Shown here: piece by piece, positions 1 through 64,000 of the stretch
Layout of the letters: each line of letters opens with the position of its first letter
How positions within the stretch are numbered: the stretch's first letter is position 1
Source: Marmoricola sp. OAE513
GTDB taxonomy: Bacteria > Actinomycetota > Actinomycetes > Propionibacteriales > Nocardioidaceae
Direction of reading: 5' to 3'
Assembly: GCF_040546585.1 (NCBI RefSeq)
Contig: NZ_JBEPOC010000001.1
Location: 186,001-250,000 of the forward strand
Length of the DNA: 64,000 bases
The notes under the pieces: generated by a model
Databases searched by the model: none
What the model was told of the DNA's origin: nothing
Seen by the model: the letters and a program-made list of their open reading frames with translations, nothing else
Translations under genes and position numbers: made by a program

Positions 1-166
1 GAGGCGCCGCGAGCGCGGTGTCCAGGTCGACGTACAGGGCGTGCGGGACGTGCCCCTCGACGTACACGGCCACGCCGCCGGGACCCCCCATCCGGTAGCG
101 GACGTCCAGGACGGTGACGCGGCCGAGGAGCGCGTCGAGTTCGGCCGGTGTGACGAGAGGGCTCAT
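1..166 (-). CDS. sulfurtransferase (rhodanese domain), N-terminal part, cut by window edge
   Basis: Reading down from ATG at 166 gives about 55 residues beginning MSPLVTPAELDALLGRVTVL, then DVRYRMGGPGG, a GHVP turn and YVDLD. This pattern opens the N-terminal rhodanese domain of thiosulfate or 3-mercaptopyruvate sulfurtransferases, which move a sulfane sulfur to an acceptor through a cysteine. That cysteine would lie in the second domain, outside the window, so activity cannot be judged. A strong GGGGAGGA ribosome site lies just upstream. The start codon faces the alternative thymidine kinase start at 165, so the two genes are divergent with no leader between them. Confidence 0.8.
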   Translation of the reverse strand, partial: MSPLVTPAELDALLGRVTVLDVRYRMGGPGGVAVYVEGHVPHALYVDLDTALAAP

Positions 167-182
167 GGCACAATCCTCCCCG

Positions 183-836
183 ATGGCTGAACTCCACTTC
201 TTCACCGGCACGATGGACTCCGGGAAGAGCACGCTCGCGCTGCAGACCAACCACAACCACGCGGCTCGTGGTCGGATCGGCCGGATCTTCACCACCCACG
301 ACAGGGCCGGCGAGGCCATCCTCTCCTCACGCCTCGGACTGGAGCACGACGCCCTCGAGGTCACGCCTGACTTCGACTTCTGGCACTACGTCGTGGACTC
401 CTTGACGCACGGCGCCCGGATCGACTTCCTGATCTGCGACGAGGCCCAGTTCTACGCCCCCCGCCAGATCGACCAGCTCGCCCGCGTCGTCGACGAGCTC
501 CAGATCGACGTCTTCGCGTTCGGCATCATGTCGGACTTCCGGACCGAGCTGTTCGACGGATCTCGGCGTCTGGTCGAGCTCGCCGACCGCACCCACGTCC
601 TCCAGGTCGAGGCGCTCTGCTGGTGCGGGAAGCGCGCGACGCACAACGCGCGCACCGAGAACGGCGAGATGGTCACGGAGGGCGAGGTCATCGTGGTCGG
701 GGACGTCGACGCGCAGGACGTGGAGCCGGCGGAGGTCGCCTACGAGGTGCTGTGCCGCCAGCACCACCGTCGTCGGATGACCGCAGCGCGTGCGCAGGCC
801 GTCTCCATGGTCAGCGAGCCCCTGCCCTTCAGCTGA
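183..836 (+). CDS. tdk: thymidine kinase (type II)
   Basis: Phosphorylates thymidine with ATP in the cytosol (pyrimidine salvage). The 217-residue protein opens MAELHFFTG and has the Walker A loop GTMDSGKST at residues 9-17, the catalytic Glu in CDEAQF (about residue 87), and the zinc lasso formed by CWC plus CRQHH near the C-terminus. Length and motif order fit the type II (TK1-like) family. I chose ATG 183 because the family usually begins there. ATG 165 is in frame, adds MAQSSP and has a GAGAGG sequence upstream, so it remains possible. The gene is divergent from the rhodanese gene and convergent with the sulfotransferase-like gene across the repeat array. Confidence 0.93.
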   Translation: MAELHFFTGTMDSGKSTLALQTNHNHAARGRIGRIFTTHDRAGEAILSSRLGLEHDALEVTPDFDFWHYVVDSLTHGARIDFLICDEAQFYAPRQIDQLARVVDELQIDVFAFGIMSDFRTELFDGSRRLVELADRTHVLQVEALCWCGKRATHNARTENGEMVTEGEVIVVGDVDAQDVEPAEVAYEVLCRQHHRRRMTAARAQAVSMVSEPLPFS

Positions 837-841
837 CCTCC

Positions 842-1119
842 CGCCGACCGGGCACAGATGTCCCAGCCCAACCCGCCGACCGGGCACAGATGTCCCAGCC
901 CAACCCGCCGACCGGGCTCAGATGTCCCGCCCCAACCCGCCGAGCGGGCTCAGATGTCCCAGCACGTCGGGACATCCCAGACCTCTCGGCGTCACCACGC
1001 GGGACATCCCAGACCTCTCGGCGTCACCACGCGGGACATCCCAGACCTCTCGGCGCCACACGGTGGGACATCCCAGACCTCTGGGCGTTACACGGTGGGA
1101 CATCCCGGACCTCTCGGCG
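842..1119. repeat. phased array of nine 32-bp repeats, four forward and five inverted
   Basis: The spacer between tdk and the next gene is almost entirely repeats. Each unit carries CGCCGA, nine variable bases, then GATGTCCC. Forward copies start at 842, 874, 906 and 938. Inverted copies (GGGACATC, nine bases, TCGGCG) start at 969, 1001, 1033, 1065 and 1097. The period is exactly 32 bp within each orientation. The two sets face each other across eight bases (961-968), making a dyad centred near 964. Because 32 is not a multiple of three, the array does not encode a repeated peptide. There are no unique spacers, so it is not CRISPR. Function unknown; protein binding or a 3'-end role are both open. 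Confidence 0.9.
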
Positions 1120-1126
1120 TGACGGG

Positions 1127-2269
1127 TCACTCCGGGGGCGTGCGCTCCGCCAATGCCTCGCGCCAGCGGGGGGTCAGCGGGATCATCCGGCCGAGGTCCG
1201 CGATCACGGCATCGATCTTCTTCGGGCGGGCCGACGCGTCCACGTCGAGCTCGCGGGCGGTCCGGTCCCACAGGGCATCCGCGGCGTCCTTGACGGCGTG
1301 CTTGTCCGGGTCGGCCGCCTTGCGCGCCAGCCGGGGCAGCGACGCAGGAACCGGCAGCGCATCCAAGGAGCCGTGCACCTCGTAACCGCCCGCGGTGATC
1401 GCGTCCCTGATCCGCTGGTTCGAGGCTCGCGCGAACTCGGCCGCCCTGCGGTCCAGCGCGGGCTTGCCCTCGGCCTGACGGCGTGGGGTGAGCGCGTCCC
1501 AGACCAGCGGCCGCAGACCGATTCGGTAGACCGGCGCGGGGACACCCATGAGGTACGGGTTCAACCGGCGCATCACCTCCGCGCTGGCGTAGCCGAGCGA
1601 GGAGTTGTCGAAACGGTGCTGGACGTCGACGGCCAGGCTCGGATCCACCCCGATCGCGCCGGCGAACCGGTTCCAGAGCTCCTCCTTCGGAGCGGTCCGG
1701 TCCGGTGTCGTGATCACGTCGAGCTTGCCGACGCCGGGGTGGGTTCCCCAGCGCTCGAGCATCAGGTCGACCCGCTGGGCCCGGGTGTAGCCCTTGGCAG
1801 CGTGGGTGTTCGCGTCGTCGCGCTTCTGCCGTGACGGGTCGATCCGCTGCAGGTACGTCGACCACGGATCCACGCCGAAGCGCCGTACGTAGGACTGCCA
1901 CTGGGCGGGGATAGCGGCGAACTGGTCACGGACCGTGAGGACGACCTGCACGTCCATGCCCTCCAGCGGAGCCATGAAGGCGTCGACCTGGTGGCGCTTG
2001 GCGAAGCTCATGAACTCCATCGAGACGATCGCGGCCTCGCCGTCGAAGTCCCGGGCCTCCTGGACCAGCGCACGCCACTCGTCGTGCCTCTCCGGCCGTT
2101 TCGGCGTAGCCAGCACACGCTTCACCGCGCTGACCTGGGCCGGGTAGGACTTCGCGAGGAACAGCAGGCCGGCGCGCTCGTGGATGTCCGCCGTCCAGTA
2201 CAGGACGGACTGGACGAAGCTCGTACCCGTCTTCATCCCGCCGACGTGCAGCACGATCCGGTCAGCCAT
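1127..2269 (-). CDS. sulfotransferase-like protein
   Basis: A 380-residue protein beginning MADRIVLHVGGMKTGTSFVQ. The KTGTS loop directly after a first beta strand matches the 5'-phosphosulfate binding loop of PAPS-dependent sulfotransferases, and VSMEFMSF followed by VVLTVRDQ resembles the later PAPS-binding strand (serine and arginine). This suggests transfer of a sulfate group to an unknown acceptor, but the rest of the sequence is not one I can place in a characterised subgroup. The start at 2269 is chosen because the motif begins five residues after it; upstream in-frame codons give low-quality sequence. It has no close operon partner: 141 bp separate it from the upstream gene. Confidence 0.65.
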   Translation of the reverse strand: MADRIVLHVGGMKTGTSFVQSVLYWTADIHERAGLLFLAKSYPAQVSAVKRVLATPKRPERHDEWRALVQEARDFDGEAAIVSMEFMSFAKRHQVDAFMAPLEGMDVQVVLTVRDQFAAIPAQWQSYVRRFGVDPWSTYLQRIDPSRQKRDDANTHAAKGYTRAQRVDLMLERWGTHPGVGKLDVITTPDRTAPKEELWNRFAGAIGVDPSLAVDVQHRFDNSSLGYASAEVMRRLNPYLMGVPAPVYRIGLRPLVWDALTPRRQAEGKPALDRRAAEFARASNQRIRDAITAGGYEVHGSLDALPVPASLPRLARKAADPDKHAVKDAADALWDRTARELDVDASARPKKIDAVIADLGRMIPLTPRWREALAERTPPE

Positions 2270-2410
2270 CGTCCGATTGGTCCTCTCCGCACACGAAAAT
2301 GGCTGGTCGGACCGGTGCAGTTGGTCAGACTGGGCCAGGAAGTTCCACCTTCTCATCCCGACAGCGCGAGTGCACGTCTGGCCGTTACGCGGCGCGGCGG
2401 GCCCGACGGC

Positions 2411-3532
2411 TCAGCAGATCAGGATCGGGATCTCCATCTCCGCAGCCGTCAGCGAGCCGTGGAAGCCGACCAGCGAGTTCTCGTACGGGAAGTCGGTCAT
2501 GCTGATCAGCGCGGTCCGTCCGCGGGCCGCGACGACGACGTCTCCCAGACGGGGACGCACCTGCGGGTTCACCGCGCCGAACCAGCCACGCTCGATCGCC
2601 TCGTCGCGCGCGAGCACCTCGGCCCGCTCGCCGAGGAAGCCGCGCCAGGTCGCCAGGACGTCGTCCAGCGCGCGGCTCGGGCAGTAGAGGTGGCGGAAGC
2701 GGGCTTCTCCCCCGACGAGCTGGACGCCGTCGCGCAGCTCGTGGTGCTCGTCGATGTCGATGCGTTCCTCGAGCGGGCAGTCGATCATGCCGTGGTCGGC
2801 GACGACGACCAGCCGGATGCCCGGGTCGAGCGACTCGCGCAGCTGCTCGACGCTGGCGTCGACCGCGGAGAGCTGGGCGCGCCACTGGGGCGAGTCCACG
2901 CCGTACCGGTGTCCGGTCCAGTCGAGGTCACCGTCGTACAGGTAGGTGACCGAGGGCGTCTGGGCCGAGGCGGCGACCGCCGCCGCAATGCGCTCGCCGA
3001 CCTTGTCACCCTCGACGAACTCGGCGCCCCGGAACCCGCTCAGGGTCAGGCCGGAGTCCAGGAACTCGTGCTTGCTGACAACGGTGGCACTGACTCCGAC
3101 GCTGCGCAGGCGCGCGAAGGCACTCGGGTGCGGCTGCCACTCGCCGGGGTCGACGACCTGCTTGTCCCAGAAGAGGGCGTTCAGCAGCGTCGTGGTGCCC
3201 GGGACGCGCGAGGTGAACCCGACCAGGCCGTGCTCCCCGGGAGTCATCGCCGTGCCGAGCGAGGTGAGGCTGGTCGCCGTGGTCGACGGGACGCCGGCGA
3301 CGCCGGGTTCGTTCAGCAGCGCTGCCAGGTACGGCGCGTGCTCGGCGTGCTCGGCCACCAGGCGGTGACCGAGGCCGTCGACGAGCAGGATCACGTACTG
3401 GCGGGCAGGCGGCAGCACCAGGTCGGTGTGGTGGAAGCCGACGTCCGCGCCCAGTGCCGTCGCCACCGCCGGGAGGATGTCCCCCAGGCTGCGGCCGCCG
3501 TACGCGGGCTCGACGAAGCCGGAGGCGCTCAC
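2411..3532 (-). CDS. alkaline phosphatase superfamily phosphodiesterase / nucleotide pyrophosphatase-like
   Basis: The 373-residue protein has the metal-site layout of the type I phosphodiesterase/nucleotide pyrophosphatase family: LVDGLG (first metal Asp), VPSTTATSLTSLGT with the probable Thr nucleophile, DLDWTGHRYG (Asp and His ligands) and VVADHGM (Asp-His pair), with a final His in GFHGSL. It has no signal peptide, so it probably acts in the cytosol on a phosphodiester or phosphonate substrate that cannot be named. The GTG start at 3532 lies four bases after the TGA of the DUF5998 gene, so the two are translationally coupled. The same order is common in actinobacteria downstream of the GNAT/acyl-CoA synthetase gene. 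Confidence 0.85.
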   Translation of the reverse strand: MSASGFVEPAYGGRSLGDILPAVATALGADVGFHHTDLVLPPARQYVILLVDGLGHRLVAEHAEHAPYLAALLNEPGVAGVPSTTATSLTSLGTAMTPGEHGLVGFTSRVPGTTTLLNALFWDKQVVDPGEWQPHPSAFARLRSVGVSATVVSKHEFLDSGLTLSGFRGAEFVEGDKVGERIAAAVAASAQTPSVTYLYDGDLDWTGHRYGVDSPQWRAQLSAVDASVEQLRESLDPGIRLVVVADHGMIDCPLEERIDIDEHHELRDGVQLVGGEARFRHLYCPSRALDDVLATWRGFLGERAEVLARDEAIERGWFGAVNPQVRPRLGDVVVAARGRTALISMTDFPYENSLVGFHGSLTAAEMEIPILIC

Positions 3533-3536
3533 CGGG

Positions 3537-4115
3537 TCACGCCGAGGTGCTGGCCGAGAGGCTCTCGGCGAAGGCCAGCAGCCGGTCCACCGACTCCTGA
3601 CCATCGGCGGCCGAGCTCACCCGGAGGGAGAAGTCGTCGGAGGCCAGCACACCGGTGTACCCGTGGTCGGCCTCGCACTGCGGATCCGAGCAGGTGGCGG
3701 GCTCCAGGTCGACCCGGTTGATCCCGCCCCAGCCGATCGTCACGACGGCCTCGGCGGGGGCCGGCAGGGCAGCTGCGGTGACGGTGGCCGGGTTGGCGAC
3801 CATCCGGTTCACGACCACGGACTTCACCTGGGACAGCTTCACCGCCTCGGTGGAGGTGGAGGTGTACGGCTCGGGCAGGAGGTCGTCCGGCGCGTGCTCG
3901 TCGGTGTGGCAGAGGATCAGGCGCGTCGGGGTCAGCACGACCACGGTGATGTGACGGCGCACCTCGTCGCGGTCGATGGTCGGCTCGTGGTGCACCAGGT
4001 AGGACACCACCGTCTCGCCGGCGATCGCCGCGTCGACCCCGGCACGCACGACCGCCGGGTAGTAGCCGCTCTTCTCGATGGCGGTCGCGAGATCGCCGGT
4101 CTGGTCCTCAGTCAC
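3537..4115 (-). CDS. DUF5998 family protein
   Basis: A 192-residue soluble protein of unknown function. The N-terminus reads VTEDQTGDLATAIEKSGYYP and is followed by a beta-rich body (VVVLTPTRLILCHTDEH, then VTIGWGGINRVDLEPATCSDPQCEADHGYTG split by a Cys pair) typical of DUF5998. The Cys-x4-Cys arrangement might bind a metal. GTG 4115 is chosen as the start because no better one lies upstream, and the next gene upstream ends at 4154. It sits between the acyl-CoA synthetase fusion and the phosphatase-fold gene, all on one strand and tightly spaced, so the three are probably co-transcribed. Confidence 0.8.
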   Translation of the reverse strand: MTEDQTGDLATAIEKSGYYPAVVRAGVDAAIAGETVVSYLVHHEPTIDRDEVRRHITVVVLTPTRLILCHTDEHAPDDLLPEPYTSTSTEAVKLSQVKSVVVNRMVANPATVTAAALPAPAEAVVTIGWGGINRVDLEPATCSDPQCEADHGYTGVLASDDFSLRVSSAADGQESVDRLLAFAESLSASTSA

Positions 4116-4153
4116 GGGCGTCAGTGTGTCACGCCGCCCTCCCGGGCACCCGG

Positions 4154-6895
4154 TCAGGACGGCGCGACGACACCGTCGGGAATCGTGTCCCCTGGGTGCA
4201 CGTTCATCCGCCGCGTGAACCAGTCCGAGCGCGGGTCCACGACGGGGAGGACCTGGATGGACGCGTCGAGCACCGCGACGCCGTCGGGAGTCGCGTGCAC
4301 CAGGCTGAGGTCGACCGCGCAGACCTGCTGGAGGTCGTTCTTGAGCTGGGCGACCCGGCGGAACAGGTCCTCCACCGCCTCGACGTCGACGGGCTCGCTG
4401 CCCCGGTGGCCGAACAGCAACGGAGCGGCCTTGACCGAACGGACCGCCTCGTGGGCATCGAGCGCCGTGATCGGCGGGATCCGGTAGGCGAGGTCGCCGA
4501 GCAGCTCGGTGATGGCACCGGCCACCGAGAACGAGACCGCGGGCCCGAACAGGGGGTCCTCCAGGCCGTCCAGCTGCACCGGTACGCCGGGAGGTGCCGT
4601 CCGCATCACCACGAAGCCCGGGTCCTCGACGGTGGAGGCGATCTTGCTGAGCTCGTCGTAGGCGTGCGCCATCTCGTCGGCGTCCGCGATGTTGCGCCAC
4701 ACGTGCGCGAGGTCGGGCCGCTGCCGCAGCGGCTCGGCGGTGGCCTTGAGCACGACGTCCCACCCGAGGTCGGCCGCGGCCGCGACGGCCTCGCTCGCGC
4801 TGGTCACGGAGATCCGGTCCCACAGGTCGATGCCGTAGTAGCCGAGCAGCTCCTTGCACTCGGCGAAGGTCAGCTCGCGTCCGCGCGGGTTCTCGATGAG
4901 GAACTCGGTGAGCATCCGGGTCGCGGCGTCGAGGTCGATGTCCTCGAGCACCTCGTCCTCGTCCGGCTGGCGTGCCAGCCAGGCGCCGTACTCGACGACG
5001 CGGGAGAGAGCCCGGACGGCCTGCTCCACCGCCGGGTACGACGGCACCGAGCCGCGTCCGGCCGTGTTGCCGGCGAGGTCTGGGACGCGCAGCAGCTCGG
5101 GGACACCCTCGCGCCCGAGGAACGTCGCCACGATGGGCTTGTCGGACTGCTCGGAGACCGCGGCGAGCGCGTTGGCGACCTCGGCTCCCCCGGAGTTCAG
5201 CGGCGGGATGTAGATCGCGACGACACCGTCGACGTCGCGGGAGTCGATGAGCTTGTCGAGAGCCTCCTCGAAGTCCTCCGCGGTCGACTCGACGCCGAGG
5301 GCGACCTGCTGGGTGACCTGCAGACCGCTGGCTGCGGCGGCGTCCGAGGCGAGCAAGCCCAGGGCGTCGGAGTTGCCCACCACGCCGACCTTGGAGCCCC
5401 GCGGGAGCGGCTGGTGGGCGAGCAGCTGGGCGACGTCGAACATCTCGTCGAGGGTGTCGACCTGGATGACGCCCGCCTGTCGGAACATGGCGTCGACGGC
5501 CGCCTGGGGCGCCTCGATCGTGCGAACCACGTGGCCCATCGGCACACCCTGGGTGGTGCGGCCGGACCGGACCGCGATGACGGGCTTGCTGCGCGAGACG
5601 CGGCGGGCGATGCGCGAGAACTTGCGCGGGTTTCCGATCGACTCCAGGTAGAGCAGGACGACCTCGGTGGCCTCGTCCTCCTCCCAGTACTGCAGCAGGT
5701 CGTTGCCGGAGACGTCGGCACGGTTGCCGGCACTGACGAAGGTCGACAAGCCCAGGCCGCGGCCGCGGACCTTCTCGAGGATCGCGGACCCGAGCGCACC
5801 CGACTGGCAGAAGAAGCCGGCCCGGCCGCGCGGAGGCATCACCGGGGAGAGCGAGGCGTTCAACGACACGTCGACCGCGGTGTTGATCACGCCGAGCGCG
5901 TTCGGTCCGATCAGCCGCAGACCGTAGGACCGAGCCAGACCGGCCAGGCGACGCTGGCGATGCCGGCCCTCCTCACCCGTCTCGGCGAAACCGGAGGAGA
6001 TCACGATCAGGCCGTGCACGCCCTTGGCCGCACAGTCCAGGACGACGTCCTGCACCGCGTCGGCCGGGACCGCGACGATCGCCACGTCGACGTCGCCGGG
6101 GATGTCCCCCACCCGCGCGTACGCCGGCATCCCGGCCACCGCCTCGGCCGTCGGGTTCACCACGTAGACGCGACCGGAGTAGTCGCCGAGCACCAGGTTG
6201 CGCACCAGGGCTGCACCGATGGTGTCCGAGCGACGGGAGGCACCGATGACCGCGACGCTGCGTGCCGAGAGGAACGCCTCGATCGAGGCTGCCTCGGCCC
6301 GGTGCTCGCGGGCGGCCATCACGCCCATCGCGGTCTCGGTCGGGTCGATGTTGAACTCGAGGTGCATGATCCCCTCGTCCCAGTCCCCGGCCACCTGGTA
6401 GCCCTGCTCGTGGAAGACCTGCAGCATCCGCTGGTTGTCCGGGAGCACCTCGGCGACGAACCGGTGCACGCCGCGCTCCCGCGCAGCCTGGGCCAGGTGC
6501 TCGAGCAGCTGCTGGCCGATGCCCCGGCCCTGGTGGGCGTCCTGCACCAGGAAGGCGACCTCGGCCTCGCCGGGCTCGAGCAGCTCGTAGCTGGCCACCG
6601 CGAGGATCTTCTCCGCGACGGTGAGCACGAAGGCGACCCGGGCGCGGTGGTCGACCTCGGTGAAGCGGCGCAGGTCGCGCTCGGACAGCGTCGGCATCGG
6701 CGCGAAGAACCGGAAGTACTTGGACTGGTCGGAGACGTCGGCGTAGAAGGTGACCAGGCCGTCGGAGTCCGACGGTGAGATCGGCCGGATGTGGGCCGTT
6801 CGCCCGTCCCGTAGCACGACGTCGGCCGCCCAGTGGGCGGGCCAGGTCTCCGCGGACCCGCCGGCCGCGGGGCTGGAGGAATCGGCCGCAGTCAC
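4154..6895 (-). CDS. GNAT acetyltransferase fused to ADP-forming acyl-CoA synthetase-like domains
   Basis: A 913-residue fusion. Residues about 25-190 form a GNAT domain with the acetyl-CoA pyrophosphate loop QGRGIGQQLLEHL. Next comes a CoA-binding Rossmann domain (SVAVIGASRRSDTIG), a succinyl-CoA ligase-like domain, and a C-terminal ATP-grasp domain (ELLGYYGIDLWD onward). In actinobacteria such fusions act as protein lysine acetyltransferases or acyl-CoA ligases that control acetyl-CoA synthetase and other enzymes. Which activity holds here cannot be read from sequence. The GTG start is supported by TAGATT exactly six bases upstream, a leaderless promoter pattern. The gene is divergent from parC and leads the operon with DUF5998 and the phosphatase-fold gene. 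Confidence 0.88.
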   Translation of the reverse strand: MTAADSSSPAAGGSAETWPAHWAADVVLRDGRTAHIRPISPSDSDGLVTFYADVSDQSKYFRFFAPMPTLSERDLRRFTEVDHRARVAFVLTVAEKILAVASYELLEPGEAEVAFLVQDAHQGRGIGQQLLEHLAQAARERGVHRFVAEVLPDNQRMLQVFHEQGYQVAGDWDEGIMHLEFNIDPTETAMGVMAAREHRAEAASIEAFLSARSVAVIGASRRSDTIGAALVRNLVLGDYSGRVYVVNPTAEAVAGMPAYARVGDIPGDVDVAIVAVPADAVQDVVLDCAAKGVHGLIVISSGFAETGEEGRHRQRRLAGLARSYGLRLIGPNALGVINTAVDVSLNASLSPVMPPRGRAGFFCQSGALGSAILEKVRGRGLGLSTFVSAGNRADVSGNDLLQYWEEDEATEVVLLYLESIGNPRKFSRIARRVSRSKPVIAVRSGRTTQGVPMGHVVRTIEAPQAAVDAMFRQAGVIQVDTLDEMFDVAQLLAHQPLPRGSKVGVVGNSDALGLLASDAAAASGLQVTQQVALGVESTAEDFEEALDKLIDSRDVDGVVAIYIPPLNSGGAEVANALAAVSEQSDKPIVATFLGREGVPELLRVPDLAGNTAGRGSVPSYPAVEQAVRALSRVVEYGAWLARQPDEDEVLEDIDLDAATRMLTEFLIENPRGRELTFAECKELLGYYGIDLWDRISVTSASEAVAAAADLGWDVVLKATAEPLRQRPDLAHVWRNIADADEMAHAYDELSKIASTVEDPGFVVMRTAPPGVPVQLDGLEDPLFGPAVSFSVAGAITELLGDLAYRIPPITALDAHEAVRSVKAAPLLFGHRGSEPVDVEAVEDLFRRVAQLKNDLQQVCAVDLSLVHATPDGVAVLDASIQVLPVVDPRSDWFTRRMNVHPGDTIPDGVVAPS

Positions 6896-7010
6896 ACGAG
6901 CAATCTACCGGGCTCACGTAACGGACGTGTGACCAGATCGGCCAAGATCAGCGACCCGGTACGCGTGCCCCTGCACCGGATCGTCCGCCCCTGTTGGGAG
7001 AATGCGCCAC

Positions 7011-9464
7011 ATGGCTCGTCGTACCGCTGCTCCCCTGCCCGAAGACTTCGAAGAACACATCGTCGACATCGACGTCGGCGACGAGATGCGGGCCAGCTTC
7101 CTGGAGTACGCCTACTCGGTCATCTACGCCCGCGCCCTCCCCGACGCCCGCGACGGCCTCAAGCCGGTCCAGCGCCGGATCCTCTACGGCATGCACGACA
7201 TGGGCCTGCGCCCCGACCGTGGACACGTGAAGTCCTCCCGCGTCGTCGGTGAGGTCATGGGACGGTTCCACCCGCACGGCGACACGGCGATCTACGACGC
7301 GCTGGTCCGTCAGGCGCAGTCGTGGTCACTGCGGGTGCCGACCATCGACGGCCACGGAAACTTCGGCTCGCCCGACGACCCGCCGGCAGCGATGCGGTAC
7401 ACGGAGTGCCGGATGTCCCCGGCGGCAGTCGCGATGACCGCCACCATCGACGAGGACACCGTCGACTTCCGCCCGAACTACGACGGGCGCGAGGTCGAGC
7501 CGTCCGTGCTGCCCGCCGCGATCCCGCACCTGGTGGTCAACGGCGCCGCCGGCATCGCGGTCGGCATGGCGACGAACATAGCGCCGCACAACCTGATCGA
7601 GACCATCCAGGCGCTCCGCCACCTGATCACCCACCCGAAGGCCGACCTGGACGCGCTGATGCGGTTCATCCCCGGCCCGGACCTGCCGACCGGCGGCAAG
7701 ATCATCGGTCTGGACGGTATCCGGGACGCCTACGAGACCGGACGTGGTTCGTTCAAGATGCGCGCGACCACCCGGATCGAGTCGGTGAGCACCCGCCGCA
7801 AGGGCATCGTCGTCACCGAGCTCCCCTACGGCGTCGGCACCGAGCGCGTCATCGAGGCGATCAAGAAGCTCGTCCAGTCCAAGAAGCTCCAGGGCATCGC
7901 GGACGTGAAGGACCTGACCGACCGGGAGAAGGGCCTGCGCCTGGTCATCGAGGTCAAGAACGGCTTCCACCCCGAGGCCCTGCTCGAGCAGCTCTTCAAG
8001 AGCACGCCGATGGAGGACTCGTTCGCCATCAACGCCGTCGCGCTCGTCGACGGTCAGCCCCGCACGCTGGGCCTCAAGGAGATGCTCGAGGTCTTCCTCG
8101 CGCACCGCTTCGACGTGGTCCGCCGGCGCTCGACGTTCCGCCGCGGCAAGGCCGCCGACCGGCTGCACCTGGTGGAGGGCCTGCTGCTCGCCATCCTCGA
8201 CATCGACGAGGTCATCCAGCTGATCAGGGCCAGCGACAACGCCGAGGCCGCCCGTGAGCGGCTGATGACGGTCTTCGACCTCACCGAGATCCAGGCCAAC
8301 TACATCCTCGACATGCCGCTGCGCCGGCTCACCAAGTTCTCCAAGCTCGAGCTCGACAAGGAGCGCGACGAGCTGGTCGCCGTGATCGCGGGTCTCGACG
8401 AGATCCTGGGTGATGAGAACCGGCTGCGGAAGGTCGTCTCCGAGGAGCTGGCCGAGGTCGCCAAGACCTACGGCACGCCACGTCGTACGGTCCTGCTGGA
8501 GTCCTCGGGCGTCGTCACGACGAGCTCGGCCACGCCGTTGGAGGTGGCCGACGACCCGTGCCACGTGTTCCTCTCCTCCAGCGGGCTGCTGGCGCGCACC
8601 ACCGACGTCGAGCCGCTCGGCGACGCCGGCGAACGAGCCCGCCACGACGTCATCTCCTCGCACGTGACTGCCACGGCGCGGGGCGAGGTCGGCGTGCTGA
8701 CCACCCACGGGCGCGTCCTCAAGCTGAACGTGCTGGACCTGCCGACCCTGCCGCGCACCGCGAACCACCCGAACCTGCAGGGCGGCGCTCCGGTCGGGGA
8801 GTTCCTGACCCTGGAGGCCGGCGAGCGCCCGCTCGGGCTCACCACCTTCGCGGCCGACTCCCCCGGGCTCGCGCTCGGCACGGCCCAGGGCGTGGTCAAG
8901 CGGGTGAAGCCGGAGTACCTGTCCAACAAGGACGACTGGGACGTCATCGCGCTGGCCGACGGCGACCAGGTCGTCGGAGCACTGGAGCTGCGGACCGGCA
9001 CCGAGGAGCTCTGCTTCATCACCGACGACGCGCAGCTGCTGCACTTCGGCGCGGAGGCGGTCCGCCCGCAGGGACGCTCCGGCGGCGGCATCGCCGGCAT
9101 CAAGCTCTCCGGCAACGCGAAGGCGGCCTGGTTCGGCGTGGTCGAAGGCCCCGCGGCCGAGGCCGTGGTGGTGACCGTCTCCGGAGCGAGCACCGCCCTG
9201 CCGGGCACCGAGTCCGGGATGGTCAAGGTGACCCCGTTCGTCGAGTACCCGGGCAAGGGCCGCGCGACCGGCGGCGTCCGGTGCCACCGGTTCCTCAAGG
9301 GCGAGGACACCCTGGTGTTCGCGTGGGCAGGACGGGCGCCGGCGCGAGCAGCTGCAGCCAGTGGCGCTCCGGTGGACCTGCCCGCTGCGGACGGCAAGCG
9401 GGACGGCTCCGGCGTGCCCGGCAGCCAGCCGATCACTGCGTGCGCCGGACCCGTGGCAGGCTAG
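7011..9464 (+). CDS. parC: DNA topoisomerase IV subunit A
   Basis: The 817-residue A subunit of a type IIA topoisomerase cuts and rejoins DNA. It shows YAYSVIYARALPDARDGLKP, the quinolone-region helix (HPHGDTAIYDALVR) and the active-site Tyr130 in RYTECRMSP. The C-terminal beta-pinwheel is present, but I find no GyrA box (QRRGGKG type), which favours topoisomerase IV over gyrase. Its partner is encoded at 20007-22070. ATG 7011 is preferred over ATG 7002 because GGGAG lies ten bases upstream of it. It is divergent from the GNAT fusion and only four bases from the lipoprotein gene, so read-through is likely. Confidence 0.88.
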   Translation: MARRTAAPLPEDFEEHIVDIDVGDEMRASFLEYAYSVIYARALPDARDGLKPVQRRILYGMHDMGLRPDRGHVKSSRVVGEVMGRFHPHGDTAIYDALVRQAQSWSLRVPTIDGHGNFGSPDDPPAAMRYTECRMSPAAVAMTATIDEDTVDFRPNYDGREVEPSVLPAAIPHLVVNGAAGIAVGMATNIAPHNLIETIQALRHLITHPKADLDALMRFIPGPDLPTGGKIIGLDGIRDAYETGRGSFKMRATTRIESVSTRRKGIVVTELPYGVGTERVIEAIKKLVQSKKLQGIADVKDLTDREKGLRLVIEVKNGFHPEALLEQLFKSTPMEDSFAINAVALVDGQPRTLGLKEMLEVFLAHRFDVVRRRSTFRRGKAADRLHLVEGLLLAILDIDEVIQLIRASDNAEAARERLMTVFDLTEIQANYILDMPLRRLTKFSKLELDKERDELVAVIAGLDEILGDENRLRKVVSEELAEVAKTYGTPRRTVLLESSGVVTTSSATPLEVADDPCHVFLSSSGLLARTTDVEPLGDAGERARHDVISSHVTATARGEVGVLTTHGRVLKLNVLDLPTLPRTANHPNLQGGAPVGEFLTLEAGERPLGLTTFAADSPGLALGTAQGVVKRVKPEYLSNKDDWDVIALADGDQVVGALELRTGTEELCFITDDAQLLHFGAEAVRPQGRSGGGIAGIKLSGNAKAAWFGVVEGPAAEAVVVTVSGASTALPGTESGMVKVTPFVEYPGKGRATGGVRCHRFLKGEDTLVFAWAGRAPARAAAASGAPVDLPAADGKRDGSGVPGSQPITACAGPVAG

Positions 9465-9468
9465 GCGC

Positions 9469-10158
9469 ATGACACTGAAGGCTCTGGGAGCCACCGTCCT
9501 GGTCGCGATGCTCGCCCTCACCGGCTGCGGCGGGGACGACTCGTCGGGCGGCGGCAAGCCGGTGGACGCGAAGACAGCGCTCGCCGGAGCGAAGAAGAGC
9601 TTCGACGACGCCTCCGGGGTGCACTTCACGATGTCGACCAAGGCGACGCCGAAGGGCGACGCCGTCCTCGGTGCCGACGGCAGCCTCACCGACCAACCGG
9701 CGTTCGACGGCAAGGTCAAGGTGGTCTACAAGGGCTTCGCCGCCGAGATCCCGGTGGTCTCGGTCGACGGGGACGTCTACGCCAAGCTCCCGTTCAGCGC
9801 CGCCTTCGCCAAGATCGACCCGGCCGAGTTCAGTGCGCCCGACCCCGCCGACTTCATCGACCCGAGCAAGGGCATCTCCGGGATCCTGCTCGAGCTCGGC
9901 GACGCGAAGCAGACGGACCGGACCCGCGAGGGCAAGGACATCGTCACCACCTACACCGGCACGGTCAGCGGCGAGCGGGTCGCGGGCATCATCCCGAGCG
10001 CCAGCAAGGACAGCGACTACCAGGCCGTCATCGGCATCGCCGACGACACGATCGTGACGCTGTCCATCACCGGGGACTTCTTCGACGGCGAGGACGCGGC
10101 CACCTTCAAGCTGGTCTTCGACAAGTACGGCGAGGTCGGCAAGATCAAGAAGCCGTGA
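9469..10158 (+). CDS. LppX/LprAFG-family lipoprotein (LprG-like)
   Basis: A 229-residue lipoprotein. A short hydrophobic signal ends in the lipobox LTGC with lipid-modified Cys20, followed by a GGDDSSGGG linker. The mature part alternates beta strands in the pattern of the LolA/LppX fold, which has a lipid-binding pocket (FDDASGVHFTMSTKATP, later VVTTYTGTVSGERV). In mycobacteria LprG carries triacylated lipids and works with the efflux protein P55. Here the next gene is an MFS protein overlapping by GTGA, so the same partnership is likely. The start is four bases after the parC stop, in a compact operon. Confidence 0.85.
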   Translation: MTLKALGATVLVAMLALTGCGGDDSSGGGKPVDAKTALAGAKKSFDDASGVHFTMSTKATPKGDAVLGADGSLTDQPAFDGKVKVVYKGFAAEIPVVSVDGDVYAKLPFSAAFAKIDPAEFSAPDPADFIDPSKGISGILLELGDAKQTDRTREGKDIVTTYTGTVSGERVAGIIPSASKDSDYQAVIGIADDTIVTLSITGDFFDGEDAATFKLVFDKYGEVGKIKKP

Positions 10159-11921
10159 GCACTGCGAACCGGTTCGCCGGCCCCCACGCGCTGCTCGGGC
10201 TGGCCGCGGTCGCGGTCGCCTTCGCGGCAGCCGACACCTACGTGGTGGTCCTCTCCCTCCCGGAGATGATGACCGCTGCCGGGCTGTCCGGCGAGGAGCT
10301 TCAGCGCGCGGCCCCGATCATCAGCGGGTTCCTCCTCGGCTACGTCGCGATGCTCCCGCTGATCGGTAGGATCGCCGACCTGCGCGGACGGTTGCCGGTG
10401 CTCACCGTCTCGCTCCTCGTCTTCGGTCTCGGCTCGCTGGTGACGGCGGCGGCGTACGACCTGCCGAGCCTGGTCACCGGACGCTTCCTCCAGGGCGTCG
10501 GCGGTGGCGGTCTCGTCCCGGTGACCCTCGCCCTGGTCGCCGACATCTACCCGGTGGAGCGTCGCGGAATCCCGCTCGGCGTGGTCGGGGCGGTCCAGGA
10601 GCTCGGGAGCGTGATCGGCCCCCTGTACGGCGCCGTGGTGCTCGCCTTCGGGACCTGGCGCGACATCTTCTGGATCAACCTGGCCGTCGGCCTCGTCCTC
10701 GCCGCCGGCATCTCGGCGCTGGGGCGCCGGCAAGCCGACGCTGATCACCCGCGGAGGCACGTCGACGCCATCGGGCTCGCACTCGCTGCCGCGTGGATCG
10801 CCGCGCTGCTCCTGGTCATGCTCCAACCTGACGCCCTGATCACCTCGGTCGACTGGGGCGGCCCGTTCGTGCCGTTCGGCGACGACGGGATCGCCGGCTC
10901 GATCTGGGCCTCGCAGGTCGGGCTCGTCGCGATCGGCCTCGGCGTGCTGCTGATCGGGTGGCTGACGCTCGGACGCCGGCCGTTCTTCGACGTACGGGAC
11001 TGGTGGTCGACGGTCCGCCAGGCCGACCTGCTCGGGGCACTGCTGCTCGCCGTCGCGCTCGGCGGGGTGATCCTGGCGTTCGCCACCGCGAACCCCGAGG
11101 TCCAGGTCTTCTCCGACCAGGGCCCCTTCTACCTGGCTGCCTCAGCCGCAGCGGCTGCCGGGTTCGCGGTCCACCAGCGCCACGCCGCCGCTCCCCTGAT
11201 CCCGCGGGGCGCCTTCGCCGCCCTGCCGGCCATCGGGTCGTTGCTGGTCAGCTTCTTCATCGGCGCGGCGCTCATCGCCGCTCTGGTCGACATCCCGGTC
11301 TTCGCCCGCCTGACGATCTACGGCGACTCCCAGGTCAAGGCCGCCCTGGTGCTGGTCGAGCTGCTCGTGGCCCTGCCGGTCGGGGCTCTGGTCGGCGGGT
11401 ACCTGACCCGCGCGTTCCCGGCGACGCTGATCACCGCCGGGGGCATGGTCTGCGCGGCCGTCGGCTTCGGCCTGATGAGCCGGTGGGGCGAGGACGCCCT
11501 GGAGAACCATCTCGCCACCGGCGCCGTCCTCGCGCTCACCGGCTTGGGCTTCGGGCTCGCGCTGGCTCCCGTCAACGCGGCGCTGCTCGCCAGCACCGAC
11601 GCCGCCGTCCACGGCGTCACCAGCGCCATGCTCGTGGTGAGCCGGATGGTCGGCATGCTGATCGGGATCTCTGCCCTGACAACGATCGGCCTGCGCCGCT
11701 ACTACGCGGTCGCCCAGAGCGTCGACGAGGTCTGCGGGGAGGGCAGGGGCCTGTGCGACAAGTACCAGGACCAGCTCGGGGACGCCGGCATCGCCCAGCT
11801 GCACGCGATCTTCGTCGGCGCCGGCATCAGCGCGGTCGTCGCCGGGCTCCTGGCGCTGGTCCTCTTCCGCGGAGCGCAGACGCGGAACGCGGACACCCCC
11901 CTGGTTGGATGGGGGGCGTGA
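10155..11921 (+). CDS. MFS transporter, P55 (Rv1410c)-like
   Basis: A 588-residue membrane protein with about 14 hydrophobic segments. Loop motif GRIADLRGRLPVL (about residues 73-85) is the MFS motif A, and GGGLVPVTLALVADIYP is followed by GVVGAVQELGSVIGPLYGA, as in drug/proton antiporters with 14 helices. Its GTG start overlaps the lipoprotein stop (GTGA), and its own stop overlaps the next start in the same way. The lipoprotein-MFS order matches the mycobacterial LprG-P55 system for moving lipids to the outer envelope and for drug tolerance. Substrate here is inferred from that context only. Confidence 0.85.
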   Translation: MSTANRFAGPHALLGLAAVAVAFAAADTYVVVLSLPEMMTAAGLSGEELQRAAPIISGFLLGYVAMLPLIGRIADLRGRLPVLTVSLLVFGLGSLVTAAAYDLPSLVTGRFLQGVGGGGLVPVTLALVADIYPVERRGIPLGVVGAVQELGSVIGPLYGAVVLAFGTWRDIFWINLAVGLVLAAGISALGRRQADADHPRRHVDAIGLALAAAWIAALLLVMLQPDALITSVDWGGPFVPFGDDGIAGSIWASQVGLVAIGLGVLLIGWLTLGRRPFFDVRDWWSTVRQADLLGALLLAVALGGVILAFATANPEVQVFSDQGPFYLAASAAAAAGFAVHQRHAAAPLIPRGAFAALPAIGSLLVSFFIGAALIAALVDIPVFARLTIYGDSQVKAALVLVELLVALPVGALVGGYLTRAFPATLITAGGMVCAAVGFGLMSRWGEDALENHLATGAVLALTGLGFGLALAPVNAALLASTDAAVHGVTSAMLVVSRMVGMLIGISALTTIGLRRYYAVAQSVDEVCGEGRGLCDKYQDQLGDAGIAQLHAIFVGAGISAVVAGLLALVLFRGAQTRNADTPLVGWGA

Positions 11922-12832
11922 GCACCGAGGCGCTCGAAGCGCTCCCCTGCACCGAGGCCACCACCGCGGCCGGCGAGGCCCTGATCGGCTCCGCCCCCGG
12001 TGCGATCGCCTGGGTGTGCCTGGAGCAGAACGGGCCGTGGGGAGCGAAGGCGTGGACCGATTCGCACCTCGACGCCGAGCTGGGCGCCCGGATCGAGACC
12101 GTGGCGGGCGCGCACGGAGTACGGCCCTCCCTGATCCGGCGCCCCGGCCGCACCGCCGACACCGGAGCCGACGAACGCGCCGTGCTGATCGGCTACACCC
12201 ACCCGGACGGGTCCTGGCTGCTGACCGGCACGATCAGCTCCCCGGCGGTCCTCCTCGACCTCGACTGGGCCTCTGTCGCCGCTGGTGACCTGGCGGCAGT
12301 GCACGGCTCCGTGCCGTCGCTGGAGCCGACCACCGAGTCACACCTGCTGGTGTGCACCAACGGCACCCGGGACACCTGTTGCGCCCGGCTCGGGCGACCG
12401 GTCGCGGCGCACGCCCAGGCGTCGTACCCGGAGCGGGTCTGGGAGGTCACGCACACCTCGGGGCACCGGTTCGCGCCAACCACGGTGTTGCTGCCGTCCG
12501 GGACCCTGCACGGAAGGGTCCTCGACGCGACCCCGCTGCTCGCCGCGGCGGACCGCGGCGAGCTCGAGCTGACCGGTTACCGTGGCCGTTCGACCTGGTC
12601 GGCCGGCGCCCAGGTCGCCGAGGACCACGTACGCCGCACAGAGGGCATCCTCGGGATCGACGACCTCGTCGTGGTCCCCGACGTCGACGCCTGGACCGTC
12701 GAGCACCGCGACGGTCGTCGCTGGTGGGTGGCGGTGCGGTCGTACGAGTCGGGCGAGACCCGGCCCGAGTCCTGCGGCAAGGTCGCCAAGCCGGTCCGGC
12801 TGTTCGAGGCTCGGACCGTCAGCAGGTCCTGA
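11918..12832 (+). CDS. sucrase/ferredoxin-like (thioredoxin-fold) protein
   Basis: A 304-residue soluble protein of the Suc_Fer-like family, which has a thioredoxin-fold ferredoxin domain. The signature VCTNGTRDTCCARLGRPVA near the middle contains three cysteines, and further ligands (CTEATT, SCGK) occur at each end, consistent with a [2Fe-2S] or related redox centre. It probably transfers electrons; the partner is unknown. The GTG start at 11918 overlaps the MFS stop by four bases, making it the third gene of the lipoprotein-MFS operon. The gene is convergent with the FN3/RCC1 gene, with only six bases between the stops and no visible terminator. Confidence 0.82.
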   Translation: MSTEALEALPCTEATTAAGEALIGSAPGAIAWVCLEQNGPWGAKAWTDSHLDAELGARIETVAGAHGVRPSLIRRPGRTADTGADERAVLIGYTHPDGSWLLTGTISSPAVLLDLDWASVAAGDLAAVHGSVPSLEPTTESHLLVCTNGTRDTCCARLGRPVAAHAQASYPERVWEVTHTSGHRFAPTTVLLPSGTLHGRVLDATPLLAAADRGELELTGYRGRSTWSAGAQVAEDHVRRTEGILGIDDLVVVPDVDAWTVEHRDGRRWWVAVRSYESGETRPESCGKVAKPVRLFEARTVSRS

Positions 12833-12838
12833 GGCCGG

Positions 12839-15535
12839 TCAGCTCGGGACCGGCACGACCAGCGGGGTCGGGTTGGGGGTGGTGGTGCCCGCCGTGGGCG
12901 CCCCCTGGCCGATGACGCCGCTGTTGCCCAGCTGACCGAACTCGTTCAGGCCCCAGCAGAACACCTGGTTGGCGTTGTTGCGCGCGCAGGTGGACTGGCC
13001 GCCGCCGTCGACGGTGGCCCACGTGCCCGCACCGACCTTCGCCGGAGTCGCGTTCGCCGTGGTGTTGGCAGCCTTGCCGAGCTGGCCGCTCTGGTTGCGA
13101 CCCCAGCAGAAGACCGTGTTGTCGGTCGTCGTCGCGCAGGTGTGGTCTCCTCCCGCGGAGACCTGCTTCCACGTCGTGCCGCTCACAGCCGACGGGGTCG
13201 GGTTCTCGTCGAACGGCGACTCGGAGGCCGCCTTGCCGAGCTCGCCCCACCCGTTCTGGCCCCAGCAGGACAGCGTGTTGGTGGTCGTGGTCGCGCAGGT
13301 GTGGAACTCGCCCGCCGAGACGCTCGCCCACGTCGTGCCCGCGACCTGCAGCGGAATCGCATTGGGGTCGCCGGACCCGGCGTTGGTCGCGTTGCCCAGC
13401 TGCCCGAGGGTGTTGGAGCCCCAGCACTTCAAGGTGCCGCCGGACTGAACGGCGCACGCGTGGTCGGCGCCCACCGTGACCGAGGTGGGCGAGGTGACGC
13501 CGGCCACCGTCGTCGGCGTCGGGTTCGGGGTCAGCGAGCCCGAGTTCGCGGCGCTGCCGAGCTGACCGGCGTAGTTCAGGCCCCAGCAGGAAGCGTTGCC
13601 CGCAACGATGCCGCAGGCAGACTCACCGCCGGCGGCGACGCTGGTCCAGGTGCTCGCAGCACCGACCTGGGTGGGCGTCGGGTGCGGCGCCTGCAGGTCG
13701 GCATTCGGCGCCACACCGATCTGTCCGTAGGTGTCGCGTCCCCAGCACCACAGCGTTCCGGGCTCCTGGATGCCGCAGGTGAACCCGTCTCCGACGGAGA
13801 CGCTCATCCACGTCGCCGACCCGACCCGCGTCGGGGTGGCGTAGGCGTTGCCCGTCTCCACTCCGGTCGGGTTGCCGAGCTGGCCGTACCGGTTCTGGCC
13901 CCAGCAGTACAGCGACTTGTCCGTGCCGATCGCGCAGGTGTGCACCTCCCCCGCACTGACGGCTGCCCAGCCGGCGGGTGGCGCCGCCGGCTTCGCGGAG
14001 GCGGGAGTCGACTTCGCGGACTCGTTGCCGCTGGTGTCGATGCTGGTGACAAAGAAGTAGTAGGTGGTGCCGTTGCTCAGCCCGCTCACCGGGAGGGTGA
14101 GCTCGGTGACCGGGTTCGGCGTGAGCAGGACCGGGTTCGCGTCGCCGGCGCTGGCACCGCGGTAGACCTTGTAGCCGGCGAGGTCGGCGGCCGAGACGGC
14201 CGACCAGCTGACCTGGGCGGTGCCGCTTCCGGCGGATGCCTGGACGCCGCCCGGGACCGGCGGCGGGGTCGTGTCGGCACCGGGCTGGGGCGTGGCGGAC
14301 GCAGGCGTCGACTTGCCGGACTCGTTGCCGGCGTTGTCCACGCTGGTCACGAAGAAGTAGTAGGTGGTGCCGTTGTTCAGCCCGGACGCCGCAAACGAGG
14401 TCGCGGTGATAGCCGAAGGCGTCAGCAGCGTCGGGTTGGGGTCGGCAGCACTCGTGCCGCGGTAGACCTTGTAGCCCTTGAGATCGCTCGCTGCGACCGC
14501 GCTCCACGAGACCTGGGCGCTCGCAGTTCCAGCCTCCGCCGTGACCCCTGTCGGGACAGCAGGCGGCGTGGTGTCGGCCGGTTCCACCGGCTTCGCGCTC
14601 GCCTTCGTCGAGAACGCGGACTCGTCACCGGCCTTCACGCTCGTGACGGCGAAGTAGTAGGTGACGCCGTTCGTCAGCGCCGTCGCGTTGTAGCTCGTCG
14701 CGCTGATCGGGTTCGAGGTGAGCTTCGTCCACGCGGCCGGTGACGCGTTGGGGTCCGTCGAGCTGTAGACGTTGTAGCCGGTGAGTCCGGGCGTGGTCAC
14801 GGCGTTCCAGCTCAGAGCCGCACTGGCGTTGCCGGGCGTCGCCTGGAGGTTCGTGGGGACGGGGAGCGACACGGTCACCTCGACCGGAGCGGAGGACACC
14901 GCAGGCGCGCCGTCCGAGGCCAGGGCGGTGACGCGGAACGTGAAGGTGCCGGGGGTCTTCAGCGTCATCGGGAAGTTCACGACGCCCGCGGAGGTCTGGA
15001 ACCGCTGCGGCGTCACCGCGACCCAGGAGCTCCCGTTCGGCTTCTGCACCACGACGGCCCGACCGATCCGGGCCGGCTCGAACTTGCCGCTGATCGTGAA
15101 CGAGGCGTCCTGGTTGACGACGGACGGCGCGGTGACGGTGGCCTTCTGGCCGACCGTCAGCACGCTGCGACCACCGGAGACGAGCTTGCCGTACTTCTTG
15201 CCCTTGATCTTGGTCTTCGGGGCGAGCACGCGCAGGACCGTCCTGGACCCGGCCTTGGTCGGCGGCTTGTAGCCGAACTTGTACGCGCCCTTGCTCGTCG
15301 TCTGGCTGCGGACGACGGTCACCCAGGTCTTCCCGGACTGACGCTGGAGGACGACCTTGCGCACCTTCTTCTCACCGATCGTCCCGCCGACGTTGATCGA
15401 CTCACCGCCGATCACGGAGCCACGCGAGAGCGTGATCGAGACGGCAGCGTTGGCCGCGGAGATCGGGACCAGCCCGAGGAGCGCGACCAGGGCCACGAGG
15501 ATGACGGCCTTGGTAGACCTAGAGAGCCCGGACAT
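12839..15535 (-). CDS. secreted FN3-RCC1 repeat protein
   Basis: A large secreted protein of 898 residues. It has a signal peptide ending ISAANA, an Ig-like region (to about 220), three fibronectin type III domains (about 225-320, 325-420, 425-515; the last two share the text GYKVYRG) and seven RCC1-type repeats from about 520 to the end. Every RCC1 blade pairs a Cys in an (H/F/S)xC motif with a Cys in CWG, suggesting one disulfide per blade in a seven-bladed propeller. No sortase signal or membrane anchor is visible, so it is probably released or bound to the cell wall. The ligand is unknown. ATG 15535 is chosen because the signal peptide begins there. Confidence 0.82.
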   Translation of the reverse strand: MSGLSRSTKAVILVALVALLGLVPISAANAAVSITLSRGSVIGGESINVGGTIGEKKVRKVVLQRQSGKTWVTVVRSQTTSKGAYKFGYKPPTKAGSRTVLRVLAPKTKIKGKKYGKLVSGGRSVLTVGQKATVTAPSVVNQDASFTISGKFEPARIGRAVVVQKPNGSSWVAVTPQRFQTSAGVVNFPMTLKTPGTFTFRVTALASDGAPAVSSAPVEVTVSLPVPTNLQATPGNASAALSWNAVTTPGLTGYNVYSSTDPNASPAAWTKLTSNPISATSYNATALTNGVTYYFAVTSVKAGDESAFSTKASAKPVEPADTTPPAVPTGVTAEAGTASAQVSWSAVAASDLKGYKVYRGTSAADPNPTLLTPSAITATSFAASGLNNGTTYYFFVTSVDNAGNESGKSTPASATPQPGADTTPPPVPGGVQASAGSGTAQVSWSAVSAADLAGYKVYRGASAGDANPVLLTPNPVTELTLPVSGLSNGTTYYFFVTSIDTSGNESAKSTPASAKPAAPPAGWAAVSAGEVHTCAIGTDKSLYCWGQNRYGQLGNPTGVETGNAYATPTRVGSATWMSVSVGDGFTCGIQEPGTLWCWGRDTYGQIGVAPNADLQAPHPTPTQVGAASTWTSVAAGGESACGIVAGNASCWGLNYAGQLGSAANSGSLTPNPTPTTVAGVTSPTSVTVGADHACAVQSGGTLKCWGSNTLGQLGNATNAGSGDPNAIPLQVAGTTWASVSAGEFHTCATTTTNTLSCWGQNGWGELGKAASESPFDENPTPSAVSGTTWKQVSAGGDHTCATTTDNTVFCWGRNQSGQLGKAANTTANATPAKVGAGTWATVDGGGQSTCARNNANQVFCWGLNEFGQLGNSGVIGQGAPTAGTTTPNPTPLVVPVPS

Positions 15536-15607
15536 CGGCTGACCTTCCCGAAACGACGACGACAGCACCACCCTGCCGCCTGAGTTCCCAGACTGACAAG
15601 TTCTGGA

Positions 15608-15627
15608 GGTCACCGGGTGCGGTGACC
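15608..15627. promoter_or_regulatory. perfect dyad GGTCACC-N6-GGTGACC
   Basis: Seven-base perfect inverted arms (15608-15614 and 15621-15627) lie in the 146-bp spacer between the divergent FN3/RCC1 and carbonic anhydrase genes. The position suits an operator for either gene. The binding protein is not recognisable. Confidence 0.35.
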
Positions 15628-15681
15628 GCCTCTTGGACAGCGCGATGTCGACCGGTTCCGTTACTCCACTAACCTGCAGGC

Positions 15682-16179
15682 GTGAGTTCAGACTTCGACG
15701 ACCTGCTTGCCGCGAACCGCGAGTTCGCCGCCCACTTCGATCTCGCCGGCTTCGACGGCGTCGCCCATGCCGGGGTCGCCCTCGTGACCTGCATGGACTC
15801 CCGGATCAGTCCGCTGCACATGATCGGCCTGAAGCCGGGCGACGCCAAGATCTTCCGCAACCCCGGAGGTCGCGTCACCGAGGCCGCCCTCGAGGCACTC
15901 GTGCTCGGTGTGCACCTGCTCAAGGTCCAGCGCATCCTGGTCATCCCGCACACCCGCTGCGCGATGGCGTCGGCCACCGAGGACCAGCTGCACGAGCGCG
16001 TGACCGCGTCGGCCGGTCAGGACTCGACGTGGCAGCCGTTCCACGTGATCGCCGACCAGGCGGCCGCGCTGCGGCACGACGTCGCCAAGGTGAAGTCGCA
16101 CCCGCTGATCCCCGACACCGTGCCGGTCGGCGGCTTCCTGTACGACGTCGACTCCGGTCTGCTCGACCAGATCGTCTGA
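15682..16179 (+). CDS. beta-class carbonic anhydrase
   Basis: Interconverts CO2 and bicarbonate in the cytosol. The 165-residue protein has the zinc ligands and active site of the beta class: Cys37, Asp39 and Arg41 in CMDSR, then His90 and Cys93 in HTRC. The short length and the NPGGRVTEAAL stretch resemble the small actinobacterial type (like M. tuberculosis Rv1284). The GTG start is supported by TAACCT exactly six bases upstream, which implies a leaderless transcript. It is divergent from the FN3/RCC1 gene and nearly abuts the LLM gene on the other strand. Confidence 0.92.
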   Translation: MSSDFDDLLAANREFAAHFDLAGFDGVAHAGVALVTCMDSRISPLHMIGLKPGDAKIFRNPGGRVTEAALEALVLGVHLLKVQRILVIPHTRCAMASATEDQLHERVTASAGQDSTWQPFHVIADQAAALRHDVAKVKSHPLIPDTVPVGGFLYDVDSGLLDQIV

Positions 16180-16186
16180 GCCGGGT

Positions 16187-17059
16187 CTAACCAGCCCGAC
16201 CCAGGCGCTCGGCGCACGCGGACAGCTCGTCGCGCGCCCGGTCCAGGTCGGTCGTGTCCGACATCGCCAGCACGACCCGGGTTGCTCCTGCCTGCGCGAG
16301 GCGCTCCACCTTGCCCTCGTCGATCCGGGTCACGAGGTGGCCCAGCGAGAGCTCGAGCGCCTCGGGGTCCCGTCCGGCCTCCTCGGCGCTGCTGGCCATC
16401 AGGCGACGGAGCTCGACCAGCTCCTCCCCGGCGACGCCGAGCGGTTGCAAGCCGTCCCCCAAGCGTCCCGCTCGCCGCGCCGCAGCCCGGGTGTGGCCCC
16501 CGACGTGGATCGGGATCGAGCGCTCACCGGGCGCCGGCCGGCAGACCGCGTGGGCGAAGGAGAAGAACTCCCCCTCGTGCGTCGTCGGCTCGCCGCTCCA
16601 CAGGGCGCGGAGCACCTCGATCTGCTCGTCGGCGCGACGCCCGCGGGTCTCGAAGTCGACACCGCACGCTTCCACTTCCTCGCGCATCCAGCCCATCCCG
16701 ACGCAGAGCCGGAACCGACCGCCGGAGAGCGCGTCCAGGGTCGCGATCCGCTTGGCCAGCACGACCGGGTGGTGGTTCGGCAGGACCAGGACCCCGGTGG
16801 CCAGCCCGAGGGTCGTCGTCGCACCGGCGAGGAACGAGAGCAGCTCCAGCGGGTCCGGGACCGGGCAGTCCGCCGCCAGCTCGACGCGGCCCGACGCGTC
16901 GTACGGGTAGATCGAGGAGTACTCCGAGAGCATCACCGCGTGCTCGACCGCGACGAGCGAGCCGAAGCCGCAGGCCTCGACGTGCTGGGCGAACGGAACC
17001 ATCCAGGCGGGGTCAGCGGTCGTGGTCGCGCCGACCGGAGCGATGACGTCGAATTCCAT
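16187..17059 (-). CDS. LLM-class (luciferase-like, probably F420-dependent) oxidoreductase
   Basis: A 290-residue TIM-barrel protein of the luciferase-like monooxygenase family. Visible family blocks are FGSLVAVEHAV, the NHHPVVLAKRIATLDALSGGR helix region (residues 110-130) and VGMGWMREE, followed by IPIHVGGHTRAAARR. Actinobacterial members mostly use coenzyme F420 or FMN; substrate is unknown. ATG 17059 is favoured because TACGGT lies six bases upstream, a leaderless pattern. It is the last of three genes on this strand (SDR, NTF2-like, LLM) but may also have its own promoter. Confidence 0.85.
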   Translation of the reverse strand: MEFDVIAPVGATTTADPAWMVPFAQHVEACGFGSLVAVEHAVMLSEYSSIYPYDASGRVELAADCPVPDPLELLSFLAGATTTLGLATGVLVLPNHHPVVLAKRIATLDALSGGRFRLCVGMGWMREEVEACGVDFETRGRRADEQIEVLRALWSGEPTTHEGEFFSFAHAVCRPAPGERSIPIHVGGHTRAAARRAGRLGDGLQPLGVAGEELVELRRLMASSAEEAGRDPEALELSLGHLVTRIDEGKVERLAQAGATRVVLAMSDTTDLDRARDELSACAERLGRAG

Positions 17060-17088
17060 GGGCCGACCGTAGCGGTCTGCGCCCGCGT

Positions 17089-17562
17089 TCAGCGGGCGTT
17101 CGTCGGGTCGAACGGCAGCACCTTGAAGACCGGCCGGGACTCGACGAGCACGAGGGTCAGCGAGCGACGGGTGAACCGCCAACCGTCGTCGGTGCGCGCG
17201 CAGCGGTCGTCGTACACGAGGTGCCAGACCCAGGTCAGCGGTTCGGGTCCCGCCTCGACGTGGTGGGCGATCGCCGTCGTACGGCCGGAGGCGCCGTCGC
17301 CGTCTGCCTGCCAGACGCTGCCGGTCAGGTGATGCACGGTGCGGGCGAACCGGCCGATGCGGCTGACCGTCTCGCGGATCGCGTCCCGCCCTGCCCGGTC
17401 GACGACCGGCTCCATCGAGTGCGGCGGATCGGGGGTGACCAGGACGCCCCCGAGCGTGAACTGCTCGGCGACGCCGTCCCAGTCGCGGCTGTCGGCCGCG
17501 GCGGCGTACCGGGCGGTGAGCTCGACCAGGTCCAACCGGTCGGCCGGGGTCAACGCGCTCAC
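17089..17562 (-). CDS. NTF2/SnoaL-like protein
   Basis: A 157-residue protein with the cone-shaped NTF2-like fold signature: N-terminal helix DLVELTARYAAAADSRDWDG, then EQFTLGGVLVTPDP, HHLTGSVW and a closing WRFTRRSL strand. The Asp in the first helix and the histidine pair HH match the polar pocket of SnoaL-type enzymes and dehydratases, but many family members lack known activity. The GTG start overlaps the SDR stop by four bases, so the two are translated together, and the pair may act in one small-molecule pathway with the LLM enzyme downstream. Confidence 0.82.
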   Translation of the reverse strand: MSALTPADRLDLVELTARYAAAADSRDWDGVAEQFTLGGVLVTPDPPHSMEPVVDRAGRDAIRETVSRIGRFARTVHHLTGSVWQADGDGASGRTTAIAHHVEAGPEPLTWVWHLVYDDRCARTDDGWRFTRRSLTLVLVESRPVFKVLPFDPTNAR

Positions 17563-18404
17563 GCCTGCTCCCCGGTGAGGTCGCCGGCGAGCTTGGGGGC
17601 CCAGATCACCTTGCCGAGGAAGCGATCAGCCTCGGCGTGCGTGGCCAGCCACGCGATGACCGTGCCGGACGCCGCCGGGTCCGCGGACGGGAAACCCCCG
17701 GTCTCGCCGATGTTCTCCGCTCCGCCGCGCACTCGACCCGACTCGGTGACGACGAAGCCGGGGTCGACGTTGAAGGCACGGATCCCGCGCTCGCGGTACT
17801 CGGCGTTCACGGCACCGGCGATCCGGCCGAACGCCGCCTTGGACGAGGAGTAACCGAGACCCCAGCCACCCGCCGCCGGACCTGCCGGCGGGTCGTACGT
17901 GGCCGAGCTGGACGCCATGTTCACGATCGTGCCCCGACCACGCTCGGCCATCGGCGCGAGGACGGCGCGGGTGAGCGCGAGCTGGTGCAGGAAGTTGCCC
18001 TCCCAGCTCCGCCGCAACGAGTCCTCGGTCAGGTCGTCGAAGGACTGCTGAGGCTGGTGCACGAAGGCGTTGTTCACCAGCAGGTCCAACGGCCCCCAGG
18101 CCTCGTGCACCTGCGCAGCGGCCGCCAGCACGCTGGCCCGGTCGGTGAGGTCCATCGGCACGGCCAAGCACGCGGCGCCCGCAGCACGTACCTGCTCCGC
18201 CGTCGACTCCAGGCTCCCGGGTACGGCGAGCAGCTCGGTGTCCGCGCCGCTGACACGCGGCGCGACCGTGCCCTCCCCCTCGGCGACGGTGCGTCCCGAG
18301 ACCGCGACGTCGAAGCCGGAGCGCGCCAGGACGAGCGCGGTCTGCAGACCGATCCCCCGGGTCGCCCCGGTCACGAGCGCCGTCGGGCGCGAGGAGGAGT
18401 TCAT
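17559..18404 (-). CDS. short-chain dehydrogenase/reductase
   Basis: A 281-residue NAD(P)-dependent oxidoreductase. The cofactor motif TGATRGIG lies at residues 12-19, the structural NNA motif follows DLLV, and the catalytic set is a Ser in NMASSS plus YSSSK. The DPGFVVT stretch after the active site is also typical. Substrate is unknown. I place the start at ATG 18404; TTG 18416 would add four residues. A GAGGAG sequence inside the first codons on the opposite strand is not relevant. The gene begins the SDR/NTF2-like/LLM group. Confidence 0.88.
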   Translation of the reverse strand: MNSSSRPTALVTGATRGIGLQTALVLARSGFDVAVSGRTVAEGEGTVAPRVSGADTELLAVPGSLESTAEQVRAAGAACLAVPMDLTDRASVLAAAAQVHEAWGPLDLLVNNAFVHQPQQSFDDLTEDSLRRSWEGNFLHQLALTRAVLAPMAERGRGTIVNMASSSATYDPPAGPAAGGWGLGYSSSKAAFGRIAGAVNAEYRERGIRAFNVDPGFVVTESGRVRGGAENIGETGGFPSADPAASGTVIAWLATHAEADRFLGKVIWAPKLAGDLTGEQA

Positions 18405-18428
18405 GCCTGCAGTCAACCGCTCTGTTGC

Positions 18429-19235
18429 TCAGACGAGCAGGGGGTTCACCAGCGGGTAGTAGCCGGACGCGTGCCCGGTCTTGTTCGGGTGGTAGCTGTC
18501 CGAGACCGGGTTGGACAGGCCGTTGAGCCACTCCGGGCTGTCGCAGACCGCGTGCCCGACGAACCGGCTCGTCGGGTTGGCGAAAGTGAAGCCCTTGCTC
18601 GAGGCCTGCGCCGAGATCTTGGAGTTGATCAGGTCGGCCATCGCGTTGAGGCGGGTCTCCTCGGCCGGGCTGAAGAACGTCCCGGCGTTGCAGTCCTCGC
18701 CGTTGAAGATCCGCGGGTAGCCGACCACGACCACCTTGGCGTTCGGCGCCTTCGACTTGATGCTCGCGTACAGCGTCGAGAGCGAACTGGGGAGGGTGCC
18801 GTTGATGTAGGACTGCGCGGTGTCGATCTTGCCGTCGCAATTGCTGGCCCACCCTGGCTTCGCGCACTCGGTCAGCACCGAGGAGAAACCCGCGTCGTTG
18901 CCACCGACCGAGATCGTCACGAAGCGGGTCGTGCTGGACAGCGCGCTCAGCTGCGTGCTGGTGACGTCGGAGACCTTCGCTCCCGAACAGGCCTTGAACG
19001 TGAGCGCGTAGCCGCGGTTCGCCGCGATCAGCGACGGGTACGCCAACGTCGAGCGCTGGCAGGACGTGCCGTCGCTGATGTAGCTGCGGGTGCCGACCCC
19101 CGAGGCGTAGGAGTCGCCGAGCGCGACGTACGACGCCCCGGCCGCGTGCGCCGGTTGCGCCACCAGCAAGGCGGTGACCAGCAGTGAGAACGAGGCCAGT
19201 GCGGCCAGGACGGCAGAACGGGTGCGGTGAGTCAT
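18429..19235 (-). CDS. secreted SGNH/GDSL lipase
   Basis: A 268-residue secreted esterase or lipase. A 31-residue signal peptide (ends QPAHA) is followed by block I GDSYASG with catalytic Ser42, block III GGNDAGF and block V DSYHPN with the catalytic Asp and His. Several cysteines (SCQRS, FKACSG, ECAK, NCDG) fit the three-disulfide Streptomyces-type lipases. It has a clear ribosome site (GGAGAC) before ATG 19235. It differs from the five large SGNH proteins further on by lacking FN3 domains and by its disulfide pattern. A CRP-like palindrome lies 34 bases upstream. Confidence 0.9.
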   Translation of the reverse strand: MTHRTRSAVLAALASFSLLVTALLVAQPAHAAGASYVALGDSYASGVGTRSYISDGTSCQRSTLAYPSLIAANRGYALTFKACSGAKVSDVTSTQLSALSSTTRFVTISVGGNDAGFSSVLTECAKPGWASNCDGKIDTAQSYINGTLPSSLSTLYASIKSKAPNAKVVVVGYPRIFNGEDCNAGTFFSPAEETRLNAMADLINSKISAQASSKGFTFANPTSRFVGHAVCDSPEWLNGLSNPVSDSYHPNKTGHASGYYPLVNPLLV

Positions 19236-19268
19236 CCGAGGTCTCCTAGTGCCCGAGGGATCACCCCA

Positions 19269-19284
19269 CGTGACCCGGATCACA
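19269..19284. promoter_or_regulatory. CRP/GlxR-like site
   Basis: CGTGACCCGGATCACA matches the TGTGA-N6-TCACA consensus of CRP/FNR-type regulators at nine of ten arm positions. It lies between the divergent SGNH lipase (start 19235) and the small membrane protein gene (start 19338). Regulation by a cAMP-responsive CRP homologue is inferred. Confidence 0.45.
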
Positions 19285-19337
19285 CTCAAGCGCGTCGAGG
19301 CGGCGGTGTCCAGCACCGGTCGTGCGACGCTGGGTCG

Positions 19338-19625
19338 ATGGCAGCCAGCCCTGAGGCCCGACGCAACCTCGTCCACCCGGGAGTCGTCCTGCTCAACCTG
19401 GTCCTGGCGATCGCGATCGCGACGGTGATCAGCTTCCAGTTCCTCGTCTGGTCGGCGACTGACACGCAACCACCGCAGTGCGCGAACAAGTACGGCAACG
19501 AGGTCAGCTGCTCGCTCGAAGATTCCTCGAACGGGATCTACCTGGCGACCATCGTCGGGATCTTCGTGTTGCTCTGCGTGGCCGCGGTCCTCGTACGACG
19601 TCGCCGCAGCAACCGCATCTCGTAG
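19338..19625 (+). CDS. small two-helix membrane protein
   Basis: A 95-residue protein of unknown function. It has two hydrophobic segments (VVLLNLVLAIAIATVISFQF and IVGIFVLLCVAAVLV) separated by a short hydrophilic loop with two cysteines (QCANKYGNEVSCS) that could pair outside the cell, and ends in a basic RRRRSNR tail. The positive-inside rule puts both ends in the cytosol. Its last 88 bases overlap the last 88 bases of the convergent gene on the other strand. Confidence 0.6.
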   Translation: MAASPEARRNLVHPGVVLLNLVLAIAIATVISFQFLVWSATDTQPPQCANKYGNEVSCSLEDSSNGIYLATIVGIFVLLCVAAVLVRRRRSNRIS

Positions 19626-19879
19626 CGCAGGAACCACACCAGCATGAACGCCGTGCTGACCTGGTTGAACGCGTGCAGCGCCCACAGCGGTCCGGCCGGC
19701 AGGCTGAACACGTAGACCGACTGCACCACGTTTCCCACGTTGGCCAGGACCAGGTTTCCCAGGCTGTACGACGACAGGTCCCGGGTCCGCAGCGCCTTGC
19801 CGAGCATCGGCAGCGTGCTCGACGCGAAGATTACCGTCGCGGCGATCCCGGCGAGCACGGGCAGACTGGTCACGTTCAT
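19538..19879 (-). CDS. PQ-loop/SemiSWEET-like small membrane protein
   Basis: A 113-residue protein with three hydrophobic helices. The first helix ends in LPMLGKALRTRDLSSYSLG, which resembles the PQ-loop of SemiSWEET-type transporters (PQ followed by a basic stretch and a S-x-S turn), with LP in place of PQ. Three helices is the size of one SemiSWEET protomer, which works as a dimer. ATG 19879 is supported by TAGCGT six bases upstream, a leaderless promoter pattern. The 3' end overlaps the convergent small gene by 88 bp. Transport function is inferred from fold resemblance only. Confidence 0.6.
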   Translation of the reverse strand: MNVTSLPVLAGIAATVIFASSTLPMLGKALRTRDLSSYSLGNLVLANVGNVVQSVYVFSLPAGPLWALHAFNQVSTAFMLVWFLRYEMRLLRRRRTRTAATQSNTKIPTMVAR

Positions 19880-20006
19880 GCTTCCACGCTAGGAAGCGCG
19901 CACGGGTCGCCTCATCGGGCGAACGACCCATCCTCCGATGGGCGCGTATGGGTCATGAGTCTTGGTCGGTCGCGTCACCCGAGAACGAACAGGTTCAGCG
20001 AGGAGC

Positions 20007-22070
20007 TCACACGTCGATCGCGTCCTGATCAACTTCGTACGCCCCGGCCACGATGAAGTCCTTGCGCGGCGCGACGTCCGAACCCATCAGCAGCTCGAAC
20101 ACCTCCGCCGCGCGCGCAGCGTCGTCCGCAGTGATCCGGCGCAGGGTCCGTTGGCGCGGGTCCATGGTGGTCTCGGCCAGCTGGTCGGCGTCCATCTCGC
20201 CCAGACCCTTGTAGCGCTGCACCGGGTCCTTCCAGCGGACGCCCTTCTTGGTGAGCTCGGCGAGCTTCCGCTGCAGCTCGGGGTCGGAGTACGTGTAGAC
20301 GTACTTGTCCATGCCCTTCTTCGGGTTGGACAGCTCGATGCGGTGCAACGGCGGTACGGCGGTGAAGACCCGGCCCTGGGTGACCAGGTCGGGCATGTAC
20401 TTGAAGAACAGCGTCGCGAGCAGGCAGCGGATGTGCGCGCCGTCGGAGTCGGCGTCGGCCATGAAGATGATCCGGCCGTACCGCGCGGCGTCGACGTCGA
20501 ACGTCCGACCCGATCCCGCGCCGACCACCTGGATGATCGAGGCGCACTCGGTGTTCTTGAGGACGTCGGCGACCTGGGCCTTCTGGACGTTCAGGATCTT
20601 GCCGCGGATCGGCAGCAGCGCCTGGAACTCGGAGTTGCGCGCGAGCTTCGCCGTGCCGAGTGCGGAGTCACCCTCGACGATGAAGAGCTCGGACCGCTCG
20701 ACGTCGTTGGAGCGGCAGTCGGCCAGCTTGGCCGGCAGCGCCGAGGACTCCAGGGCGTTCTTGCGGCGCTGGGTGTCGCGCTGCTGCCGTGCGACCAGCC
20801 GGGTCTTGGCAGCGCCGGCGACCTTCTCCATCACGAGCTTGGCCTGGGCCTTCTCGACGCGCTTGGTCGAGGTCAGGAACTTCTTGAGCTCGGTCGCGAC
20901 GACCTTGCGGACCACCGACCGGGCGGCCGGCGTACCGAGCACCTCCTTGGTCTGGCCCTCGAACTGCGGCTCGGCGAGCCGGACGGTGACGACGGCGGTC
21001 ATGCCCTCGAGGACGTCGTCCTTGATCACGTCGGCGTCGTTGACCTTGAGCACCCGCCCGGCGCGCATCGCGTCGTTGAAGGTCTTGGTCAGCGCGGTCT
21101 CGAAGCCGGAGACGTGGGTGCCGCCCTTGGGGGTGGCGATCACGTTCACGAACGAGCGCATCTCGGTCTCGTAGCTGGTCGTCCAGCGCACCGCGACGTC
21201 GACGGTCAGCTCGCGCTCGACGTCCTGCGGAGTCATGTGGCCCTTGTCGTCGAGCAGCGGGACCGTCTCGGTGAACGTGTCCGCACCCTGCAGCCGCAGG
21301 ACGTCGGTCACCGGCTCGCCCTCGGAGAGGAACTCGGCGAACTCCGAGATGCCGCCGGCGTGCTTGAAGCTCTCGACGACAGGCTCGGCACCACGCTCGT
21401 CGCGGATGACCAGCTCGAGGCCGGGGACGATGAAGGAGGTCTGGCGGGCGCGGCCGATGAGCCCCTCCAGCTCGAACTTCGCGTCCTTGGTGAAGACCTG
21501 CTTGTCGGGCCAGAAGCGGATCCGGCTGCCGGACTTGCCCTTCGCAACCCGCGCTCCCTTGCGGGACAGACCAGACCCCGGGATGAAGTCCGCCGTCGGG
21601 CCGTCTCCGGCGAAGGTGCCCGGTACGCCGCGCTGGAAGCTCATGCCCTGGACCGCCGGCGACCGCTCGACGTCGATGTCCATCCGCGAGGACAGCGCGT
21701 TCACCACCGAGAGACCGACACCGTGCAGGCCACCGGTCGCGGTGTAGGAACCGCCCCCGAACTTGCCGCCGGCATGCAGCTTGGTGGCCACCACCTCGAC
21801 CCCGGGGAGGCCCGTCTTGGGCTCCTTGTCGGTGGGGATGCCGCGACCGTTGTCGTGCACCTCGACCGAGCCGTCGGGGTGCAGGATGACCTCGACCTTG
21901 TCGGCCGCGCCTGCCAACGCCTCGTCCACGCCGTTGTCGATGATCTCCCAGAGGCAGTGCATCAGACCGCGGGTGTCGGTCGATCCGATGTACATGCCGG
22001 GGCGCTTGCGAACCGCCTCCAGACCCTCGAGAACGAGCAGGTGCTGGGCGTTGTAGGTGTTGTCGGCCAT
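20007..22070 (-). CDS. parE: DNA topoisomerase IV subunit B
   Basis: The 687-residue ATPase subunit of a type IIA topoisomerase, working with the subunit at 7011-9464 to separate daughter chromosomes. The GHKL ATPase motifs are EIIDNGVDEA, DNGRGIP and GGLHGVG. The TOPRIM domain has EGDSA and DADSDGAHIR, and the C-terminal tail has VQRYKGLGEMDADQL. The sequence EGDSALGTAKLARN, without the GG of EGDSAGGSAKQGRD, points to ParE rather than GyrB. Topoisomerase IV genes also lie near the principal sigma gene in Streptomyces, as here. The start is at ATG 22070, with GGTGAG upstream. Confidence 0.9.
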   Translation of the reverse strand: MADNTYNAQHLLVLEGLEAVRKRPGMYIGSTDTRGLMHCLWEIIDNGVDEALAGAADKVEVILHPDGSVEVHDNGRGIPTDKEPKTGLPGVEVVATKLHAGGKFGGGSYTATGGLHGVGLSVVNALSSRMDIDVERSPAVQGMSFQRGVPGTFAGDGPTADFIPGSGLSRKGARVAKGKSGSRIRFWPDKQVFTKDAKFELEGLIGRARQTSFIVPGLELVIRDERGAEPVVESFKHAGGISEFAEFLSEGEPVTDVLRLQGADTFTETVPLLDDKGHMTPQDVERELTVDVAVRWTTSYETEMRSFVNVIATPKGGTHVSGFETALTKTFNDAMRAGRVLKVNDADVIKDDVLEGMTAVVTVRLAEPQFEGQTKEVLGTPAARSVVRKVVATELKKFLTSTKRVEKAQAKLVMEKVAGAAKTRLVARQQRDTQRRKNALESSALPAKLADCRSNDVERSELFIVEGDSALGTAKLARNSEFQALLPIRGKILNVQKAQVADVLKNTECASIIQVVGAGSGRTFDVDAARYGRIIFMADADSDGAHIRCLLATLFFKYMPDLVTQGRVFTAVPPLHRIELSNPKKGMDKYVYTYSDPELQRKLAELTKKGVRWKDPVQRYKGLGEMDADQLAETTMDPRQRTLRRITADDAARAAEVFELLMGSDVAPRKDFIVAGAYEVDQDAIDV

Positions 22071-22080
22071 CTCACCGGAA

Positions 22081-22105
22081 AACCTACAAGGTCACGAACC
22101 TACAA
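22081..22105. promoter_or_regulatory. direct repeat AACCTACAA x2 upstream of parE
   Basis: Two copies (22081-22089 and 22097-22105) are spaced 16 bp apart, ending ten bases before the parE start codon. On the parE strand the proximal copy contains TAGGTT, a possible -10 element. The pair may be an operator or simply promoter sequence. Confidence 0.35.
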
Positions 22106-22313
22106 ATTCCGCGCAACACCGAGGCGTTGCTGCCGATGATTGTTGGTGAGGTGGGTAACACTCGTCACAACCTCTCGTCTCGCGAGTAGAAAAGGGCCGA
22201 GAGGGAAGTAAACGGCATGGTTTGATGTTGAGCCCGATGAGACTCAATGGCGAGGAACTTCTCAGCACTCCCCCGAGTTGAACAGGCACCGGCAGAAGGA
22301 AAGAGAGGCCAAC

Positions 22314-22547
22314 GTGACTACTGCGACAGCCCCGAGTGAGACCCCGTTGACGGCGGTCGACCGTTGTGACCGTTGCGGCGCGCAGGCGTACCTCCGGGTA
22401 TCCCTCCAGGCCGGCGGCGAGCTTCTCTTCTGCGCCCACCACGCGCGCGAGCACGGCGACAAGCTTCGTGAGATCGCGTCGCACGTGCACGACGAGACGG
22501 CCAAGCTGGCAGCAACGCCCGCGAGCGCCGCGGACGACGAGAGCTGA
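22314..22547 (+). CDS. DUF7455 small zinc-ribbon-like protein
   Basis: A 77-residue protein with a conserved actinobacterial core: AVDRCDRCGAQAYLRV, then GGELLFCAHHAREHGDKL. The CxxC plus CxHH arrangement should bind one zinc ion. The homologue in M. tuberculosis (Rv2708c) also lies close to the principal-type sigma genes. Function is unknown. GTG 22314 is chosen because GAGAGG lies just upstream. It is divergent from parE, and a strong terminator follows 20 bases after its stop. Confidence 0.8.
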   Translation: MTTATAPSETPLTAVDRCDRCGAQAYLRVSLQAGGELLFCAHHAREHGDKLREIASHVHDETAKLAATPASAADDES

Positions 22548-22566
22548 CAGCTCCGCTCAGCTGATG

Positions 22567-22601
22567 CGATGCCCCGGTCCTCGACCGGGGCATCGTGCTT
22601 T
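22567..22601 (+). terminator. terminator after the DUF7455 gene
   Basis: A perfect 12-bp stem (CGATGCCCCGGT at 22567-22578 with its complement at 22584-22595) has a five-base loop and is followed by GTGCTTTCT. The U-tract is poor, as is usual in actinobacterial terminators. Confidence 0.75.
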
Positions 22602-22644
22602 CTCCGCTGGTCCGCCTGCCCTCCCCGACTGAGAGACTTCCGCC

Positions 22645-23121
22645 GTGGACTCGCTCGACGCCTTCTTCCTCCTGGGAATCGCCCTGGGCTTCGTCGGCAT
22701 CCTGCTGCCGTTCATGCCGGGATCGATCCTGATCGCCTTCTCCGTGCTGTTCTGGGCCGTCCTGGTCGACGAGCCCGCGGCGTGGGGTGCCTTCGCCGGG
22801 AGCCTGGCATTCCTCGTCGCCGGCTCCGTGGTCAAGTACCTGCTGCCAGGCAAGCGGCTCAAGGACAGCGGTGTCCCGACCAGCACCCTGCTGCTCGGAG
22901 GCGCCCTGGGGCTCGTCGGGTTCTTCGTTCTCCCCGTGATCGGCCTCCCGATCGGGTTCGTGCTCGGCATCTACCTCTCCGAGCGTGGGAGGGTCCCGCA
23001 GGAGTCGGCCTGGCCCGCGACCAAGGCAGCGCTCAAGGCGGTCGGCCTCTCGATCCTGATCGAGCTGGTCTTCGCCGTCCTGGCGACCGGGGCCTGGCTG
23101 GTCGGCGTGTTCGCGACGTGA
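22645..23121 (+). CDS. DUF456 family membrane protein
   Basis: A 158-residue integral membrane protein with about four to five hydrophobic segments. The DUF456 features are the GFVGILLPFMPGSILI segment near the start and the glycine-rich GALGLVGFFVLPVIGLPIG segment. The function of this family is unknown. The stop codon overlaps the GTG start of the EamA gene (GTGA), so the two are translationally coupled. The GTG 22645 start follows the terminator region, implying a promoter in the short 43-base gap. Confidence 0.8.
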   Translation: MDSLDAFFLLGIALGFVGILLPFMPGSILIAFSVLFWAVLVDEPAAWGAFAGSLAFLVAGSVVKYLLPGKRLKDSGVPTSTLLLGGALGLVGFFVLPVIGLPIGFVLGIYLSERGRVPQESAWPATKAALKAVGLSILIELVFAVLATGAWLVGVFAT

Positions 23122-23951
23122 CCGTCGCTCTCGCGCTCGTCGCTGCCGTCCTCTACGGCCTGTCGGACTTCATCGGCGGGGTCGCGTCGCGGCGTACCTC
23201 CGTGTGGCCGATCGGATTCCTGGCCTGCGTCGGCGGTACGGCGGGCGCCGTCGTGATCGCGCTGTTCGACCCCGGCGACCCGACCCGGCCCGACGTGCTG
23301 TGGGGCCTTCTCGCCGGTCTCGGCAGCGGCACCGGCACGGCGTTCCTCTACCGCGGCCTGGCGTCGGGTCGGATGGGCGTCGTCGCGCCGGTCTCCGGAC
23401 TCGGCGCCGTCCTGATCCCCCTGGCCGTCGGCGTCCTCGGAGGCGAGCGCCCCGGGTGGATCGGTTGGATCGGCATCGTCCTGGCCCTGCCCGGCATCTG
23501 GTTCGTCTCCCGCGAGGAGACCGCCGCGGCTGACGAGGGGGCCCGCAGCGGACTGCTCGACGGCGTCCTGGCGGGCGTGGGCTTCGGGTTGTTGTTCGCC
23601 GCACTCGGACAGGTCGGCGACGACGCCGGGTACTGGCCGCTGGCCGGTGCCCAGGCGATGTCGATCGCCTCGCTCGTGGTCGCTGCACTGCTGCTGGGCG
23701 GCAACCCGGTCCCCCGCGCTCGCGCCGACCTGTGGGGGCTCCTGCCCGGCTTGCTGGCCACCTGCGCCGTGCTGTTCTTCATCCTGGCCACCAACGAGGG
23801 CCTGCTCAGCATCGCGGCAGTGATCACCTCGCTCTACCCGGCATTCACGGTGCTGCTGGCGATCGCGGTGCTGCGGGAGCGTGTGCACCGCACCCAGGCG
23901 TTCGGGTTGCTGCTGTGCACCGCCTCGGTCGTCTTCGTGTCGCTTCCTTGA
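23118..23951 (+). CDS. EamA/DMT-family transporter
   Basis: A 277-residue protein of about ten hydrophobic helices arranged as two EamA repeats. The first repeat shows LYGLSDFIGGVASRR and APVSGLGAVLIPLAVG, and the second ends SIAAVITSLYPAFTVLLA, the typical last-but-one helix of drug/metabolite exporters. The substrate is not predictable. The GTG start overlaps the DUF456 stop by four bases. The gene ends 74 bases before the enoyl-CoA hydratase gene. Confidence 0.85.
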   Translation: MTVALALVAAVLYGLSDFIGGVASRRTSVWPIGFLACVGGTAGAVVIALFDPGDPTRPDVLWGLLAGLGSGTGTAFLYRGLASGRMGVVAPVSGLGAVLIPLAVGVLGGERPGWIGWIGIVLALPGIWFVSREETAAADEGARSGLLDGVLAGVGFGLLFAALGQVGDDAGYWPLAGAQAMSIASLVVAALLLGGNPVPRARADLWGLLPGLLATCAVLFFILATNEGLLSIAAVITSLYPAFTVLLAIAVLRERVHRTQAFGLLLCTASVVFVSLP

Positions 23952-24000
23952 GCCGCCCGACACACCCGCCACGACAGTTTGGACAGTTGTCTAAATAATC

Positions 24001-24019
24001 TAGGAACCTGTTCTACAGT
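24001..24019 (+). promoter_or_regulatory. leaderless promoter with KstR-like palindrome for the hydratase operon
   Basis: TACAGT (24014-24019) lies exactly six bases before the ATG at 24026. The palindrome GAAC-CT-GTTC (24004-24013) sits directly against it, and the longer form resembles the TetR-family KstR site (TnnAACnnGTTnnA) with one mismatch at the edge. A second imperfect dyad, TTGGACA-GT-TGTCTAA, occupies 23980-23995. Repression by a TetR-type regulator responding to acyl-CoA is inferred. Confidence 0.5.
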
Positions 24020-24025
24020 CGGCGC

Positions 24026-24811
24026 ATGACGCTTCAGATCGACGACGCAAACCGGGTCCGCACCCTCATCCTGGACCGGCCGGACGCGCTCAACGCCTTC
24101 AACGAAGCCCTGTACGACGCCACCGCGCAAGCGCTCCTCGACGCCGCCGCGGACCCGTCCGTCGCCGTGGTGCTGCTGACCGGTGCCGGGCGTGCGTTCA
24201 GCGCGGGCACCGACCTGCTCGAGATGCACCAGCTCGCCACCAACCCGGACTTCGAGCGGGGCGAGCACGGCTTCCTCGGCCTGCTGGATGCGCTCGTCGC
24301 GTTTCCCAAGCCACTGGTCTGCGCGGTCAACGGCTTGGGCCTCGGCATCGGCGCGACCATCCTCGGGTTCGCCGACCTCGCCTTCATGTCGACCACCGCC
24401 AAGCTGAAGTGCCCGTTCACCAGCCTCGGCGTCGCCCCCGAAGCGGCCTCCAGCCTGCTGTTCCCGCAGCTGGTCGGACGCCAGAACGCCGCCTGGATGC
24501 TGCTCTCCGCGGAGTGGGTCAGCGCCGCCGAGGCCAAGGACATGGGCCTGGTCTGGCGGGTCTGCGAACCCGAGGACCTGCTGCCGGAGGCGCGCAAGCA
24601 CGCTGAGCTCCTCGCCGCCCGCCCGATCTCCAGCCTGGTCGCGGTCAAGCGCACGATGACCGAACCGATCCGCGCCGAGATCGCCGCCGCCCGCGAGCGT
24701 GAGAACGCCTGCTTTGCCGAGCTCATGGGCGGCCCGGCCAACATCGAGGCGCTCACGGCGTTCGCCGAGGGCCGCCAGCCCGACTTCACCAGCCTCCCGG
24801 AAGGGTGGTGA
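24026..24811 (+). CDS. enoyl-CoA hydratase/isomerase
   Basis: A 261-residue crotonase-fold enzyme of fatty acid or related acyl-CoA degradation. The oxyanion-hole motifs are GRAFSAGTDL and VNGLGLGIGATILGFADL. GVAPEAASSLLFP carries the Glu that in delta3,delta2-enoyl-CoA isomerases acts as catalytic base, while the first hydratase Glu position is occupied by a Phe/Thr-Ser segment, so isomerase activity is plausible. It is followed by an acyl-CoA ligase gene with overlapping stop and start. The leaderless promoter at 24014 supports ATG 24026. Confidence 0.87.
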   Translation: MTLQIDDANRVRTLILDRPDALNAFNEALYDATAQALLDAAADPSVAVVLLTGAGRAFSAGTDLLEMHQLATNPDFERGEHGFLGLLDALVAFPKPLVCAVNGLGLGIGATILGFADLAFMSTTAKLKCPFTSLGVAPEAASSLLFPQLVGRQNAAWMLLSAEWVSAAEAKDMGLVWRVCEPEDLLPEARKHAELLAARPISSLVAVKRTMTEPIRAEIAAARERENACFAELMGGPANIEALTAFAEGRQPDFTSLPEGW

Positions 24812-26457
24812 CCCCGGTGGGCACCGAGTTCAACCTCGCGCAGGTCTTCTCGACCGTCGCTGCCGTCGTCCCCGACCAGGAGGCCCTGGTCTGGCGCGAC
24901 CGCAGGCTCACCTACGGCGTCATGGACGCGCGCATCTCCGGTGTCGCCCACTACCTGGCGTCCCAGGGCATCGGACGGCACACCTCCCGCGCCGACCTCG
25001 CAGGTCACGAGATCGGCCAGGACACCGTCGGGCTCTACCTCCGCAACGGCAACGAGTACCCGGAGGCGATGCTCGCGGCGTACCGGGCCGGCGGGGCGGC
25101 GTTCAACATCAACTACATGTACGTCGAGGAGGAGCTGATCTACCTCCTCAACGACGCCGCACCCACCGCGCTCGTCTTCCATGCCGAGTTCGCGCCCCGG
25201 GTCGCGGCGCTGCTGGACAAGGTGCCCTCGCTGCGGGTGCTGATCCAGGTCGCCGACGAGACCGGCAACGCCCTGCTGCCCGGCGCCGTGGACTACGAGA
25301 CCGTCGTGAGCACCCCCGCCGTACCGCTGCCCGAGCCGCTCGGCGAGGACGCCTTCCTGCTCTACACCGGCGGCACCACCGGCATGCCCAAGGGTGTGAT
25401 CTGGCGCCAGCACGACATCTATGTCGCCGCCATGGGCGGACGGCCGTTCGGTTCTCCCGACCCGTTCACGTCGTACGACGAGATCGCCGAGGCGGCGCGC
25501 AACGCCGGCGGCGGCATCCGGCTGCTGATGACCGCGCCGTTCATGCACGGGGCTGCCCAGTGGTCGACCTTCCACATGTTCACCGGTGGCGGTCGCGTCG
25601 TGCTGCCGGACAACATCATGAACATGGACGCCGTCGACTGGCTGCGCACCACCGAGCGCGAGGGCGTGATGAGCATCCCCGTCGTCGGCGACGCGATGGC
25701 CCGCCCCCTGATCGACGAGATCGAGCGCGGCGACTACGACCTCTCCGGACTCGCCGCGATCAACAACGGTGGCGCCCCGATCTCCCCCACCGTGCGGCAC
25801 CGGATCCACGAGGCGCTGCCGAACATCCTCATCCTCGACGCGGTCGGCTCTTCGGAGACCGGCATCCAGATGAACCACTACTCCGCAGCCGGCGCCGAGG
25901 CGGAGACCGCGGTCTTCAACCCGGAGGCCGACACGACCGTGGTCGACGACGCACGCAGCCGGGCGCTCACGCCGGGCGAGGGTGGCGGCTGGCTGGCGCG
26001 GCGCGGCCTGGTGCCGCTGGGCTACCTGGGCGACGCCGAGAAGACCGCGCGAACCTTCCCGGTCATCGACGGCGTCCGCTACTCGGTGCCCGGTGACCGT
26101 GCCGAGCTGCTCGAGGACGGTCGGATCCGGCTGCTCGGGCGCGATGCGGTCACCATCAACTCCGGTGGCGAGAAGATCTTCGCCGAGGAGGTCGAGCGGG
26201 CGCTGGCCGCGCACCCCGACATCAGCGACGTCATCGTCGCCGGGCGCCCCTCGGAGCGCTGGGGCAGCGAGGTCGTCGCGATCGTCGCTCTCCGCGAGGG
26301 CAGCACGGCCACCGACGAGGAGCTGATCGCCGAGGCAGCCCACCACGTGGCCCGGTACAAGCTGCCGAAGGCCATCGTCCGCCGCCCCTCGATCGCACGG
26401 TCGCCGTCCGGGAAGGCCGACTACAGGTGGGCGAAGGAGCAGGCCGCAGCCGACTAG
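24808..26457 (+). CDS. acyl-CoA synthetase (FadD-like)
   Basis: A 549-residue class I adenylate-forming enzyme that activates a carboxylic acid with ATP and CoA. The core motifs are LLYTGGTTGMPKGVIW, NNGGAPIS, AVGSSETG, PGDRAEL and INSGGEKIFAEEVE, and the C-terminal catalytic Lys is in SPSGKADY. Such ligases work with crotonase enzymes in beta-oxidation-like routes; the partner gene lies directly upstream and overlaps by four bases. GTG 24808 is chosen for that overlap; GTG 24805 and GTG 24817 are also in frame. Substrate is unknown. Confidence 0.88.
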   Translation: MTPVGTEFNLAQVFSTVAAVVPDQEALVWRDRRLTYGVMDARISGVAHYLASQGIGRHTSRADLAGHEIGQDTVGLYLRNGNEYPEAMLAAYRAGGAAFNINYMYVEEELIYLLNDAAPTALVFHAEFAPRVAALLDKVPSLRVLIQVADETGNALLPGAVDYETVVSTPAVPLPEPLGEDAFLLYTGGTTGMPKGVIWRQHDIYVAAMGGRPFGSPDPFTSYDEIAEAARNAGGGIRLLMTAPFMHGAAQWSTFHMFTGGGRVVLPDNIMNMDAVDWLRTTEREGVMSIPVVGDAMARPLIDEIERGDYDLSGLAAINNGGAPISPTVRHRIHEALPNILILDAVGSSETGIQMNHYSAAGAEAETAVFNPEADTTVVDDARSRALTPGEGGGWLARRGLVPLGYLGDAEKTARTFPVIDGVRYSVPGDRAELLEDGRIRLLGRDAVTINSGGEKIFAEEVERALAAHPDISDVIVAGRPSERWGSEVVAIVALREGSTATDEELIAEAAHHVARYKLPKAIVRRPSIARSPSGKADYRWAKEQAAAD

Positions 26458-26583
26458 GCAGAGGACCTTGGTCTCCAAACGGACGACCCCTTCGCGCTAC
26501 AGACCCGACCCGTCCGCGGGCCTAGCGTGAGCACCAGGGAGGAACCGAGCGAGCGCGTTCTCCCGGACGCGCCCACCTCGCCC

Positions 26584-26621
26584 AGCGCCCCGCACGGCAT
26601 GCCCAGGCAGTGCGGGGCGCT
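26584..26621 (+). terminator. probable terminator of the hydratase/ligase operon
   Basis: A perfect 12-bp stem (AGCGCCCCGCAC and its complement) has a 14-base loop, about 127 bases after the acyl-CoA synthetase stop. There is no U-run after it, so efficiency is uncertain. Confidence 0.5.
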
Positions 26622-26757
26622 CTGGTGTCCGCGCGGTCACCCGGACGCGAATCGGCCGGGTGGTACAGCCCACACGACCGAGATACCGGTTTCGAGGATT
26701 TCTGGCATTTCGGGCACGTAGTGTCGTCATGACGCACCACCCCCAGCGTGCGCCACC

Positions 26758-26810
26758 GCCGCCCCGCTTCTCGTTCCGGACCCCCATTTGGGCGAGAGCA
26801 GCGGGGCGGC
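26758..26810. other. long intergenic hairpin
   Basis: An 11-bp perfect outer stem (GCCGCCCCGCT with its complement at 26800-26810) extends through a two-base bulge into a further TCTCG/CGAGA stem. The role is unknown; it may be part of a structured RNA. Confidence 0.5.
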
Positions 26811-27015
26811 ACTCGCGTCTCCGAACGGATTTTCGAGACTGGAAACGGTCCAGACCAGAACGTGAACTCGCCGTGACACGGTCGCAGAGCCCACAGATGT
26901 TCACTACCGTTCGGCACGTAGTGCTACCGGTCCACCGTCCATTGCCTTCTCACGGTTTGGAGGGACTGAGCTCGCGGGTCTGCCCGTGAGATCGAGTGGG
27001 GGCACGACTTTCAGG

Positions 27016-27050
27016 ACCGCCCGGCCAGCGTGAACTGGCCGGGCGGTTTC
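27016..27050 (+). terminator. hairpin terminator before the MFS gene
   Basis: A perfect 12-bp stem (ACCGCCCGGCCA and its complement at 27036-27047) with an eight-base loop is followed by TTTC. It ends about 65 bases before the MFS start, so it would stop transcripts coming from the structured region, implying that something is transcribed there. Confidence 0.7.
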
Positions 27051-27114
27051 TGCGTCGGCGTACGACGGGATAAATGGCGTGCCCGGGCCCGCGGGCGTGT
27101 GGTTGATTTGTCCG

Positions 27115-28344
27115 ATGCGCTTCTCGACGTACGCCGACCTGGCTCGCAACCGGGTCGTACGTCGGATCCTCGTCCTCGGGCTGTTCGTGCGCATCCCGAT
27201 CTGGGCCGCTGGCGTGGTCTTGACCCTGCACGTGGTCGACCACCTCGACCTGTCCTACGGGGCCGCCGGCGCCGTCGACATGGTGTACTCGCTGGCGCTC
27301 GCGATCAGCAGTCCCTGGCGCGGCCGGCGCCTGGACCGGATCGGCCTGCGGGCCTCGCTGGTGCCCTCGATCGTGGTGATGACCGTGTGCTGGTCGATCG
27401 CCCCGTGGGTCGGTTACTGGCCGCTGCTGGTGCTCGTTGCGGTGGGCGGGCTCTTCATGATGCCGACGTTCTCGATCGTGCGTCAGGTCCTCATCGGCGC
27501 TGTCCCCGACGCCCAGCGCACGGCAGTGCTGTCGGTCGACTCGGTCGTCGTGGAGTTCTCCTTCATGATCGGGCCTGTGCTCGGCGTTCTCGGGGCGGTG
27601 TACCTGCCGACGCCGATCGCCCTTCTCGGTTTCCAGCTCTTGGCGGTCCTCGGTGGGATCGCGCTCTGGATCGAGAATCCGCCGCTGGGGGTCGACCCGT
27701 CTGAGAACGACGGCAGCGCCAAGCCGCGGGTCCGCGAGTGGCTGTCCCCCGCGGTCGTCGGGATCCTGCTCATCGCGGTGACCGCGACCGTGATCCTCAC
27801 CGGCGAGGACCTCGGCACGATCGCTGCGATGCGCGAGATGGGTCATGCCAGCTCCATCGGTTGGGTGCTGGCACTGTGGGGACTCGGGTCCGCCGTCGGC
27901 GGCATCGTGTACGGCGCCCTGCACAAGCACCCGCCCGCCAGCATCCTGCTGGTGCTGCTCGCCGGGTCGACCACGCTGGTGGCCTTCGCCGAGGGCCGGT
28001 TCCTGTTCACCGTCGCACTGTTCGTCTCCGGCCTTTTCTGCGCTCCGACGATCACCGCCACCATCGACGACCTGACCCGGGCGGTGCCGGCACGCGTGCG
28101 TGGCGAGGTGATGGGCTGGCACGGGTCGGCGCTCACGCTCGGTGGTGCAGCCGGTGCTCCGATCGTCGGCTTCGCCGTCGACCACGGCGGCTGGGAGCGC
28201 GGCTTCGAGGTGGCCGGTCTGGTCGGGCTGGCGATGGCCTTGGCCGGCTTGGTGCTCCAGGCCGGCAGGAGCCGCCGGGTGGCTGAGGTGACGGACTCGC
28301 CGGACAGCGTGCCCGAGGCGGAGCTGGGTACCAGGACGCCATGA
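27115..28344 (+). CDS. MFS transporter
   Basis: A 409-residue protein with about 12 hydrophobic helices and a typical MFS half-way loop (residues about 195-215). The signature SPWRGRRLDRIGLRASLVPSI corresponds to MFS motif A, and ARVRGEVMGWHGSALTLGGA lies in the second half. The substrate is unknown. ATG 27115 is chosen because the upstream in-frame residues are not membrane-like. No ribosome site is visible. The stop overlaps the start of a tiny acidic ORF (ATGA). Confidence 0.85.
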   Translation: MRFSTYADLARNRVVRRILVLGLFVRIPIWAAGVVLTLHVVDHLDLSYGAAGAVDMVYSLALAISSPWRGRRLDRIGLRASLVPSIVVMTVCWSIAPWVGYWPLLVLVAVGGLFMMPTFSIVRQVLIGAVPDAQRTAVLSVDSVVVEFSFMIGPVLGVLGAVYLPTPIALLGFQLLAVLGGIALWIENPPLGVDPSENDGSAKPRVREWLSPAVVGILLIAVTATVILTGEDLGTIAAMREMGHASSIGWVLALWGLGSAVGGIVYGALHKHPPASILLVLLAGSTTLVAFAEGRFLFTVALFVSGLFCAPTITATIDDLTRAVPARVRGEVMGWHGSALTLGGAAGAPIVGFAVDHGGWERGFEVAGLVGLAMALAGLVLQAGRSRRVAEVTDSPDSVPEAELGTRTP

Positions 28345-28457
28345 GCCTGCACCCCGACGAACCGAACGAAGGTCCCCTGACCGAGCCGGATCAGGACCCG
28401 GTCCCGCCCGGCGAGGACCCGAGCGAGGATCCTGCACCAGAACCTGACCTCGTCTAG
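28341..28457 (+). CDS. 38-residue acidic, proline-rich small ORF
   Basis: A 38-residue ORF whose ATG overlaps the MFS stop (ATGA), so it could be translated by coupling. The product is strongly acidic and Pro-rich (SLHPDEPNEGPLTEPDQD, then PVPPGEDPSEDPAPEPDLV). No domain or membrane segment is present and I recognise no family. It ends two bases before the convergent MOSC gene. Its reality rests on the coupling and the clean composition. Confidence 0.45.
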   Translation: MSLHPDEPNEGPLTEPDQDPVPPGEDPSEDPAPEPDLV

Positions 28458-28459
28458 GT

Positions 28460-29419
28460 TCAGCGCGGCAGCAGCTTGTTGCCGGTCCGCAACGCGTTCC
28501 GCTTGAACCGGTCCGCCAGTCGACCGAGCGACTCGGCGACGGCTCCCCGCTCCGGCATGTCAAGGGTGACGGCATCGCCGACCCGCACGGTGCCAGGGTC
28601 GGCCACCTCGGCGTACACCCCGAAGCAGCGGTCGCCGTGCTGGGAGATCGACCGCACCACGGCGGGGTCGGCCGATACGCCGGGCTGCTCGCGCAGGGGC
28701 ACCGTGCACCGGACGGTCGGAATCGCGATCGCGGCACTGACCCCGCCCGCGTGCAGTGTTCCGCCGATCCAGTCCTGCTCGGCGAGCCCCTCGACATCGG
28801 TGTCGACGACGATGTTCGGCCGGAAGCGGCGTACGTCGAAGTCCCCGCCGTACGTCGCCATCGTCCGCAGGCTCGCGGTCGTCACGACGTGCAGCGGGTA
28901 GGCGTCGGCGAAGATGCCGATCGGCGTGGCGTAGATCGACAGCTCGGCGAGCTTGCGCAGCGGGAACATCGAGAGGTCCGGCAGCGGTTCGTCCTCGGCG
29001 ATGCCGAACTGGCCGCGGATGTCCTTCTTCGACGCCAGCACACCTCGGTACGCCGCCTTGTCGTGCAGCGGTGGCAGCGGGACGAGCGCGACGTGCTTGC
29101 CGACGAGCTCGGTGAGCCGAGCATCCATGCTGTCCCGGTCGACGCTGCTGATCTGCGTGCCGTCCGGGAAGGTGACGACGACGTCGGCGACGTCGCCCGG
29201 CCCGACCCCCGAGGCCGGCTCCTCGACGTACCGGGCCGAGCAGCCCAGCAGCTGCGGCAGTCGCCGCGCGGTGGTGACCGCATCCAGCTCCAGGTCGCGC
29301 ACTGCCCACATCCGGTCCGCGTGCAGGGCGCGGCGGTCGACAGCGGCGGTGTCGAGCGACTCGCCACCCATCGACTTGACCGGGTAGCGCCAGAGCTCAA
29401 CGACGGTGCCGACGTTCAT
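28460..29419 (-). CDS. MOSC domain protein
   Basis: A 319-residue protein with the MOSC N-terminal beta-barrel (GTVVELWRYPVKSMGGE) followed by the MOSC domain: RRFRPNIVVDTD and the conserved Cys in TVRCTVPLREQ, which in the family binds molybdenum cofactor sulfur. Members include amidoxime-reducing-type and molybdenum cofactor sulfurase C-terminal-like proteins; the specific substrate is unknown. TAGGCT lies six bases before ATG 29419, so the message is probably leaderless. It is convergent with the MFS unit. Confidence 0.85.
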   Translation of the reverse strand: MNVGTVVELWRYPVKSMGGESLDTAAVDRRALHADRMWAVRDLELDAVTTARRLPQLLGCSARYVEEPASGVGPGDVADVVVTFPDGTQISSVDRDSMDARLTELVGKHVALVPLPPLHDKAAYRGVLASKKDIRGQFGIAEDEPLPDLSMFPLRKLAELSIYATPIGIFADAYPLHVVTTASLRTMATYGGDFDVRRFRPNIVVDTDVEGLAEQDWIGGTLHAGGVSAAIAIPTVRCTVPLREQPGVSADPAVVRSISQHGDRCFGVYAEVADPGTVRVGDAVTLDMPERGAVAESLGRLADRFKRNALRTGNKLLPR

Positions 29420-29456
29420 GGCCGGAGCCTAGTACCTACGGCTCGCGCGCCCCGCG

Positions 29457-30359
29457 TCAAGCGCCCCACAGCGCCGCCACGTGACGACTGTCGGTGCCGC
29501 AGCACCCGCCGAGCACGGTGACCGACGGCACCTGCGTCCGCAAGGTGTTCGCAGAGGACGCCAGCACGCCGAGGTCGCCCGCGTCCAGGACTTCCATCTC
29601 GTCGAGCTCGGCGTGCGACATCGTGGACGCGTTCGGCCGGAAGAACTGGAGAAGCTCCTGCCAGGCGCCGCCGTCCAGCGCTGGCAGCACGTGCGTCGGG
29701 TGCGCGCAGTTCACGCCGTACCAGTCCGCCGGAGCTTCGTTCTCCAGCCGGTTCAGCGTGGCCTCGAGCGTGCTGCCGTCGGGCAGCAGTCCGTCGGTCT
29801 CGACGGTGAACGAGACGGCCACCGGCAGACCTGAGTCCCGGGCAGCGCGCACCACCCCGATCCCCTCGGCCGGCCCGGTCATCGTCATCGCGTGGATCAG
29901 GTCGGTTCCGGCAGCAGCGAAAGACCGCACCTGCGCGGCGTGGTACTCGGCTGCTTCGTCCGGGTCCTCCCCGCCGGCCAGGTACCCGTCGCCCCGAGGG
30001 CCGACGACCCCACTGATCAGAGACCGGTCGAGCCCGGACGCCGTCGCAGCAGCACGCGCGAGATCGACCGCGGCACGGTTGGCTCGGTCCAGGCCGCCCA
30101 CGTCGTAGCCGAGCACCTTCCCCCAGTCGGGGTTCGCCCGCCAGGTCGGCGTCTCCAGGAGCAGACCGGCGCCCGCTCCACCCGCAATGGCTGCGTAGTC
30201 GGCGTAGTAACGCCTCAGCAGCGCGGCGCCGTCGGCGTCCTCGACGAGCGGGAACGAAGCGAACTCCGGGAGATCGACCCCGTGGTTGAAGATCAGGTCG
30301 GTCTCCAGGCCACCGTCGGTCACCCAGCCGGAGCCGGCGAGCAGGTCAGAGCCCGCCAC
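29457..30359 (-). CDS. homocysteine S-methyltransferase family protein
   Basis: A 300-residue TIM-barrel methyltransferase. The three zinc-binding cysteines of the family are visible: GVNCAHP and GGCCGT near the C-terminus. The opening DGGLETDLIFNHG and ETPTWRANPDWG also fit. In this family a methyl donor such as S-methylmethionine methylates homocysteine to methionine; the donor cannot be determined. The GTG start is at 30359. It lies 110 bases after the sigA stop on the same strand and 37 bases before the MOSC gene. Confidence 0.85.
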   Translation of the reverse strand: MAGSDLLAGSGWVTDGGLETDLIFNHGVDLPEFASFPLVEDADGAALLRRYYADYAAIAGGAGAGLLLETPTWRANPDWGKVLGYDVGGLDRANRAAVDLARAAATASGLDRSLISGVVGPRGDGYLAGGEDPDEAAEYHAAQVRSFAAAGTDLIHAMTMTGPAEGIGVVRAARDSGLPVAVSFTVETDGLLPDGSTLEATLNRLENEAPADWYGVNCAHPTHVLPALDGGAWQELLQFFRPNASTMSHAELDEMEVLDAGDLGVLASSANTLRTQVPSVTVLGGCCGTDSRHVAALWGA

Positions 30360-30469
30360 GGCCGCTGCAGACCTTCATCTCGGGCACCTCTCGATCAGGC
30401 TCCCCACCCGGGCACGACGGTACGCCGCGGCTTCCGAACCTGTCTACGAGGAGACGAGCAGCCGGTTGA

Positions 30470-31858
30470 TCAGTCCAGGTAGTCGCGCAGGACCTGCGAA
30501 CGGCTCGGGTGCCGCAGCTTCGACATCGTCTTCGACTCGATCTGACGGATCCGCTCGCGCGTGACGCCGTAGACCTTGCCGATCTCGTCCAGCGTCTTGG
30601 GCTGACCGTCGGTCAGACCGAAGCGCATGCTGACGACGCCGGCCTCGCGCTCGGAGAGCGTGTCGAGGACCGCGTGCAGCTGCTCCTGCAGCAGCGTGAA
30701 GCTGACCGCGTCGGCCGGGACGATCGCCTCGGAGTCCTCGATCAGGTCGCCGAACTCGGAGTCGCCGTCCTCACCCAGCGGGGTGTGCAGGGAGATCGGC
30801 TCACGACCGTACTTCTGGACCTCGATGACCTTCTCGGGGGTCATGTCGAGCTCCTTGGCGAGCTCCTCGGGCGTGGGCTCGCGGCCCAGGTCCTGGAGCA
30901 TCTGCCGCTGGACGCGGGCGAGCTTGTTGATGACCTCGACCATGTGCACCGGGATGCGGATGGTGCGAGCCTGGTCGGCCATGGCGCGGGTGATGGCCTG
31001 ACGGATCCACCAGGTCGCGTACGTCGAGAACTTGTAGCCCTTGGTGTAGTCGAACTTCTCGACCGCACGGATCAGACCGAGGTTGCCCTCCTGGATCAGG
31101 TCCAGGAACAGCATGCCGCGACCGGTGTAGCGCTTGGCCAGCGAGACCACGAGTCGCAGGTTGGCCTCCAGCAGGTGGTTCTTGGCCCGCTTGCCGTCGT
31201 CGGAGATCCACTCCAGCTCGTCGAGCATCTTCGGGCTGATCTTGCCGCCCTTGGCCAGCTTCTCCTCGGAGAACAGTCCGGCCTCGATCCGCTTGGCGAG
31301 CTCGACCTCCATCTCGGCGTTGAGGAGGGGCACCTTGCCGATCTGCTTGAGGTAGTCCTTGACCGGGTCAGCGGTCGCACCGGCGACCATGACCTGCTGG
31401 GCAGGCTCGTCGGTCTCGTCGGCCGCCGAGACGGTGAACGCCGACTTCTCGTCCTCGACGATCGTCGGGTCGGCCGCGACGTCGGCCTCGAACTGCTCGT
31501 CCGAGACGTCGGGCAGGACCTTCTTGCCGTCAGGACCGATGACCGCAACAGCCTCCTCCACAGCGGCGGCCTTCTTCGCGGCGGACTTGGCCGGAGCCTT
31601 CTTCGCCGGAGCGGCCGTCTTGGCGGGGGCGGCCGTCTTCGCTGGCGCAGCGGTCTTCGCCGCAGCAGCCTTCTTCGCGGACGCAGCCTTCTTCGCCGCA
31701 GGAGCCGCCGCCTTGGTGGCCGGGGCCTTCTTGGCTGCGGGCTTGGCGGGAGCCTTGTCAGCAGCCTTGGCGGTGGTCTTGGCAGGTGCCTTCTTCGTCG
31801 CGGCCGGCGAAGCCTTGGAGGCGGACTTCTTGGTCGCGGTGGACGAGCTCGAGGACAC
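30470..31858 (-). CDS. sigA: principal RNA polymerase sigma factor
   Basis: A 462-residue group 1 sigma factor. After a low-complexity Lys/Ala/Pro-rich N-terminus (about residues 10-100, many AAKK and PAKT repeats) come an acidic stretch, region 1.2 from about residue 164 ([17 protein letters not shown]), region 2 ([33 protein letters not shown]) and region 4 ([20 protein letters not shown]). It directs polymerase to -10 TANNNT housekeeping promoters. The N-terminal region seen ahead of the Lys-rich stretch in Streptomyces HrdB is missing. GAGAGG upstream supports GTG 31858. Near parE and parC as in Streptomyces. Confidence 0.95.
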
Positions 31859-31993
31859 GAACTACCTCTCGGTCAGACTTGATGAATCGTTGCTCGGGCG
31901 CGGCAAAGCCCGTACCTGTCAACAGCCGCCCGGTCATTCTGTCACGCCGGTGCTGAAAACCACGGATCGGGACCCCGAACGGCGCGAGCAGGG

Positions 31994-32557
31994 CTAGCCA
32001 GCCTTGGCGGCGGCCTTCTTTTCCTTCTTGTAGTCGCGCACCTTCTGCAGCGACGCAGGGTCCACGACGTCGGCCACCGACCGGTACCCGTCAAGGCTGT
32101 AGTCACCCACCGCCTTCTCCCAACCCTCGGGCCGTACGCCGACCTGCTTGGCCACCAGAGCGGTGAAGATCTGAGCCTTCTGCTTGCCGAAACCGGACAG
32201 CGCCATCACCCGCTTGACCAGGTCGGCACCCGAGGAGGCCTCCGTCCAGATCCGGGACGCGTCACCGCCGTAGATGTCGACGACATCCCTCGCAACAGCC
32301 TGGATCTTGGTCGCCATCGACCCCGGGAACCGGTGCACCGCCGGCGTCACCGCGCACAGCGCCGCGAACTCCTCGGGGTCGGCCGCTGCGATGGTGGCGG
32401 GGTCGAGAGTCCCGAAGCGGTCGAGCAGCTTGGCAGGACCGCGGAAGGCGTGCTCCATCGGGTACTGCTGGTCCAGCAACATTCCAAGAAGAACAGCAAA
32501 GGGCTCGGAGTTCAGGACGGCGTCCGCGTGCTCGTCCCCGGTGATTGCCAGCTTCAT
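31994..32557 (-). CDS. HhH-GPD base-excision DNA repair protein
   Basis: A 187-residue protein of the actinobacterial HhH-GPD glycosylase-like family. The N-terminus MKLAITGD leads to LLGMLLDQQYPMEHAF, and the helix-hairpin-helix is VMALSGFGKQKAQIF. It is shorter than Nth or AlkA and lacks an iron-sulfur cluster motif. It probably removes a damaged base, but the substrate is not known. ATG 32557 is chosen by alignment of this start with the fragment at 36980, where the same upstream sequence occurs. The upstream flank begins the accessory stretch. Confidence 0.85.
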   Translation of the reverse strand: MKLAITGDEHADAVLNSEPFAVLLGMLLDQQYPMEHAFRGPAKLLDRFGTLDPATIAAADPEEFAALCAVTPAVHRFPGSMATKIQAVARDVVDIYGGDASRIWTEASSGADLVKRVMALSGFGKQKAQIFTALVAKQVGVRPEGWEKAVGDYSLDGYRSVADVVDPASLQKVRDYKKEKKAAAKAG

Positions 32558-32616
32558 GGGTTCAGCATGCCTCACGCCTGAACCGCGCGGACGCACGGAT
32601 CTGCTGAGATCCGGGC

Positions 32617-33360
32617 CTACTCCCGCCGAAGGTGCCGGAGGAAGAAGCGACCGGCATCATCCGCAGCATGTGGCGGGACGCCGGTGTGGCCTCCTAGGTT
32701 CGCTTGGAGCGTCTTCTCCGCCGAGCCGAACGCATCGAACAGGTCGAGCGCCATTTGCCGGTCGTTCCCGCGGTCGTCCCACTGGAGCAGGAGATGTAGG
32801 GGGATGGTGACCCTCCGGGCTTCTTCGACGATTCCTCTCGATACGAAGCTGCCGGCGAACAGGCCGGCCGCCACGATGCGTGGCTCTACCAGCGCCGCTC
32901 GGACACCGATGGCCGTGATGCCTCCCGAGATGCCCACCGGACCCCCGATCTCGGGCAGCGCTAGAGCACTGTCGAGGAGGGCTCGCCACTCGGGGACAGC
33001 CTGGTCGACCAGCGGGAGGACCAGTCGGTCGACTACATCGTCGCCTGGTCGCTCGCCCGCAGCGATTGCGCGACGGAGTTCGATGCGGGCTTGGTCGACG
33101 GCGGGTATCGCTGGCCGGTGCCCGGATCCGGGTAGCTCGATGGCGGTGCTGGCGAAGCCGAGTGCGGCGCAGTGTCGGGCTCAGGCCTCGAGGCGGGGGT
33201 ACAACGCGTCCAGTCCGCCCGGGTGGCCCAGGAGGATGAGTGGAACTGGTGCAGTCTGCGTGGCTGCTGGCGGCGTCCACAGGATGCCAGCGGTGCCATC
33301 GAGGAGGAAATGACGCTCGCGGATGCCGTTGTCGAGAAGCCGCTCTGAGGTCGGTTGCAT
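32617..33360 (-). pseudogene. alpha/beta hydrolase (dienelactone hydrolase-like) gene with an in-frame TGA
   Basis: Reading from ATG 33360 gives one continuous frame of 247 codons interrupted only by TGA at codon 60 (33181-33183). Before the stop are RHFLLDGTAGILWTPP and ILLGHPGG (oxyanion-loop type). After it are GFASTAIELPGSGHRP, the nucleophile motif GISGG, and LGGHTG with the probable catalytic His. The sense codon expected there is one change away (CGA to TGA), so this is either a recent loss of function, a sequencing error, or a stop that is read through. The cluster partners are an ECF41 sigma factor and an AhpD-like protein. Confidence 0.75.
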
Positions 33361-33612
33361 GGTCGTGCCTTTCGGGAGTGCTCGGGTACGGCGCTCCCGG
33401 ACTGCTCTAGCGTCCGGCCACGATCCCTGAGGGGAGCGCCCATGTCGATGCGTTCACGGGTTCCACCTCCTCATCTCCAGGTCTGGCATCCGCACGGTAG
33501 CCGTGAGCCCTCCCGCTTGCCTACCGATTTCCAGGCAGCTTCCGAGTCTGCTGCGTGGGTGCGCCGCGGCTTGTCGCGCGGGGCTCGCGGGCGGCGGCCC
33601 CTGGCCTCGAAG

Positions 33613-33647
33613 CTCGGGGACCCGGCGCCAGGCGCTGGGTCCCCGAG
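33613..33647 (-). terminator. strong hairpin between the AhpD-like gene and the broken hydrolase
   Basis: An 11-bp perfect stem (CTCGGGGACCC at 33613-33623 with its complement at 33637-33647) continues inward with G-U and GC pairs. It lies about 55 bases after the AhpD-like stop codon on the minus strand. There is no U-run, so it is a probable rather than certain terminator. The rest of 33361-33701 shows no gene. Confidence 0.55.
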
Positions 33648-33701
33648 GGTGAGACGACTCCTGCGACGGCGTGACCAGCACTCGTCGGGAGAGCGGCTTC
33701 T

Positions 33702-34157
33702 TCAGGTGCGGTTCTGTGCGGGCATGAGGAGCGGGACGCCGAAGCGGTTGAACGCGTTGATGAGGGCGGTCTGGACGACTAGGGCTCCGAGTTCCTCGTC
33801 GGTGAAGGCTTCGCGTACTGCGGTCCAGATCTCGTCGCTGACTCCGTGTTCGGTCAGGGTGGTTGCTGCTTCGGCGTAGTCGAGGGCAGCGCGCTCGGTC
33901 GGGGTGAAGAGGGCGGATTCGCGCCAGGCCACGAGCTGGTAGAGCCGGTCGGGGGCCTCGCCGGCCTTGAGCGCGTCGTGGGTGTGCAGGTCGATGCAGT
34001 GGACGCACTGGTTGATCTGGGAGACCCGGAGCTTGATGAGTTCGAGGATGGTCTGGTCGAGGGGTGACTCGTGAAGGGCCTGGTCGGCGGCGAAGAGCGC
34101 TTTCGCGGCCTTGGGTGCGGCTGCGGTCAGGTTGAGACGGGGCTGATGGGTGGTCAT
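33702..34157 (-). CDS. carboxymuconolactone decarboxylase/AhpD-like protein
   Basis: A 151-residue protein with the AhpD-type redox site: Cys51 and Cys54 in CVHC with His58 in IDLH, preceded by LELIKLRVSQIN. Proteins of this family are peroxidase or reductase-like enzymes, often co-encoded with ECF41 sigma factors, which is the case here (35077-36024). It probably handles a reactive compound during stress. It is separated from the epimerase-like gene by 97 bases on the same strand. A GGAGAACC-type ribosome site precedes ATG 34157. Confidence 0.88.
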   Translation of the reverse strand: MTTHQPRLNLTAAAPKAAKALFAADQALHESPLDQTILELIKLRVSQINQCVHCIDLHTHDALKAGEAPDRLYQLVAWRESALFTPTERAALDYAEAATTLTEHGVSDEIWTAVREAFTDEELGALVVQTALINAFNRFGVPLLMPAQNRT

Positions 34158-34254
34158 GGTTCTCCTTGTGCGACTTCTGCTTGATGGGTGAGCTGTGGTT
34201 ATCGGGCTCGCGTGTTCGACCGAGCTGCGGTCTCGGGTGTGAGGGTGGGGTTGA

Positions 34255-35040
34255 TCACTCCGGATAGGTCGTGGACAGCCACTGGCTGAACGTGGTGGTG
34301 CCGTGGTCGGCGTCCGGGCTGCTGGTGAGGCTTCCGTTGCGCATGGCGCGTCCGAGGGTTCCGGGCAGCGGGATCTCGATCACCTTGTCGGGCTTGCCGG
34401 AGGCTCGGGCGTACGCGCGGACCATGTCGGCCAGGACCTCGCGTCGTGGTCCGCCCAGGTCCTTCACGCGTCCCGCTGGCTTGCCTGCGGCCAAGTCCAG
34501 GAGGCGTGCGGCCACCTCGGCTGCGGCGACGGGTTCGGAGGACATCTTCGGGACGACCACGAACGGCCCGAGGGTGACCGCACCGTAGATCTGGTTGGCG
34601 AACTCGTGGAACTGCGTTGCCCGCAGGAGCGTCCACGGGACCGGTGAGGACGCGAGGAGCTCTTCCTGGAGGATCTTTCCGGCGTAGTAGCCCGTGGGCG
34701 CCCGGTCGCTGCCGACGACCGAGAGCGCTACGTGATGCGGCACCCCTGCCTGGGCCTCAGCATCGAGGAGGTTGCGCGTGACCGTGCCGAAGAACTCGCG
34801 CGACTGCCGGCTCTTCTGCACCATCTGGGACGCGACGTCGATCACGACCTGGACACCCGCGAGGGCGCCGTCGAGGCCGGAGCCGGCGATCAGGTCGACG
34901 CCATCGGCACGGGACAACGAGACGACCTCATGGCCCCGCTGGCGGGCTTGCTCGACGACGTGACGACCAACGGTCCCCGTGCCACCCGCCACGGCAACCC
35001 TGAGGCGGCCCCTGCTCGACTGTTCTTTGTAAGTGCTCAT
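34255..35040 (-). CDS. NAD(P)-binding epimerase/NmrA-like protein
   Basis: A 261-residue Rossmann-fold protein. After MSTYKEQSSRGR the cofactor loop reads VAVAGGTGTVGRHVVEQA, close to the GGTGxxG pattern of NmrA-like atypical short-chain dehydrogenases. VPHHVALSVVGSDRAPTGYY has a Tyr that could be catalytic or structural. ECF41 loci commonly contain an epimerase or oxidoreductase of this kind. It lies 36 bases after the ECF41 gene on the same strand, so they are probably co-transcribed. ATG 35040 is the first good start. Confidence 0.85.
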   Translation of the reverse strand: MSTYKEQSSRGRLRVAVAGGTGTVGRHVVEQARQRGHEVVSLSRADGVDLIAGSGLDGALAGVQVVIDVASQMVQKSRQSREFFGTVTRNLLDAEAQAGVPHHVALSVVGSDRAPTGYYAGKILQEELLASSPVPWTLLRATQFHEFANQIYGAVTLGPFVVVPKMSSEPVAAAEVAARLLDLAAGKPAGRVKDLGGPRREVLADMVRAYARASGKPDKVIEIPLPGTLGRAMRNGSLTSSPDADHGTTTFSQWLSTTYPE

Positions 35041-35076
35041 GCCTGCTCGACCGAGCATCACCGCGGAGTGTGAGGT

Positions 35077-36024
35077 TCAATCCCCCTCGGGCAGGTCCTC
35101 GATGCCCGTCCACGTCTCGAGCTTTCCCGGGTTGAGGACGAGCCAGACGTTGCTGATCCTCCCGGCAGCGACGCGGAAGGTCGCGACGCCAGCAACCGCT
35201 GCGCCTCGGCGGAGCACCATCCGGGTCTCGCCATGTGCGTCTTCCAACGACGCCTCAATCTCGGGCCACTTGATGAAGATGCCGGCGAGGAACCGCGCGA
35301 CGCGGTCTGCTCCACAGACCGGGTTCAACGCGGCGCTGACCTGGCCCCCGCCGTCAGCAACGACGACCGCTTCGGGGTCGAGCTTCTCGACGAGCGTGGC
35401 AACGTCCCCGGAACGACACGCTGCGAAGAACGACTCGACCACCTGCCGCTGCTGGAGTGGGGTCACGTCTCGACGCCGTTCCTCGTCGATGTGTCGGCGC
35501 GCGGTGGAGGCAAGCTTCCGCACCGCTTGGGGAGTCCTCCCGACCATGTCCGCGATCTCACTGAACTGGTAGCCGAAGACATCGTGCAGGACGAGCGCAA
35601 CCCGCTCGGCCGGCGTCAGCGCGTCGAGCAGGACCATCAACGCCATCGTGACGTCATCGGCCACCGCAGCCTGCTCAGCAGGGTCCGCACCTGCGGCCCG
35701 GGAAGGTGCCGCGAGGACAGACCCCGCTGCCAACGGCTCGGGGAGCCACTCGCCCACATAGGACTCACGCCGGTGCCGAGCCGACCCCAGGACGTTCAGG
35801 CACACACGCGACATCGCCGTGGTCAGCCAAGCCGCCGGGTTCCGCACCTCAGCACGTTCATGCTCGGTCTGCCGGTACCAGCGCACATAGGTCTCCTGGA
35901 CCGCGTCCTCGGCCTCCGAACGACTCCCGAGCATCCGGTACCCGATCGCCAACAGGCGCGCCCGCTCCGTCAGAAGCGTCGCCGCGTCACCTTCGGCCAC
36001 GTGCGCATCGTTCACGGCTCCCAT
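35077..36024 (-). CDS. sigJ: ECF41-type (SigJ-like) RNA polymerase sigma factor
   Basis: A 315-residue ECF sigma factor with a C-terminal SnoaL-like domain instead of a partner anti-sigma gene. Region 2 includes LLAIGYRMLGSRSEAEDAVQ and WLTTAMSRVCLNVL, and region 4 includes GYQFSEIADMVGRTPQAVRK. The C-terminal domain carries DGGGQV and NPVCGADRVARFL, the ECF41 family signature; deleting or binding this extension alters activity in studied members. Its neighbours, an epimerase-like gene and an AhpD-like gene, are the usual ECF41 targets. ATG 36024 is chosen; a CGTCACA sequence upstream is a weak candidate self-promoter. Confidence 0.9.
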   Translation of the reverse strand: MGAVNDAHVAEGDAATLLTERARLLAIGYRMLGSRSEAEDAVQETYVRWYRQTEHERAEVRNPAAWLTTAMSRVCLNVLGSARHRRESYVGEWLPEPLAAGSVLAAPSRAAGADPAEQAAVADDVTMALMVLLDALTPAERVALVLHDVFGYQFSEIADMVGRTPQAVRKLASTARRHIDEERRRDVTPLQQRQVVESFFAACRSGDVATLVEKLDPEAVVVADGGGQVSAALNPVCGADRVARFLAGIFIKWPEIEASLEDAHGETRMVLRRGAAVAGVATFRVAAGRISNVWLVLNPGKLETWTGIEDLPEGD

Positions 36025-36044
36025 CCTTCCTGAAGGTCCACGAG

Positions 36045-36074
36045 AACGACCGAACAGAGCGATGGAATGTGACG
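36045..36074 (-). promoter_or_regulatory. weak candidate ECF41 promoter for sigJ
   Basis: On the sigJ strand CGTCACA (36074-36068) is followed after 19 bases by CGTT (36048-36045), 20 bases from the start codon. The ECF41 consensus is TGTCACA-N16-CGTC, so both elements differ by one base and the spacing is longer than usual. Confidence 0.25.
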
Positions 36075-36160
36075 CGCACCGGTCAGGTCGCGTGCCCGAC
36101 GTCGAGATGTCCGGACTTGCCGTGACCCACGTCGTCCTCACGCAGGACGACGGAGGTGGA

Positions 36161-36766
36161 TCACGGCTCCAGCTCTGCCCAGAGTTGCCCGTGAGGGCGA
36201 TGACCGCGGTCGAGCCTGGTCGCTGCATCCCTGACCACCCAGCCGGCTTGCCCGAGCACGTCGGCCAGGGAGCTCTCGGTCCAGAAGTAGGCCGTGGCGA
36301 CCGCATGATCGAAGGCGACGCGTGGAGTGCCCTCGAAGTAGCCCAGCAGGAGCGAACAGCCCGGTGACGACGCGCGCGCAAACTCGCCAAGGGCCACTGA
36401 GAGCTCGTCAGGCTCCATGTGGATGAGCGAGAACCACGCGAGAATGCCCGAGACGACCCCGCCGGCGAGCGGAAGCGCGGTGAGGTCCCCCACGACGAAG
36501 CGGGCGTTAGGGAATCGGCGTCGAGCTGAGGCGATCATGACCGGCGAAGCATCGACCCCAAGGACGTCGCCTCGGGTCGCCTCTGCCATGAATGCAGACC
36601 AGTGACCCGGTCCGCATCCCGCATCGAGCACGAGGCCTGCGATATCCCGGCTCCACGACTCGATAGATCCGCGATCGAGCGGCGACAACTGATCAATTGA
36701 GCCGAACAACTCGATGTACTCGTCTGCTCGGCCGTCGTAGGCCGTCGCAATCCTTGCACCAGACAT
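36161..36766 (-). CDS. class I SAM-dependent methyltransferase
   Basis: A 201-residue methyltransferase with the SAM-binding motif LVLDAGCGPGHWSAF, the acidic residue in VLGVDASPVM, and ARFVVGDLTALPLAGG. Substrate is unknown. ATG 36766 is supported by TACGCT six bases upstream (leaderless). TTG 36787 would add seven residues. The gene and the 100 bases upstream look lower in G+C than the surrounding DNA, as expected for recent gain. It lies upstream of sigJ on the same strand with 136 bases between them. Confidence 0.85.
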   Translation of the reverse strand: MSGARIATAYDGRADEYIELFGSIDQLSPLDRGSIESWSRDIAGLVLDAGCGPGHWSAFMAEATRGDVLGVDASPVMIASARRRFPNARFVVGDLTALPLAGGVVSGILAWFSLIHMEPDELSVALGEFARASSPGCSLLLGYFEGTPRVAFDHAVATAYFWTESSLADVLGQAGWVVRDAATRLDRGHRPHGQLWAELEP

Positions 36767-36847
36767 TTGCCGAGCGTACGCAGTCAAGCCATCGAGTCAG
36801 GTGACATCCGGGCCGGAGGCGATGGTTGCGCGAATCGGTGAACATCG

Positions 36848-36871
36848 AACTGTTCACGTCGGTGAACAGTT
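36848..36871. promoter_or_regulatory. perfect 10-bp inverted repeat upstream of the methyltransferase
   Basis: AACTGTTCAC (36848-36857) and its exact complement (36862-36871) flank GTCG. An extra GTGAAC half-site lies at 36837. The element sits about 80 bases upstream of the methyltransferase start and directly beside the end of the repair-gene fragment. Operator or attachment-like remnant are both possible. Confidence 0.45.
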
Positions 36872-36884
36872 GACGCGGGATCGG

Positions 36885-36980
36885 TCAGCGTTGGTCAAGG
36901 AGCATGCCGAGTAGCAGCACGAACGGATCGTCGGAGAGAACCTTGTCGGCAGCGTCGTCGCCGGTGATCTGGATGGCCAT
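36885..36980 (-). pseudogene. 5' fragment of a second HhH-GPD repair gene
   Basis: The frame from ATG 36980 reads MAIQITGDDAADKVLSDDPF then VLLLGMLLDQR and stops. It aligns residue for residue with the start of the intact gene at 32557 (MKLAITGDEHADAVL..., LLGMLLDQQ), and the bases before both starts also match (CATxCT then six bases). It is a truncated paralogue ending where the intact protein continues with YPMEHAF. It lies at the far edge of the accessory stretch 32600-36880, in the same orientation as the intact gene. Confidence 0.8.
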
Positions 36981-37031
36981 GGGTCAAGGATGCCGCACGC
37001 CTGTGGATCGCGACCGACCCGGCGGCCCGCG

Positions 37032-37421
37032 ATGTCCCACCCTGTCCCGGTGACCGAACCTCGCAGAGTCATCGCCGACCGAGCGCTCGCCCGCGCGGCA
37101 GCCGCGTTCCGCCGCGAGTGCCGGGGGCGGCGTACGCACCCCACGACGGTGCGGGTGGGCACGTTGGGCGGAGCACACCTGCAGATCCCGCACGACCCGG
37201 ACCTGGACGGCCCGATGTGCACCGACCTCCTGGAGATGGCGCTCGAGGGTCTCGACCTGACCGTGACCGACTGCTGGATGACCCGCCCGGGGGAGCTCGC
37301 CCCCGGGGATGCCGACTTCGCGTGGTGCACCTCGGCCCGGACGGCGTACGGGCGCTTCGACCACCGTCTGACCCGGTTCCTGGTGATCACCCGAACCGGG
37401 TGGTTCGACCTGCTGGCCTGA
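37032..37421 (+). CDS. hypothetical protein
   Basis: A 129-residue protein I do not recognise. It starts ATG 37032 (MSHPVPVTEPRRVIADRALA). The middle reads GTLGGAHLQIPHDPDLDGPMCTDLLEMALEGLDL and the end FDHRLTRFLVITRTGWFDLLA. It has an even mix of helices and strands, no signal peptide and no membrane segment. It begins 50 bases upstream of the HhH-GPD fragment start on the other strand and is convergent with the glutamate-cysteine ligase gene, 11 bases from its stop. Confidence 0.6.
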   Translation: MSHPVPVTEPRRVIADRALARAAAAFRRECRGRRTHPTTVRVGTLGGAHLQIPHDPDLDGPMCTDLLEMALEGLDLTVTDCWMTRPGELAPGDADFAWCTSARTAYGRFDHRLTRFLVITRTGWFDLLA

Positions 37422-37432
37422 GCAGATCGGTC

Positions 37433-38899
37433 TTACCAGGTGTGCACCGGCTCGTTGCTGTGCATCCGCTCGCGGTACTCCAGCAACGTCTGCCGCAGGG
37501 CTTCGGCACGATCGACCCCACCGCCCTGACGCGCGTGCACCTGGTCGCGGAACCAGGTCGCGCCGTTCTGACCGGCCAGGCACCGGGCCTCGATCACACC
37601 CAGCAACCGGTCGGACTCCTGCGCGGAGACGCCCCAGCCCTCCAACCCCTGGCGCGCCAGGGGCAGAAGCCGTCGCAGGGTCAGCTCGGTGGCGGCCACC
37701 TGTCCCACGCCCGGCCAGTAGACCTGCGCGTCGATGCCGTCGCGAGCGGCGATGTGGAAGTTCTCCTCGGCCGCCGAGAAGGACATCTGCGACCACAGCG
37801 GTCGCTCGTTCTCGGCCAGTGCACGGGTCAGGCCGAAGTAGAAGGCGGCGTTCGCCATCGTGTCGAGGACCGTGGGGCCGGCGGCCAGGATCCTGTTCTC
37901 CACCCGCAGGTGCGGGCGTCCGTCGACGACGTCGTAGATCGGCCGGTTCCAGCGGTACACCGTGCCGTTGTGCAGCCGCAGCTCGGGCAGCATCGGGGTG
38001 CCACCGGCCTCCAGGACCGCGAGCGGGTCCTCCTCCTCGGTGATCGGCAGCAGCGCCGGGAAGTAGCGGACGTTCTCCTCGAACAGGTCGAAGACCGAGG
38101 TGATCCAGCGCTCGCCGAACCACACCCGCGGGCGCACCCCCTGCTCCTTCAGCTCCTCGCTGCGGGTGTCGGTGGCCTGCTCGAAGAGCGGGATCCGGGT
38201 CTCGCTCCACAGCTCGGAGCCCAGCAGGTACGGCGAGTTGGCCGCGAGCGCGAGCTGCACGCCGGCGATGGCCTGCGAGGCGTTCCAGTACGCCGCGAAG
38301 TCCTCCGGACTGACCTGCACGTGCAGCTGGGTGCTCGTGCACGCCGCCTCCGGCATGATCGAGTCGGCCCGCGCCGCGAGCTTCTCGACTCCGTTGATCG
38401 TGATCGCGATGTCCTCGCCGCGGGCGTGCAGGATCTGGTCGCTGAGCAGCTGGTAGCGCGGGTTCGGGCTGATCGTGCTCGGGCTGAGGTGCCCCGGCTT
38501 CAGGGTCGGCAGGATCCCGATCATCACCAGGTGCGCCCCGACCGCCGCGGAGCGCGACTCGGCGTCGTTGAGGCTGGCGCGCAGGTCCGCCTCGAAGCCA
38601 GCGAGACCGTCGCCCGCCAGCGTCCGCGGCTTCACGTTGATCTCGAGGTTGAACTGACCGAGCTCGGTCTGGAAGAGCGGGTTGGCTATCGCGGCCAGAG
38701 CCTCGGCGTTCTTCAGCGCCGGCTCCCCCAGCTCGTCGACGAGGTTGAACTCGATCTCCAGTCCCGTCATCGGGTCGACCGAGTCGAACTGGGCCTGGCG
38801 CAGCATCAGCGCGAGCACGTCCAGGCACTGCCGGACCTTCTCCCGGTGCTTGGTCCGGTCAGCACGGCTGAACTCCTGGTGGTCCACGTCCTGGCCCAT
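37433..38899 (-). CDS. glutamate-cysteine ligase family protein (GCS2-like)
   Basis: A 488-residue protein of the ATP-dependent carboxylate-amine ligase type. The strand LEIEFNLVDELGEPA supplies the first metal-binding Glu pair, then LEINVKPRTLAGDGL, and ACTSTQLHVQVSPEDF has the substrate His. ELRLHNGTVYRWNRP is the nucleotide-binding strand. Actinobacteria use such enzymes either for gamma-glutamylcysteine synthesis or for unassigned amide ligation, so the product is uncertain. TAGGGT six bases before ATG 38899 points to a leaderless message. Confidence 0.82.
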   Translation of the reverse strand: MGQDVDHQEFSRADRTKHREKVRQCLDVLALMLRQAQFDSVDPMTGLEIEFNLVDELGEPALKNAEALAAIANPLFQTELGQFNLEINVKPRTLAGDGLAGFEADLRASLNDAESRSAAVGAHLVMIGILPTLKPGHLSPSTISPNPRYQLLSDQILHARGEDIAITINGVEKLAARADSIMPEAACTSTQLHVQVSPEDFAAYWNASQAIAGVQLALAANSPYLLGSELWSETRIPLFEQATDTRSEELKEQGVRPRVWFGERWITSVFDLFEENVRYFPALLPITEEEDPLAVLEAGGTPMLPELRLHNGTVYRWNRPIYDVVDGRPHLRVENRILAAGPTVLDTMANAAFYFGLTRALAENERPLWSQMSFSAAEENFHIAARDGIDAQVYWPGVGQVAATELTLRRLLPLARQGLEGWGVSAQESDRLLGVIEARCLAGQNGATWFRDQVHARQGGGVDRAEALRQTLLEYRERMHSNEPVHTW

Positions 38900-38930
38900 G
38901 CACCGACCCTAGGGGGCAACTGGTCACAGA

Positions 38931-38966
38931 ACTAGGAGGCGGACTAGGAGGCGGACTAGGAGGCGG
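38931..38966. repeat. three perfect 12-bp tandem copies at the 3' end of the DUF4192 gene
   Basis: ACTAGGAGGCGG is repeated at 38931, 38943 and 38955. On the coding strand each copy supplies an in-frame TAG, so the gene ends Ala-Ser-stop and two further identical stops follow. Confidence 0.85.
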
Positions 38967-39981
38967 CCGAGCCCCGGGCCGCAAGGCTGCGGAACAGCGG
39001 CAGCTCCTCGGCCGGCACCGGGGCCCAGACCGCGGGTGGCACCGCGGACTCCAGCAGCGCAACCACGTGCTCGGCCAGCTTGTCCTCCGGGTCCACCGCC
39101 AGGCACCGGTCCAAGGCGCACCAGGCCAGCGCACCGTCCCCGGCCAGCCAGGCGGCGAGGCCCAGCAGGCCGCCGACCCCGGGGCGCAGCTCCTCGGGTG
39201 CCCGTCGGAGCAGACCGCGCAGCAGCTCGACGTACCCCTCGGCGTTCTGCCGGTGGAGCTGTGACCAGGCGACCTCGCGCAGCGCGTCGAAGGACAGCAG
39301 GATCAGCAGCTTGCCGGCCTCGTCCGCCGTCACCGGGGACCGCGAGTCGGCGAGCTCCGCCAGCACCTCCTGGAGCCAGCGCGCGTGGGCGCCGATCACC
39401 TCGGTGACCGACTCCCCCGTCGTTCCGCTGGCCAGCAGCTCGTCGGTGAAGTCGTTGGCCGCCTTCTCGATCGCGGCGGTGTCGTTGGTGTCCAGGGAGA
39501 CCAGGGTGTCGGCCAACGCCTCCCTGCTCTCCATCACCACCCGCCCGCGCAGCACCCCCGCTGCGGTCAGCGGGTGGGACCCGAGGTCGAAGGGCGTCCC
39601 GGGGTCGTCCTGGTTCCCCACCCGGAAGAAGTGCTCGCCGTCGACCCGGAGCACGTCCACCACGGTGACGTCGTCGTGGATCAGCCCCGGTACCAGCAGG
39701 TCCGCGAAGCTGGAGGCCGCCGCGTCGTCGTCGGTGTAGAGGACCAGCGCCACCCGCGGCACCTCGTGGCGCCGGGCGACCTCGCGCAGCATGCCCGCGA
39801 CGGCGCGCTGCTCGTGCTCGACGACAGGCAGGTCGACCCTTGCTTGGAAGGACGAGCGGCCCTCGGTCGGCCCGGGCGCTCCGAAGGTCAGCATCACGAC
39901 GGAGTCCTCAGGGTGGAAGCCGATCACGATCGGCACGAGGGCGAGCAGGTCGACGGGGGTGCGTGCGGTGTAGGTGTCCAT
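38956..39981 (-). CDS. DUF4192 family protein
   Basis: A 341-residue soluble protein. The opening TARTPVDLLALVPIVIGFHP and EDSVVMLTFG are the defining DUF4192 block, and the C-terminal half ends with a tetratricopeptide-like segment (LLGLAAWLAGDGALAWCALD). No function is established for the family. It lies between the glutamate-cysteine ligase gene on the same strand and divergent dinB. The stop codon is inside a 12-bp tandem repeat that carries TAG in frame in every copy. ATG 39981 lacks an obvious leader motif. Confidence 0.8.
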   Translation of the reverse strand: MDTYTARTPVDLLALVPIVIGFHPEDSVVMLTFGAPGPTEGRSSFQARVDLPVVEHEQRAVAGMLREVARRHEVPRVALVLYTDDDAAASSFADLLVPGLIHDDVTVVDVLRVDGEHFFRVGNQDDPGTPFDLGSHPLTAAGVLRGRVVMESREALADTLVSLDTNDTAAIEKAANDFTDELLASGTTGESVTEVIGAHARWLQEVLAELADSRSPVTADEAGKLLILLSFDALREVAWSQLHRQNAEGYVELLRGLLRRAPEELRPGVGGLLGLAAWLAGDGALAWCALDRCLAVDPEDKLAEHVVALLESAVPPAVWAPVPAEELPLFRSLAARGSAAS

Positions 39982-40094
39982 GCCGCGACCCTCACGGGAC
40001 CCACGGACGACCCGGCCCGAACCGCGAGCGGCATGTGGAGCGCCCCCGGGTGACGACCCCTGTGGACGTCGGCGCTTCCCCCTACGATCGACAG

Positions 40095-41417
40095 ATGCGT
40101 TCCGACCCGTCGATCCTGCACATCGACCTGGACGCGTTCTTCGCCGCCGTCGAGCAGCGCGACAAGCCGTCGCTGCGGGGTAAGCCGGTGGTGGTCGGCG
40201 GGATCGGCGGACGCGGGGTCGTCGCAACGGCGTCGTACGAGGCCCGCGCGTTCGGCGTGCACTCGGCGATGCCGACCGCCGAGGCGAGACGGCGCTGCCC
40301 GAACGCCGCGTTCCTGGCGGGTCGGTTCCACGCCTACCGGGAGACCAGCCAGATCGTGATGTCCCTGCTGCGCGAGATCAGCCCGCTGGTTGAACCGCTC
40401 TCCTTCGACGAGGCGTTCGTCGACCTGGCCGCTTCCGACCTGACCGACCTCTCGGTCACGGCCGTCAGCGCCTTCGGCCTCGACCTGAAGGAACGGCTTG
40501 CCGACGCGACCGGCGGTCTGACCTCCTCGGTCGGGATCGGCACCTCGAAGTTCATCGCCAAGATCGCCAGCGAGCTCGACAAGCCGAACGGCATGGTCGT
40601 GATCGCGCCCGGCATGGAGCAGGACCTGCTCCGCCCCATGCAGGTCACCGTCATCCCCGGCGTCGGGCCGGCGACGGCGGAGAACCTGCGACGGATCGGC
40701 GTGCACACCGTGGCAGAGCTGGAGTCGATCAGCATCGAGGAGCTGGTTCGGGTCATCGGGAAGGCTCAGGGCACCAACCTCTACCACCTCGCCCGCGCCA
40801 CCGACGACCGACCGGTGGTCGCCGAGCGCGAGGCCAAGTCGATCAGCGTCGAGGACACCTACGAGACCGATCACGTGGACCGCCGCATCCTCGACGCCCT
40901 GGTCGAGCGGCAGTCGGTCAAGGTGACCGAGCGCCTGCGCAAGGCACGGATGTCCGGACGCACCGTCACCCTGAAGGTCCGGCTGCACGACTTCTCCACC
41001 CACACCCGGTCCGCGACGCTGCCCGGCCCGACCGACGACGCCAGGACCGTCAACAGGGTCGCCAAGTCCCTGCTCGCCGAGCTCGACACCTCGGGCGGCG
41101 TCCGTCTGCTCGGGGTCGGCGTCTCGGGTCTGGCGGACTGGATCCAGGACGACCTCTTCACCGGCACCGAGGACGTCCCCGACGAGGAGCTGGACGACGA
41201 CACCGAGACCGCGCTCGCCGCTCTCGCCCCGCGGCGCTACTGGCTGCCGGGCCTCGACGTGGTCCATGAGGAGCACGGCCAGGGATGGGTCTGGGGGTCG
41301 GGCCGCGGGGTCGTGACGGTTCGCTTCGAGACCGCCACCTCCGGGCCGGGACGCGTGCTCAGCTTCGCGGCGGACGACCCGGCTCTGCGCGCGCTGCAGC
41401 CCGCACCCGAAGAGTGA
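40095..41417 (+). CDS. dinB: DNA polymerase IV
   Basis: A 440-residue Y-family translesion polymerase. Catalytic acids are Asp11 in HIDLDAFFAAVE and the Asp-Glu pair in LSFDEAFVDL. SSVGIGTSKFIAKIASELDKPNG and VIPGVGPATAENLRRIG (helix-hairpin-helix) follow, then the little-finger domain. Beyond the usual end there is about 60 extra residues (WLPGLDVVHEEHGQGWVWGSG), a small beta domain seen in some actinobacterial Pol IV proteins. ATG 40095 follows TACGAT by six bases (leaderless). The last 59 bases overlap the convergent pxpC gene. Confidence 0.92.
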   Translation: MRSDPSILHIDLDAFFAAVEQRDKPSLRGKPVVVGGIGGRGVVATASYEARAFGVHSAMPTAEARRRCPNAAFLAGRFHAYRETSQIVMSLLREISPLVEPLSFDEAFVDLAASDLTDLSVTAVSAFGLDLKERLADATGGLTSSVGIGTSKFIAKIASELDKPNGMVVIAPGMEQDLLRPMQVTVIPGVGPATAENLRRIGVHTVAELESISIEELVRVIGKAQGTNLYHLARATDDRPVVAEREAKSISVEDTYETDHVDRRILDALVERQSVKVTERLRKARMSGRTVTLKVRLHDFSTHTRSATLPGPTDDARTVNRVAKSLLAELDTSGGVRLLGVGVSGLADWIQDDLFTGTEDVPDEELDDDTETALAALAPRRYWLPGLDVVHEEHGQGWVWGSGRGVVTVRFETATSGPGRVLSFAADDPALRALQPAPEE

Positions 41418-42255
41418 GCCGGTCCCCCGGCCGCGCCTGGGCGCAGGCCGCAAGGTCCTCGGCCCGTACGACCCCGACGACCGGGTAGCCGCCGGTGGTC
41501 GGGTGGTCGGCCAGGAAGATGACGGGTTGCCCGTTCGGGGGCACCTGCACGGCGCCCAGCACCATCGGCTCGGTGGGCAGCTCACCGGCGCGGACCCGCT
41601 GGATCGCCGTACCGGCCAGGCGCAGGCCGATCCGGTTGGACTCCGCAGCGACCGTGTACGTCGCGCCCTCGAGGGCGGCGACCGCCTCCGGGTGGAACCA
41701 GTCGTCGCGCGGCCCGAGGTCCAGGGTCAGCACGCTGCGCGCCGACGTGCGCGCCACCTCGACGGCAGGGGCCGTCGTACCGGGCTCTCCGAGAGGCAGG
41801 AGGTCCCCCACCGCGACGCGTGCCGGACCGAGCCCGGAGAGCAGGTCGGTCGAGCGCGACCCGAGCACGGGCTCGACGGCGACACCACCCGCGAGGCCGA
41901 CGTACGAGCGCAGCCCGGAGGTGGCGGCGCCGACCTCGACGCTCGATCCAGCCGGCACCGAGACCGCTGTCCCCCAGCCCACGTCGCGACCGTCGACCCG
42001 GACGGGGCACGACGCCCCCGTGACGGCGACCCGCAGTGCTGCGGAGACGCGGAACCGCACGCCCGTCAGCGTGGTCTCCAGCCCCGCAGCCGCCTCCGGG
42101 TTCCCCACCAGCCGGTTCGCCAGACGGAGGGCCGGTACGTCGAGCGCGCCCGACCGGGGAACGCCGAGGTGCGCGTGCCCGGGCCGCCCCAGGTCCTGGA
42201 TGGTCGTCAGAGCGCCGGCGTCGAGGATCTCCAGCGAGCGGGCGTTCTCAGCCAT
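41359..42255 (-). CDS. pxpC: 5-oxoprolinase subunit C (biotin-dependent carboxyltransferase-like)
   Basis: A 298-residue protein of the AHS2/KipA family. It carries the diagnostic ALTTIQDLGRPGHAHLGVP stretch (residues 15-33), SGALDVPALRLANRLVGNP and the late HPTTGGYPVVG loop. With PxpA and PxpB it forms the ATP-dependent 5-oxoprolinase that opens pyroglutamate to glutamate. Its start overlaps the pxpB stop by eight bases, so the two are coupled. Its 3' end overlaps dinB by 59 bases on the opposite strand. Confidence 0.9.
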   Translation of the reverse strand: MAENARSLEILDAGALTTIQDLGRPGHAHLGVPRSGALDVPALRLANRLVGNPEAAAGLETTLTGVRFRVSAALRVAVTGASCPVRVDGRDVGWGTAVSVPAGSSVEVGAATSGLRSYVGLAGGVAVEPVLGSRSTDLLSGLGPARVAVGDLLPLGEPGTTAPAVEVARTSARSVLTLDLGPRDDWFHPEAVAALEGATYTVAAESNRIGLRLAGTAIQRVRAGELPTEPMVLGAVQVPPNGQPVIFLADHPTTGGYPVVGVVRAEDLAACAQARPGDRLTLRVRAAARAEPGRPPRS

Positions 42256-42868
42256 CGACGAACCTCACCCGCGTCCCGGGGGTCAGCAGCGCCGGCTGGT
42301 CCGCGTCGGGTCGCCACAGCGTCGCGGTGGTCGTGCCGATCAGCTGCCACCCGCCGGGCGAGGAGCTCGGGTAGACACCGGTGTACGCGCCCGCCAGACC
42401 GACCGACCCAGGCCGGACCGAGGCCCTCGGCTCGCTCCGACGCGCCACGTCCAGGCCGTCGGGCAGACCCGAGCAGTAGGCGAAGCCGGGCGCGAATCCG
42501 CAGAACGTGACCACGAACGTCGTACGCCGGTGCAGCGCCACCACTTCGGCGGTGGTCACGTCCCACTGACGGGCGACCTCGTCGAGGTCAGGGCCGTCGT
42601 ACGACGTGGGCAGCTGGACGACCAAGCCCTCGGGGTGGCCGACGTGAGCAGACTCCTCGGCGAGAGGCGCAGTCAGACCTGCCAGGAGGGTCAGCGCTGC
42701 GGCCACGTCCGCCAGGCCGTCGAGCAGCACCGAGCGCGCCGCCGGCACGACGTCGGTCGCCCCGAGCTCACCGGCCCGGGCGAGCACCATCGCGTACGTC
42801 GCCGCCACCTGCGCGTCCGAGGCGCACTCGACCAGCAGCGCGTGCTGCCCTACGCGGAGTGCCTCCAT
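42248..42868 (-). CDS. pxpB: 5-oxoprolinase subunit B
   Basis: A 206-residue AHS1/KipI-family protein. After MEALRVGQHALLVECASD come the helical middle and the family motif CGFAPGFAYCSGLPDGLDV, then RRSEPRASVRPGSVGLAGAY (catalytic region) and PGGWQLIGTT. It pairs with PxpC in the oxoprolinase complex. ATG 42868 is chosen; ATG 42898 adds ten residues of poor quality. A 457-base spacer separates it from pxpA, with a strong hairpin in it, so pxpBC probably has its own promoter. Confidence 0.9.
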   Translation of the reverse strand: MEALRVGQHALLVECASDAQVAATYAMVLARAGELGATDVVPAARSVLLDGLADVAAALTLLAGLTAPLAEESAHVGHPEGLVVQLPTSYDGPDLDEVARQWDVTTAEVVALHRRTTFVVTFCGFAPGFAYCSGLPDGLDVARRSEPRASVRPGSVGLAGAYTGVYPSSSPGGWQLIGTTTATLWRPDADQPALLTPGTRVRFVDG

Positions 42869-42985
42869 GTCAGGAGTCTGCCGCACAGGGTCGTCCACAT
42901 GTGCCGCAGCCCGAATCGGCTCGCATTTCGGGTGCTATTTCGGGCGCATTCTTCGGGTCGCGAAAGAATGCACTCCAAAATGGGC

Positions 42986-43022
42986 GTAGGGCCCGTGAAA
43001 GTATGAGTTTCACGGGCCCTAC
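42986..43022 (-). terminator. perfect 15-bp hairpin upstream of pxpB
   Basis: GTAGGGCCCGTGAAA (42986-43000) pairs with its exact complement (43008-43022) around a seven-base loop. On the minus strand it is followed by GCCCATTTTGG, a short T-run, so it could stop transcription arriving from pxpA. It also forms a hairpin on the other strand. Confidence 0.6.
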
Positions 43023-43248
43023 AGGTGGACCGGCGGTGATGCTCCTGTCCTGAACCTGCCTTCATCTCCGGCCCTGAATCCCTTCATCACCCAGGGATTT
43101 CCGACGAGTTGCCTCGCCGGGCGAGTCCGAATCTTCCAGCTGATCCCCGCTGCCCTTGCGGGCCGCGGTAAGAGATTTCTACGTGACCAGCAGCACACGC
43201 GCAAGGGGTTTCGACAACATTTCTCGAGAGATTTTTCGTGTCGCCAAG

Positions 43249-43325
43249 TTGTCCACAACAGACGTATTCACATCCACAGATTCAGGTGCTTTTCCACAGG
43301 TCGACCCACAGGCACCTGTGGAGAA
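43249..43325. promoter_or_regulatory. cluster of DnaA-box-like sites
   Basis: TTGTCCACA (43249-43257) equals the actinobacterial DnaA box. TTTTCCACA (43290-43298) and TTCTCCACA on the minus strand (43317-43325) each differ by one base. A weaker ACATCCACA lies at 43270-43278. A CCACAGGT...ACCTGTGG inverted repeat (43294-43321) overlaps the last two. Binding of DnaA is inferred. Confidence 0.5.
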
Positions 43326-44054
43326 CTAGGACGACGGTGACCGCGGTCTGACGTCGTAGCCAGCTCCGCCGAGCGCCCGTCGTACGGCCCACGCCGTGGC
43401 CACGGCACCCGGTGAGTCACCGTGGACGCACACCGTGCGCAGTCGCGGGTCGGCCGCCAGCCGGACGGCGTTCGCAGCCACGTCGGCCGCCTCCTCCACG
43501 AGGGCGCCCGGCTGGTCGCGCGGCAGCAGGCGGCCGTCGTCGGTGTAGCCGCGGTCGGGAAACCCCTCCCCGACCGCATCACGTCCGGCCGCGACCGCCA
43601 GGCCGAGGACCACCGAGCCGGGAAGTCCGAGCACCGGCAGGTCACCGCTGCCGGCAAGGACCGCCGCAGCCTGTTCTGCGTCGTCCGCGATCCGGTTGTA
43701 GAGAGCACCGTGCGCCTTCACGTAGCTGACCCGGGTCCCGGCCGCCGTCGCGATCCGTCCCAGGACCTCGACCTGCTCCGCGACCCACTGCGTGAGCAGA
43801 CCGGTCTCCACGTCCATCCGGCGGCGGCCGAAGCCCTCCCGGTCGGCGTAGGAGACCTGGGCTCCCACGGCGATCCCGTCGGCAGCCGCCCGTTCGCAGA
43901 CCTCGCGCATCACGCGCTCGTCCCCCGCGTGGAACCCGCACGCGACGTTGGCGCTGGTGACCACCTCCAGCAGTCCGACGTCGTCGGTCACGCCCTCGCC
44001 GAGGTCGGCGTTCAGGTCGATCCGGGGCCTCCCCGGAGGCGATTCGTCGTGCAC
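43326..44054 (-). CDS. pxpA: 5-oxoprolinase subunit A (LamB/YcsF family)
   Basis: A 242-residue TIM-barrel-like protein that defines 5-oxoprolinase activity with PxpB and PxpC. The opening RIDLNADLGEGVTDDVGLLE, NVACGFHAGDERVM (metal or substrate histidine), YVKAHGALYNRIADD and the closing VCVHGDSPGAV are the family landmarks. GTG 44054 is chosen because it precedes the first motif by about ten residues, as in homologues. The divergent spacer toward the SigB-like gene contains three related CTGAGAA motifs. Confidence 0.92.
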   Translation of the reverse strand: MHDESPPGRPRIDLNADLGEGVTDDVGLLEVVTSANVACGFHAGDERVMREVCERAAADGIAVGAQVSYADREGFGRRRMDVETGLLTQWVAEQVEVLGRIATAAGTRVSYVKAHGALYNRIADDAEQAAAVLAGSGDLPVLGLPGSVVLGLAVAAGRDAVGEGFPDRGYTDDGRLLPRDQPGALVEEAADVAANAVRLAADPRLRTVCVHGDSPGAVATAWAVRRALGGAGYDVRPRSPSS

Positions 44055-44091
44055 GGGTCCAGTCTGGGGCAGCCGCGGCTCCGAATGGTCA

Positions 44092-44142
44092 CTGAGAAGT
44101 GTCTGAGAACGCGTAATCCTGGCAACTTCGGGCACTTCTCAG
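44092..44142. promoter_or_regulatory. three CTGAGAA motifs in the pxpA/sigB divergent spacer
   Basis: CTGAGAAGTG begins at 44092, CTGAGAACG at 44103 (11 bp later, one helical turn), and CACTTCTCAG, the inverse of the first, spans 44133-44142. The arrangement suits cooperative binding of a regulator at both divergent promoters. Confidence 0.45.
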
Positions 44143-44254
44143 ACGTCGTACATCTCGTAGGGCATCAACCGGGAGGGAATCCCCCACCCGGGCCAAGCGT
44201 TGAAACAGTCGGAGCCAGCACCCCAGGCCCCACTGCAGGAAAGGGAGGGCCACC

Positions 44255-45202
44255 GTGACCGTACGTCGCACCGAACGTGAGATCGAAGGCCGTGACAGCG
44301 TCGGGCTGTACCTCGACGAGATCGCACGGACGCCGCTGCTCGACGCCATCACCGAGGTCGAGCTGTCCAAGACCATCGAGGCCGGCCTGATGGCCGCCGC
44401 TCTGCTCGAGGAGGGTCGGGTCGGACGCCGCAAGGGCGGTGCCCCCGGCTTCGCCACGCAGGCCGAGCTCGAGTGGATGGTCGAGGAGGGCGAGCGGGCC
44501 GTGCAGCAGTTCATCAACGCGAACCTGCGCCTGGTCGTCTCGATCGCCCGCAAGTACGGCCGCAGCGCGATGCCGATGCTCGACCTGATCCAGGAGGGCA
44601 ACACCGGCCTGATCCGCGCCGTCGAGAAGTTCGACTACGCGAAGGGCTACAAGTTCTCCACCTACGCCACCTGGTGGGTCCGTCAGGCGATCACGCGCGG
44701 GATCGCCCAGCAGGCACGCGTCGTCCGGCTCCCGGTGCACGTGGTCGAGGAGCTCAACCAGGTCTCCTCCGCCCGCCGCACCCTGGAACGCCAGCTGGGC
44801 CGCGAGCCCGACCCGAGCGAGATCGCCACCGAGCTCGGCCTCGACCTCGACCGGGTCCTCGACCTGATCGCCTGGGGTCGCGACCACGTCAGCCTCGACA
44901 CCCCGCTCGACGTCGACGGCGACACCTCCCTGGGCGACCTGATCGCGCAGGAGAGCTCTCCGGGCCCGGACCTGACCGTGCTCGACACCGAGGCCCGCGA
45001 CCGGCTCAACACGCTGGTCGAGAACCTCGACGAGCGGTCCGCCGACATCATCCGGTCGCGCTACGGCCTGGTCGACGGTCGGCAGCACAAGCTCGCCGAC
45101 ATCGGCACCAAGCACGGCATCTCCGCCGAGCGGGTCCGCCAGCTGGAGCGGGAGGCGATCGCCAAGCTGCGGCGCCTCGCCGACCCGGACCTGGCGGCCT
45201 GA
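44255..45202 (+). CDS. sigB: SigB-like (group 2) RNA polymerase sigma factor
   Basis: A 315-residue sigma-70 factor close to the principal sigma (regions 1.2-4 intact) but without the Lys-rich N-terminus. It has [51 protein letters not shown] and, in region 4, DIGTKHGISAERVRQLEREA. Group 2 factors of this type (SigB of mycobacteria, HrdA/D of Streptomyces) serve stationary phase or stress promoters. A strong ribosome site (GGGAGG) lies six bases upstream of GTG 44255. The divergent upstream spacer has a possible operator set. No anti-sigma gene is adjacent. Confidence 0.88.
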   Translation: MTVRRTEREIEGRDSVGLYLDEIARTPLLDAITEVELSKTIEAGLMAAALLEEGRVGRRKGGAPGFATQAELEWMVEEGERAVQQFINANLRLVVSIARKYGRSAMPMLDLIQEGNTGLIRAVEKFDYAKGYKFSTYATWWVRQAITRGIAQQARVVRLPVHVVEELNQVSSARRTLERQLGREPDPSEIATELGLDLDRVLDLIAWGRDHVSLDTPLDVDGDTSLGDLIAQESSPGPDLTVLDTEARDRLNTLVENLDERSADIIRSRYGLVDGRQHKLADIGTKHGISAERVRQLEREAIAKLRRLADPDLAA

Positions 45203-45226
45203 GGGTTCACGCAACCCACCACGGCC

Positions 45227-45258
45227 CGGTCGCGGGGTTAGGGGATTACCCGCGACCG
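45227..45258. terminator. bidirectional terminator between the SigB-like gene and coaE
   Basis: CGGTCGCGGG (45227-45236) and its exact complement (45249-45258) enclose a 12-base loop containing the coaE stop codon. A 10-bp GC-rich stem between convergent genes could serve both, although no U-run is seen. Confidence 0.6.
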
Positions 45259-45842
45259 CCCAGCACCTCGAAGACCTCCGTCACCCGGCGACGGAGGTCT
45301 TCGAGTGTCCCGGTGTTCTCGATGACGTGGGACGCGATCGCCAGCCGGTCCTCCCGGCTCGCCTGGGCTGCCATCCGGGATCGTGCCTCGTCCTCGGTCC
45401 ACCCCCGGTCGCGCACCATCCGCTCCACCTGGAGCTCGGCCGGTACGTCGACCACGACGACCGCGTCGAAGGTGTCGGCGCGACCGCTCTCGGCCAGCAG
45501 CGGGATGTCGTGGACGACCAGGGAGCCCTCCGGGGCGTTCGCCTCGAGGTCGATGATCCGCTCGAACACCAACGGGTGCACGATCGCCTCGAGCCGTTTG
45601 CGCGCGGCGGCGTCACCGAACACCAGCGCACCCATGGCGGGGCGGTCCAGGTCGCCGTCGGGGGTCAGGATGCCCTCCCCGAACTCGGCGACCACGGCCG
45701 CCAACCCGGGGGTGCCCTTCTGGACCACCTCGCGGGCCAGGACGTCTCCGTCGATGATCACTGCGCCCAGCTCGGCGAGGATCGCCGAGACGGTGCTCTT
45801 GCCCGAGGCGATGCCGCCGGTCAGGCCTACTCGTGTCGTCAC
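45246..45842 (-). CDS. coaE: dephospho-CoA kinase
   Basis: A 198-residue P-loop kinase that makes coenzyme A from dephospho-CoA, the last CoA synthesis step. The loop is GLTGGIASGKSTV, the adenine-region Asp lies in IDGDVLAREVV, VHPLVFERI and VVHDIPLLAESG follow, and the lid has QASREDRLAIASHV. GTG 45842 is supported by TAGCCT six bases upstream, so the message is probably leaderless. In mycobacteria coaE lies next to rpsA; here 13 kb of other genes intervene. Confidence 0.93.
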   Translation of the reverse strand: MTTRVGLTGGIASGKSTVSAILAELGAVIIDGDVLAREVVQKGTPGLAAVVAEFGEGILTPDGDLDRPAMGALVFGDAAARKRLEAIVHPLVFERIIDLEANAPEGSLVVHDIPLLAESGRADTFDAVVVVDVPAELQVERMVRDRGWTEDEARSRMAAQASREDRLAIASHVIENTGTLEDLRRRVTEVFEVLGGRG

Positions 45843-45864
45843 AGGGCGAGGCTACGCGCACGAG

Positions 45865-45888
45865 CGGAGCAGCGAAGAGCCTGCTCCG
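45865..45888 (-). terminator. short hairpin after the SIMPL gene
   Basis: CGGAGCAG (45865-45872) and CTGCTCCG (45881-45888) form an 8-bp stem with an eight-base loop, between the SIMPL stop and the leaderless coaE promoter. Confidence 0.4.
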
Positions 45889-45918
45889 TCGTCCGCGGGG
45901 CGAGAAGCGTTGAGCGTG

Positions 45919-46602
45919 TCAGGACGCCAGGACGAACTCGGCATCGACGGAAGCTCCCACCTCGATGTTCTTGGGCACCAGAACGCGTTCGCCCGATGAA
46001 GTCGCGTCCTCGGCACCACCCACCGAGCCGAGCAGCTCGAGGTGTCGATCCGGTCCGTTCTGGGTGAGCGCGGGAAACCCGAGCCCTGGGTCCGAGATCG
46101 CGCGCACCTGAACCTGTCCCAGGTCGAGCGCGTCGGCGTAGTCCTGGGCACGTTTGCGCGCATCCCGGACGGCACGCTGGCGCGCCTTCACCTCGACGGC
46201 CTCCCGCTTCTTGGACGTCAGCGTCCAGTCGACCCAGCCGACGCTGAAGCCGAGGACCTCCGAACCCGCGGTCACCCAGGAAGACAGCTCGTCGAAGTCG
46301 GAGAACTTCACCTCGAGACTGACGCTCGACTGGTGCACCTCGGCCATGTCGTTGCCGTTCCGGTCCCGCGGGATCCAGGCCCGGGTGCTCACCTGATCGA
46401 CGGAGTACCAGGTGATCGGCCCCGAGCGCTTGTCGTGGAGGTCTTGCACCGAAGCGACCACGTCGCGCAGCGAGGCGGTGACGGCGCGCATGACCTCGAC
46501 CGGGTCAGGGCCTTGCAGGCTGATCTCGCAGTGCACGGTCCCGCGTTCTGCCGGGTAGGAGCTGGTGTGCGAGCCGCGTACGCGGACGTTGATGGGTTCC
46601 AT
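45919..46602 (-). CDS. SIMPL (DUF541) domain protein
   Basis: A 227-residue protein of the SIMPL family. It opens NVRVRGSHTSSYPAERGTVH, with EISLQGPDPVEVMRAVTASL and DLHDKRSGPITWYSV in the middle, ending in GASVDAEFVL. No signal peptide is visible, whereas many family members are periplasmic or exported, so cellular location is unclear. The function of SIMPL proteins is poorly known. TAGCGT six bases before ATG 46602 implies a leaderless transcript. It is divergent from the AMP ligase gene. Confidence 0.85.
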   Translation of the reverse strand: MEPINVRVRGSHTSSYPAERGTVHCEISLQGPDPVEVMRAVTASLRDVVASVQDLHDKRSGPITWYSVDQVSTRAWIPRDRNGNDMAEVHQSSVSLEVKFSDFDELSSWVTAGSEVLGFSVGWVDWTLTSKKREAVEVKARQRAVRDARKRAQDYADALDLGQVQVRAISDPGLGFPALTQNGPDRHLELLGSVGGAEDATSSGERVLVPKNIEVGASVDAEFVLAS

Positions 46603-46651
46603 GAGCGGACGCTAGGACGCACCCCCGACAGACGTGCGCGAGAATCGAGGG

Positions 46652-47887
46652 GTGTCGACGGAGCGCTTGAACCCCGGGGACCGGGTCGCCCTCCTCGTCC
46701 CGGGCTCGCCCACGTACGTCGACGTGGTGATCTCCCTGCTGGCGCGCGGCGTCGTACCGATCCCGCTGGACCCGCGGTTGACGGAGGTCGAGCGGACCCA
46801 GATCCTCGCCGACCTGACCCCGTCCCTCGTCGTGACCAGCGCCGACGAGCTCGTCGCGCTCGACCACGGGTGGCAGCCCGGCGACCTACCGCAGGCCCGC
46901 CCGATGCACGTCACCAGCGGCACCACGGGCACGCCCAAGGGCGTCTGGAGCGGAGTGCTCTCCCCCACCTCGGCGGCCGCCCTGGTCGCTGAGGAGCGCG
47001 ACCTCTGGGGGTTCGCCGCGAACGACGTGAACCTCGTGCTCAGCCCGCTCTACCACTCGGCGCCACTCCGGTTCGCGGTCGGCACGCTGCTCGCCGGCGG
47101 TCGGCTGGTCATCCCGGGCGCGTTCGACCCGGAGACCGTCACCGCCGCGATCCGGACCGAACGCCCCACCACGATGTTCTGCGTGCCGGCGCACCTGCAG
47201 CGGCTCTTCACGTACTGGGACGAGACGGGCTGGCCGGACCTGACCTGCTTCCGGCTCGTCGCCCATGCCGGCGCTCCGTGCCCCGACCACCTCAAGCGGC
47301 GTCTCATCGAGGCGTTCCCCCCTGGTTCGACCTGGGAGTTCTACGGGTCCACCGAGGGTCAGTTCACCGCCTGCGCGAGCGAGGAGTGGGAGCAGCACCT
47401 TGGCACGGTCGGACGTGCCCGCCCGGGGCGCCGCCTCAGTGTCGACGACGACGGCCTGATCTGGTGCTCGGTCCCCGAGCACGCCCGGTTCACCTACTTC
47501 AACGCTCCCGAGAAGACGGCGGCGGCCTGGCAGGGCGACAGCTTCACCGTCGGCGACCTCGGAAGGCTCGACGAGGACGGCTACCTCTACCTCGAGGGCC
47601 GCCGCGAGGACCTCGTGATCAGCGGAGGAGTCAACGTCTACCCGGCCGAGGTCGAGAACGCGTTGGCCGAGCACCCCGGCGTCACCGACGTCGCCGTGTA
47701 CGGGATACCGGACGACGACTGGGGTCAGCGGGTCTGCGCGGCGTACGTCGGGACCGCGACGCCCGCCGAGCTGGACGTCTGGGCCCGCGGACGGCTCGCC
47801 CCTCCGAAGCGCCCGAAGGACTACCGCGTCGTCGCGGAGATCCCCCGCACGCTCACCGGCAAGATCCTCCGCCGCCACCTGCGATAG
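46652..47887 (+). CDS. AMP-dependent acid-CoA ligase-like protein, short N-terminus
   Basis: A 411-residue adenylate-forming enzyme. Motifs are HVTSGTTGTPKGVWSGV, YGSTEGQ, VGDLGRLDEDGYLYL, SGGVNVYPAEVE and the catalytic Lys in LTGKILRR. It is about 80-100 residues shorter than typical ligases because it begins directly at PGDRVALLVPGSPTYVDVV. A GAGAAT box six bases before GTG 46652 supports that start, and GTG 46634 is also in frame. The natural acid is unknown. It lies between the divergent SIMPL gene and the convergent regulator gene. Confidence 0.83.
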   Translation: MSTERLNPGDRVALLVPGSPTYVDVVISLLARGVVPIPLDPRLTEVERTQILADLTPSLVVTSADELVALDHGWQPGDLPQARPMHVTSGTTGTPKGVWSGVLSPTSAAALVAEERDLWGFAANDVNLVLSPLYHSAPLRFAVGTLLAGGRLVIPGAFDPETVTAAIRTERPTTMFCVPAHLQRLFTYWDETGWPDLTCFRLVAHAGAPCPDHLKRRLIEAFPPGSTWEFYGSTEGQFTACASEEWEQHLGTVGRARPGRRLSVDDDGLIWCSVPEHARFTYFNAPEKTAAAWQGDSFTVGDLGRLDEDGYLYLEGRREDLVISGGVNVYPAEVENALAEHPGVTDVAVYGIPDDDWGQRVCAAYVGTATPAELDVWARGRLAPPKRPKDYRVVAEIPRTLTGKILRRHLR

Positions 47888-47896
47888 TCCCCGGGG

Positions 47897-48859
47897 TCAG
47901 GCGGTCTGCTCGTCGTCGGAGCACTGGAAGGACACCCGGTAGCCCTGCGGGCTGATTCCGCGCGCACGGGTGAAGTGCTGGCGCATGGTCGCCGAGTTGC
48001 CGAACCCGACCTCACCGGCGATCCACTCGATCGAGGCGTCGCTGGCCTCGAGCAGGTGCTCGGCAGCCTGGACCCGCTGGTTGGTCACCCACGCGTGCGG
48101 AGTTGCCCCGGTCTCGGCCCGGAATCGGCGGGCGAAGGTCCTCGGCGACATCAGTGCGCGCTGGGCAAGCGCCTCGACGCTGTGGTCCTCCCCCAGATTC
48201 TCGGCAATCCAGGAGAGCAGCGGCCCGAGCGTCTCGGCCGCGCAGTCCGGGACCGGGCGGGCGATGAACTGCGCCTGCCCGCCTTCGCGCGGCGGCGGCA
48301 CGACCATGCGCCGCGCCACGATCGAGGCGATCTTGCTGCCGTACTCCTTGCGCCACAGGTGCAGGCAGGCGTCCAGACCGGCCGCGGAGCCGGCGGAGGT
48401 GATGATCGGGTCCGCATCGACGTAGAGGACCTCGGGGATCACGTTGGCGAGCGGGAACTCGGCCTGCATCCGCTCGGCGTGCATCCAGTGGGTGGTGCAG
48501 TCGCGACCGTCGAGCAGGCCAGCCTCTCCCAGGACGAACGAGCCCGAGCAGACCGAGAGGACGCGGCCGCCGCGGCCCACGGTGTCGCGCAGCACCTGCA
48601 GGACGTCCTCGCCCATGGCGCCGACGCCCTTGACCGCCGGCACGCAGACCAGGTCCGCCTCGGCGGCGCGACTCAGGTCGTGCTCGACGTGCAGGTCGAA
48701 GCCCATGCTGGTCGAGACGCGTGGCTTCGGCGCGCAGAGAGCGAAATCGATGGCCGGGACGCCGTCCTCGGTGCGGTCGATCCCCCAGGCCTCGCAGACG
48801 ACTCCGAGCTCGAAGGGGGCGATCCCGTCGAAAGCGATCGCAGCGACGTTCTTCAGCAT
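47897..48859 (-). CDS. GlxA-family transcriptional regulator (DJ-1/PfpI domain plus AraC DNA-binding domain)
   Basis: A 320-residue regulator. The N-terminal domain has the class I glutamine amidotransferase-like fold with the Cys nucleophile-type loop (VLSVCSGSFVLGEAGLLDG) and TTHWMHAERMQ. The C-terminal AraC domain has RALMSPRTFARRFRAETG and a second helix-turn-helix ending ATMRQHFTRARGISPQGYR. It probably senses a small molecule. Candidate operators lie in the divergent spacer toward the small gene at 48954. ATG 48859 is chosen; GTG 48868 is also in frame. Confidence 0.87.
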   Translation of the reverse strand: MLKNVAAIAFDGIAPFELGVVCEAWGIDRTEDGVPAIDFALCAPKPRVSTSMGFDLHVEHDLSRAAEADLVCVPAVKGVGAMGEDVLQVLRDTVGRGGRVLSVCSGSFVLGEAGLLDGRDCTTHWMHAERMQAEFPLANVIPEVLYVDADPIITSAGSAAGLDACLHLWRKEYGSKIASIVARRMVVPPPREGGQAQFIARPVPDCAAETLGPLLSWIAENLGEDHSVEALAQRALMSPRTFARRFRAETGATPHAWVTNQRVQAAEHLLEASDASIEWIAGEVGFGNSATMRQHFTRARGISPQGYRVSFQCSDDEQTA

Positions 48860-48880
48860 GCTCACCACTGTCGCACGAAC

Positions 48881-48929
48881 TTGGCAGAATATCGAGGCAA
48901 CCTGTCATATCTGCCACTGTTGGCAGGAT
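48881..48929. promoter_or_regulatory. three TGGCAG-type motifs between the GlxA-like regulator and its divergent neighbour
   Basis: TTGGCAGAAT (48881-48890), ATATCTGCCA (48907-48916, inverse) and TTGGCAGGAT (48920-48929) share a core. The middle and last copies form the perfect dyad CTGCCA-CTGT-TGGCAG at 48911-48926. The location suits autoregulation by the GlxA-like protein. Confidence 0.55.
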
Positions 48930-48953
48930 TCGTTGTGGCGCAGGATTACTGCC

Positions 48954-49175
48954 ATGAACGAGATCCTGAGCAACGCCATCGCCCTGTCCGCCCTGGTGGC
49001 CGGCTTCGCCGGCCTGGTCGCCTGGGTCCGCAACGACACCTTCACCGGTCGTTCGTACAAGAAGCCGACCGACGACGGCGACGTCGACACGGTCGTCCCC
49101 GACCGCCGGACCACCACGGTCCGCAAGCCTGCTCCGGCCCGCACAGCGCGCGCCGGTGCCCTGACCGCCGCCTGA
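48954..49175 (+). CDS. small protein with one N-terminal membrane segment
   Basis: A 73-residue protein. An N-terminal hydrophobic segment (LSNAIALSALVAGFAGLVAW) is followed by a hydrophilic, basic tail (DRRTTTVRKPAPARTARAG). I recognise no family. It is divergent from the GlxA-like regulator, sharing the spacer with three related motifs, so regulation by that protein is likely. It is convergent with the first SGNH gene, with three bases between the stops. ATG 48954 is the first start after the motifs. Confidence 0.6.
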   Translation: MNEILSNAIALSALVAGFAGLVAWVRNDTFTGRSYKKPTDDGDVDTVVPDRRTTTVRKPAPARTARAGALTAA

Positions 49176-49178
49176 GCC

Positions 49179-51029
49179 CTACCGGACCTTGATCCGGGAG
49201 CCTGCGGAGACGTGGCCCTGGACGAGCTGGTGGAAGGGCTGGATCCGGAACTCGTAGGTCCGGCCCTTCACCAGCTTGCGAGTCTTGTAGGTCCGCGCCG
49301 ACGTCGAGGTCAGCACGTGCCACGGGCCTGAGCCGACGCGGTACTGGACGTCGTACTGGGTGGCCCCACCGGGGTTCTTCCAGGTGACCTTGATCCGGTG
49401 CTTCGCCAGCCGGGTCAGCTTCGGTCGCGCCGGCGCAGCGACGACGACACCGCCGGCCTTGGCGGTCCGGGTGACGCTGTAGTCCCCCGCCATCGGCGTC
49501 TCGGCCCGGACGAGGAACTCGTAGGCCTGACCGGCCATCAGGTTCTTGATCTGGGCCGAGGTCCCCTTGAGCGAGATGAACGCGTAGTTCTTCGTCCCCG
49601 CCGTGCGCCACGCGAGCCGGTAGCCGGTGGCGCCGGGCAGGGCGTTCCACCTCAGGTTCACCAGGTGGTAGCCCGCCGTGGTGGAGAGGTTCTGGACCTT
49701 GCCGAGCTTGGTGGGCGCCGTCGTCGGCGTAGGCGTGGGAGTCGGGGTGAGCGTGGGAGTAGGAGTCACCGTCGCCGTCGGGGTCGCCGTCGCCGTCGGG
49801 GTCGCCGTCGGCATCACCGTCGGGGTCGTCGTCGCGCCCCCGACGGTGATGCTCACGATGTTCGAGAAGACGTCGGCCAGCTGGTAGTACTCCGTGGCCC
49901 TCGCGTAGATCTCGTAGGTATGGCCCGCTGCTACCGCCGCGCCGCTTCTGCACTGCGTCATGCCTGTCGAGGTGACGCGACCTCCGGCAGTCCACGTCAG
50001 GGTCGCTGCTTGGGTCCAGACCTGGCTGAAGGAGGGCTCTCGGCAGTAGAAGACCATGCCCATCGCCCCCGGCGGGTTGTTCCAGGTCAGCGTGAGCTTC
50101 CCGTTCACCCCGGTGACCCCCAGCGTCGGGGCGACCTGCGGGCCCAGCAGCGGGAGCGTCTGCGCCAGGTCCGGAGCGTCGCCGATCCCGATGCCGTGGA
50201 ACGCCTCCTCCATCCCTTGCGCGATGTGCACCTCGCCGTGCGAGTTCGGGTGCGAGCCGTCGTAGGTGTCGCTGAAGCCGAGCCAGTACTTGTTCACGTC
50301 GGCGAGAACGACTCTGAGTCCGTCCGCCGCCCACTGCGCGACGGCAGTCTTGAGCGCGGTGTTGAAGACCGGCGCGTTCTTGACCAGCGCCTTGTTCCAC
50401 TGCTGCGCCGTGTTCGGGATCGCTGCCCAGTTCACCGTGGCCAGGACGACGGTGGCGTTCGGGTTGACCGCGAGGACCTGCTCGACGAACAGCTTCGCGT
50501 TCGCGACGACCGTCGCCGGGGTGTCGCCCGCGCCGTCGGGTGCGTTCTTGTTGATCAGATCGTTGTAGCCGTAGTACTCGACCACGACGTCCGGGCGGTA
50601 CGCCGTGACCGCCGCCGAGACGTTCGAGCTGCTTCCGCCTGCCACCTGGGTAGACAACTTGGCTCCACCCCGGGCGTAGTGGTCCCAGTCGAACCCGCAC
50701 ACGGCGTACTCGTGGTTGTCCGCGGCCTGGGTGTACCGGTCGAGCAGGTCGTTGAAACCACCGACGAAGTCGAAGCCGACCCCGGAGTCGCGCAGGTGCT
50801 TGTCGAAGAAGTAGCGCCACGTGTAGTCGCCGGAGAACCCGTTCGTCATGGAGTCACCGGTGAGCATGATCCGCTTCGGGTTCGTCGCCGGGTCAGGCGT
50901 CGCGGCCGGCGCGCACGTCTGCGGAGCAGGGTCCGCGGACGCGCCGCCGGCGGAACTGATTCCGGCCGTCAGCACAGCCCCGAGCAGCACGCTGAGAACG
51001 CATGCAGACGCGGAGCGGAGGGATGCCAC
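49179..51029 (-). CDS. secreted SGNH hydrolase with FN3 domains (paralogue 1)
   Basis: A 616-residue exported protein. After a signal peptide come the SGNH blocks: GDSMTNG (Ser nucleophile), YARGGAKL (Gly), YYGYNDLI (Asn) and GSHPNSHG (Asp-His region). Residues about 290-390 are beta-rich, about 393-435 form a Pro/Thr-rich linker, and two FN3 domains follow (about 437-525 and 530-616). The likely role is deacetylation or ester cleavage on an extracellular glycan, with FN3 domains as spacers. TAGGCT six bases before the GTG start suggests a leaderless message. It is the last of five tandem paralogues. Confidence 0.83.
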   Translation of the reverse strand: MASLRSASACVLSVLLGAVLTAGISSAGGASADPAPQTCAPAATPDPATNPKRIMLTGDSMTNGFSGDYTWRYFFDKHLRDSGVGFDFVGGFNDLLDRYTQAADNHEYAVCGFDWDHYARGGAKLSTQVAGGSSSNVSAAVTAYRPDVVVEYYGYNDLINKNAPDGAGDTPATVVANAKLFVEQVLAVNPNATVVLATVNWAAIPNTAQQWNKALVKNAPVFNTALKTAVAQWAADGLRVVLADVNKYWLGFSDTYDGSHPNSHGEVHIAQGMEEAFHGIGIGDAPDLAQTLPLLGPQVAPTLGVTGVNGKLTLTWNNPPGAMGMVFYCREPSFSQVWTQAATLTWTAGGRVTSTGMTQCRSGAAVAAGHTYEIYARATEYYQLADVFSNIVSITVGGATTTPTVMPTATPTATATPTATVTPTPTLTPTPTPTPTTAPTKLGKVQNLSTTAGYHLVNLRWNALPGATGYRLAWRTAGTKNYAFISLKGTSAQIKNLMAGQAYEFLVRAETPMAGDYSVTRTAKAGGVVVAAPARPKLTRLAKHRIKVTWKNPGGATQYDVQYRVGSGPWHVLTSTSARTYKTRKLVKGRTYEFRIQPFHQLVQGHVSAGSRIKVR

Positions 51030-51126
51030 GGCGGCAGCCTAGGCACCCGACATGTCCGATTCGAAATCCTCGCGGACAACCGGTCCCGGTTGGTCCTGAT
51101 AAGTCGGATTCCGCAGGTAGACCGGT

Positions 51127-53094
51127 CTACTTGGCCTTGCGCTTGACCGTCGCCGACCACGGACCGGCGGCAGCACCGTCGAACGCCCGCACCCGGAACT
51201 CGTAGGCCTTGCCCTTGACCAGCTTGCCGGTCTTGTAGGACCGGGCCGTCGAGGAGAAGTAGGTCTTCCACGACCCACCGACGGGACGCCGCTGCACCTG
51301 GTACTTGCTCGCGTGCGCGACCGCCGCCCAGGCGACCTTGATCTTGTGGGTCGTGGTGGCGGTCGTCCTCGGGGACGGCTTCGCCAGCGCGTAGGGCAGC
51401 GGGGCGCGGTTCAGCTTCACGAACAGCGGGCCACCCTCTCCGTCGCTGCCGAACGCTTGGACCCGGAACCCGTAGGTGCGCCCGGCTGCCAGACCGCTGA
51501 TGTTGTACGCGTGCACGTTCGCCGCGACCATCTTCCCGTACGTGTTCGGGTCACCGGCGGCCTGCCAGGTGAAGTAGTAGCTCACCGCTCCCGGAGCGGT
51601 CCCCCACCTGAGGGCCATCCCGTGCACCGTCGGCGTCGCGCTGAACGAGGACACGGCGCCCGCCTTGCCGGGGTTGGCCGTTGTCGTGGTGGTCGGCGTC
51701 GGAGTCGGCGTGACCGTCACCGTCGGAGTCGGTGTCGTGGTCACCGTCGGCGTCGTGGTGGGGGTCGTCGTCGGCGGCGTGGTGGGGGTGGCCGTCGGCG
51801 TCGTCGGCGTACCCGTGGGCGGCAGGGTCGCCCCCGACGGGACCGTGACTACGTTCGAGGTGATGCTCGTCGAGTACTGGACGTACGGCGGCGCGATGAA
51901 CGCCGGGTTGTTCGTCCCGATCGACGTCCAGATCGTCGTGCCCTTCGCCGAGATGATCCGGTACTGGTAGACGTGCCCAGGCGTGTACGTGGTGTCCGCG
52001 AACGTGCTGACGTACGGCGGTCCGGACGCGCCGGCCTTGACGTCGATCACCGGCGTGAACGTCGTCCAGCCCGTGCCCGCGGTGTAGTCGTTGCGCTGGA
52101 CCGCCGAGACCGTCGAGCCCGGCGGCAACGTCCACGACAGGTTCGCAGTCCCCCCGTTGATCGTCGGCTGGGCGAGCACGGCCGGCGCGTGCGGTCCGAC
52201 GTACGCCGCGTAGTTCGGCAGCGGTCGCGCGGCTGCCGTACCGACCCCGACCTTCTCGAGAGCGTCGGCGACGTCCGCAGCGATGGTGACCTCACCCTGC
52301 GGGTTCGGGTGGATCCGGTCGTACGTCAGGGCGGCGGTGGCCCAGCCGGTGGCCGTGGTGGCGACGGCGACCTTGCTGCTCGCGGTCGACCAACCGGGCG
52401 CCTGCGCCTTGAGCTTGGTGTTGTACTCGCCGACCTTCGCGACCGAACCGTCCTCCGGTGCGGTGACGAGGACGACCTTGATCGCAGCGTTCGCCTTCTG
52501 CGCCTCGACGACCATGGTCTGCGTGCGGGCAAGCACCTGGTCGGCCGTCGCGGTGTCGGCGCCCGTCTTGCTCAGGTCCTGGGCGCCGACGAAGGCGACC
52601 AGCACGTTGGCACCGTTGTCCTTAGTCAGGTTGCGGATGACCGTGGCCTGGACCAGCGGGTTCCCGGTGAGCGTCTGGGCGGCGGTGTAGTTCGTGATCG
52701 AGGCGCCCGGGATCGCAGCGTTCTGCTTGTCGAAGTCGCAGTTGTAGTCGTCGCTGGTGCGCGCGTACGGGCTGACCGGCTGCACGAGGTTCGAGTACGG
52801 GCCCACGAAGTCGTACGCCGCCGGCGCCGGGCTAGCGACCCCGTTCGGGTTCACCAGGTGCTTCCAGAGGAAGTACCGCCAGGTGTAGTCACCGGCGGAC
52901 GCACTGGTGATCGAGTCACCCGCGATCATGATCTTTGTCGCGCCGCTCGCCACGCTCGCGGGCTTGGCCACGCACAGCGGGTCGCCGGGGATCGCCGCGG
53001 TCGCAGTGCTGCGCATCGTGACCAGCACCGCCGCTACCAGTGCAGAGAGAACCAACGCCGCGAGGGCCCGCCCGAGTGTCTTCCTGTTTCCCAC
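51127..53094 (-). CDS. secreted SGNH hydrolase with FN3 domains (paralogue 2; block III altered)
   Basis: A 655-residue secreted protein. SGNH blocks are AGDSITSA, AAIPGAS, FVGAQDLS and DRIHPNPQG. In block III the usual Asn is Gln (GAQD), so the oxyanion hole may be weakened. A Thr/Pro linker at about 423-471 is followed by FN3-like domains (about 475-565 and 570-655), the last ending GPWSATVKRKAK. The DNA encoding the linker is low complexity (51680-51825). TAGGCT lies exactly six bases before the GTG start. Only 35 bases separate it from paralogue 3. Confidence 0.8.
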   Translation of the reverse strand: MGNRKTLGRALAALVLSALVAAVLVTMRSTATAAIPGDPLCVAKPASVASGATKIMIAGDSITSASAGDYTWRYFLWKHLVNPNGVASPAPAAYDFVGPYSNLVQPVSPYARTSDDYNCDFDKQNAAIPGASITNYTAAQTLTGNPLVQATVIRNLTKDNGANVLVAFVGAQDLSKTGADTATADQVLARTQTMVVEAQKANAAIKVVLVTAPEDGSVAKVGEYNTKLKAQAPGWSTASSKVAVATTATGWATAALTYDRIHPNPQGEVTIAADVADALEKVGVGTAAARPLPNYAAYVGPHAPAVLAQPTINGGTANLSWTLPPGSTVSAVQRNDYTAGTGWTTFTPVIDVKAGASGPPYVSTFADTTYTPGHVYQYRIISAKGTTIWTSIGTNNPAFIAPPYVQYSTSITSNVVTVPSGATLPPTGTPTTPTATPTTPPTTTPTTTPTVTTTPTPTVTVTPTPTPTTTTTANPGKAGAVSSFSATPTVHGMALRWGTAPGAVSYYFTWQAAGDPNTYGKMVAANVHAYNISGLAAGRTYGFRVQAFGSDGEGGPLFVKLNRAPLPYALAKPSPRTTATTTHKIKVAWAAVAHASKYQVQRRPVGGSWKTYFSSTARSYKTGKLVKGKAYEFRVRAFDGAAAGPWSATVKRKAK

Positions 53095-53129
53095 CGCGTC
53101 AGCCTAAGCGGGACTTTCGTCCCGTGTGG

Positions 53130-55430
53130 CTATTTGGTCCTGATCCTCGAGGACGGCGAGACCTTGCCTGCCACGGAGTGGTCGTAGGGCACGTACCGGA
53201 ACTCGTACTTCTTCTTCGTGGTGAGCTTGCCGGTCGTGTAGGCCGTGCCCGTGAGGTAGCCCGTGCTCTTCCACGCGCCGGTCCCCTTGCGGTACTGCAG
53301 GACGTACCGGTTGGCACCGGGGACCTTGCCCCAGGTGACCTTGACCTTCGAGCCCGCGAGCGCCTTCAGGGTCGGCTTGAGCGCCTGGCCGATGACGTTC
53401 GCCTTCGGGACCGCGAACTTGCCCGCGCTGTGGCTGCTGAGCGAGCTGCCGGCCTGGGCCTGGAGCACGAACTCGTACTTCGTGGCCGGAAGTAGGCCGC
53501 TGACCGTCCGCGTCGTGCCGGCTGCGTAGCTGGAGAAGCTCCAACCTCCCGAGCCGATCCGCCACGCGACGCGGTACGCCGTCGCACCGGGCACCGCCGA
53601 CCAGGACAGCGTCGCCGCGTGCACGCCGGGCGTCGCGCTGCTCAGCACGGGCGTCTCGAGCTTCGGCGCCGCGCTCTTCTCGGCGCTCCAGTCCCCGGTC
53701 GTCCCGTTCGCGACGGCTTGCACCTGGAATCCGTAGCTCTGCCCCGGGGCCAGCCCGGAGATCGTCCGACTGGTCCCGTTGACGGTATCCGTTGTGTAGC
53801 TGCCGGACCCGGCAACCCGCCACCGGACGTTGTAGGTGCTGTCGGCGCCGGGGACCGCGGGCCAGGAGACAGTGACTCCCCCGACGACGGGCGCGGGCGT
53901 GTTCAGCACCGGGGCAGCCGGCTTCGGGGTGGCGAGCTGCTCGTCGCTCCAGGCGCTCGCGGCGCCGTCCCGCAGTGCTCGGACCTGGAACCCGTAGCTC
54001 TGCCCCGGGTCCAGTCCGGCAATGGTCTTCGACGTAGCGCTGACCGCGACGGTGGTGGAGGTGCCCGCCCCGGCGAGCCGCGAACGAACCTCGTAGGTCG
54101 CCCCCGAGACCGCCGACCACGACAGCGCGACCGCGTTGGCGCCGGCCGTCGGCGCGTTGAGCACCGGCACGCTCAGCGGGGCCGGCGGGGTGCCGGGCAT
54201 GGTGAAGGAGTACGCCGCCTCGCTCAGGCTCGCCGAGGCCGGATCCTCTCCCGGCTTCACCGCCCACAGGTCAGTGGCGACCGCCGTTCCCTTTTCCGAG
54301 TGCAGATCGATGTCGTAGGAGTGCCCGGCCTGAAGCGTGGTGATCTTGTACGACGTGCAGGGCGACGACTGCTGGCAGCCACCGATGCCGTAGAAGTCCG
54401 CCGGAACCCAGCTCAGGTCCTTGACCACGAACCAGCTCCCGACGACACCGTTGGACGTGTCGCGCGCCATCACCTGGACCCCGCTCCCGCCCACCGGCAG
54501 GGTCCAGGAGAGGTCGACCGCGGAACCGTTGAGCGATGCCGCGAAGTTCGTGACCGGTTTGCGGAGACCGACCTTGTACGCGGGGTCGAGATCGACTCCC
54601 GCGTCAGGGGTCACTCCGAGTGCGTGGAGTGCGTCCGTCAGACCCTTGGCGATCAGCTGTTCGCCGATGACGTTCGGGTGGATCTGGTCCCAGGTGTAGG
54701 CGGTCGTGCCCCAGTTCGACATGACGTTCGCGAGCGCGATCGGACTCTGCGGGGTCGACCACTGGGGAACCGCGGCAGCGAGCATGGTGTTGTACTGCGC
54801 GTACTTGTCGTTGGCGCCCGTGGCGGTCGGGACGGTTGCGAGCACGATCTTGACGTCCGGGTTGCCCAGTCGTGCGTTCGCGACGTACTGCTGAGCCTGC
54901 GCGAGGGTTTGCTGGGGCGTCGCGCCCTTGTAGAGGTCGTTCGCCCCGACGACGGCGATCGCTACCTGGACCCCCCGGGTCTCGACCTCGTAGCGGATCC
55001 AGGGCTTGTTCCCGGTGTTGCTGCTGGAAACGTTGAAGTCAGCCAGCTTGCCGCCCGGGTACGCGGTGTAGTCGAGATCGAACGCGGTGTCGACGTACTC
55101 GCAGAACGGCCAGGTCGACTTGTTCGGGTCGATCAGCCAGTTGTTGTTGCCGACGAGGTCGACGTCCACCCCGGCAGCGACGAGCTGCTTGTAGAGGAAG
55201 TACCGGTACGTCCAGTCCCCTCGGGACCCGTGCGTGACCGAGTCGCCGCTGAGGAGGATCTTCGTCGCGCCGGCTCCCGGGGTCACCGACGAGGCGCACG
55301 GCTTCTCCTCCGCCGCGCGGGCACTGGTGGAGCTGAGCGCGAGCAGGGCGGCGGTCAGGACCGACACAAGACCGACCCCGATGACGGTGCGAGCGCGAGG
55401 CCGCGCTGGCGTGTTTCCCCCGGTGAGCAT
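53130..55430 (-). CDS. secreted SGNH hydrolase with five FN3-like domains (paralogue 3)
   Basis: The largest of the set, 766 residues. A signal peptide is followed by all SGNH blocks in standard form: SGDSVTHG, AYPGGKLA, VVGANDLY and DQIHPNVIG. Five FN3-like beta domains follow (about 300-405, 420-505, 507-595, 597-680, 690-766), several sharing GLDPGQSYGFQVRA-type strands. It has no PT linker, unlike paralogues 1 and 2. Conserved cysteines near the N-terminus (KPCASS) and before block II (FCEYVD) probably pair. TAACCT lies six bases before ATG 55430. Confidence 0.83.
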   Translation of the reverse strand: MLTGGNTPARPRARTVIGVGLVSVLTAALLALSSTSARAAEEKPCASSVTPGAGATKILLSGDSVTHGSRGDWTYRYFLYKQLVAAGVDVDLVGNNNWLIDPNKSTWPFCEYVDTAFDLDYTAYPGGKLADFNVSSSNTGNKPWIRYEVETRGVQVAIAVVGANDLYKGATPQQTLAQAQQYVANARLGNPDVKIVLATVPTATGANDKYAQYNTMLAAAVPQWSTPQSPIALANVMSNWGTTAYTWDQIHPNVIGEQLIAKGLTDALHALGVTPDAGVDLDPAYKVGLRKPVTNFAASLNGSAVDLSWTLPVGGSGVQVMARDTSNGVVGSWFVVKDLSWVPADFYGIGGCQQSSPCTSYKITTLQAGHSYDIDLHSEKGTAVATDLWAVKPGEDPASASLSEAAYSFTMPGTPPAPLSVPVLNAPTAGANAVALSWSAVSGATYEVRSRLAGAGTSTTVAVSATSKTIAGLDPGQSYGFQVRALRDGAASAWSDEQLATPKPAAPVLNTPAPVVGGVTVSWPAVPGADSTYNVRWRVAGSGSYTTDTVNGTSRTISGLAPGQSYGFQVQAVANGTTGDWSAEKSAAPKLETPVLSSATPGVHAATLSWSAVPGATAYRVAWRIGSGGWSFSSYAAGTTRTVSGLLPATKYEFVLQAQAGSSLSSHSAGKFAVPKANVIGQALKPTLKALAGSKVKVTWGKVPGANRYVLQYRKGTGAWKSTGYLTGTAYTTGKLTTKKKYEFRYVPYDHSVAGKVSPSSRIRTK

Positions 55431-55549
55431 CGGATCAGGTTAGGTCGGCAGCGGCACCGATGAAGAACCATCGCCCCGGCAGCGCGGTCCTGGTCCAGAC
55501 ACCCCAACCGGTGCCGTAACGAAGGGCGAATCCGGTCGTTCCGGACCTA

Positions 55550-57361
55550 TCAGGACACCTTGCGCTTGGCAGTCGGCGAGTAAGCACCGCCGACGTCGCC
55601 GTCGAACGGGCGGATCCGGAATTCATACGTCTTGCCCTTGGTGAGCTTCTTACTCACCAGCGTGCGCGCGGTGGTCGTGGCGACGACCTTCCACGCCCCG
55701 CCCTTCACCCGTCGCTGGACCTGGTACTTCAGCGCTCCAGCAGATGCCGCCCAGGTCGCCCGGATCTTCTTGCCGGAGACCTTGGTCAGGACAGGCTTCT
55801 TGCCGACAGCCAGGGCGTTGGCCCGGGGCTTCGCCACAACCTCGGTCGACCAGGTCGCGGTGCCCTGGGCCTTCACCCGGAAGGCGTACGCACGGCCTGC
55901 TACCAAGCTGCTGATGACGCGCGACGACCCCGCCGATGTCGTCGACTTCCAGACGTTGGTACCGCCCTGCCGCCACTGGACGTCGTACCCCGGGACTCCA
56001 CCCAGGTTCGTCCACGAGACCGTGACCGCGTGCAGGCCAGCGACGGCGGCCGGTGCGTCGATGCGACCCACCGGTCCGGTCGGCGTCGCCGCGACCGCAG
56101 CCGATCTCAGGTCGGGCGACAGCGCCAGGCCCTTGGCCGAGGCGAGCATGAACTCGTACTCGGTCCCGCCGGAGAGGCCACTGACCGTGTACGTCGTGCA
56201 AGGTGTCTGCGGCAGCGTGTACACCGTGCCGCAGGCCTGCGTACCCACCGACGGGTAGTAGTAGCGCAGCGAGCCGAGCACCAGGTCCGCCTTACGCACC
56301 CACGGTCCGTTCCCGCTCTTGTTCCGGGCGTAGACGACAGTGCGGTCCGACCCGAAGGGCAAGGTCCAGGTGAGCTTGACCTTGTTGTCCCCGTCGAGAG
56401 CGGGTGGGTCCAGGACCGCGGTCATCCGCGGTCCGATCTTGGGGGTCGGCAGCGGGTTCGGGCGCGCGAACAGGGCGGGGTTGATCGCGTGCAGCTTGTC
56501 GTCGATGGCTGCGGCGATGGCGACCTCGCCCACGGCGTCGGGGTGCACGCCGTCCCACGTGTGGTTCGACCAGCCGGGCAGGGTGGCGAGAACCACGCGT
56601 GCGTTGGCCGTGTTGAGGTCGCTCACGACCCCGGGCAGCAGCGCGTTGTACCTCCCCGCGCGGCTGGTGGCGCTGGTCGTCGGGACCGTCGTGATCACCA
56701 CGTCCACGTCCGGGTTGCCGAGACGCGCCTGCGCGATGACGCCCTTCAATTTCCCGGCCACGAAGGCCGCGATCTGCTGGTCGTTGAGCCCAGCGAGCTC
56801 GGGCTCCTCGGATGTCCGAGCCAGGTCGTTCCCGCCGGCGAAGAGGACGATGATGTCGGGCGTGTGCGCGGTCACGGCGCCGCGGATCCAGCTGGTCGCT
56901 CCCGGGTAGTACGGGTAGACCGGGTTGTTCTGGTAGTTGGCCGCCGAGCCGAATCCGAACTTGCCGTTGGGGAGGTTGTCCGGGTCCGTCCACAGCTTCA
57001 CGCCCGGTCGCGCCTCGTGGTCCTGGTCGAAGTCGCAGTCGATGTACTGACGGCTTCCCTGCTCACGGGTGTTCGCGTTGATCGTGTCCTGGAATCGCCC
57101 GACGAAGTCGACGTTCGCGCCGCGCCCGTCCTGGTCCTTCCAGAGCCAGTAGGGCCAGGTGTAATCGCCGGCTGAGGCGTTGGTGATCGAGTCCCCGGCG
57201 ATCATGATCTTGATCGGGTTCGGCTCCTCGGGTCCGTCGTTCGAGGAGCACTGGTACCCCGGCCCCGGAGGCGGTGCCGCGCTCGAGCTCCCTACCAGTG
57301 CCAGCGGTGCGGCGGCCAGCGCCCCCGCCATCACGACGTGCATCACCCGAGATCTGATCAC
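55550..57361 (-). CDS. secreted SGNH hydrolase with FN3-like domains (paralogue 4)
   Basis: A 603-residue secreted protein. SGNH blocks are AGDSITNA, ARPGVKLW, FAGGNDLA and DGVHPDAVG, all with the expected catalytic residues. Three beta domains follow (about 310-425, 435-515, 525-603), with the last containing GKTYEFRIRPFDGDVGGAYS. It shares NKSGNGPWVRKADLVLGSLR with paralogue 5, its closest relative in the array. A GTG at 57361 is preceded six bases earlier by TAGGGT; ATG 57343 is an internal alternative that still leaves a signal peptide. Confidence 0.83.
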   Translation of the reverse strand: MIRSRVMHVVMAGALAAAPLALVGSSSAAPPPGPGYQCSSNDGPEEPNPIKIMIAGDSITNASAGDYTWPYWLWKDQDGRGANVDFVGRFQDTINANTREQGSRQYIDCDFDQDHEARPGVKLWTDPDNLPNGKFGFGSAANYQNNPVYPYYPGATSWIRGAVTAHTPDIIVLFAGGNDLARTSEEPELAGLNDQQIAAFVAGKLKGVIAQARLGNPDVDVVITTVPTTSATSRAGRYNALLPGVVSDLNTANARVVLATLPGWSNHTWDGVHPDAVGEVAIAAAIDDKLHAINPALFARPNPLPTPKIGPRMTAVLDPPALDGDNKVKLTWTLPFGSDRTVVYARNKSGNGPWVRKADLVLGSLRYYYPSVGTQACGTVYTLPQTPCTTYTVSGLSGGTEYEFMLASAKGLALSPDLRSAAVAATPTGPVGRIDAPAAVAGLHAVTVSWTNLGGVPGYDVQWRQGGTNVWKSTTSAGSSRVISSLVAGRAYAFRVKAQGTATWSTEVVAKPRANALAVGKKPVLTKVSGKKIRATWAASAGALKYQVQRRVKGGAWKVVATTTARTLVSKKLTKGKTYEFRIRPFDGDVGGAYSPTAKRKVS

Positions 57362-57461
57362 GGCGCAACCCTAGGTGGCCGCGGGTGGGTTCCCACACCG
57401 AAACCCGAACGGTCCAGACCGATCGGTCGGCTCGTGTAACGCCTGCGCGCTACCCCGGGGC

Positions 57462-58991
57462 TCACGACTTCTTTTTCTTCTTCTTCGGAACCGCGAAGAC
57501 CTCGTTGCTCCACGCCCCGTAGCCCGAAGCATTCTTGGCACGCACCTGGAAGCCGTACTTTTTCTTCGCCTTCAGGCCGGAGATCACGCGAGCACCTCCG
57601 GGCGAGGTCGTCGTACCGGCCCACGCCGCAGCTCCCGCCCTGCGCCAGCGGACCTCGTACAGGGTCGCGCCGGCGAAGTTCGGCCACCGCACGGTGACCT
57701 TCCGGACCCCGCGGACCGGCTTGGTCTGCACGACCTTGCCCAGACCCCCGGTCGCCTTGACCTTCTTGATGTTGGAGACGATGTCGGCCGCGATCGCCCG
57801 ACCCTTCCCGACCCGCACCTCGAACTCGTACGTCGTCCCGCCGGACAGCCCTCCGACCGTGTACGTCGTGCAGGGGGCCTCACCGCAGGTCCCCGTGCCG
57901 ATGGTCTTGTAGAACCGTCGCAGCGCGGCTGTCACCAGGTCGGCCTGGAGGACCCACGGGCCGTTGCCGCTGACGTTGCGTGCGTAGACGAGTGCGCGGG
58001 TCCCGCCCGGCGGGTAGGTCCAGGTCAGCTTCGCCTGGTTGGTGCCGGGCACCGAGGCGTTCAGGACGGCGGGCCGTCGCGGTCCGATCCGGGGCTTCTG
58101 CAGGGTGCTCGGCCTGGCGGGCAACGCCGTGTTGAGCCGATGGATCCCGTCGGTGATGGCCGCGGCGATGGCCACCTCGCCGAGCGCGTCCGGGTGGTAA
58201 CCGTCCCAGGTGTGACTGGACCAGCTCGGGATCTTCGCGAGCACGATCTTGCTTGCCGACGTGCTCTTCGTCGCCACCAGGTTCGCCAGCCCCTTGTTGT
58301 ACCGGGAGAACCGGGACTCACCTGCGGTCGGAGGTGTCAGCGCGGTCAGCACGATGTCGACCTGGGGGTTCCCCAGCCGGGCCTGGTTGATGAAGGTCGT
58401 CATGAACTTGATCGCCTCGTCAGCCTTCTGGGCTTCGGTCCCCGTCGAGGTCGGGTAGGCGATGTCGAGGTTCCCGGCGAACGCCACCAGGATGTTGGGG
58501 TCGTACTTGGCGACCGCTCCCCGGATCCAGCTGGAGGATCCGGGATAGTTCGGCTGGGTCTTGTCGGTGGACGTGAACGGGCGGGTGTAGCTGGCCTTGC
58601 TCGCGTCCGGGTTGTAGAGCCGCGCCGAGGTGCGCGCCTCCTGGTCCATGTCGAAGTTGCAGTCCAGGTACTTCTTGCTGCCGCGCACCTGGGTGACCGG
58701 GTCGATCAGGTCGTCGAACGCGCCCACGAAGTCCACGTTGCCGCCACGGTCGACGAGGTTGCGCCAGAGCCAGTACCGCCAGGTGTAGTCACCGACGGAC
58801 CCGGCGGTGATGGAATCGCCCGCCACCATGATCTTGGTCGGGTTCGAGCCCGACGGACCTGCGTCCGTGGTGCAGGAGTAGCTGGGTCCCGGCGGTGGCG
58901 CAGCCACCGAATCTCTCGGAACCAGTGCCGCCGTGGTCGCCATCAGTGCCAGGCACGTGACAGTGCGCAGTGTCTTACCCCCGTTGAACAT
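57462..58991 (-). CDS. secreted SGNH-like protein, probable pseudoenzyme (paralogue 5)
   Basis: The shortest of the five, 509 residues. Block I is intact (AGDSITAG), as is the Asp-His block (DGYHPDALG), but block II reads EARTSARLY, so the Gly is lost, and block III reads FAGNLDIAY, so the Asn is replaced by Leu. Two of the four family-defining residues are therefore missing and catalysis may be impaired. Two FN3-like domains follow (about 300-410 and 420-509), ending in a Lys-run (VPKKKKKKS). TACCAT lies seven bases before ATG 58991. It is the first gene of the array after the rpsA terminator. Confidence 0.78.
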   Translation of the reverse strand: MFNGGKTLRTVTCLALMATTAALVPRDSVAAPPPGPSYSCTTDAGPSGSNPTKIMVAGDSITAGSVGDYTWRYWLWRNLVDRGGNVDFVGAFDDLIDPVTQVRGSKKYLDCNFDMDQEARTSARLYNPDASKASYTRPFTSTDKTQPNYPGSSSWIRGAVAKYDPNILVAFAGNLDIAYPTSTGTEAQKADEAIKFMTTFINQARLGNPQVDIVLTALTPPTAGESRFSRYNKGLANLVATKSTSASKIVLAKIPSWSSHTWDGYHPDALGEVAIAAAITDGIHRLNTALPARPSTLQKPRIGPRRPAVLNASVPGTNQAKLTWTYPPGGTRALVYARNVSGNGPWVLQADLVTAALRRFYKTIGTGTCGEAPCTTYTVGGLSGGTTYEFEVRVGKGRAIAADIVSNIKKVKATGGLGKVVQTKPVRGVRKVTVRWPNFAGATLYEVRWRRAGAAAWAGTTTSPGGARVISGLKAKKKYGFQVRAKNASGYGAWSNEVFAVPKKKKKKS

Positions 58992-59058
58992 GCTGACGAT
59001 GGTAGGTCGGACAGCATGGCCGTGCAGGGCAAACGAAGACACGAGCCGGCAAAAGCGA

Positions 59059-59092
59059 ACGAGCCCGGACCCCCTGGGGGATCCGGGCTCGT
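59059..59092 (-). terminator. terminator of rpsA
   Basis: ACGAGCCCGGA (59059-59069) and its exact complement (59082-59092) form an 11-bp stem with a C5/G5 inner stem. On the rpsA strand it is followed by TCGCTTTTGCC. It lies 24 bases after the rpsA stop. Confidence 0.75.
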
Positions 59093-59115
59093 CCTTCAGA
59101 CGTGGAGCCGGCCGA

Positions 59116-60579
59116 TCAGGCCTGGCCGCCGGTCAACTTCTCGCGCAGGGCCTGCAGGGCCTCGTCGGAAGCCAGCGAGCCACCCTCGGCAGCGTCGCCC
59201 TCGGTCGCAGCGTCGCTGGAGTACGACGTGGCCTCGCCGGCCTCGGCGTCGGCGACCTTCGCCTCGGCCTGCTGCTTGACGTGGGCCTCCCAGCGCTCGT
59301 GCGCCTTGGCGTACTGGTCCTCCCAGACCTTGCGCTGGTCCTCGTAGCCCTCGAGCCACTCGCCCGTGTCGGGGTCGAAGCCCTCGGGGTAGATGTAGTT
59401 GCCCTGCTCGTCGTACGTGGCGGTCATGCCGTACAGGGTCGGGTCGAAGTCCTCGGCCTCGGCAGCCGTGGAGGTCTCGTTCGCCTGCTTCAGCGAGAGC
59501 GAGATCCGGCGACGCTCGAGGTCGATGTCGATGATCTTGACCATGACGTCGTCGTTGACCTGGACGACCTGCTCCGGGATCTCGACGTGACGCTCGGCGA
59601 GCTCGGAGATGTGCACCAGGCCCTCGATGCCCTCCTCCACGCGGACGAAGGAACCGAACGGAACCAGCTTGGTGACCTTGCCGGGCACGATCTGGCCGAT
59701 CTGGTGGGTCCGGGCGAAGTGCTGCCACGGGTCCTCCTGCGTCGCCTTGAGCGACAGCGACACGCGCTCGCGCTCCATGTCGACGTCGAGCACCTCGACG
59801 GTGACCTCGTCGCCCACGGTGACGACCTCGGACGGGTGGTCGATGTGCTTCCAGGACAGCTCGGAGACGTGCACCAGGCCGTCGACGCCACCCAGGTCCA
59901 CGAAGGCACCGAAGTTGACGATGGAGGACACGACACCCTTGCGGATCTGGCCCTTCTGCAGCTGGGTCAGGAAGCCGTGGCGGACCTCGGACTGGGTCTG
60001 CTCGAGCCACGCACGACGCGACAGGACGACGTTGTTGCGGTTCTTGTCCAGCTCGATGATCTTCGCCTCGAGCTCCTTGCCGACGTACGGCTGGAGGTCG
60101 CGGACCCGACGCATCTCGACGAGGGAGGCCGGCAGGAAGCCGCGCAGCCCGATGTCCAGGATGAGACCACCCTTGACGACCTCGATGACGGTGCCGGTGA
60201 CGACGCCGTCCTCCTCCTTGACCTGCTCGATGGTGCCCCAGGCGCGCTCGTACTGGGCGCGCTTCTTGGACAGGATCAGACGGCCTTCCTTGTCCTCCTT
60301 CTGGAGAACGAGGGCCTCGACCGAGTCACCCACCTTGACGACCTCGTTGGGGTCGACGTCGTGCTTGATGGAGAGCTCACGGGAGGGGATGACACCTTCG
60401 GTCTTGTAACCGATGTCGAGCAGCACCTCGTCGCGGTCGACCTTGACGATGATGCCCTCGACGATGTCGCCGTCGTTGAAGAACTTGATGGTGGCGTCAA
60501 TCGCGGCGAGGAAGTCTTCCTCGGAGCCGATGTCGTTGATCGCGACCTGCGGAGCGTCGGAGTAGAGAATGGAAGTCAT
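59116..60579 (-). CDS. rpsA: 30S ribosomal protein S1
   Basis: A 487-residue protein with four S1 RNA-binding domains (about residues 30-105, 120-190, 205-275 and 290-365; for example GVVSSIVNFGAFVDLGGVDG) and a C-terminal acidic tail. It helps mRNA bind the small ribosomal subunit. The four-domain length is normal for actinobacteria, where S1 is shorter than the six-domain E. coli form. ATG 60579 is chosen because MTSILYSDAPQVAIND is the family opening. The terminator follows at 59059. A 235-base spacer upstream holds the promoter. Confidence 0.95.
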   Translation of the reverse strand: MTSILYSDAPQVAINDIGSEEDFLAAIDATIKFFNDGDIVEGIIVKVDRDEVLLDIGYKTEGVIPSRELSIKHDVDPNEVVKVGDSVEALVLQKEDKEGRLILSKKRAQYERAWGTIEQVKEEDGVVTGTVIEVVKGGLILDIGLRGFLPASLVEMRRVRDLQPYVGKELEAKIIELDKNRNNVVLSRRAWLEQTQSEVRHGFLTQLQKGQIRKGVVSSIVNFGAFVDLGGVDGLVHVSELSWKHIDHPSEVVTVGDEVTVEVLDVDMERERVSLSLKATQEDPWQHFARTHQIGQIVPGKVTKLVPFGSFVRVEEGIEGLVHISELAERHVEIPEQVVQVNDDVMVKIIDIDLERRRISLSLKQANETSTAAEAEDFDPTLYGMTATYDEQGNYIYPEGFDPDTGEWLEGYEDQRKVWEDQYAKAHERWEAHVKQQAEAKVADAEAGEATSYSSDAATEGDAAEGGSLASDEALQALREKLTGGQA

Positions 60580-60738
60580 AAGGGAAATGGATCCTTGGTG
60601 GACAGATGTAGTGCGGGCACGCGAGAAGCCCTTGATCACCATCACGAATTCATTTCGCTGGCCCACGGAACCGCGGACCGGACAGCGAGCGAGAGGCTGC
60701 TACGTCTGAGACTCAGGCAGACTTCTGGCGCACCGAGA

Positions 60739-60769
60739 ATCGTACGGCGTCCCGAGGGCCTGAGTCCAA
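60739..60769 (-). promoter_or_regulatory. possible rpsA promoter
   Basis: On the rpsA strand TTGGAC (60769-60764) and TACGAT (60744-60739) are separated by 19 bases, about 160 bases before the start codon. Both boxes match four of six SigA consensus bases; the spacer is slightly long. Confidence 0.3.
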
Positions 60770-60814
60770 CCGGCCGGAGCCCGCGACCGGGGTCGTCAGT
60801 GCAATCATCTCCTC

Positions 60815-61627
60815 ATGACCGCCCCCCACCGACCGGTCCGCGTCGAACGACGCCCGGTCGACGAGCAGGACTCGCTCACCGCGAACCGCGCCGACTGGGA
60901 CCGGTACGCCGACGAGTACCAGTCCACCCACGGCGAGTTCCTGGGTGACGAAGGCTTCCTCTGGGGTCCCGAGGGCGTCCGCGAGGACGCCGTCCGTGCG
61001 CTCGGCGACGTCGAGGACAAGGACGTCCTCGAGCTCGGCTGCGGCGCGGGCCAGTGCTCACGCTGGGTGCTGCGCCACGGGGGTCGGCCGGTCGGCCTCG
61101 ACGTCTCCATGCGTCAGCTCCAGCACAGCCGACGGATCGACCAGGAGCACGAGACCCGGGTGCCGACGATCTGCGCGGGCGCGGCAGCGATCCCCGTGGT
61201 CGACGACGCCTTCGACATCGTCTTCTCCGCGTTCGGGGCGCTGCAGTTCATCTCCGACGCCGACGCGCTGGTGGCCGAGATCGCTCGCGTCACCCGCCCG
61301 GGCGGGCGGTTCGCCTTCTCCGTCACGCACCCGACCCGGTGGATGTTCCCCGACGACCCCGCCGAGGGCGGGCTGCTGGCGAGCCAGTCGTACTGGGACC
61401 GGACGCCGTACGTCGAGGTCGACGACGAGACCGGCGAGACCTCGTACGTCGAGCACCACCGGACCCTGGGCGACTGGGTCCGAGCACTCAGCGCCAGCGG
61501 CTACCGGCTCGTCGACCTGATCGAGCCGGAGTGGCCGGCCGACCACGACCGGGTCTGGGGCGGGTGGAGCCGCACCCGCGGGCTGCTCACGCCGGGAACG
61601 GCGCTCTACGTGGCCGACCTGGCGTAG
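60815..61627 (+). CDS. class I SAM-dependent methyltransferase
   Basis: A 270-residue methyltransferase. The SAM motif is VLELGCGAGQCSRW, then VGLDVSMRQL (acidic residue), ICAGAAAIPVVDDAFDIVFS and FSVTHPTRWMFPDDPAEGG. The substrate is not known. It is divergent from rpsA and lies next to it in many actinobacteria, but no joint function has been shown. It ends just before an extragenic palindrome shared with the convergent DUF3068 gene. Confidence 0.88.
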   Translation: MTAPHRPVRVERRPVDEQDSLTANRADWDRYADEYQSTHGEFLGDEGFLWGPEGVREDAVRALGDVEDKDVLELGCGAGQCSRWVLRHGGRPVGLDVSMRQLQHSRRIDQEHETRVPTICAGAAAIPVVDDAFDIVFSAFGALQFISDADALVAEIARVTRPGGRFAFSVTHPTRWMFPDDPAEGGLLASQSYWDRTPYVEVDDETGETSYVEHHRTLGDWVRALSASGYRLVDLIEPEWPADHDRVWGGWSRTRGLLTPGTALYVADLA

Positions 61628-61634
61628 GCAGTCG

Positions 61635-61668
61635 TCGAGCCTGCCGAGACGCATCTCGACAGGCTCGA
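61635..61668. repeat. extragenic palindrome (REP-like), probable bidirectional terminator
   Basis: TCGAGCCTGCCGAGA (61635-61649) pairs with TCTCGACAGGCTCGA (61654-61668) with one mismatch and a four-base loop. The TCGACAGGCTCGA-type palindrome is common between actinobacterial genes. It lies between convergent genes, 8 bases after the methyltransferase stop. Confidence 0.65.
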
Positions 61669-61696
61669 TGACCGGGACCGTTCTACGAACGACGCC

Positions 61697-62680
61697 TCAG
61701 GCGTGGACCGCCTCGCGCTCCTTCACGCGGGCGCCGCCCGACGAGGCCTGGCGGCGGGTCATCATGACGCCACCGATCATCAGGACCAGACCGAGGACGA
61801 AGCCGACCTGCGGAACGACGTTGCGGACCAGGTTGAGCATCGAGCCCTGCGAACCGTAGTCGTCGATGTTCTTGCGCACGGTCTTGTCGTCGTAGGTGAC
61901 GACGGCCTTGGTCGTGGTGACCCGCGGCGTGCCCTGGTAGTCGATCGTGTTGTTCTGCGCTTCGGTGCGCTTGATGATCACGCCGGTGTGCGGCTCGACG
62001 AGCAGCGTGCGGTCGACGGAGTACATCATCTGCGCCTCGACGTTCCCGTCGCCCGACTCACCGAGGATGCTCCGCGGCGCGTCCATCGTGTCGTACTGGG
62101 TGGCGGGGATGGTCTGACCGAACTTGTAGACCTCCATGCCCTCGATCTTGGTGGTGCCGAGGTACTTGATCGGCACAGCCTTGAGCAGCGTGGAGTCCCA
62201 GAACATGTAGGTCTTCTTCTGGGTCTCGAACGGGAACTTGGCGACCAGGCCCTTGTGGACCAGCTTGTCCTCCACGCCCGGGGTGTCGGAGACGAAGTCG
62301 TCCTTGATCCCCGGGGTCGCCTCGCCGGTGCGAGCGTCGAAGGTCATCCGCTCGATCTCGCCGCGGACCTCGCCGTTCGGGCCGGTCATGGTGCCGGCGG
62401 AGTCGGTGGTCACGGTGGTGTTCACGTACGTGACCGAGCCCTTGTGCTCCTTGGCCGCCTTCGCGTCGCCGACGGTGCTCACCTTGATCTTGAGGTCGGT
62501 GACGATCTCCTTCAGGGTGCCCGCGTCGAAGATCGTGGCGCCCTTGGCCTGCAGCCCGGTCTCGCTGATCTGGTTGGCCGGAGCCACTGCCAGGCGCGGG
62601 TAGGCGTAGAAACGGATCATCGGTGCCAGGACGACGAGGAATGCCCCCACGGCAACCAATGCAAGACTAAAACGGCGCAT
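61697..62680 (-). CDS. DUF3068 (PorA-like family) membrane protein
   Basis: A 327-residue protein. It has one membrane helix at each end (FSLALVAVGAFLVVLAPMI and VPQVGFVLGLVLMIGGVMM) with a large extracytoplasmic beta-rich domain between them, the DUF3068 layout. Homologues occur in mycobacterial cell-envelope gene groups with a methyltransferase and a glycosyltransferase, as here. Molecular function is unknown. ATG 62680 is chosen because a GGGAGGGAGC ribosome site lies upstream and is itself present twice in tandem. It is convergent with the methyltransferase at 60815. Confidence 0.82.
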   Translation of the reverse strand: MRRFSLALVAVGAFLVVLAPMIRFYAYPRLAVAPANQISETGLQAKGATIFDAGTLKEIVTDLKIKVSTVGDAKAAKEHKGSVTYVNTTVTTDSAGTMTGPNGEVRGEIERMTFDARTGEATPGIKDDFVSDTPGVEDKLVHKGLVAKFPFETQKKTYMFWDSTLLKAVPIKYLGTTKIEGMEVYKFGQTIPATQYDTMDAPRSILGESGDGNVEAQMMYSVDRTLLVEPHTGVIIKRTEAQNNTIDYQGTPRVTTTKAVVTYDDKTVRKNIDDYGSQGSMLNLVRNVVPQVGFVLGLVLMIGGVMMTRRQASSGGARVKEREAVHA

Positions 62681-62835
62681 GACGCGCTCCCTCCCAGTAC
62701 GGCGCCCTGGGCTCCCTCCCACAACGCACAGGGCGACGGTAACAGGAAACATGCCCTAAACGGGACATTAACCCCGTCGTTACCTGAATCGTGACATTCC
62801 GGTGTAGACAACCCCACAGGGCCGCTCGCCCGGGC

Positions 62836-63579
62836 TCAAGCCTTCTTGCGCACGACCATCCAGAGGTTCCAGGTGATCAGCTCGCGCAGCACCGGGACGC
62901 GCAGCAGGAACGAGGACCACCGCGGGAAGTAGCGCGGACGCAGGTCCAGGACCTCGAGGTCTGGGCGCGACGCGAGCCAGCGACGCCCGTCGGTCACGGA
63001 CGCCGCGAACATCGACGAGCCGTAGACGTTCTTCGGCGGCTTGCCGTTCTTCCGCTCGTACCGTCGTGCCGCGTAGTGGCCGCCGAGCAGGTGCCACGGC
63101 GATGTCTCGTGACCTCCCCAGGGCCCGAGCCAGATCGTGTACGAGAGCACCGCCACTCCCCCGGGCCTGACGACCCGGACGATCTCGTCGCAGACGGCGC
63201 CGAGGTCGCGGACGTGCTCGAGCAGGTTGGAGGAGAACGCGATGTCGACCGCGCCGTCGGTCAGCGGCGAGCGCTCCGCCAGTCCCACGACCGATCCCGG
63301 CGTACGACGCCCGTGCAAACGGATCTCGTCGATGTCGGCATCGATCAGCACCGTGGTTGCGCCGGCCTCCTGGAACGCCGCCGAGTAGAACCCCGGGCCG
63401 CCTCCGAAGTCGGCGACGAGCTTACCCACGGGGTCCACGTGCTCACGCACCAGGTCGATCGCGTCCTCGGCGATCAGCCGGTAGAAGCCGTCCGGATCGG
63501 TCTGCTCGGTCAGGAAGGAACGGAACAAGCGAACAGAACGGGCCAACCCGGTAGATCGGAACAATCGGACAAAAACCAC
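62836..63579 (-). CDS. class I SAM-dependent methyltransferase (envelope-locus type)
   Basis: A 247-residue methyltransferase with VADFGGGPGFYSAAFQEAG (SAM loop), VLIDADIDEIRLHGRR and FSSNLLEHVRDLGAVCDEIV (motif region). In M. tuberculosis a similar gene (Rv0224c) lies divergently next to a glycosyltransferase gene (Rv0225), the same arrangement as here, pointing to methylation of an envelope polysaccharide or lipid. The GTG start at 63579 is supported by TAACAT six bases upstream, so it is probably leaderless. The 155-base gap to DUF3068 contains GGTAAC and GTTACC elements. Confidence 0.85.
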   Translation of the reverse strand: MVFVRLFRSTGLARSVRLFRSFLTEQTDPDGFYRLIAEDAIDLVREHVDPVGKLVADFGGGPGFYSAAFQEAGATTVLIDADIDEIRLHGRRTPGSVVGLAERSPLTDGAVDIAFSSNLLEHVRDLGAVCDEIVRVVRPGGVAVLSYTIWLGPWGGHETSPWHLLGGHYAARRYERKNGKPPKNVYGSSMFAASVTDGRRWLASRPDLEVLDLRPRYFPRWSSFLLRVPVLRELITWNLWMVVRKKA

Positions 63580-63635
63580 ATTCCAATGTTACCGTGGTCA
63601 CAGATTCGGTATCGCACCGGGGAGGGAGAACCACT

Positions 63636-64000
63636 GTGCGGTCCTTGAAAAGGGGGGTTCAGCCTGCCCGTTCGTCAGCACCGACGAGCGTCGCGGTCCT
63701 GAACTGGCGTGACCCGTGGCACCCCGAAGGTGGGGGCTCGGAGCTCTACGTCCATCAAGTAGCCAAAGAGATGCGTGACTCAGGCAAGCAGGTGACCTGG
63801 GTGACTGCGGCCTACCCGGGCGCTGCGCGCGACGAGGTCGTCGACGGCATCCGGTTCATCCGGCGGGGCGGCCACCTGACCGTCTACCTCTGGGTGGCAC
63901 TGCTGCTGTGCACCGGGGCCCTGCGTCGTCGGCTCGGCCGGCTCGATGCCGTCCTCGAGGTCCAGAACGGAATGCCGTTCCTGGCCTCCTGGCTGACCGC
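63636..64000 (+). CDS. glycosyltransferase (GT4-like), N-terminal part, cut by window edge
   Basis: About 121 residues are in the window. The GTG at 63636 follows a strong GGGGAGGGAG ribosome site. The sequence VLNWRDPWHPEGGGSELYVHQVA opens GT4-type glycosyltransferases, where a Gly-rich loop contacts the nucleotide sugar. Later segments are VTWVTAAYPGAARDEVVDG and RLDAVLEVQNGMPF. It is divergent from the methyltransferase. The mycobacterial counterpart of this pair adds sugars to envelope polymers; the exact reaction here is unknown. Confidence 0.83.
   Translation, partial: MRSLKRGVQPARSSAPTSVAVLNWRDPWHPEGGGSELYVHQVAKEMRDSGKQVTWVTAAYPGAARDEVVDGIRFIRRGGHLTVYLWVALLLCTGALRRRLGRLDAVLEVQNGMPFLASWLT

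Follow-up and report, generated by a model that had tools for sequence, protein, structure and literature searches.

The nine-unit array and its dispersed relatives

Within the window (the whole stretch of DNA analysed, 64,000 nucleotides), nine repeat units lie between two convergent genes. The layout given in the first-pass annotation, in which facing forward and inverted sets meet at an eight-base centre, was borne out as four forward and five inverted 23-bp units (842–1119) around an 8-bp centre, and the exact 32-bp period claimed for each set held for the forward and the inverted units alike. The features are listed below.

183..836, + strand, thymidine kinase (PF00265; Pfam E 1.7e-21), left neighbour, outside the system
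842..864, + strand, forward unit F1, outermost, beginning 5 bp past the thymidine kinase stop
874..896, + strand, forward unit F2
906..928, + strand, forward unit F3
938..960, + strand, forward unit F4, innermost
961..968, no strand, 8-bp centre between the facing sets
969..991, − strand, inverted unit R1, innermost
1001..1023, − strand, inverted unit R2
1033..1055, − strand, inverted unit R3
1065..1087, − strand, inverted unit R4, departing by one base (CGCCCA)
1097..1119, − strand, inverted unit R5, outermost, ending 7 bp short of the convergent gene's stop
1127..2269, − strand, right neighbour gene, outside the system, no Pfam family above cut-off

The pattern CGCCGA-N9-GATGTCCC was exact in eight of the nine units, the exception being R4, the fourth inverted one. 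Tandem Repeats Finder scored the two sets at 213 and 229. No Rfam match at gathering score was obtained in the window, which ruled out a known RNA family as the identity of the array. The product of gene 1127–2269 is presumably sulfotransferase-like, an assumption made solely from reading its N-terminal GMKTGTS motif. This gene, which has no Pfam match, separates the array from a phosphodiesterase gene that directly follows thymidine kinase in at least 12 of 23 relatives, as judged by eye. Downstream of thymidine kinase in three array-less relatives (L091, L092, and L093), intergenic repeats resembling GTTTCGACAAGCTCAACCA were seen.

The first-pass annotation had treated the array as a stand-alone element; it proved to be part of a dispersed family, and units of that family also stand on both sides of one predicted nuclease gene. 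In the 3.89-Mb window genome (G000), 65 exact pairs of the form GATGTCCC-N24-GATGTCCC were found, compared with none for the reversed-pattern control, and the core CCGANNGGN5GATGTCCC occurred in 96 copies clustered along the chromosome. Such clusters of a conserved 23-mer across the chromosome ruled out a random minisatellite or a coding repeat. A second genome of the genus, G012, held 44 exact core pairs, and the remaining 22 of the 24 genus genomes held none. The search for core and spacing in relatives, suggested at first pass, did not turn out as anticipated: the exact core pair was confined to 2 of 24 genus genomes, whereas the 32-bp architecture was present, with different 3' halves, in 18 of 24. 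The latter count came from the pattern CGCYGASNNGKC-N20-CGCYGASNNGKC, which is blind to the 3' half and yielded, for example, 95, 62, 48, 42, 42, and 25 pairs in individual genomes; its control gave one match across all 24.

By weight matrix, 53 unit clusters were delimited, 27 in G000 and 26 in G012, in 49 regions around exact core matches, a count that would miss any cluster lacking the exact core. For 257 units the consensus was CGCCGAGCGGGCGCAGATGTCCC (35.8 bits), with variable 9-bp spacers. Neither a GTAG nor a CGTC tag was present at the consensus ends, and no unit-wide palindrome was apparent on inspection. Wherever both orientations occurred, the forward units lay on the left and the inverted units on the right, facing inward; some clusters had a single orientation only, and no diverging neighbour units within 200 bp were found among the 53 clusters. 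The exact repeat pair was absent from viral contigs (0 matches).

Only 3 of the 26–27 array places per genome were common to G000 and G012, as judged by several shared flanking genes. At one locus (L025:4018-4753), a YqeY-like gene was enclosed by seven forward units on one side and four inverted units on the other, indicating that the arrays are able to enclose unrelated genes.

Placement and spacing of the arrays

Among the 53 array regions, 27 lay between convergent, 19 between codirectional, and 7 between divergent genes. Elsewhere in the same loci, 40 of the 311 remaining pairs of adjacent genes were convergent (odds ratio 7, p 3e-9). Genes were taken from a codon-usage caller, one contig-end region was dropped, and one cluster was counted as two. 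On stop-codon sides the median distance to the array was 1 bp, with 58 of 73 at no more than 7 bp (overlaps included), compared with a median of 42 bp on start-codon sides; at L050, L051, and L062 the stop codon lay inside the outermost unit. The preference for convergent ends may reflect tolerance rather than aim, because such gaps should be promoter-free.

Orthologous sites differed in the presence of arrays. The site of L036 in G019 had no array and only 4 bp between two stops, and that of L030 in G016 had no array and 8 bp. At the site of L020, an ordinary GC-rich inverted repeat in G012 took the place of the array in G000. This presence and absence shows that arrays come or go. Among 54 array blocks, inspected by eye with few empty sites compared, no target-site duplication or fixed boundary was evident.

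The spacing of units was regular. A distance of 32 bp separated 92 of 93 pairs of neighbouring forward units and all 83 pairs of neighbouring inverted ones (175/176). Innermost facing gaps clustered, with some exceptions, at 7–8, 16–19, and approximately 27–29 bp plus multiples of 32. Across the family, a centre of 7–8 bp was the most frequent, followed by one of 16–18 bp. A period scan from 4 to 20 bp over 67 centre gaps (40 from G000 and G012 and 27 from eight further genomes) peaked at 10.55 bp with a vector length of 0.74. For the 48 gaps outside G012 the vector length was 0.67, a value equalled in none of 20000 sets randomised modulo 32. A gap rhythm of about 10.5 bp combined with 32-bp spacing is the trace expected of proteins on one face of duplex DNA, and the putative protein-binding array on one helix face proposed at first pass is supported by both the 175 of 176 neighbours at 32 bp and the rhythm of the centre gaps.

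Individual units of 37 arrays were compared for similarity at six variable positions. Agreement was 0.63 between facing partners, 0.59 between non-partners of the same array, 0.60 between units of different arrays, and 0.77–0.81 between tandem neighbours. As tandem neighbours were the most alike, the units appear to have spread by tandem duplication. Facing partners agreed no better than units of different arrays, which indicates that no base-pairing constraint acts on them and disfavours an RNA hairpin with covarying arms. Nested matching, outer with outer and inner with inner, was seen at L041, L045, and L059, contrary to the trend; it could have arisen by template switching or by conversion across the palindrome.

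These data bear on an element acting in RNA at the 3' end, that is, a bidirectional terminator or an RNA-stabilising hairpin of convergent genes. The tight apposition to stop codons would fit such a role, as would the ordinary GC-rich inverted repeat found in G012 at the one place where G000 has an array. However, 26 of the 53 arrays were not between convergent genes, 7 of them being between divergent ones, and the element specific to convergent genes suggested at first pass was not upheld. In addition to the lack of a base-pairing constraint, no site with the GC stem and trailing T run of an intrinsic terminator was found in window positions 600–1400, and helical phasing is meaningless for RNA. 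This explanation is considered very improbable.

A bracketed, predicted AbiEi-nuclease gene and its matching repeats

At the same chromosomal place in G000 and G012, a gene was found in the order forward array, gene, inverted array. In the window genome it is the following feature.

G000:C1:1347035-1347979, AbiEi-nuclease gene of the window genome, 314-aa product

The neighbours of the bracketed gene in both genomes are taken to be lysS and coaX. The protein is predicted to consist of an AbiEi-like DNA-binding region (approximately residues 13–178) and a C-terminal Vsr-like PD-(D/E)XK nuclease domain. PADLOC AbiEi profiles span residues 14–178. Pfam support for the predicted domains was weak: among 22 aligned members, AbiEi_4 matched 18 (E ≤0.01), MTES_1575 14, DUF559 8, and AbiEi_1 6. 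In the window-genome protein AbiEi_4 barely passed its cut-off (25.4 vs. 25) and MTES_1575 failed (21.1 vs. 38.2); between the G000 and G012 proteins, DUF559 exceeded the cut-off solely in that of G012. A Transposase_20 match in 1 of the 22 members (E 0.0041, weak) was taken as chance. The structure model of the protein had a mean pLDDT of 31.7, and a PDB search returned no solved relative.

Residues E203, D236, E247, H254, D262, and R265 were invariant in the 22 aligned members, and D249 was nearly so, L119 being the exception seen. The catalytic residues presumably lie among D236, E247, D249, E203, and H254. The conservation of these nuclease-type residues suggests that cutting is part of the cycle. 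The best matches in G016 and G019 (L134 and L135) had degenerate nuclease residues and no flanking units, and the 32-bp pattern occurred as 0 pairs in the first of these genomes and 1 in the second.

Between G000 and G012 the protein was 63.4% identical, compared with 79.6–92.0% for seven other shared genes, apart from one of the seven, a 69-residue fragment at 100%; on the basis of this one genome pair, the gene evolves faster than its neighbours. Flanks of the homologous genes fell into few orthologous places, one of them common to nine genomes, and for this reason the genes look resident. By Pfam, the homologs neighboured genes for triosephosphate isomerase with 6-phosphogluconolactonase, an Era-like GTPase, undecaprenyl diphosphate synthase, isopropylmalate synthase, and a glutamate synthase-like oxidoreductase. 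At one chromosomal place the repeat sequence differed between species. The idea that phages or plasmids carry the gene was rejected: at E 1e-10, no phage record and no plasmid-sized record contained it, and the one record from a plasmid collection (36.6% identity over 54% of the protein) was 11.85 Mb long. A second homolog in the window genome (G000:C1:3319849-3320727, L138) had a repeat of its own, CGCCGACCCGGCAGCAATGTGCGC, on both sides; at least one scattered pair with a unit nearly the same as this repeat was found (G000:C1:276538).

Bracketing was evaluated at 30 homolog loci of the genus, 28 of which had both flanks. At 20 of the 30, comparison of the left flank with the reverse-complemented right flank gave a match scoring at least 14 and consisting of family-type units. 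With true gene ends, the reversed control reached this value at 0/30 loci and the direct orientation at 2/30 (L115 and L120); a 14-base match at L134 was excluded, not being a family unit. Units on both sides were recognised by pattern at L125, L140, and L141, giving 23 of 30 bracketed loci, spread over several chromosomal places. Of the others, L133 and L136 lacked one flank at a contig end, and L130, L131, L132, L134, and L135 had both flanks and no units; all seven were low-scoring best matches of their genomes. Periods were mostly 32 bp, with 21–22 at L115 and L142, 33 at L129, and 42 at L120. The first 12 bases of the unit mostly fit CGCYGASNNGNC, and the last 11 varied between loci.

Outside the genus, an inverted match of at least 14 was observed at 16 of 23 loci, every one of them from a different genus within the same family as the window genome. 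Two reversed controls reached 14 at 1/23 loci (15 bases), and the direct orientation at 5, one of which was a contig-end artefact. The single locus from another family showed no such match.

The assignment of scattered units to their nearest gene-flanking array was examined in 12 genomes with a complete unit listing and a flanked locus, G000 and G012 being left out; the first units listed away from the gene, at most eight per genome, gave 85 units. The nearest array belonged to the unit's own genome for 66.0 of 85 (ties shared), compared with a mean of 4.7 and a maximum of 30.2 in 2000 label shuffles. The 3' half alone gave 60.5 and the 5' half alone 20.8 of 85. These figures supersede an earlier, looser selection (72 of 87; halves 67.0 and 20.9; shuffled mean 5.2, maximum 24.25), which included five hand-picked G000 units, an extra G007 flank unit, and units of G003, G009, and G013 that were not strictly the first. 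Exceptions were G010 and G014, with own-genome matches of 0.5/8 and 0/3, respectively; their cognate gene is possibly a different paralog or has disappeared. In G007, two of three repeat families matched bracketed genes (L117 and L139), and the third matched a pair of units lying 120 bp upstream of another homolog.

Repeat abundance followed the presence of the gene. In a survey of the order (293 genomes), at least three 32-bp pairs were found in 30 of 89 with a homolog (E 1e-40) versus 1 of 204 without, and at least ten pairs in 23 and 0, respectively. Within the family the corresponding values were 30/84 and 1/39 (p 3e-5), the p-values being only a guide since genomes are not independent. 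The reversed pattern gave 19 single matches over the 293 genomes. Fewer than three pairs were present in 59 of the 89 homolog-bearing genomes, and some loci use other periods; G243 had five pairs and no homolog at E 1e-40. In three genomes from other genera of the family (G251, G059, and G283), the 5' half can be palindromic (CGCCGACTCGGCG), so that both strands match the pattern one base apart.

A proposed cycle and its relation to known systems

At a probability of about 0.7, the window array is read as a non-autonomous member of a dispersed family of AbiEi-nuclease binding arrays that spread between genes. Binding, cutting, and the route of spread are steps that we infer. The AbiEi-nuclease protein would bind each 23-bp unit on double-stranded DNA, and units 32 bp apart, together with facing units at phased gaps, would assemble into one nucleoprotein complex. 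Nuclease activity would then release or copy array blocks, which would come to rest in intergenic positions, those directly after stop codons being the best tolerated, and the units would afterwards duplicate in tandem.

Alternatively, the arrays may serve the cell in an architectural or regulatory capacity, such as chromosome organisation or the insulation of convergent genes, with recombination spreading them, selection keeping them, and the nuclease being used rarely or otherwise. Homologs at few orthologous places beside housekeeping genes, a conserved unit with a free spacer, helical phasing, and enrichment at convergent ends would all agree with such a function. It is harder to reconcile with just 3 of 26–27 array places per genome common to G000 and G012, with a repeat sequence that changes between species, and with invariant nuclease-type residues; we regard it as doubtful, though the most plausible of the alternatives.

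Duplex binding and a joint complex, as proposed for the spreading arrays, are inferred from the 23-bp inverted, phased units described here combined with the binding sites of AbiEi proteins. For AbiEi proteins that have been characterised, the sites are 23-bp inverted repeats with 3 or 13 bp between them, and binding is accompanied by bending (PMC7319586). The present system shares with the AbiE type IV toxin–antitoxin systems described there an AbiEi-like N-terminal half and inverted repeats of 23 bp whose gaps differ by one turn of the helix. In contrast, a nuclease domain is fused here, and the sites are found genome-wide and on both sides of the gene. No AbiEii (DUF1814) toxin gene was detected in 10 flanking frames of 6 loci (7 other families, 3 unmatched).

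The same background raises the question of operator arrays only, in which AbiEi-type autoregulation sites would be accompanied by scattered copies forming a regulon. AbiEi and Rv2827c recognise 23-bp inverted repeats within the promoters of their own genes (PMC7319586), and one array here does lie upstream of the gene's start. Arrays also stand behind the gene's stop, however. Contact with a stop codon is usual among the scattered ones, and 27 of 53 have a stop on either side, a position in which a promoter would not be expected. This explanation appears improbable.

As for the nuclease half, MTES_1575 is a Vsr-family nuclease domain according to PMC3710099, and the likeness of the present protein to such domains consists of weak MTES_1575/DUF559 profile matches and conserved D, E-x-D, and H residues. 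No paper linking MTES_1575 or DUF559 domains to repeats was found in the literature searched.

In function, the nearest kind is the REPIN-RAYT system. RAYT genes lie between inverted REPs with which they co-evolve; they are fast-evolving and predict REP abundance (PMC2817692), and RAYTs are single-copy (PMC3116915). Several likenesses were found: a chromosomal enzyme gene between inverted repeats (PMC2817692, PMC3116915, PMC3733652), here at 23/30 loci; the same repeats scattered intergenically, often facing and favouring gene ends; co-divergence of repeat and gene, with abundance following the gene except here in G010, G014, and G243; and a gene evolving faster than its neighbours. The differences concern the enzyme, which in RAYTs is of HUH/Y1 type and here AbiEi-like with a predicted Vsr-like PD-(D/E)XK domain; the units, which in REPs are palindromes tagged with GTAG/CGTC and here an untagged, non-palindromic 23-mer; and the form of the DNA, exact 32-bp phasing and a helically phased centre pointing here to double-stranded DNA and not to single-strand hairpins.

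The Y1/HUH tyrosine transposase (PF01797) was found in 0 of 24 genus genomes, with 5 of 14 control genomes positive, and its absence from the genus genomes ruled out RAYT-driven REPs. The system would work like REPIN-RAYT but, having no Y1 enzyme and no tagged palindrome, is not a member of it.

MITEs are short non-autonomous elements with inverted ends that are missing from orthologous sites. The arrays resemble them in being short and non-autonomous, with inverted ends and orthologous sites that lack the element. They differ in having multi-unit arrays as ends, in that no DDE transposase is implicated, and in that no target duplication was seen by eye. MITE-like remnants of an unknown transposon, with the nuclease gene as a passenger, would account for presence and absence at orthologous sites, for the facing ends, and for the lack of a Y1 transposase in the genus genomes. 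The supposed passenger, however, would have to be the same protein family at several unrelated places, each time with a matching repeat, and this origin is judged highly improbable.

TIGR-Tas systems, as described in PMC12045711, are similar in their constant repeats and 9-nt variable spacers near a nuclease gene. They have two alternating 8–12-nt repeats and a Nop-domain protein (PMC12045711), in contrast to the single 23-mer and scattered arrays observed here, and a Nop domain was absent among the 5 Pfam families matched by any of the 22 members.

No report of an AbiEi-nuclease repeat system was encountered in the literature searched, which excludes most subscription journals and bioRxiv, and the enzyme-and-repeat system looks like one unreported so far, comparable but unrelated to REP/RAYT. 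It is set apart as a new kind because it fails one defining feature of each known kind tested to a verdict; classing by function alone would group it with REPIN-RAYT. The wider claim, an unrecognised enzyme–repeat class in one actinobacterial family in which resident AbiEi-nuclease fusions each spread private phased arrays, is put forward at only slightly better than even odds.

If true, a REP-like lifestyle (one enzyme, its own scattered repeats, long residence) arose again with an unrelated enzyme, and why bacteria keep such sequence populations would become a comparative question. It would also provide a role for part of the AbiEi_4/DUF559 proteins, explain lineage-specific intergenic repeats of this actinobacterial family, and offer many natural protein–site pairs for studying the evolution of DNA specificity. 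The constant 5' half and re-coded 3' half would record a DNA-binding specificity changing together with all its sites.

Other repeats were recorded in the course of the analysis. A match in a Candidatus Aminicenantes MAG (L065:121-206), with palindromic GGGGACAAGGATGTCCCC likewise at 32-bp spacing, was rejected as a family member, as its repeat differs and is palindromic. Elsewhere in the window, a further tandem repeat of 18/36 bp was located at 31595–31707, and at 38931–38966 ACTAGGAGGCGG is repeated in three perfect copies.
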